From positions 1 to 22,032 of IMG/VR virus record IMGVR_UViG_3300042507_001384: a DNA stretch of 22,032 nt. One strand, given 5' to 3'. Shown piece by piece: positions 1 to 22,032 of this stretch. Source of the DNA: a virus. Under the pieces are notes generated by a model. That model was given only the letters and a program-made list of their open reading frames with translations, searched no databases and was not told where the DNA came from. Numbering within the stretch: position 1 is the first letter of the stretch; each line of letters opens with the position of its first letter. The translations under genes were made by a program, and so were the position numbers.

Positions 1-165
1 AAAAAGCAAGGCATGAACTTGAAACCTCCCCAGCCAGAAGGCGGCTCCCGGCGCGACTCTTTTTGTGCGAGGATGGAAGGGATGAAAAAGAAATTGACAT
101 CCCCCAAAACCGCCAAAGACCCAGACTCACGCATAAACAAATCACTTAGAGCTTGGAAGTGTTAA
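1..165 (+). CDS. Conserved phage protein, 5'-truncated (DUF6321-like C-terminus)
   Basis: An open frame enters from the left edge and ends in TAA at 163-165, giving 54 visible residues with no start. It contains NLKPPQPEGGSRRDSFCARM and ends in SRINKSLRAWKC. From memory, this pattern (Pro/Gly run, RRDSFCARM box, basic linker, terminal Trp-Lys-Cys) is the C-terminus of a small conserved phage protein family that I associate with DUF6321; the family name is from recall. Function is unknown. It is rich in Lys and Arg like the genes that follow. An in-frame ATG at 13 could start a shorter product, but the conserved pattern begins at or before the window edge, so truncation is more likely. Confidence 0.65.
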   Translation, partial: KKQGMNLKPPQPEGGSRRDSFCARMEGMKKKLTSPKTAKDPDSRINKSLRAWKC

Positions 166-174
166 AGGATAATC

Positions 175-606
175 ATGGCACGCAATACTCCCTATTACGA
201 TGAGTCAAAAGGCGGTGGCGCTGCTTCCGCTGGTGGCGGGGGTCGAAGCGCTGGTAGCATTAAACGTGAGGTTATAGACACAACTAAAGGTTCTAAAAGC
301 CAAAAAGAAGAAGCAGCTCGAGAAAAAGATCTAGCTGCGACTCGTCGTCAAGAAGCGTTAGATAATGCTAAGACTGAGGGTAACAAAACAGAATACCCTT
401 ATATTGATCCGACTAGCCGAGGAAGCGTTGCTAAACCTCGTAAAGAAAAACCTAATCTGTTTGAAATGACAGACGCGCAAAGAAACGCATTAACACCCGC
501 TCAATTGCGTAAGTACGGTTCTGACGCTACCTTTAAAAAAGGTGGGTACGTTAAAGCTGCTGATGGCGTTGCTTCACGTGGTAAAACAAAAGGGCGAATG
601 ATATGA
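175..606 (+). CDS. Small basic phage protein with Gly-rich N-terminus and ADGxASRGKT tail
   Basis: This is a 143-residue, strongly charged protein with a Gly/Ala/Ser run at about residues 11-27, a Lys/Glu/Arg-rich probably helical middle, and a C-terminal tail containing KGGYVKAADGVASRGKTKG. The same tail recurs in the proteins at 1196-1462 and 1478-1909. The start is supported by AAGGA six bases upstream. The last codons overlap the next gene by ATGA. I recognise no enzymatic domain. The composition (basic, low complexity, no hydrophobic core) suggests a disordered protein that binds DNA or virion parts, but that is inference. Confidence 0.75.
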   Translation: MARNTPYYDESKGGGAASAGGGGRSAGSIKREVIDTTKGSKSQKEEAAREKDLAATRRQEALDNAKTEGNKTEYPYIDPTSRGSVAKPRKEKPNLFEMTDAQRNALTPAQLRKYGSDATFKKGGYVKAADGVASRGKTKGRMI

Positions 607-797
607 CTCAACATGACACAGCTAAAGCAGTTGCAGATGGCGCAGCAGTCCTAACGACTGTTGGTGTTATGGCCACATGGCTTCCGCCTTTGGCTTCTCT
701 GTTCACTATCGTCTACCTCGGTCTTCGTATCTGGGAGTCTGATACTGTTCGTGAAATAACCAATCGTAAGAAGGCCGAAAATGCCAGCAACGAGTGA
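603..797 (+). CDS. Small membrane protein, holin-like
   Basis: This is a 64-residue protein with one long hydrophobic stretch at about residues 13-43 (AVLTTVGVMATWLPPLASLF and onward). A central Pro-Pro could make it a short hairpin of two membrane passes. A charged tail follows (ESDTVREITNRKK). Size, topology and the LPPLASLFTIVYLGLRIWES pattern match small phage membrane proteins often annotated as holins. It starts inside the preceding stop (ATGA at 603-606) and its last 17 bases overlap the next gene, so it is translationally coupled. The main lysis block is 16 kb downstream, so it might be a second holin or a virion membrane-interacting peptide. Confidence 0.65.
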   Translation: MTQHDTAKAVADGAAVLTTVGVMATWLPPLASLFTIVYLGLRIWESDTVREITNRKKAENASNE

Positions 798-1185
798 AAA
801 GCAAAAGCGGCTCATGGATGCCGCTGCACACAACCCAAAGTTTGCAAAAGCTGCGGGCGTACCAGTATCCGTTGCTAAAGAGTTTAGCGACGAGAGTAAA
901 GGGACGAAGTTTGGTAAAGGGACTCCCAAGTCCCGTGCTGACCTTCAAAAAGTTAATAAACCAAAGACACTTCATGGCAAGATGTCGTTAATGAAAGAAG
1001 GTGGTATTGTGGCTACTAGCAAAAACAATGGCATTACCAAAGCCAAAATGGGCGCTGTCAAATCTGGCGGCACTAAAGGTAAAGGCGAGCACGCTGTTCA
1101 ATCCAAAGGTATCTCAAAAGGTACTATGGTCAAGATGTCTGGTTCTAAACCTCTGGGCATGAAGCGCGGCGGCAAGACCTGCTAA
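781..1185 (+). CDS. Conserved small basic phage protein (MPATSEKQKRLMDAAAHNPKF type)
   Basis: A 134-residue Lys/Gly-rich protein. Its N-terminus (SEKQKRLMDAAAHNP, then GVPVSVAKEFSDESKGTKFG) is a pattern I recall from a widespread family of small phage and bacterial proteins related to DUF3008; the family name is from memory. The rest is low complexity, with repeated SKG/KGTM motifs and the ending MKRGGKTC, which resembles the end of the next protein (MRSGGKTC). The start overlaps the preceding gene by 17 bases. AAGAAGG lies just upstream. Its stop codon is part of the next gene's Shine-Dalgarno (TAAGGAG). Function is unknown. Confidence 0.75.
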   Translation: MPATSEKQKRLMDAAAHNPKFAKAAGVPVSVAKEFSDESKGTKFGKGTPKSRADLQKVNKPKTLHGKMSLMKEGGIVATSKNNGITKAKMGAVKSGGTKGKGEHAVQSKGISKGTMVKMSGSKPLGMKRGGKTC

Positions 1186-1195
1186 GGAGCACATC

Positions 1196-1462
1196 ATGGG
1201 TGCAAGTTCAACTGCCTCTGGCATGAAAAAGTACAAGCCTAGGCGCACGCCCGGGTCTTTGGATGATGTGGTCTACTCAGACACTAAAAAGGCTGCTATG
1301 GAAGAGGCCCAAGCTGCCAAAGATACAGCTGCTGCTACCGATGCTTACAACAAAGTTGTAGGTAAAAGAAAAGGCGGCTACGTTAAGGCTGCTGATGGCA
1401 TTGCTTCACGTGGTAAAACCCGTGGCACTATGGTGATGCGCAGTGGTGGTAAAACTTGTTAA
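1196..1462 (+). CDS. Small basic phage protein with ADGIASRGKT tail
   Basis: An 88-residue protein. The N-terminal part has YKPRRTPGSLDDVVYSDTKK; the middle is an Ala-rich probable helix (AMEEAQAAKDTAAATDAYNK). The C-terminal segment KGGYVKAADGIASRGKTRG matches the tail of the protein at 175-606 almost residue for residue, followed by MVMRSGGKTC, which resembles the end of the protein at 781-1185. It therefore looks like a combination of the tails of two neighbours. AAGGAG lies six bases upstream of the start. No enzymatic motif is visible, and I do not know its function. Confidence 0.75.
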   Translation: MGASSTASGMKKYKPRRTPGSLDDVVYSDTKKAAMEEAQAAKDTAAATDAYNKVVGKRKGGYVKAADGIASRGKTRGTMVMRSGGKTC

Positions 1463-1477
1463 TCTAAGGAGTTAATC

Positions 1478-1909
1478 ATGAGAAAACGTTACAACGAAGG
1501 CGGTGAAGTGGATGCCGAAGAAGCGGCCAACAAACGTACAGAAGGTATGTTGTCAAATCCTAACGCCAAAGAATTTGGTGATGCTGGCACCTCTGAAGTA
1601 TCAGAAACCATACCCAAATCTGTTGCTAAACCTAAAGCAGCCGCCAAGCCCGTTGCTAAATCTGCTAAACCTGCTGCTAAAGCCGAACCTGCGCCAAAAG
1701 CAGCTTCTACTGACGTAACCAAAATGTCTTTGGCAGAGCGTGCAAAAGCAAGCCGTGACAAGGCTAGAACCGGTAGCGGTACAACAGACACACGTTCAGT
1801 TAGCCAGCGTTTACGCTCTGCCTTTGGTATGAAGAATGGCGGCATGACTGCTTCTAAACGCGCAGATGGTATTGCTTCTCGTGGCAAGACCAACTGCAAA
1901 ATGTATTGA
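1478..1909 (+). CDS. Lys/Ala/Pro-rich phage protein with ADGIASRGKT tail
   Basis: A 143-residue protein beginning MRKRYNEGGEVDAEEAAN. From about residue 48 it has an Ala/Lys/Pro-rich, histone-H1-like stretch (KSVAKPKAAAKPVAKSAKPA), then a basic segment (SLAERAKASRDKARTG), and the C-terminal tail RADGIASRGKTNCKMY shared with two upstream neighbours. AAGGAG lies upstream of the start. The low-complexity basic region suggests disorder and possible DNA or nucleic-acid contact (inference). I do not recognise a catalytic domain. A Lys/Ala/Pro-rich stretch also appears at the N-terminus of the membrane protein at 16966-17706. Confidence 0.75.
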   Translation: MRKRYNEGGEVDAEEAANKRTEGMLSNPNAKEFGDAGTSEVSETIPKSVAKPKAAAKPVAKSAKPAAKAEPAPKAASTDVTKMSLAERAKASRDKARTGSGTTDTRSVSQRLRSAFGMKNGGMTASKRADGIASRGKTNCKMY

Positions 1910-1917
1910 GGTGAACC

Positions 1918-2193
1918 ATGATGTCATCCCGAGGTATGGGCGCAATCCGCCCAAGCAAAATGCCTAATGCGAAACGTAAGGATCGCAGGGATGACACTGA
2001 CTTCACACAGTATGCTGATGGTGGTAAAGTCAATGCTGCTGGCAATTACACAAAGCCCGGTTTGCGTAAGCGAATCGTGTCCCAAGTAAAAGCCGCAGCA
2101 ACTCATGGTACTGGAGCAGGCCAATGGTCAGCCCGTAAAGCTCAGCTTGTAGCTAAGAGATACAAGGAAGCTGGCGGGGGGTACAAAGATTGA
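1918..2193 (+). CDS. DUF5872-like phage protein
   Basis: A 91-residue protein. Residues from about 45 to the end (KPGLRKRIVSQVKAAATHG, then GAGQWSARKAQLVAKRYKEA, then GGGYKD) match the pattern I remember for DUF5872: a short basic helical domain with the GQWSARKAQ signature and a GGGYK end, found in phages and viruses. Its function is unknown; it is likely DNA- or virion-associated because of its charge. A second ATG directly follows the first, so the start may be at 1921. A run of six G at 2176-2181 lies close to the stop, and the stop overlaps the next gene by TTGA. Confidence 0.75.
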   Translation: MMSSRGMGAIRPSKMPNAKRKDRRDDTDFTQYADGGKVNAAGNYTKPGLRKRIVSQVKAAATHGTGAGQWSARKAQLVAKRYKEAGGGYKD

Positions 2194-2423
2194 AAGCGCC
2201 TCAGAAATCATTGAAGGACTGGGGTGACCAAAAATGGAGAACCAAAAGTGGTAAAAAATCTTCTGACACGGGTGAGCGATATCTTCCTAGTGCTGCGATT
2301 AAAAGTCTCAGTCCTGCTGAGTACGCTGCGACAACGCGTGCGAAACGTGCTGGCAAAAAAGCCGGACAACAATTCGTAAAGCAACCAAAGACGATTGCAA
2401 AGAAAACGGCAGGGTTTAGATAA
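2190..2423 (+). CDS. Conserved phage protein (KWRTKSGKKSSDTGERYLP family), TTG start
   Basis: A 77-residue basic protein dominated by a pattern I know as highly conserved in phages, especially cyanophages: SLKDWGDQKWRTKSGKKSS, TGERYLPSAAIKSLSPAEYA, and QFVKQPKTIAKKT. Its role is unknown. The best start is TTG at 2190, which overlaps the preceding stop as TTGA and has a G-rich stretch (2176-2181) at about Shine-Dalgarno distance. No in-frame ATG precedes the conserved motif. In related phages, as I recall, this segment often directly follows a DUF5872 domain in the same protein, so the two genes here may be a split version. It ends in TAATG, shared with the next gene. Confidence 0.75.
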   Translation: MKAPQKSLKDWGDQKWRTKSGKKSSDTGERYLPSAAIKSLSPAEYAATTRAKRAGKKAGQQFVKQPKTIAKKTAGFR

Positions 2424-3352
2424 TGGCAACAACTTCTGGCGCATCAGGCTTTAATCTCCAACTCGATGAGCTAGTCGAGGAGGCGTTTGAACGCGCCGGA
2501 GGTGAACTGCGTACTGGTTATGACCTGCGCACTGCTCGTCGTAGCCTCAACATCATGTTTGCAGATTGGGCCAACCGTGGCATCAACATGTGGACGATGG
2601 AGACCGGCACTATTAATTTGGTGCAGGGGCAAAACACTTACGCCCTACCAGACGACACAGTTGATCTGCTAGAGCATGTAATTCGTACGCAAGCTAACCA
2701 GCAAAACAATCAAGCTGACCTGACAATTACGCAGATTAGTGTTTCTACGTACGCCACAATCCCTAACAAAATTCAACAAGCCAGACCTATTCAGGTGTGG
2801 TTTCAGCGCTACAACGGACAAAATTCCCCCACTGGCTTAACTTTAAGCGGTGCTATCTCATCTACGGTTGACCAGATTACGCTTAGCTCTACGGTTGGTT
2901 TACCTGCCTCTGGCTTTGTAAAGATTGACAACGAGATCATTAACTACAGTTACATATCTGGCAATATTTTATTTAACTGTTTCCGTGGCCAACAAAACAC
3001 AACTGCTGCATCTCACGCAAACAATGCGGCGGTCTACTGGGCACAAGTACCCGCAGTTACCGTTTGGCCCACACCTGATGGCGCTCAACAGTATCAATTT
3101 GTGTATTGGAGACTGCGCCGTACGCAAGATGCAGGTAACGCCGTCAACGTGATGGATGTACCGTTTAGGTTTATCCCGTGTATGGCCGCTGGCCTGTCCT
3201 ACTATCTGGCGTTAAAAGTCGCCGGGGGCGCTGAACGCTTGCCTATATTAAAGCAACAGTATGACGAGACATGGGAGTTGGCCTCAACAGAAGATCGAGA
3301 GAAAGCCGCTAGTAGGTTTGTACCCCGTCAGCAGTTTATTGGGGGCACCTGA
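2423..3352 (+). CDS. Head-completion / tail accessory protein, P22 gp4-like
   Basis: A 309-residue structural protein expected to sit under the portal and close the packaged head. Residues 12-60 (LQLDELVEEAFERAGGE, then ARRSLNIMFADWANRGINMW) carry the helical pattern typical of P22 gp4-like 'packaged DNA stabilization' adaptors. PDDTVDLLEHVIR follows, and the C-terminal part (VYWRLRR, then PFRFIPCMAAGLSYYLALK) is typical of the same group. At about residues 134-206 an extra beta-rich module is inserted (SGFVKIDNEIINYSYISG, then FRGQQNTTAASHANNAAVYW), interrupting the adaptor fold between VWFQRY and PAVTVWPTPDG. It starts within the preceding stop (TAATG) and ends in TGATG with the next gene, typical of tightly coupled virion genes. 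Confidence 0.8.
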   Translation: MATTSGASGFNLQLDELVEEAFERAGGELRTGYDLRTARRSLNIMFADWANRGINMWTMETGTINLVQGQNTYALPDDTVDLLEHVIRTQANQQNNQADLTITQISVSTYATIPNKIQQARPIQVWFQRYNGQNSPTGLTLSGAISSTVDQITLSSTVGLPASGFVKIDNEIINYSYISGNILFNCFRGQQNTTAASHANNAAVYWAQVPAVTVWPTPDGAQQYQFVYWRLRRTQDAGNAVNVMDVPFRFIPCMAAGLSYYLALKVAGGAERLPILKQQYDETWELASTEDREKAASRFVPRQQFIGGT

Positions 3353-3783
3353 TGGGTAATCGGTTTGCTTCTGGTAAATGGGCAATTGCGCAGTGCGACC
3401 GTTGCGATCAACGGTTCAAGTTAAAAGTGTTGCGTAAAGAAATCATCAAGACAAAAACTTATGATTTGCTGGTTTGCCCTGAGTGCTGGGACCCCGATCA
3501 ACCACAGCTTCAATTGGGTATGTACCCTGTTGACGACCCACAGGCTTTAAGGGATCCCCGTCCTGATAGAAGTTATTATCAGTCTGGGTTAAGCGGGCTG
3601 CAGTTGCAAGACGGTGGCTCTACAAGCATAGACCAGAATGGCTTTCCGGAAGGTGGTAGCCGGGTCTTTCAGTGGGGATGGAACCCAGTTGGTGGGGCCA
3701 GATTTTTTGACGCTGCTTTAACACCAAATGACTTGGTTTTATTGGCAAAAGTTGGTACAGTAACGATACAAATAGGAGTCTGA
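3352..3783 (+). CDS. Zn-ribbon-like phage virion-associated protein
   Basis: A 143-residue protein with two CxxC pairs: C15/C18 (CDRC) and C42/C45 (CPEC), separated by a 23-residue basic segment (RFKLKVLRKEIIKTKTYDLL). This looks like a small zinc ribbon. It is followed by DPDQPQLQLGMYPVDDPQAL and RDPRPDRSYYQSG, and a C-terminal half rich in Gly and aromatics (VFQWGWNPVGGARFFD). The CDRC / CPECW / QPQLQLG pattern is one I have seen in conserved hypothetical proteins of aquatic phages, next to gp4-like adaptors. Its role is unproven; the position between adaptor genes suggests a head-tail junction component. It overlaps the preceding stop by one base (TGATG). Confidence 0.75.
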   Translation: MGNRFASGKWAIAQCDRCDQRFKLKVLRKEIIKTKTYDLLVCPECWDPDQPQLQLGMYPVDDPQALRDPRPDRSYYQSGLSGLQLQDGGSTSIDQNGFPEGGSRVFQWGWNPVGGARFFDAALTPNDLVLLAKVGTVTIQIGV

Positions 3784-3784
3784 T

Positions 3785-3961
3785 ATGGACGCAAAGAAAG
3801 CACTAAAAGCACACATGGCTAAAGGCATGAAGGCCGCTCATCCCGATGCAGCGGTTAAGAACATGCGAGCTGGTGGCAAGACTAACAGCGACATGCTGAA
3901 GATGGGTCGCAACTTGGCTAAAGTTGCTAACCAAAAATCCCCCGGTCGTCGTGGAGGCTAA
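3785..3961 (+). CDS. Very small basic phage protein (AGGKTNSDMLKMGRNLAKVAN)
   Basis: A 58-residue reading frame, ATG at 3785 to TAA at 3959-3961, filling the gap between the Zn-ribbon gene and the next small gene. The core, MRAGGKTNSDMLKMGRNLAK, is a pattern I recall from many phage small proteins in this part of the genome. It is strongly basic with Met-rich predicted helices. AGGAG in the end of the preceding gene (3774-3778) is the likely ribosome site. Function is unknown; it resembles the other small basic proteins of the window. Confidence 0.75.
   Translation: MDAKKALKAHMAKGMKAAHPDAAVKNMRAGGKTNSDMLKMGRNLAKVANQKSPGRRGG
3953..3957 (+). promoter_or_regulatory. Shine-Dalgarno deciding the start at 3963
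   Basis: GGAGG lies five bases before ATG 3963, inside the last codons of the preceding gene. This makes 3963 the likely start rather than the upstream in-frame ATG at 3924, which would extend the protein through the preceding gene. Confidence 0.7.
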
Positions 3962-3962
3962 C

Positions 3963-4163
3963 ATGGCTACATACAAGTCACCCAAAATTGTCCCTAGCGT
4001 GGTTGTTGGCGAAGAGTCAGCCAAAGAGACAATGCGTAAGGCAAATGTTTCTGTGGCCAACACGCGCAGCCAAGATTACCCACCTACCAAAACTTCTGGT
4101 ATTAAGATTCGCGGTACTGGCTGCGCTACCAAAGGCTTGATGGCACGAGGCCCAATGGCATGA
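3963..4163 (+). CDS. Small conserved phage protein (KIRGTGCATKGLMARGPMA tail)
   Basis: A 66-residue protein: MATYKSPKIVPSVVVGEES, then ANVSVANTRSQDYPPTKTSG, and a C-terminal tail GIKIRGTGCATKGLMARGPM. The tail is one I recognise from many phage small proteins encoded near head-tail adaptor genes, and it loosely resembles the ADGxASRGKTxG tails of upstream genes (small residues, Arg/Gly, Lys-Gly). I chose ATG 3963 because of GGAGG at ideal distance and because the conserved sequence begins there. It overlaps the next gene by ATGA. Function is unknown. Confidence 0.75.
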   Translation: MATYKSPKIVPSVVVGEESAKETMRKANVSVANTRSQDYPPTKTSGIKIRGTGCATKGLMARGPMA

Positions 4164-4816
4164 ATTACACCCAACTCAGCGACGCTATTCAAGCGTATAC
4201 GGAGAACACTGAAGCAAGTTTTATTGCTCAGATACCCGTGTTCGTTCAGCAAGCTGAGCAGCGTATTTACAACACCGTTCAGTTCCCGCCGCTACGCAAG
4301 AACGTGACTGGTAGTGTAACGGCGAATAATAAATATCTTGGGTGCCCTAATGATTTTTTAGCGCCATACTCTATGGCGATTATTGACGCAAGTGGTAACT
4401 ATGAATACCTCTTGAACAAAGACGTGAATTTTATTAGGCAAGCGTATCCACAACCGACAGATACAGCCATGCCTAAATACTACGCATTGTTTGGCCCCCA
4501 GTTTAACGCGATGACAGAGTTATCGTTTATTCTTGGCCCCACTCCAGACGCAAGTTATGGGGTTGAACTTCACTACTATTATTACCCAGAGTCTATTGTC
4601 ACTGCGCAAACTACATGGCTGGGCGATAACTTTGACTCAGTGTTGCTATACGGCTCTTTGGTTGAGGCTTACACCTACATGAAGGGTGAGGCCGACATGC
4701 TTCAGTTGTACAACACCAAGTACCAAGAAGCTTTAATATTAGCTAAACGTTTGGGTGATGGTATGGAGCGTCAAGACGCATATCGCTCTGGCCAATACAG
4801 ACAACAGGTAACTTGA
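4160..4816 (+). CDS. Phage head-tail adaptor / tail tube-type accessory protein
   Basis: A 218-residue protein. The N-terminus, MNYTQLSDAIQAYTENTEAS, followed by FVQQAEQRIYNTVQFPPLRK, is a strong recurrent pattern of phage adaptor proteins, similar in arrangement to T7 gp11-like tail tubular and SU10-type adaptor proteins (family name from recall). The middle (YLGCPNDFLAPYSM, then PKYYALFGPQ) and the aromatic beta stretch GVELHYYYYPESI fit the beta-rich part, and C-terminal helices (LVEAYTYMKGEADMLQLYN) complete the helix-beta-helix layout of such adaptors. It probably forms part of the neck ring together with the gp4-like protein upstream. It starts at ATGA inside the preceding stop. Confidence 0.75.
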   Translation: MNYTQLSDAIQAYTENTEASFIAQIPVFVQQAEQRIYNTVQFPPLRKNVTGSVTANNKYLGCPNDFLAPYSMAIIDASGNYEYLLNKDVNFIRQAYPQPTDTAMPKYYALFGPQFNAMTELSFILGPTPDASYGVELHYYYYPESIVTAQTTWLGDNFDSVLLYGSLVEAYTYMKGEADMLQLYNTKYQEALILAKRLGDGMERQDAYRSGQYRQQVT

Positions 4817-4817
4817 T

Positions 4818-5267
4818 ATGGCAATACAACAAACCGCGACTACCAGCTTTAAGACGCAACTGCTTCAAGCAGTTCATAACTTTGGCCCAACAACACCTAA
4901 TACGTTTAAGATAGCTTTGTACACCGGGGCTGCAAACTTAGGGCCATCAACCACTGCGTACACCGCAAGCAACGAGGTGTCTGGCACTGGGTATACGGCT
5001 GGCGGAAACACCTTAATAATTAGCTTATCACCAACAGCTGGAAATAATTCTAGCGGTGTGGCAACGGCTTACGTCTCTTTCAGCAACTCGCAATGGACTA
5101 CCGCTACGTTTACATGCCGTGGCGCTTTAATCTATAACGACTCAGTTGTTGGTAAACCATCTGTTGCTGTGCTAGACTTTGGCGCAGATAAAACGGTTAG
5201 TAACGATACTTTTAACGTTATTTTCCCAACTCCCGATGCAAACAGCGCCATTGTGCGTATTTCTTAA
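4818..5267 (+). CDS. Conserved phage structural protein (TFKIALYTGAANLG family)
   Basis: A 149-residue beta-rich protein. The pattern TFKIALYTGAANLGPSTTAY, then NEVSGTGYTAGGNTL, then RGALIYNDSVVGKPSVAVLD, FGADKTVSNDTF and an end like ANSAIVRIS is one I recognise as widespread in phage virion gene clusters, where it is annotated only as structural or hypothetical. It has no catalytic motif and no signal peptide. The Ser/Thr/Ala-rich beta character fits a tail, neck or decoration role. It begins one base after the adaptor gene stop with a weak AGGTAA ribosome site. Confidence is high that it is a gene and moderate that it is virion-associated. Confidence 0.75.
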   Translation: MAIQQTATTSFKTQLLQAVHNFGPTTPNTFKIALYTGAANLGPSTTAYTASNEVSGTGYTAGGNTLIISLSPTAGNNSSGVATAYVSFSNSQWTTATFTCRGALIYNDSVVGKPSVAVLDFGADKTVSNDTFNVIFPTPDANSAIVRIS

Positions 5268-5279
5268 CTAGGATCTATT

Positions 5280-5855
5280 ATGAGCACTGAAACATCAAAG
5301 GCCCAAGACATCGTGTCCGCTGGGTTAATTACAAACCCCGTAGCCACCGACAGCGTTGGTGCTGGTGGTGTTTACACAGTTACTTGTGTAGGCCCCGATG
5401 GTGTAGAAAAATGGTCTGACACGTTCCATAACCTAGTTATGGACGGCGGTATTGCCAACATGAACGGCGTGTACTTTGCTTCTGGCACCCAAACCACTAC
5501 ATGGTATTTGGGTCTGGTAACTGGTCCGGGTTCTGGAACAACTTATGCTGCAGGCGATACGCTGGCGTCACATGCTGGTTGGAATGAAAATACTGACTAC
5601 ACACCCGCCGGTCGTAAGGCTGTAACGTTTGGTGCTGCTACTACGGCAAACCCGTCTGTTATTTCAAACTCCGCTGCTCCTACAACCTTTGCTATTAACG
5701 GTACTGCTGTTATTGCTGGCGCGTTCTTGGCTAGCGTGTCTTCTGGCACTTCAGGCATTTTGTTTTCTGCTGGTGACTTTACCGGTGGCGACAAGTCTGT
5801 TGCGTCTGGCGACACATTGAACGTGACTTACACATTCTCTCTAACAGCGACCTGA
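5280..5855 (+). CDS. Conserved phage structural protein
   Basis: A 191-residue beta-rich protein. After a variable N-terminus comes CVGPDGVEKWSDTFHNLVMD, then TTTWYLGLVTGPGSGTTYAA, ASHAGWNENTDYTPAGRKAV, and a C-terminal part ending SGDTLNVTYTFSLT. The WY(L/V)GL, SHAGWxE and GDTLNVTxT landmarks recur, in my recollection, in many phage virion proteins of unknown exact role. It follows another small structural protein at 12 bases and precedes fibre genes, suggesting a tail or decoration protein. AGGAT lies upstream of ATG 5280. No enzymatic residues are apparent. Confidence 0.7.
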   Translation: MSTETSKAQDIVSAGLITNPVATDSVGAGGVYTVTCVGPDGVEKWSDTFHNLVMDGGIANMNGVYFASGTQTTTWYLGLVTGPGSGTTYAAGDTLASHAGWNENTDYTPAGRKAVTFGAATTANPSVISNSAAPTTFAINGTAVIAGAFLASVSSGTSGILFSAGDFTGGDKSVASGDTLNVTYTFSLTAT

Positions 5856-5861
5856 TAAGGT

Positions 5862-6452
5862 ATGTTCGGGGATGTAGCCTTTGCCCAAGCACCGTTTGCC
5901 TCTCTTGGGGGTAATACGTTTAGCGGCTCTGTCTCTGAAATCTGTTCAATTAATTCAACTCCCGCGGTTGCATCGTATATTGGCGTAGCAACTGCGTCTG
6001 AGGCGGCTTCAACGTCCGGTGTCTCTACTGCTCAGGCAGCATTTGTTGCAGCTATTTTAGAAAGTATTTCTTCCGCTTCAACTAACAGCGTTACAGGTAC
6101 ATTTAGTGCAACCGTCCAAGAAGCAGCTACAGCGTTTTCAAATCTTACAAGTTCAGCTACGTTTGCTGCTGTTATTGCTGAAGCCGTATCCGCATTAGAT
6201 GCTTCTGTTGGTGGGCTTTCAATTTTTGTAAATATTTCAGAAGCTGCTTCAACTGCTTCAACCATCGACCGCACGCTCTCTGTGTCCGCCTCTATTTCTG
6301 AAGCAGCTTCTGCTAGCTCTACTATAAGTGCCATTGCAGCAAGAAATGCTAACGTTACCGGCGTACAATTATTTGTATCAATCGGTGAAGTTCTTGTTTG
6401 GGCTCAAATAGATGACAGCCAGACTCCAAACTGGCAAAATATACCGACGTAA
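5862..6452 (+). CDS. Tail fibre-type protein with 20-residue repeats
   Basis: A 196-residue Ala/Ser/Thr-rich protein. The N-terminus FGDVAFAQAPFASLGGNTFS and the C-terminus FVSIGEVLVWAQIDDSQTPN are end pieces I associate with fibre-like proteins of aquatic phages. Between them, residues 41-160 repeat with an exact 20-residue period: a Glu recurs at residues 47, 67, 87, 107, 127 and 147, each in a context like (A/I)(S/A)EAxS. Such a regular short period suggests a beta-solenoid or trimeric shaft. The only purine-rich ribosome site (AAGG, 5857-5860) is one base from ATG 5862, unusually close, so translation may depend on coupling to the gene upstream. Confidence 0.7.
   Translation: MFGDVAFAQAPFASLGGNTFSGSVSEICSINSTPAVASYIGVATASEAASTSGVSTAQAAFVAAILESISSASTNSVTGTFSATVQEAATAFSNLTSSATFAAVIAEAVSALDASVGGLSIFVNISEAASTASTIDRTLSVSASISEAASASSTISAIAARNANVTGVQLFVSIGEVLVWAQIDDSQTPNWQNIPT
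5982..6341 (+). repeat. Six 60-bp coding repeats in fibre gene
   Basis: Six units of exactly 60 bp (20 residues) run without any indel. The conserved Glu codon begins at 6000, 6060, 6120, 6180, 6240 and 6300. Nucleotide identity between units is low but the reading pattern is kept, so the duplication is old and the spacing is under constraint. An earlier, weaker unit may precede it (Glu26, off by one residue). Confidence 0.75.
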
Positions 6453-6461
6453 GGATTTAAG

Positions 6462-8081
6462 ATGGCACTCGTACTAAAAGACCGGGTTAAAGAGACCTCC
6501 ACCACCGCAGGCACGGGCACGTTAACGTTGGCTGGCGCAGTAGCGGGGTTCCAATCTTTCTCTGCTGTTGGTAACGGTAACACCACGTATTACGCTATTG
6601 TTGATGCGGCTACTGGTGATTGGGAAGTTGGCCTTGGTACATACACATCTTCTGGTACTACGCTTTCCCGTACAACAGTGCTGTCTTCTAGCAACGGTGG
6701 TTCACTGGTTACTTTTGCGAGCAACGCTAAAGATGTATTTGTTACCTATCCATCTGAAAAATCTGCATATCAAGATGCTGCTGGGGTCATTGCTCAAACG
6801 TCTTTTGGCGCGATCACTGCAACATCTGCAGCGCTAACATCTGGCACAATTACCGCGGTTCCTACTAGCAATACAGACATTGTTAACAAACAGTACGCCG
6901 ACGCTATTGCTTCTGGCATTCACTTCCATGAAGCTGTTGCTCTAGCAACTACCGCAGCCCTGCCAGCAAACACTTACAACAACGGAACGTCCGGAGTAGG
7001 CGCAACGCTCACAGGAAATGCTAACGGCGCTTTGTCGGTGGACTCAACGCTTACAATTGTTGCGGAGCGGATACTGGTTAAAAACGAAGCAGCTGGTGCA
7101 AACAACGGTGTCTATGTTGTTACTCAAGTTGGCTCTGCCGGAACGCCTTACATCCTGACTCGCGCTACAGATTTTGATACTGTGGGAACTGGAGTTGACC
7201 AGATTGACGAAGGTGACTTTTTCTTAGTCACTAGCGGCACTGCTAACGTCAATACTGCTTGGGTACAACAGACTGCTCCTCCCATTACCGTTGGCACAAC
7301 GGCGATTGTCTTCCAACAATTCTCTGCCCCGATCACCTACACGGCTGGCACAGGACTGAACGAGTCACCAAGCTACACATTTAACATTGCCAACACCACG
7401 GTTTCAGCCAATACATACGGCTCAGCTTCTGCTGTTCCTGTGTTTGCGGTTAATGCTCAAGGGCAGCTTACCTCTGTAACCAACACCAATATTGCAATTA
7501 ACGGCTCCGCTGTTACTGGCGCTATCTCTGGCCAAGCTGGTTCTGTAGCCAACGCTTTGACTGCTGGCACATACCTGACCAGCGCAGGTACATACGATGG
7601 CGCTGCGGCCCGTACGTTTGCCGTGGATGCTACGGATGCAAACACAGCTTCCAAAGTGGTGGCACGTGATGCCTCTGGTAACTTTGCGGCGGGAACAATT
7701 ACAGCGGCTTTAACAGGTAATGCTTCAACAGCTACTGCGGCTACAAATGTAGCTGGCGGCGCGGCGAACCAGATTCCATATAACACTGCCGCTAGTACAA
7801 CGGCGTTTATTACTGCGCCTACAACGGCCAGTACGTCTTTGACTTGGAACGGCTCAGCTTTTACTTGGGCGAACACAAGCACGGCAACTAACCTTTCTGG
7901 TGGTGGCGCATACACAGTTGTGTATCAATCAAGCACTGGAACAACGGCGTATTTGACAAACGGTACGACAGGGCAAGTTTTAACTGCAAACACTAGCGGT
8001 GCGCCTACATGGACAACACCTGCTTCTGGCGGTGTTTCTCAAGCTAAAGCTACGGCAATCTCATTGATCTTCGGTCTGTAA
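6462..8081 (+). CDS. Large tail fibre protein
   Basis: A 539-residue Thr/Ala/Ser/Gly-rich protein. Residues 1-100 (LVLKDRVKETSTTAGTGT, then FQSFSAVGNGNTTYYAIVD, then TTLSRTTVLSSSNGG and DVFVTYPSEK) form an N-terminal virion-attachment domain I recognise from many phage fibres. TDIVNKQYADAIASGIHFHE marks the start of a second module with AERILVKNEAAGANNGVYVV and LTRATDFDTVGTGVDQIDEG, a recurring fibre module. The rest is low-complexity beta repeats (SGQAGSVANALTAGTYLTS, then ASKVVARDASGNFAAGTITA) ending in SQAKATAISLIFGL. It has the layout of a trimeric receptor-binding fibre. TAAGGA, containing the stop of the previous gene, is its ribosome site. Confidence 0.8.
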   Translation: MALVLKDRVKETSTTAGTGTLTLAGAVAGFQSFSAVGNGNTTYYAIVDAATGDWEVGLGTYTSSGTTLSRTTVLSSSNGGSLVTFASNAKDVFVTYPSEKSAYQDAAGVIAQTSFGAITATSAALTSGTITAVPTSNTDIVNKQYADAIASGIHFHEAVALATTAALPANTYNNGTSGVGATLTGNANGALSVDSTLTIVAERILVKNEAAGANNGVYVVTQVGSAGTPYILTRATDFDTVGTGVDQIDEGDFFLVTSGTANVNTAWVQQTAPPITVGTTAIVFQQFSAPITYTAGTGLNESPSYTFNIANTTVSANTYGSASAVPVFAVNAQGQLTSVTNTNIAINGSAVTGAISGQAGSVANALTAGTYLTSAGTYDGAAARTFAVDATDANTASKVVARDASGNFAAGTITAALTGNASTATAATNVAGGAANQIPYNTAASTTAFITAPTTASTSLTWNGSAFTWANTSTATNLSGGGAYTVVYQSSTGTTAYLTNGTTGQVLTANTSGAPTWTTPASGGVSQAKATAISLIFGL

Positions 8082-8090
8082 GGAACCAAC

Positions 8091-8486
8091 ATGGCAAACC
8101 CAAATATCTTAGCCGCAACCACGGCGCTTGGCTCAACAACCTACCTAACACCATCAGCAACAACTGCTGTTGTTCTTTTGGCCAACCCTGCTTCTAGCGG
8201 CGAAGTCTTCAAGATTAACAGCATTGTGGCGGCTAACGTAAACGGTTCTGCTTCTGTGGCTACCACGGTGTCAATCTACACTAACGGTGCTGTGGCTCAA
8301 GGCTCCGCGCCCTCGGGCGGTACGGCGTTCCCTCTGGTGTCTGCTGTACAGGTTCCCGCTAATGCGTCGCTGATCGTAGTGGACAAGACAACGCAGCTTT
8401 ACTTGCAAGAGGGCACGTCTATTGTTGTAACCTCTGGTACAGCCAGCGGTATCACATACATTATTAGCTACGAAGACATGGTTTAA
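8091..8486 (+). CDS. Small conserved virion protein (MANPNILA family)
   Basis: A 131-residue beta-rich protein beginning MANPNILAATTALGSTTYL, with LLANPASSGEVFKINSIVAA, VPANASLIVVDKTTQLYLQE and a final ISYEDMV. These landmarks (MANPNI, NPA(A/S)SGEV(F/Y)K(I/V)N, PA(D/N)ASL(V/I)V(V/I), LYLxEG, SYE) are familiar to me from a conserved phage protein usually found between fibre genes. It is small, compact and lacks low complexity, so it may be a fibre base or connector, or a baseplate-like subunit; this role is inference. The ribosome site TAAGGA uses the stop codon of the fibre gene before it. Confidence 0.7.
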   Translation: MANPNILAATTALGSTTYLTPSATTAVVLLANPASSGEVFKINSIVAANVNGSASVATTVSIYTNGAVAQGSAPSGGTAFPLVSAVQVPANASLIVVDKTTQLYLQEGTSIVVTSGTASGITYIISYEDMV

Positions 8487-8498
8487 TCGGGCGGTGAC

Positions 8499-9683
8499 AT
8501 GAGCATTCGCTACCCTGCTGGCCGAATTACTTTATCCATTGATCCGCTTGCGGTTCCGGATGCAGCTACGTCTGTTGTGGCTACGGCTTCTAGTTCTAGT
8601 GCGGCGTCAGTGGCGTTTACTGCTCCAGCCAATCCGGGCGTAAGTGCAGTTACCGGCTATTCAGTTGTACAGACCACAGGTGGTACAGTTTTTACTGGGG
8701 CGTCTTCGCCAATCTCCGTGACTGGTTTGTCTGCCAGCACGTCCTACACATTCCAAGTGTGGCCCGCAAACGCCGCGGGTGTTGGTCCTGTGGCTATTTC
8801 AAATACGGTTACAACATCCGCGGCTGTAACTCAAAAAGCTATATTTGGATTTGGAAGTGGCCCAACAGCTATAACTAATCTTGTATCAAACACCGGTGTG
8901 GTTGCAGCAAATACTACAGGTGTAGGTAGTGCGAGGCAAGAATTAGCAGCTGCCGGATATGGTGGCGATAAAGCTATATTTGGTTATGGAACTACTGGTA
9001 CTGCTACCGCAGTAACTAACCTTGTGTCTAACACTGGCGTTGTTGCAACTGATACGACTGGTGTAGGTACAGCCAGATCAGCCCTCGCCGCTGCCGGTTA
9101 TGGTGGCGATAAAGCCATATTTGGTTATGGTGATTCAGGCGGGTTTACTCGAGTGTCTATTACCAATCTCGTATCAAGTACCGGAGTGGTTGCAGCAAAC
9201 ACAACGGGCGTAGGTACTGCTAGAGTTGGATTAGCCGCTGCTGGTTATGGTACAGATAAGGCCATATTTGGGTTTGGTTACGATACATTTTATAGCGCTT
9301 TAACTAATTTAGTATCAAACACTGGCGTTGTTGCAACAGATACTGCCGGTGTTGGAACTGGTAGATACCAACTCGCAGCTGCTGGCTATGGTACTGATAA
9401 AGCCATATTTGGTTACGGTAGAACAGGTTCAGTACAATCAATTACAAATTTGGTTTCCAATACAGGCGTAGTAGCCGCAAATACAACTGGAGTTGGTACT
9501 GCTAGAAACTCTCTTGCTGCCGCAGGTTATGGCGCAGATAAAGCCATATTTGGTTATGGTGATTCAGGCGGGGTTTTGTCCATGACAAACTTAGTATCAA
9601 ACACAGGCGTAGTTGCAACGGATACTGCCGGTGTTGGTACTGCTAGGTCTGGTTTGGCCGCAGCTGGCTACTCATCAACATAA
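8499..9683 (+). CDS. Propeller adhesin 1: FnIII domain plus six kelch-like repeats
   Basis: A 394-residue protein. A short N-terminal anchor (MSIRYPAGRITLSIDPLAV) leads into a fibronectin type III domain at about residues 20-108 (VTGYSVVQTTGGTVF, then GLSASTSYTFQVWPANAAGV). From residue 113 to the end there are six repeats of 45-49 residues: KAIFG(Y/F)G, a variable loop, TNLVSNTGVV, (A/D)(T/N)T(T/A)GVG(T/S)(A/G)R, two variable residues, LAAAGYG. The layout matches kelch-type beta-propeller repeats (Gly-rich strand, central turn, Arg before the next blade), and six is a common propeller number. It is probably a receptor-binding appendage. It is the first of four adjacent paralogues; its anchor matches the second. 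The exact fold is inference. Confidence 0.75.
   Translation: MSIRYPAGRITLSIDPLAVPDAATSVVATASSSSAASVAFTAPANPGVSAVTGYSVVQTTGGTVFTGASSPISVTGLSASTSYTFQVWPANAAGVGPVAISNTVTTSAAVTQKAIFGFGSGPTAITNLVSNTGVVAANTTGVGSARQELAAAGYGGDKAIFGYGTTGTATAVTNLVSNTGVVATDTTGVGTARSALAAAGYGGDKAIFGYGDSGGFTRVSITNLVSSTGVVAANTTGVGTARVGLAAAGYGTDKAIFGFGYDTFYSALTNLVSNTGVVATDTAGVGTGRYQLAAAGYGTDKAIFGYGRTGSVQSITNLVSNTGVVAANTTGVGTARNSLAAAGYGADKAIFGYGDSGGVLSMTNLVSNTGVVATDTAGVGTARSGLAAAGYSST
8835..9683 (+). repeat. Six kelch-like coding repeats (propeller adhesin 1)
   Basis: Six units of 135-147 bp run to the stop codon. The residues after the conserved Arg are QE, SA, VG, YQ, NS and SG. A stretch of about 36 bp around 9108-9143 recurs exactly at 9538-9573 (units 3 and 6), while most other conserved residues use different synonymous codons. 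Confidence 0.85.
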
Positions 9684-9692
9684 GGCACATAA

Positions 9693-10892
9693 ATGAGCAT
9701 ACGCTATATCGCTGGTCGCATAACGGAGTCGATTAACCCCCTGCGGGTTCCGAATGCCCCTGCCACTGCGACGGCTACAGCTACTGCGGCAACCACTGCG
9801 TCTATTGCATTTACGGCTCCAACAGACGTTGGCGGCAGTGCGGTTACAAACTACTTTGCTGTTCAAAATACTGGCGGTACAGTGTTCTCATCGGCAACTT
9901 CACCAATCTCCATAACAGGATTGACTGCTAGCACGTCGTACACATTCCAAGTATGGGCACTAAATACATACGGCGTTGGCCCAGTACTGCAGACTAATAC
10001 GATTACAACATCCGCTGCTGGAACACAAAAAGCTATTTTTGGTTTTGGTAGTGGACCAACAAACATAACTAACCTTGTTTCTAGTACAGGAGTAGTGGCT
10101 ACAAACACAGCAGGTGTGGGTACTTCAAGGAATCTTTTAGCAGCTACTGGTTATGGTGGAGATAAAGCTATATTTGGTTATGGCGATAGTGGCAGTTTTT
10201 CGGGTTTATCCATGACCAACCTTGTGTCAAATACAGGCGTTGTTTCTGCGGATACTACTGGTGTTGGCACCGCTAGATTGGGGCTGGCCGCTGCGGGGTA
10301 TGGTACAGATAAAGGGATATTTGGTTATGGATTTGCAGGATCAACAGAACGTTCCATGACCAACCTTGTGTCAAATACAGGCGTTGTTGCAACAGATACT
10401 ACGGGTGTAGGTACTGTTAGGTGGCTATTAGCGGCAGCTGGTTACGGTACGGATAAAGCTATTTTTGGTTTTGGTAGTGCTGTCGGATCTGCATTATCAA
10501 TCACTAATTTAGTATCAAATACTGGCGTAGTTTCTGTAGATCAGGGAACACTAACTGGCACTGCTAGGCAACAACTTGCCGCCGCTGGTTATGGCGGGGA
10601 TAAAGCTATTTTTGGTTATGGGGTGGTTGCAGGTCCTACGTTCTATTCTATTACTAATTTAGTTTCTAACACCGGTGTTGTTGCCGCAAATACAACTGGA
10701 GTGGGATCGGCTAGAGGTGGAATATCCGCTGCGGCTTATGGAACTGACAAAGCTATTTTTGGTTTTGGAACAACAGGTTCAGTCACCGCAGTTACCAATC
10801 TAGTATCAAACACAGGCGTAGTTTCTACTGATACAGCTGGTGTTGGTACAGCCAGACAACAGCTAGCGGCTGCTGGTTATTCTTTCACATAA
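9693..10892 (+). CDS. Propeller adhesin 2: FnIII domain plus six kelch-like repeats
   Basis: A 399-residue paralogue of the preceding gene. It has the same anchor (MSIRYIAGRITESINPLRV) and an FnIII domain (VTNYFAVQNTGGTVF, then LTASTSYTFQVWALNTYGV). It also has exactly the same distance, 112 residues, to the first repeat, then six KAIFG(Y/F)G...TNLVSNTGVV...AAAGYG repeats ending AAGYSFT. Unit 4 carries a small variant, VDQGTLTGTAR instead of (D/N)T(T/A)GVGTAR. The stop of adhesin 1 is fused to the ribosome site (TAAGG), and the gap is nine bases, as between the other paralogues. It likely assembles on the same virion site as adhesin 1, since the anchors match. Confidence 0.75.
   Translation: MSIRYIAGRITESINPLRVPNAPATATATATAATTASIAFTAPTDVGGSAVTNYFAVQNTGGTVFSSATSPISITGLTASTSYTFQVWALNTYGVGPVLQTNTITTSAAGTQKAIFGFGSGPTNITNLVSSTGVVATNTAGVGTSRNLLAATGYGGDKAIFGYGDSGSFSGLSMTNLVSNTGVVSADTTGVGTARLGLAAAGYGTDKGIFGYGFAGSTERSMTNLVSNTGVVATDTTGVGTVRWLLAAAGYGTDKAIFGFGSAVGSALSITNLVSNTGVVSVDQGTLTGTARQQLAAAGYGGDKAIFGYGVVAGPTFYSITNLVSNTGVVAANTTGVGSARGGISAAAYGTDKAIFGFGTTGSVTAVTNLVSNTGVVSTDTAGVGTARQQLAAAGYSFT
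10029..10892 (+). repeat. Six kelch-like coding repeats (propeller adhesin 2)
   Basis: Six units up to the stop. The residues after the conserved Arg are NL, LG, WL, QQ, GG and QQ. The loop after IFG(Y/F)G varies in length and sequence (for example SGPTN, DSGSFSGLS, VVAGPTFYS). Units 2 and 3 share an exact stretch starting at TCCATGACCAACCTTGTG. Confidence 0.85.
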
Positions 10893-10895
10893 GGA
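10891..10895 (+). promoter_or_regulatory. Shine-Dalgarno deciding the start at 10902
   Basis: AAGGA overlaps the TAA stop of the previous gene (10890-10892). It is three bases from ATG 10899 but six from ATG 10902. The second ATG also gives the nine-base gap seen between the other paralogues and aligns the N-terminus with the next protein (MPNFAG versus MPNYAG). Confidence 0.7.
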
Positions 10896-10901
10896 CACAT
10901 G

Positions 10902-12128
10902 ATGCCAAACTTTGCGGGAGCATGGACATTAAACCAGCAGGCATACGCTAGGGGCCAGAACATTTGGCCAGCTACGCCCAGCGCTCCTACGATTGGTACT
11001 GCTACAGCTACAGGCTCATCTACTGCAACCGTGGCATACACTGCAAATGCTACTGGGTATCCTTCATCAGTAACTTATACAGCTACATCTAGCCCCGGTG
11101 GGTTGACTGGGACAGGTGCATCCCCCATTACAGTGACTGGATTGTCAGCTTCAACTAGCTACACATTTACCGTAACCGCAACAAACGCAACGGGAAGTTC
11201 AACTAGTGCGGCTTCTAACAGTATTACAACATCCGCTGCTGGAACTCAAAGAGCTATTTTTGCTTTTGGTCAGCTTAACAATGGAAACACGACTAACGTA
11301 AACAATCTTGTATCAAATACGGGAGTAGTTGCTACGGATGGAACAGCTGCGGGCGGGGCTAGAGCTTACAGGGCGGCGGCTACTTATGGTACAGACAAAG
11401 CAATTTTTGGATACGGATATAACAATAGTGGCACTGTAGGTAATTCAATAAATCTTGTTTCTAACACAGGTGTTGTAGCTTCAGACACGGCAGGTGCCGG
11501 TACTGCTCGCGCCCCCGCAGCTTGTGGTTATGGGACGGACAAAGCTATTTTTGGTTACGGCGACAATAATGGTGGCGCGTTTTATTCAATGACCAATTTA
11601 GTATCAAACACTGGCGTGGTCGCTACAGACACTGCCGGTGTAGGTTCAGCAAGAGATAGACTTTCAGCTACTAGTTACGGCGGCGATAAAGGCATATTTG
11701 GTTTTGGACGGTTATCTTCCCTTTCTGATACGGCTATTACCAACCTTGTGTCAAATACAGGCGTAGTGGCTACAAACACTGCCGGCGTGGGTAGCGGTAG
11801 AGTTTGGCTGGCTGGTGCTACTTATGGTGGCGATAAGGGCATATTTGGTTTTGGTGGTGGTGTAACTAATGTTACCAATTTGGTATCTAATACAGGCGTA
11901 GTGGCAACTGACACAGCTGGTGTAGGAACAGCTAGAAATGCGCTTGCCGCTTCTGGTTATGGCGCAGACAAAGCTATATTTGGATTTGGTACTACTAGTT
12001 TTGGAAATACTGCTGCAAACGTATCTACAACTAATTTGGTTTCTAACACAGGGGTGGTCGCAACTAATACTACAGGGGTGGGCACTACTCGAAGCGGTCT
12101 ATCCGCTGCTGGCTACTCTTCAACATAA
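10902..12128 (+). CDS. Propeller adhesin 3: FnIII domain plus six kelch-like repeats, second anchor type
   Basis: A 408-residue paralogue. Its anchor, MPNFAGAWTLNQQAYARGQN, is unlike that of adhesins 1 and 2 but matches adhesin 4. An FnIII-like domain follows (APTIGTATATGSSTATVAYT, then VTGLSASTSYTFTVTATNAT). Repeats start at nucleotide 11250 and number six. The first two are the most divergent (RAIFAFG; GTAAGGARAY; NSINLVSN; GAGTARAPAACGYG). I moved the start from ATG 10899 to ATG 10902 because of ribosome-site spacing and alignment with adhesin 4. It is probably a receptor-binding appendage occupying a different virion site from adhesins 1 and 2 (inference from the anchor). Confidence 0.75.
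   Translation: MPNFAGAWTLNQQAYARGQNIWPATPSAPTIGTATATGSSTATVAYTANATGYPSSVTYTATSSPGGLTGTGASPITVTGLSASTSYTFTVTATNATGSSTSAASNSITTSAAGTQRAIFAFGQLNNGNTTNVNNLVSNTGVVATDGTAAGGARAYRAAATYGTDKAIFGYGYNNSGTVGNSINLVSNTGVVASDTAGAGTARAPAACGYGTDKAIFGYGDNNGGAFYSMTNLVSNTGVVATDTAGVGSARDRLSATSYGGDKGIFGFGRLSSLSDTAITNLVSNTGVVATNTAGVGSGRVWLAGATYGGDKGIFGFGGGVTNVTNLVSNTGVVATDTAGVGTARNALAASGYGADKAIFGFGTTSFGNTAANVSTTNLVSNTGVVATNTTGVGTTRSGLSAAGYSST
11250..12128 (+). repeat. Six kelch-like coding repeats (propeller adhesin 3)
   Basis: Six units run to the stop. The residues after the conserved Arg are AY, AP, DR, VW, NA and SG. Units 1 and 2 have lost several consensus residues, which the other 22 units in the window keep. 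Confidence 0.85.
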
Positions 12129-12137
12129 GGACACGCA

Positions 12138-13097
12138 ATGCCAAATTACGCAGGTACGTGGACCCTTACCACACAAGGACAAGCTAGGGGCCAAGGCACA
12201 TGGCCCACCGCTGCCGCTGCTGGAACTCAAAAAGCTATATTTGGTTTTGGGCGGGAGACTAGCTCTGTATCAATAACCAATTTGGTTTCAAATACCGGGG
12301 TAGTTGCAGCAGATACAACGGGCGTAGGAACTGCTAGGTGGTCTTTAGCTGGTTCAACTTATGGTACAGATAAAGGCATATTTGGTTATGGAACTCCTGA
12401 CGGAGGCGCTGAAGTATCAATAACTAATAAGGTATCTAATACAGGCGTAGTTGCTACGGATACGACAGGTGTGGGCACTGCTAGGGTTTTACTTGCAGCT
12501 ACCGGTTATGGTTCATCGGGCCAAGCTATTTTTGGTTACGGGTCTAGCAGTGGAGCTTTTGTTTCTTTGACCAACTTAGTGTCAAATACAGGCACTGTTT
12601 CAACAGACACAACAGGAGTTGGTTTTAATAGAAATGGTCTTGCTGCTGCTGGTTATGGCTCATCTGGCCAAGCTATATTTGGTTATGGTAATAATGGTGG
12701 AAATTTTTATTCAATGACCAATTTAGTCTCCAATACTGGCGTTGTTGGAACAGATGTAACGGGGGTAGGTACGGTTAGGTATGGCCTTGCCGCCGCTGGT
12801 TATGGCGGGGATAAAGTTATTTTTGGTTACGGTAATAATGGGTCATACGTATCAATGACCAATCTTGTTTCAAACACCGGAGTAGTTGCCGCAGATACCA
12901 CAGGTGTTGGGACTGCAAGAGGGTTCTTAGCTGCAGCTATTTACGGCAGTGATAAAGCTATATTTGGTTATGGTTTTACTGGTAGTAACGTATCAATGAC
13001 CAATCTTGTCTCTAACACAGGAGTAGTTGCTACAGACACTACTGGTGTTGGTTCGGCTAGACGAATATTGGCCGCCGCTGGCTACTCGTTAACATAA
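12138..13097 (+). CDS. Propeller adhesin 4: six kelch-like repeats, no FnIII domain
   Basis: A 319-residue, shortest member of the array. The anchor MPNYAGTWTLTTQGQARGQG matches adhesin 3, but only about ten residues (TWPTAAAAGTQ) separate it from the first repeat, so the FnIII domain is absent. Six repeats follow to the stop (ending AAGYSLT). Units 2 and 3 end in GYGSSGQ rather than GYG(T/G)D, so unit 3 and unit 4 begin QAIFGYG. The junction AAGTQ-KAIFG is the same as in the other members, which looks like a clean domain deletion or a primitive form without the domain. Confidence 0.75.
   Translation: MPNYAGTWTLTTQGQARGQGTWPTAAAAGTQKAIFGFGRETSSVSITNLVSNTGVVAADTTGVGTARWSLAGSTYGTDKGIFGYGTPDGGAEVSITNKVSNTGVVATDTTGVGTARVLLAATGYGSSGQAIFGYGSSSGAFVSLTNLVSNTGTVSTDTTGVGFNRNGLAAAGYGSSGQAIFGYGNNGGNFYSMTNLVSNTGVVGTDVTGVGTVRYGLAAAGYGGDKVIFGYGNNGSYVSMTNLVSNTGVVAADTTGVGTARGFLAAAIYGSDKAIFGYGFTGSNVSMTNLVSNTGVVATDTTGVGSARRILAAAGYSLT
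12231..13097 (+). repeat. Six kelch-like coding repeats (propeller adhesin 4)
   Basis: Six units. The residues after the conserved Arg are WS, VL, NG, YG, GF and RI. The loops after IFG(Y/F)G include RETSSV, TPDGGAEV, SSSGAF, NNGGNF, NNGSY and FTGSN. Confidence 0.85.
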
Positions 13098-13106
13098 AGG
13101 AAACAC

Positions 13107-13697
13107 ATGGCTTCAAACTTAAATTCAGAGTTCAACTATCGCTACCAAGTTATTGGCAGCACCCCTTGGGAAAAAATCAAAACGCTTCAGGGCTTTTTGG
13201 TGGGGCGCAAACGCGCTGCTGTTCTTGAGGAAGTTGCGGATTTAAAGCATCAGGCCAAGATTGAAGAAATAAAAAGTTTAAAGGAAGTGCCTGCTTTGCC
13301 TCATATTCTGTTGAACTTGCAAGCTGAGCTTATTGAGGCCGAGTCGTTCCTCGAAGACCAGAAACATGCGTTTGAGCTAAACCGCAAAGAGATCCAGATT
13401 CTGGAAAAACTGATTGCTGAGCTGTACCTTGAAGTAGAACCAACCCGTTTGAAGCACGAAGATGGCACGCCTTACACAGACGATGAGATGTTTGAGGCCA
13501 ATGCCAACTACGAGTTTACGGTAACGATTGGCCGAGAAATCCAAGCTGAAATGATTGTCAACGGTAGGCCAAGTCCTGCTAAACTGCTTAACGCAATGAG
13601 CAACCCCCAAACACTAGAAATGCTAAAGAGTGTTGGGTTTGTACCCCAAGAAACCGTGCTGCTGAGTACCAAAGATGTCCCTTTGCAACTGAAATAA
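13107..13697 (+). CDS. Coiled-coil protein of fibre region, possible fibre chaperone
   Basis: A 196-residue acidic, largely helical protein with no repeats. The N-terminus SEFNYRYQVIGSTPWEKIKT then LQGFLVGRKRAAVLEE is a pattern I recall in aquatic phage genomes next to fibre genes, but without known function. Residues about 40-110 have long heptad-like Leu/Ile/Glu/Lys runs (LLNLQAELIEAESFLEDQKH, then RKEIQILEKLIAELYLEVEP), consistent with a coiled coil. The C-terminal part (MSNPQTLEMLKSVGF) is compact. Its place straight after the propeller genes and before a fibre-region oxygenase suggests a fibre assembly or bridging role, which is inference only. AAAGGAAA lies upstream of the start. Confidence 0.7.
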   Translation: MASNLNSEFNYRYQVIGSTPWEKIKTLQGFLVGRKRAAVLEEVADLKHQAKIEEIKSLKEVPALPHILLNLQAELIEAESFLEDQKHAFELNRKEIQILEKLIAELYLEVEPTRLKHEDGTPYTDDEMFEANANYEFTVTIGREIQAEMIVNGRPSPAKLLNAMSNPQTLEMLKSVGFVPQETVLLSTKDVPLQLK

Positions 13698-13711
13698 CCA
13701 AGGCCCAAACA

Positions 13712-14251
13712 ATGAGTCACTTACCCCTTTGGTACACATCTGAACTGGACAGCGCTACCTGCGATCAAATTATTGCAGAGCTGTCTGGTATTGAGGTACG
13801 TGACGCTACGATAGGGTTAGATGGAACAGACAAAGACAAAACTACCCGCAATACCAACGTGCGGTTTGGTGACGCTGACTATTGGCTTGGCGACAGGTTT
13901 GAGCAGTTTGCGTTAGAAGCCAACAAGGTTTGTAAATGGGACTACCACATCACGGGGCGTGAGAACGTGCAGTTTGCTGAGTACGGACCAGAGCAGCACT
14001 ACGCTTGGCACACCGACACCTTCACATTGGCAGGCACTCCAACTGAGCGCAAAATTACCGCCATTTGCCTTCTAAACGACGAGTTTGAGGCGGGTGAGTT
14101 CCAAGTGCGGCTGTACAGCGACTACACAGCACCGCTGAAAAAGGGGACAATGATCGCGTTCCCGTCTATTCTTGAACATAGGGTTATCCCTGTGACGTCA
14201 GGAATTCGCTACTCGGCTACCATGTGGTTTAACGGGCCACGGTTTCGTTAA
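13712..14251 (+). CDS. 2OG-Fe(II) oxygenase, prolyl-4-hydroxylase-like
   Basis: A 179-residue protein with the complete facial triad and cosubstrate residue of the 2-oxoglutarate/Fe(II) dioxygenase fold: H100-x-D102 in QHYAWHTD, distal H156 in FPSILEHRV, and R166 in PVTSGIRYSATMWFNGP. The surrounding motifs (EYGPEQHYAWH, AICLLNDEF, KGTMIAFPS) fit the P4H/PKHD group, which uses O2 and 2-oxoglutarate to hydroxylate proline or other side chains. It lies 18 bases before a collagen-like fibre gene, so hydroxylation of that fibre is an attractive inference. Other targets, such as a different virion protein, remain possible. AAGG upstream supports ATG 13712. Confidence 0.85.
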   Translation: MSHLPLWYTSELDSATCDQIIAELSGIEVRDATIGLDGTDKDKTTRNTNVRFGDADYWLGDRFEQFALEANKVCKWDYHITGRENVQFAEYGPEQHYAWHTDTFTLAGTPTERKITAICLLNDEFEAGEFQVRLYSDYTAPLKKGTMIAFPSILEHRVIPVTSGIRYSATMWFNGPRFR

Positions 14252-14269
14252 AATATTGAAGGACTAAAA

Positions 14270-15841
14270 ATGTCAAGTACTTTTTCCACTCTCAAATTTG
14301 AGTTAATTACCACGGGCGAACAGTCAGGTTCGTGGGGGGCGACAACCAACACTAATATTGGTACAGCTATTGAGCAGGCTATGGTAGGCATGGCGACACT
14401 GACTTCGGCAAATTTTGCCTCTAACGTCGCTACTTTGACTTTGACAGATACCAACACAGCCCAGAACGCCCGTGCACTGTGTTTAAACATTGAAGCTGGC
14501 GCAGTCTCTGCTGCTGGTACGATCAACGTGCCGCTGATTCAGAAGCCTTACATTGTTATTAATAACAGTAGCTTTACAGTTACAGTCAAAGTAAGTGGCC
14601 TCACAGGTGTGGCAGTGCCGTCAGGCAAACGTACGGTGGTATATAACAACGGTACAGACGTTGGCAATCAAATTGACTACTTGGCTACTTTGGTCCTTGG
14701 CACTCCCTTGCCGATTACTTCTGGTGGCACGGGCACTAGCTCAACAACCTTTGTAAACTTGGCCACCAACGTAACCGGCAATCTTCCAGTCGCTAATTTA
14801 AATAGCGGGGCAAGTGCTTCTGGCGCTACATTCTGGCGTGGTGATGGCGTATGGGCTACCCCCGTTGCGGGCACGGGCACGGTGACTTCTGTTGCTGGCG
14901 TAGGATCTGCTAACGGTCTTACTTTAGGCGGAACCGTTACATCTTCTGGCAATATAACTCTTACCGGTACCGTGACAGGCGTTAGTTTATCTACTGGTGT
15001 AACGGGCAACTTGCCTGTTAGCAATTTAAACAGTGGTACAAGCGCGTCGTCTGGTACTTTCTGGCGCGGTGACGGTGTATGGGCTGCTGGTGTTTCAGGA
15101 CCTACTGGACCCACTGGACCTACTGGATTAACCGGACCCACTGGACCTACCGGCCCAGCCTCAACTGTACCCGGACCTACTGGACCCACTGGACCTACTG
15201 GATTAACCGGACCCACTGGACCTACCGGCCCAGCCTCAACTGTACCCGGACCCACTGGACCCACTGGACCTACCGGCCCAGCCTCAACTGTACCCGGACC
15301 CACTGGACCTACTGGACCTACTGGCCCAGCCTCAACTGTACCCGGACCCACCGGACCTACAGGTTTAACTGGACCTACTGGACCCACTGGCCCAGCTTCA
15401 ACAGTACCCGGACCCACAGGCCCTACCGGACCTACCGGACCTACCGGACCCACAGGCGGATCTAACACTCAAGTTTTGTATAACAGTGGTGGTACGTCTA
15501 CTGGCTCGGCAAACTTAACTTTTGACGGCACAAACTTAACCTGCGGCGGTAACATCACGGCTTACTCTGACGAAACGCTGAAGATGAACTGGCGCGGATT
15601 CCCAGAAGACTTTATTGAGCAGCTTGCGCAAGTGCAGAGCGGTGTGTTTGACCGTGTTGATACCGCTTTAACTCAGGTTGGTGTGGGCGCGGGCTCGTTC
15701 CAGAAAGTTATGCCTTACGCAGTTCAAAAGCATAGTGATGGCAAGATGTCGGTGTCTTATGGTAACGCTGCTTTGGCTGCGGTGATTGAGTTGGCCAAGC
15801 GTGTCGTGTCTTTGGAAAAGCAGTTAAAAGCCAAGGAGTAA
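14270..15841 (+). CDS. Collagen-like tail fibre with S74-like C-terminal domain
   Basis: A 523-residue fibre. N-terminus: [20 protein letters not shown] then [16 protein letters not shown], a known virion-attachment module. The shaft contains two copies of a GNLPV(A/S)NLNSG...FWRGDGVWA module. Residues 277-396 are collagen-like Gly-X-Y, mostly GPT with some GLT and GPA, broken five times by STVP. The C-terminus starts at S433 with SDETLKMNW, the landmark of S74-type intramolecular chaperone domains (Ser-Asp autocleavage site), and ends with [20 protein letters not shown], the typical trimerising helix. The middle of that domain is less typical than usual. It is expected to be a trimeric receptor-binding fibre, with possible modification by the adjacent oxygenase. 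Confidence 0.85.
15098..15460 (+). repeat. Collagen-like GPT repeat tract with exact 75-bp duplication
   Basis: A tract of Gly-X-Y codons. 15098-15172 and 15173-15247 are identical 75-bp direct repeats (seven triplets plus STVP). Two 48-bp units (15248-15295, 15296-15343), one 66-bp unit (15344-15409) and a final plain GPT run follow. The exact duplication indicates recent expansion. Confidence 0.9.
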
Positions 15842-15844
15842 ATT

Positions 15845-16438
15845 ATGACGATGCCATCATCGGGGCCTATATCACTAGGCCAAGCAAACACTGAGTTGGG
15901 GTTGTCTGCAACTGCGCTTATTTCTATGAATGATGCAGCGGTTCGTACTCTTGCGGGTGTTGGTGGTAGCGGTACGCAGTGGAGTATGAACTCTTTGTAT
16001 GGCAAATCAGCTGGATTTGCTACTGTATCGCTGGCAACTCTGCCATCTCAATCATTTGCGTTCTATACGGGTGACTTCGCTATTGATATAACACTTATAT
16101 TATATGCAAACGGTACATGGTCAGTACAAGACGATAGTGGAGAACAAAATTACGGTAACTGGGGAAGCCCTACAACGTCAGGCGCTGGCGGAAATTATTG
16201 GGTTCGGTTTACCAGAACATCCTATACCCCGATTGGCGACCCTGAGTTTTCAACCGACACTACAGGCTGGCAAAATTTAGGCGTTTATCGATTGGTAAAT
16301 GCTTTTACCTCTTTTGACAGCATAAATTCAACAAGTGCTACTTACACAATTCAAATTGCAACGGACAGTGGCGGGTCTAACATTATTGCAACTAGGACAG
16401 GCGTTCAGATAAATGCTGTTCCCGGAACACCTCCGTGA
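15845..16438 (+). CDS. Tail fibre / receptor-binding-type protein
   Basis: A 197-residue protein. The N-terminus MPSSGPISLGQANTELGLSA, then ISMNDAAVRTLAGV and WSMNSLYGKS, is a pattern I know from phage tail tip and fibre proteins (SSG.ISL.qVN.ELG, then IS...AVR.L). The remainder is a beta-rich domain with many aromatics (ANGTWSVQDDSGEQNYGNWG, then NYWVRFTRTSY) and resembles the compact C-terminal domains of short host-recognition proteins. AAGGAG at 15833-15838, in the last codons of the collagen-like fibre gene, is its ribosome site. A nearby second ATG at 15851 could also start it. It is probably a small adhesin at the end of the fibre block. Confidence 0.75.
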   Translation: MTMPSSGPISLGQANTELGLSATALISMNDAAVRTLAGVGGSGTQWSMNSLYGKSAGFATVSLATLPSQSFAFYTGDFAIDITLILYANGTWSVQDDSGEQNYGNWGSPTTSGAGGNYWVRFTRTSYTPIGDPEFSTDTTGWQNLGVYRLVNAFTSFDSINSTSATYTIQIATDSGGSNIIATRTGVQINAVPGTPP

Positions 16439-16441
16439 TGT

Positions 16442-16726
16442 ATGCGATGGTTCTGGTTAGTGCTCATAGGTTGGATGTTTTGGGCACAAGCCAAGTCGCC
16501 GTGCTTAGTTACGGACTTTTACGGGCTGAGCTGGATTAACGACCCAACGATGCGCCACATGGAGTTGTCTAGGTGGCTGACGACGAACGGAGACAATTGC
16601 AGTTCAGAGCAGTTGGTAGGAATTTGGAACAACCTTGCTCTTTGGGCGGGGGCTTCGGATAGTGCGGAGTTGAGAGCCAAGGTGTTGTATTACTACGCAA
16701 GGGCAATGGAAAGGGAAAAGAAATGA
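16442..16726 (+). CDS. Secreted small protein, candidate RI-like antiholin
   Basis: A 94-residue protein with a hydrophobic N-terminal signal (FWLVLIGWMFWAQA, possible cleavage after AQA at residue 17), then a soluble domain with two cysteines (C21, C53) and a helical charged end (YYYARAMEREKK). Length, export signal, cysteine pair and final helix resemble the T4 RI antiholin, whose periplasmic domain binds the T holin; the sequence similarity itself is weak. It lies one gene upstream of a T-holin-like protein, which supports a lysis-timing role. Alternatively it is an unrelated periplasmic protein. The ribosome site is weak. It overlaps the next gene by ATGA. Confidence 0.6.
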   Translation: MRWFWLVLIGWMFWAQAKSPCLVTDFYGLSWINDPTMRHMELSRWLTTNGDNCSSEQLVGIWNNLALWAGASDSAELRAKVLYYYARAMEREKK

Positions 16727-16959
16727 TTACCTTAAACAAATGGTATCCGTTAGTTCAACCCACCCACACTGCTAGAGAATTGGCTTTTGACAAGGCAGTT
16801 GAGAAAGTTCAAGAAGAATACAGGTATGCAATGGAATGTCTTAAACAGGTCAGAAAAACCGAAGACTTGGAGCTTGAGTTGTACGACAAAAGGGCGCGGC
16901 AAAACACAATTGAGCTAGGGTCGTTTGAAGACCGCAGACGGTTTCAAATTTTTGTATGA
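16723..16959 (+). CDS. Small helical protein of the lysis block
   Basis: A 78-residue, highly charged, probably all-helical protein (ELAFDKAVEKVQEEYRYAME, then CLKQVRKTEDLELELYDKRA) without membrane segment or signal. It is translationally coupled to the secreted protein before it (ATGA at 16723) and is followed after six bases by the T-holin-like gene. I do not recognise the family. Its place between a putative antiholin and a putative holin suggests it belongs to the lysis operon, but no function can be read from the sequence. Confidence 0.65.
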   Translation: MITLNKWYPLVQPTHTARELAFDKAVEKVQEEYRYAMECLKQVRKTEDLELELYDKRARQNTIELGSFEDRRRFQIFV

Positions 16960-16965
16960 GGACGT

Positions 16966-17706
16966 ATGGTTACAGCTAAAAAAGTACCGGCAAAAACTGC
17001 CGTCAAAGCACCGGCCAAAGCACCCGCAAAGGTAGCGCCGGTTAAACGCCGTGTACCTAAGCCAAAGGCAGAAGTTGCACCCAAGCCACAACCCGCCAAA
17101 ACACCCGCCGACACACTTGGAAAAATCATTGGTTTGATTGAGTGGGTGGACAGCCCGTTTAAACTACTGACGGTTATCTTGCTTTCGTTCTTGGCCTTTG
17201 CCGGATACTTTGCTTGGGACTCGCGCCAAGTGATCTTGCAAGCAATCCAGAACCAAGACCACATGCCCCAGCTGGTGAAGCAAGATGACTTGGTTGACCC
17301 TGCCAAAAGCTTGATGAAGGATGTAGACGGCTTAGTTGTGCTGGTGCACAAAGCCAACCTTACAACTAACTCACGCACCACGGTACTAGCCATCAATGCT
17401 GATGGCTCACGGGAAAAGAAGATTGAGGGCACAGTTACCTCTTTGTTTAACGCAAGCGCAGATAGAAATGCGGCCATGGTTGCCATGCTGAACAATGAAG
17501 TGCTCTGTGAAGAATTCAATCCTTCATCTAAGGTGGGGGAGTGGGGAGTTAAACAAGGTGTAAAGTTCATGTGCCGTGGCTCTATCCCGCCTGACCCCGG
17601 TAAGTTTGCTGGTTATTTGGCAATTGGTTTTAAAGAAAAGCCTGAAGATATTTCAGCTTTAAAAACCCGCATCAATTTGGCTTCAACTGATATGTCTGAT
17701 GAATAA
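16966..17706 (+). CDS. Single-pass membrane protein, T4 T-holin-like topology, with Lys/Pro/Ala-rich N-terminus
   Basis: A 246-residue protein. Residues 1-48 are Lys/Pro/Ala-rich (KAPAKAPAKVAPVKRRVPKP). One membrane segment follows at about 65-84 (FKLLTVILLSFLAFAGYFAW), then about 160 residues predicted to face the periplasm, with two cysteines (C181, C203). T4 T, a class III holin, has the same order: short cytoplasmic part, single membrane pass, large periplasmic domain with a cysteine pair. The ends also look alike (a Cys, then (F/Y)AG(Y/T)(L/I), then a final helix). This supports a holin role but is not proof. The basic N-terminal tail is not part of T4 T. GAGGA precedes the start. Confidence 0.6.
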   Translation: MVTAKKVPAKTAVKAPAKAPAKVAPVKRRVPKPKAEVAPKPQPAKTPADTLGKIIGLIEWVDSPFKLLTVILLSFLAFAGYFAWDSRQVILQAIQNQDHMPQLVKQDDLVDPAKSLMKDVDGLVVLVHKANLTTNSRTTVLAINADGSREKKIEGTVTSLFNASADRNAAMVAMLNNEVLCEEFNPSSKVGEWGVKQGVKFMCRGSIPPDPGKFAGYLAIGFKEKPEDISALKTRINLASTDMSDE

Positions 17707-17716
17707 GGAGTAAACC

Positions 17717-18124
17717 ATGATTGGACTAGACGCACTTTTAAACGTGGGCGGTAAGCTCATTGACAAGCTGATTCCAGACCCCGAGGCCAAAGCCAAGGCG
17801 CAACTGGAACTTCAGAAGATGGCTCAGGACGGTGAGCTGGCTAAGATGGCCAATGAAACCGAACTGTACAAGACTGAGCAGAACAACCTGACCGAGCGCG
17901 TAAAAGCTGACATGGGGTCTGACTCTTGGCTGTCTAAAAACATCCGTCCTCTGACGCTAATCTTCTTGCTGTTGGCGTATTCTGGCTTTGCCATTGCCTC
18001 AATATTTGAGTACGAAACCCGTGGCGCTTACGTTGAATTGCTGGGACAATGGGGCATGCTCGTGATGTCGTTCTACTTCGGTGGACGCACTATGGAAAAG
18101 ATTGCAGATAGGATTAAAAAATGA
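17717..18124 (+). CDS. Holin of GTA/3TM type
   Basis: A 135-residue protein. The N-terminus GLDALLNVGGKLIDKLIPDP then an amphipathic charged helix (AKAKAQLELQKMAQDGEL) is the signature of the phage/gene-transfer-agent holin family with C-terminal membrane segments. Two hydrophobic stretches follow: about 76-97 (IRPLTLIFLLLAYSGFAIAS) and about 108-124 (LLGQWGMLVMSFYFGG). A basic end (KIADRIKK) stays in the cytoplasm. It would form the membrane lesion that lets the downstream peptidase act on the wall. TAAGGAG, using the stop of the previous gene, is its ribosome site, and it overlaps the endolysin gene by ATGA. Confidence 0.75.
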   Translation: MIGLDALLNVGGKLIDKLIPDPEAKAKAQLELQKMAQDGELAKMANETELYKTEQNNLTERVKADMGSDSWLSKNIRPLTLIFLLLAYSGFAIASIFEYETRGAYVELLGQWGMLVMSFYFGGRTMEKIADRIKK

Positions 18125-18549
18125 ATCTGACACCACATTTCACCCTTGAAGAACTCACGCACACTGACCACAGACAGTATGACAACACCCCCAACGAAGC
18201 CGAGCTGGAGAACCTTAAGCGACTCGCCGCCTTCCTTGAGGAAGTCAAATCTGCCTTGGGAGGAAGACCTGTTATGGTTAACTCGGCTTTTAGAAGCAAG
18301 CAGGTCAATGACGCTGTGGGTTCTAAAGATACTAGCCAGCATCGCATTGGTTGTGCTGTGGACATCCGAGTACCTCAACTAACCCCTGACGAAGTGGTCA
18401 AAACCATCATTGCGTCTGGCCTACCCTATGACCAAGTCATCCGTGAATTTGACCGCTGGACACACGTTAGTATCCCTAACACCCCAGAAACTGCGCCACG
18501 AAGACAAGCGTTAATCATCGATAAAACAGGCACACGGCTTTATGCTTGA
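18121..18549 (+). CDS. Endolysin: M15-type (peptidase_M15_3-like) D,D/L,D-peptidase
   Basis: A 142-residue single-domain protein. It has a small N-terminal helix region (HFTLEELTHTDHRQYDN) and then the zinc peptidase core: SAFRSKQVNDAVGS, H74 in SQHRIGCAVDI with D81, and H115 in WTHVSI as metal ligands. E109 in VIREFDRW is the likely catalytic acid. Such enzymes cut peptide cross-links of peptidoglycan. Size, lack of a wall-binding domain and lack of a signal fit a Gram-negative phage endolysin that needs a holin. It overlaps the holin gene by ATGA. The C-terminal tail (ALIIDKTGTRLYA) extends beyond the catalytic domain. Confidence 0.85.
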   Translation: MNLTPHFTLEELTHTDHRQYDNTPNEAELENLKRLAAFLEEVKSALGGRPVMVNSAFRSKQVNDAVGSKDTSQHRIGCAVDIRVPQLTPDEVVKTIIASGLPYDQVIREFDRWTHVSIPNTPETAPRRQALIIDKTGTRLYA

Positions 18550-18579
18550 TGCGCACCCAAATTGATGGGAAAATAAGCC

Positions 18580-20436
18580 ATGCCATTACAAAAGATTCTG
18601 TTTAAGCCCGGTGTCAATCGGGAGAACACGCGCTACACCACCGAGGGCGGCTGGTATGAGTGCGACAAGGTTCGCTTTCGTCAGGGTAATCCCGAAGTCA
18701 TTGGTGGCTGGCAGCGCTTTTCTACCAATACTTTTTTAGGTGTTTGCCGTTCTTTGCGCAACTGGGTAACTACCGGCGCGCTTAATCTTATTGGTCTAGG
18801 TACAAATTTAAAGTTTTATATTGCTAAAGGCGGAGAGTACTTTGATATTACGCCCATACGCGCTACTTCCACCATTAACAACAACCCATTTGCCACTACA
18901 GATGGTTTAACGCTTGTCACTGTTACGGATACTGCGCATGGTGGGGCAACTGACGACTTTGTAACCTTTAGTGGTGCTAGTACGGTTGGCGGCCTAAATT
19001 TAAATAACGAGTACCAAATGACGGTACTTACGGCTAACACATACACAATTACTGCGGCAACCGCGGCTACTTCTACAGCTACGGGTGGCGGTGCTTCGGT
19101 CGTAGCAGCGTATCAAATTGGTGCTGGCTCTGAAGTACAACAAGCGTTAAATGGTTGGGGCGCTGGCGGTTGGGGAGATAGCCCGTGGGGTTTTGGTATT
19201 TCTATTCCGGGTATAAATGCATTGCGAATTTGGAGCCAAGCTAACTTTGGCGACAGTTTGATATTTGGTCATAGACAGGGGGCTATTTATTATTGGGACG
19301 CTTCTCTTGGTACAGGAACCCGGGGTGTATTAGTTAGCAGCTTGCCCGGAGCCGACGCTGATGTGCCGATCATTCAGAACTATTTGTTTGTGTCCGACGT
19401 TAGCCGCTTTACTTTTGCGTTTGGCTGTAACGACTACGGTAGTTTTACACAAGACCCAATGCTGATTCGTTGGTCTGACCAAGAGTCTTTGGTTGACTGG
19501 ACGCCTTCAATCACAAATCAAGCGGGTAGCGTACGTTTGTCACATGGCTCAGAAATTGTAGCGGTTGTGCAGACTCGTCAAGAGATTGTGGTGTTTACAG
19601 ATTCCGCTGTGTATTCTTTGCAATATCTTGGGCCTCCTTTTGTGTGGTCTACCCAATTGCTAGGCGACAACATTTCTATATATAGCCAGAACGCCGCCGT
19701 GCTTGCGTCTGGTGTGGTGTATTGGATGGGCGTGGATAAGTTCTATGCCTATGATGGCCGCGTGCAAACACTTAACTGTGACTTGCGCCGTTATGTATTT
19801 GAAGACATTAACTTCTCTCAAAACTTGCAGGTGTTTGCGGGTACAAATGAAGGCTTTAATGAAGTTTGGTGGTTCTATTGCAGTGCTAATAGTGAAAACG
19901 TAGACCGTTACGTGGTCTACAACTATATAGAAAAAATCTGGTACTACGGCACGATGGCGCGTACGGCTTGGTTAGATTCTGGTTTATTAGATTACCCAAT
20001 TGCTGCTACATACGACTCTACGCTTGTTAGTCATGAATTTGGGTTAAATGACGTAGCAACAGAAACCCCGTTACCAATCAACGCTTATATTGCATCGTCT
20101 GAGTTTGACATTGGGGACGGCCACAACTTTGCGTTTGTGTGGCGCGTGTTGCCTGACTTAACATTTGGTAATTCGCAGCTGTCTCAAACAGGTGCTTCAC
20201 CACAAGTTACTATGACTTTGCAAGGATTGACAAACTCAGGCTCTGGAGTCACTACTGAGGTAGGCAAGCCCGTGGTTGAAGGCAGTACTTACACCATTAC
20301 CGAAGAGTTTACAGGGCAAATTTACACGCGCTTTCGTGGGCGTCAAATGATTTTTAAGATTGCTTCAAACCAACTCAATACAACATGGCAGCTTGGCGCT
20401 CCTCGTATTGACATCAGACCGGATGGACGACGCTAA
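18580..20436 (+). CDS. Tail hub / stabilisation protein, P22 gp10-like
   Basis: A 618-residue protein. MPLQKILFKPGVNRENTRYT, GGWYECDKVRFRQGNPEVIG and GWQRF at the start are the pattern I know from P22 gp10-like (Phage_stabilise) tail hub proteins of aquatic phages. Further landmarks are GLGTNLKFYI, a Trp/Gly-rich segment (GWGAGGWGDSPWGFG), LIRWSDQESLVDWTP, and YDGRVQTLNCDLRRYVF. A module at about residues 94-178 (DTAHGGATDDFVTFSGAS, then LTANTYTITAATAA) looks like an inserted beta domain. The hub joins the neck ring to needle and fibres. It sits right after the lysis genes, away from the other connector genes at 2423-4816, an unusual order. A 30-base gap with a weak purine-rich ribosome site precedes it. 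Confidence 0.8.
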   Translation: MPLQKILFKPGVNRENTRYTTEGGWYECDKVRFRQGNPEVIGGWQRFSTNTFLGVCRSLRNWVTTGALNLIGLGTNLKFYIAKGGEYFDITPIRATSTINNNPFATTDGLTLVTVTDTAHGGATDDFVTFSGASTVGGLNLNNEYQMTVLTANTYTITAATAATSTATGGGASVVAAYQIGAGSEVQQALNGWGAGGWGDSPWGFGISIPGINALRIWSQANFGDSLIFGHRQGAIYYWDASLGTGTRGVLVSSLPGADADVPIIQNYLFVSDVSRFTFAFGCNDYGSFTQDPMLIRWSDQESLVDWTPSITNQAGSVRLSHGSEIVAVVQTRQEIVVFTDSAVYSLQYLGPPFVWSTQLLGDNISIYSQNAAVLASGVVYWMGVDKFYAYDGRVQTLNCDLRRYVFEDINFSQNLQVFAGTNEGFNEVWWFYCSANSENVDRYVVYNYIEKIWYYGTMARTAWLDSGLLDYPIAATYDSTLVSHEFGLNDVATETPLPINAYIASSEFDIGDGHNFAFVWRVLPDLTFGNSQLSQTGASPQVTMTLQGLTNSGSGVTTEVGKPVVEGSTYTITEEFTGQIYTRFRGRQMIFKIASNQLNTTWQLGAPRIDIRPDGRR

Positions 20437-20699
20437 TGTCTCAAGTAAATGCAACCCCACCAAACCTTCCCCTTGCTCCGGAAGAGTACGACCGCCGCTA
20501 CCAAGAGCAGTTAAATGCTGTTTTGCGGCTTTACTTTAATCAAATATCTAACCCGGGTCCTCTTGGTGGCGCTTCACTTAATTTAAGCATCAAGACTATG
20601 CCGACAACTGCTGATTTTGCAAATCTCAGAACTGGTGATGTATTTGTTGACACCTCCGGGGGCGTGGCAATCAGCTACCCCTTAAGAATCAAAGCATAA
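20436..20699 (+). CDS. Small tail-associated protein
   Basis: An 87-residue protein: PEEYDRRYQEQLNAVLRLYF then NQISNPGPLGG, followed by a beta part (TADFANLRTGDVFVDTSGGV) with a basic end. The 'L.TGDVFxD(T/S)' motif is common in phage fibre and tail proteins. It starts inside the stop of the tail hub gene (TAATG) and precedes a 58-base gap. It may be a small tail-tip or fibre linker. Function is unknown. Confidence 0.65.
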   Translation: MSQVNATPPNLPLAPEEYDRRYQEQLNAVLRLYFNQISNPGPLGGASLNLSIKTMPTTADFANLRTGDVFVDTSGGVAISYPLRIKA

Positions 20700-20700
20700 G

Positions 20701-20729
20701 TTGTCTACAGACGGTGCCCATGATATTAT
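20701..20729 (+). promoter_or_regulatory. Candidate sigma70-type promoter with extended -10
   Basis: TTGTCT (20701-20706) is followed after 17 bases by TATTAT (20724-20729), with TG at 20721-20722 forming an extended -10. It lies in the largest intergenic gap of the window, 58 bases, just before the large gene at 20758. The match is good (four of six and five of six to consensus), but it rests on a visual scan only and may not be used. Confidence 0.45.
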
Positions 20730-20757
20730 CGACCAACCCCCATTTTGAGAGGCAAAT

Positions 20758-22032
20758 ATGAGCCTTCATGCAATAGCCAACCACATGGCCTCTAAAGGTA
20801 GAGGCGGAGACTCCATGCTCATCCACATGACCCCCGGCGAGGTTGGGGGTCTTCAGGCGTTGGCTTTAAAACATGGTGGTTCACTAACAATTAACCCAGA
20901 GACGGGCCTACCTGAAGCCAAGTTTTTAAAGAAGCTTCTTCCAGCACTTATCGGCTTTGGTCTTAATATGTTTGCCCCCGGCCTTGGTTCGGCTGTTGGC
21001 GCTGCTTTAGGTACTAGCGCAGCTGTAGGTACAGGTATTGCTGTTGGCGGTTTTGAAACATTGCGCACTGGCAGTTTGAGTAGAGGTTTGTCGGCTGGTT
21101 TGGGTGCCTATGGCGGCGCAGGGTTGGCTGGTTCTATGGCTAATGCTGGTGCTGTTGGCGCTGGTGCTGGCGTTGGTGCTGGTGTTCCCGCTGATATGGC
21201 GTTTAATTTAGCGGATGCTGGCGTAACGGATGCTGGTATTCAGAGTTTAGGAAACGTAGAAGCAGCAAATCAGGCTGTTCAGGGAATACAGCCGTCTGCA
21301 TTTGACAAAGTTGGGGCTGGATTTAAAGCCGTTACAAAAGACCCCTCTGCATTTGGACAGTTTGCCAAAGACAACTGGAAGCTAGGACTTGCCGCAGCAT
21401 CCCCAATTATTGCGGATGCAATGGTTCCAACGTCGACAAAGATGCCTACAGCGCAGTCTACAGGCTACATCCGTCCTTATTCGTTTGACCCAAACACTCA
21501 AGCTCTTACTCAGCTACCTCCATATAAAGCTAAGGATGGTGGCTTAATTGCTCTTGCTGGTGGTGGTAATCCTGCCGACGATCCTTATGCTAGATACAAC
21601 ACCTTGTCTGGCCAGTCTAAAGCTGCGTACGATTATTTGATGGGTAATACTGCAAGTTCAGCAGTTGCACCTGTGGCAGCAGTTCAACCCCCTGCCCCAA
21701 CACCTGCACCTGCGGCTACTACAACTACTACAACACCAGCAAAAAAAGATGATGATTTACCAACTACTAATCCTATGCAGACGACTCCAGTTACAGGCGG
21801 TGGTGGCGGTGGCGGTGGTGGCGGTGCTAGCTCCTTTATGGGCACCGCAAGTGTAGGTAATACCTCCGCACCTGTAGATGATGGCTCAGATTTTATTCCA
21901 GCTAACCCTAGTGATTTTGGTGCTGTAGATGATGGCTCAGATTTTATTCCAGCTAACCCTAGTGATTTTGGTGCTGTAGATGATGGCTCAGATTTTATTC
22001 CAGCTAACCCTAGTGATTTTGGTGCTGTAGAT
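20758..22032 (+). CDS. Large Gly/Ala-rich virion protein, 3'-truncated (possible ejection protein)
   Basis: 425 codons are visible with no stop before the window end. The N-terminus MSLHAIANHMASKGRGGDSM then HMTPGEVGGLQALALKHGG and NPETGLPEAKFLKKLLPALI is a pattern I recall from large phage proteins of unknown role. Residues about 60-140 are hydrophobic Gly/Ala-rich (GFGLNMFAPGLGSAVGAALG and onward), as in internal virion proteins that cross membranes during genome ejection. Then come a soluble part, a motif KDGGLIALAGGG, a Pro/Thr linker, a run of 11 Gly, and perfect 17-residue repeats (VDDGSDFIPANPSDFGA). GAGAGG upstream supports ATG 20758. It may be an ejection protein or a large tail protein. 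Confidence 0.7.
   Translation, partial: MSLHAIANHMASKGRGGDSMLIHMTPGEVGGLQALALKHGGSLTINPETGLPEAKFLKKLLPALIGFGLNMFAPGLGSAVGAALGTSAAVGTGIAVGGFETLRTGSLSRGLSAGLGAYGGAGLAGSMANAGAVGAGAGVGAGVPADMAFNLADAGVTDAGIQSLGNVEAANQAVQGIQPSAFDKVGAGFKAVTKDPSAFGQFAKDNWKLGLAAASPIIADAMVPTSTKMPTAQSTGYIRPYSFDPNTQALTQLPPYKAKDGGLIALAGGGNPADDPYARYNTLSGQSKAAYDYLMGNTASSAVAPVAAVQPPAPTPAPAATTTTTTPAKKDDDLPTTNPMQTTPVTGGGGGGGGGGASSFMGTASVGNTSAPVDDGSDFIPANPSDFGAVDDGSDFIPANPSDFGAVDDGSDFIPANPSDFGAVD
21874..22032 (+). repeat. Perfect 51-bp tandem repeat, cut by the window end
   Basis: Units at 21874-21924, 21925-21975 and 21976-22026 are identical, and six bases of a fourth follow. Each encodes 17 acidic residues (VDDGSDFIPANPSDFGA). 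No difference at any position indicates very recent expansion or an assembly effect. Confidence 0.9.

Follow-up and report, generated by a model that had tools for sequence, protein, structure and literature searches.

The window, by which we mean the whole 22,032-nucleotide stretch of DNA that was analysed, derives from an uncultured tailed phage and contains, between positions 8499 and 13097 (plus strand), four abutting genes whose translations each hold exactly six repeats, 24 in total. A sequence-only reading of this DNA had described four neighbouring paralogues with six repeats each and arrays that run to the stop codon, and this description is borne out by the translations. The repeats are 45-52 amino acids long and start with K/R/Q-x-IF-G/A-Y/F-G; the last repeat of each array passes into a GYSxT stretch, which is followed at once by the stop codon. 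Spacers of 9, 6, and 9 bases lie between the genes, which are organized as follows.

8499..9683, plus strand: gene 1, with an anchor (MSIRYPAGRITLSIDPLAVPDA), one fibronectin type III (FN3) domain and a predicted six-blade propeller
8565..8789, plus strand: FN3 domain of gene 1 (Pfam PF00041 above cut-off, 4.5e-6)
8835..9683, plus strand: six repeats of gene 1, predicted six-bladed kelch propeller (AlphaFold2, Foldseek)
9693..10892, plus strand: gene 2, with the anchor type of gene 1, FN3 at 9756-9983 and six repeats at 10029-10892
10899..12128, plus strand: gene 3, with a second anchor type (MMPNFAGAWTLNQQAYARGQNIWP), an FN3-like domain at 10980-11210 and six repeats at 11250-12128
12138..13097, plus strand: gene 4, with the second anchor type (MPNYAGTWTLTTQGQARGQGTWP), no spacer domain and six repeats at 12231-13097
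13107..13697, plus strand: conserved neighbour gene of 196 amino acids, which recurs at propeller loci

The FN3 part of gene 2 matches the minor tail protein family PHROG 6977 (5.8e-8), and the FN3-like domain of gene 3 falls slightly short of the Pfam cut-off (E 1.7e-4). The four genes sit in a phage structural module: upstream lies a tail-fibre-like gene (6462-8081; PHROG 8745, 4e-23), and the genes downstream encode a 2OG-Fe(II) oxygenase, a collagen-like fibre, a holin, an M15 peptidase endolysin, and a further protein with relatives annotated as tail stabilisation or needle-head proteins. A separate 30.6-kb record is 100% identical across 18.9 kb, all four genes included, so that the array is not an artefact of one assembly. 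Between the repeats of the window, about half of the codons of strands c-d differ synonymously only, which indicates that the repeats are old rather than recent duplicates and that the protein pattern has been kept by selection.

Other features of the window deserve mention in their own right. The oxygenase gene (13712-14251) lies directly upstream of the collagen-like fibre gene with its GPT repeats (14270-15841), and the enzyme might hydroxylate the collagen repeats of the adjoining fibre; the two occur together at four loci only, three of which represent the same virus. Small Lys/Gly-rich proteins encoded at 175-1909 share the ending (K)xADGxASRGKTxGxM or a similar one and are apparently paralogous. 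A perfect 51-bp tandem repeat of 3.2 copies occupies 21872-22032 and continues past the contig end.

Predicted fold and repeat number

For structure prediction, the gene 1 array was submitted to AlphaFold2 together with 139 relatives from two families, its own and a sister family with YGWFGGG repeats. The resulting model is a closed propeller with a mean pLDDT of 94.5 and a pTM of 0.92. Foldseek returned 234 matches in the PDB at E <=0.001, and the best 50 of these are all six-bladed kelch or designed kelch domains, headed by KLHL17 (E 4e-13, TM 0.80). The model of gene 4, built on a thin alignment of 74 similar rows, is weaker (pLDDT 58.9), and its kelch matches are the same. Each repeat of the model supplies the strands b (AIFG), c (ITNLV), a short d, and a (AAAGY). 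In nearly all relatives the arrays open at strand b and finish at strand a by the stop codon; because of this order, the last strand a could complete only blade 1, and the ring is thus predicted to close at the stop codon.

The number of repeats in relatives was assessed with two samples. Since the first survey had been selected by a six-repeat query and was biased accordingly, a second sample was drawn via the neighbour gene (13107-13697), which yielded 48 new complete arrays. Six repeats were present in 45 of them, including two arrays that are split by frame shifts and were rejoined (L144, 3+3; L099, 2+4), while two arrays had five repeats and one had two. Taking both samples together, 125 distinct complete arrays comprise 115 with six repeats (the two rejoined arrays among them), two with 12, and two with 18; the exceptions have five (three arrays), three (one), or two repeats (two). 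Proteins with 12 or 18 repeats have them in unbroken succession save for linkers of 7-26 amino acids after repeats 6 and 12. The exceptions are losses of whole units and may reflect collapsed assembly. Genes with 2, 2, and 3 repeats that are complete and have normal ends lie at L044 8927-9307, L118 10724-11110, and L013 6147-6965; since 2 and 3 divide 6, oligomeric rings are conceivable, in which six blades might be built from three or two chains, as is collapsed assembly in these cases.

Altogether, the prediction, the fold search, and the near-invariance of six or multiples of six point to a closed, six-bladed ring of the kelch type with four strands per blade, which we regard as a nearly certain model of these arrays. 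The sequence-only reading had proposed such a ring and had named two observations that would speak against it, a predicted solenoid or disorder and homologues whose repeat number varies (four, five and nine, for instance); gene 1 was instead predicted as a closed propeller, and 119 of the 125 arrays hold 6, 12, or 18 repeats. A solenoid or a disordered low-complexity repeat of no fixed number might have been suspected from the first model, made from a thin alignment (pLDDT 59), but the second model, together with the linkers that follow each six, leaves it with a negligible probability.

The same reading had called the repeats kelch-like, which holds for the predicted fold but not for the sequence. 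Pfam kelch models (PF01344 and relatives) did not match the four window proteins at E up to 1 and were absent from the 25 most-matched families for 74 relatives at E up to 10; a pattern-free alignment of 504 repeats places G-Y/F-G where kelch repeats have a double glycine after strand b. The family thus has a predicted kelch fold and is not a member of the Pfam kelch families by sequence. Pfam matches to Peripla_BP_4 and GxGYxYP look composition-driven and were dismissed, as were DUF3489 and SNARE matches of the sister family.

This sister family, found in phage contigs from freshwater, carries YGWFGGG...STVDRITYATDTATASVRGP repeats and has six of them in 40 of 48 complete arrays and 12 in one. 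It resembles the propeller family in its kind of anchor, in the presence of the same neighbour gene in L111, and in variable b-c and pre-a sites that are visible in its sequences, whereas its framework sequence differs. It retains the GG after strand b and matches the designed kelch protein SAKe6FR (3.8e-8) and KLHL12 (5e-4) by sequence. Its whole arrays are linked to the propeller family at the profile level only (probability 60%, E 8e-5), and hhalign comparison of single repeats was not significant; the sister family may therefore bridge the propeller family to kelch, though weakly. At L111 (10727-12292), L170, and L197, repeats of the form YGWFGGG...STVDRITYATDTATASVRGPLSxAR follow the same kind of anchor, with up to four tandem copies per locus. 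The marine repeat RGVFGGG...VDYVTIATTG, which the sequence-only reading had mentioned, is real and present in the isolated cyanophage S-SKS1. There (L216 1657-3416 and 4343-6192, minus-strand coordinates on the reverse complement), frames of 9 and 3 repeats overlap, and as they do so twice, the arrangement suggests 12-repeat proteins interrupted by sequencing errors or real frameshifts.

Modularity, spread, and the predicted variable face

The same propeller is found after bare anchors of about 25 amino acids, after FN3, LamG-like, and Calx-beta-like parts (the last two labels being given by the appearance of the sequence), and after other N-terminal parts. At other loci, similar anchors bear tips that are glycine-rich, LamG-like, or FN3. 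The N-terminal parts, anchors and spacers alike, are freely exchanged. Of 80 propeller loci, 42 contain the neighbour gene; when loci were collected by means of the neighbour gene, 57 of 73 had a propeller gene no more than 300 bp away. Because it is also found beside other tips, the neighbour gene appears to serve the fibre cassette as a whole and not just the propeller. Family searches gave no credible match for it; we give about even chances to the idea that it acts as an assembly helper or adaptor of the adhesin cassette.

Relatives occur in hundreds of phage contigs and in hardly any bacterial genome. IMG/VR contains at least 496 of them (500 candidates examined). Among 50,697 sequenced phages no relative was found by blastn or by tblastn, even at E 10, a result that low-complexity masking may weaken. 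An alignment query of 84,980 bacterial and archaeal species recovered one relative, and a single-repeat query of bacterial and archaeal genome contigs gave no match. The nearest viral structures belong to uncharacterised proteins of uncultured Caudovirales (71% identity), and no printed occurrence of the repeat motif was found in the papers searched. The bacterial relative is located in the Oligoflexia MAG BroJett040 (L084 9818-11624), where a six-repeat propeller gene and the neighbour gene lie between chromosomal genes. The N-terminus of the propeller protein (SRRKFFVISRLVAGAGLFAMFFPHFAGA) resembles a Tat-type signal peptide, and the two-gene insert is absent from the other 99 genomes searched as relatives of this MAG; the locus could represent a captured secreted adhesin or a misassembly.

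Variability within the repeat is concentrated at two hypervariable places, the b-c loop and the two residues before strand a, with strand limits taken from the AlphaFold2 model. Measured over 504 distinct repeats, the entropy per position is 3.5 bits at each of the two pre-a residues and ranges from 2.3 to 3.6 bits along the b-c loop, and most other positions stay below 1 bit. In antiparallel four-stranded kelch blades, one face carries the b-c and d-a connections and the opposite face the a-b and c-d connections. Given this topology and the predicted strands, all variable sites should share the same face. What is new here is this pair of variable sites per repeat and their predicted placement on a single face.

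The pattern of selection was examined in eight array pairs with anchors of 85-100% and neighbour genes of 98-100% identity; in seven of these pairs the arrays themselves share 72-89% identity, and in the eighth 99%. Although the counts are not independent, since the pairs have some loci in common, the pre-a residues show 68 non-synonymous and 2 synonymous changes in 90 codons and the b-c loops 158 and 30 in 324 codons, compared to 201 and 447 in 1850 framework codons. The pair alignments contain isolated loop changes within otherwise identical DNA and also blocks one blade long with mixed changes, the latter of which suggest segment exchange. A minority of allele-specific 20-mers recur elsewhere in the same contig. 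Generation of the loop diversity by a diversity-generating retroelement (DGR) might be considered, as the loops are rich in Tyr, Asn, Ser, and Gly. However, the variable codons include CAA, GGA, GAA, TGG, and GCA and use all four bases at the third position, unlike the NNY codons that derive from AAY; they are spread over dozens of separate sites across four genes, and no reverse transcriptase family was detected among the window proteins scanned, which represent an incomplete genome. We hence consider a DGR highly improbable.

A candidate phage adhesin and its known counterparts

We propose that each of these proteins is a virion adhesin composed of an anchor, in some cases an FN3 spacer, and a six-bladed kelch propeller at the C-terminus. 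The adhesin role itself and the explanation as a whole both appear probable; given that role, a tail rather than a head position would be probable as well. The propeller ring is probably one part that the phage uses for gripping its host. The sequence-only reading had seen in the four genes copies of a propeller adhesin carried by one phage, and it gains indirect support from the tail-gene context, the modular swapping, and the fast change confined to one predicted face. In the proposed mechanism, the short N-terminal anchor would dock onto the tail or a fibre, and FN3, where present, would act as a spacer between anchor and propeller. The C-terminal strand a (LAAAGYS) would join blade 1, whose strands b, c, and d come from the start of the array; such closure would explain why arrays run from strand b to a strand a just before the stop codon and why they come in sixes. 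The b-c loops and pre-a residues would project from one face, where they would form as many as 12 variable patches in contact with the host receptor, with the conserved a-b and c-d turns forming the opposite face. Host range could be retuned when loops change and when adhesin genes trade blades, whole arrays, and anchors with one another, and four copies per phage would provide several specificities.

Two other roles have to be weighed against this proposal. The proteins could decorate the head or form side fibres that stick to particles, mucus, or non-host surfaces, similar to Ig-like capsid decorations. The FN3 spacers and the short anchors are reminiscent of decoration proteins, the presence of several copies in one genome would fit, and family searches found no known tail-fibre attachment domain; yet the genes lie among tail-fibre and lysis genes, their anchors are common to other fibre-tip modules, and strong diversifying change on one face is more in keeping with a receptor that evolves than with a surface that stays constant, which makes decoration unlikely. 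Less likely still is a tail enzyme with a galactose-oxidase-like, sialidase-like, or glycan depolymerase propeller: while some kelch-fold viral proteins in the fold search carry the annotation galactose oxidase, Pfam gave no credible enzyme family match for the window proteins and 74 relatives, the conserved positions are Gly, Asn, Thr, and Val framework residues, and the exposed loops of the 504 repeats display no conserved acidic or metal-binding set.

If the proteins are receptor-binding adhesins, they bear on a wider problem, since sequence mostly does not reveal how uncultured phages recognize their hosts. The grammar of this family is simple (anchor, spacer, six blades, two variable sites per blade), and its probable specificity residues can therefore be read from metagenomes and tracked over time. 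We tentatively speculate, at somewhat less than even chances, that for aquatic phages the kelch propeller serves as a binding scaffold of general use, comparable to antibodies: its six-blade frame would stay fixed, as many as 12 hypervariable patches on a single face would diversify through exchange of blade-sized segments and strong selection rather than through a retroelement, and the whole would be mounted on interchangeable anchors beside a shared helper gene.

Several known systems invite comparison. The Photorhabdus PLL/PHL lectins are seven-bladed. They share with the present family a symmetrical propeller, which they use as a lectin, and a weak profile match in repeat register (E 1e-4), but they differ in blade number, and the fold search prefers kelch for the propeller family. 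Closer in architecture are the BTB-kelch proteins (KLHL17, KLHL12, KLHL20, Keap1) and the designed SAKe proteins, which likewise have six blades of four strands each and repeats of about 48 residues, with TM-scores up to 0.80 (Foldseek E 4e-13). Identity to these proteins is 12-18%, and the phage family has G-Y/F-G in place of the kelch double glycine and a near-identical framework in all blades; the near-identical blades make it a natural counterpart to the designed symmetrical SAKe kelch proteins.

Kelch-fold proteins of tailed phages include a kelch-motif protein of BcepSaruman and the proteins CBB_550, CBB_552, and CBB_554 of the giant phage CBB, with CBB_552 present in the virion (PMC5259590). 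In the fold search they are at most 25% identical to the propeller family. A hypervariable-face pattern is not known to have been described for them, and CBB is a giant phage whereas the window has genes of the short-tail type. Propellers are used or proposed as receptor-binding domains in phi11 Gp45 (five blades), PRD1 P2 (five), and PhiKZ gp131C (seven), as given in PMC4901313; with five or seven blades, these are not C-terminal arrays in tandem paralogues. What sets the family described here apart from the known phage propellers is that it keeps strictly to six blades, has a near-identical frame, varies on one face, and occurs as tandem paralogues.
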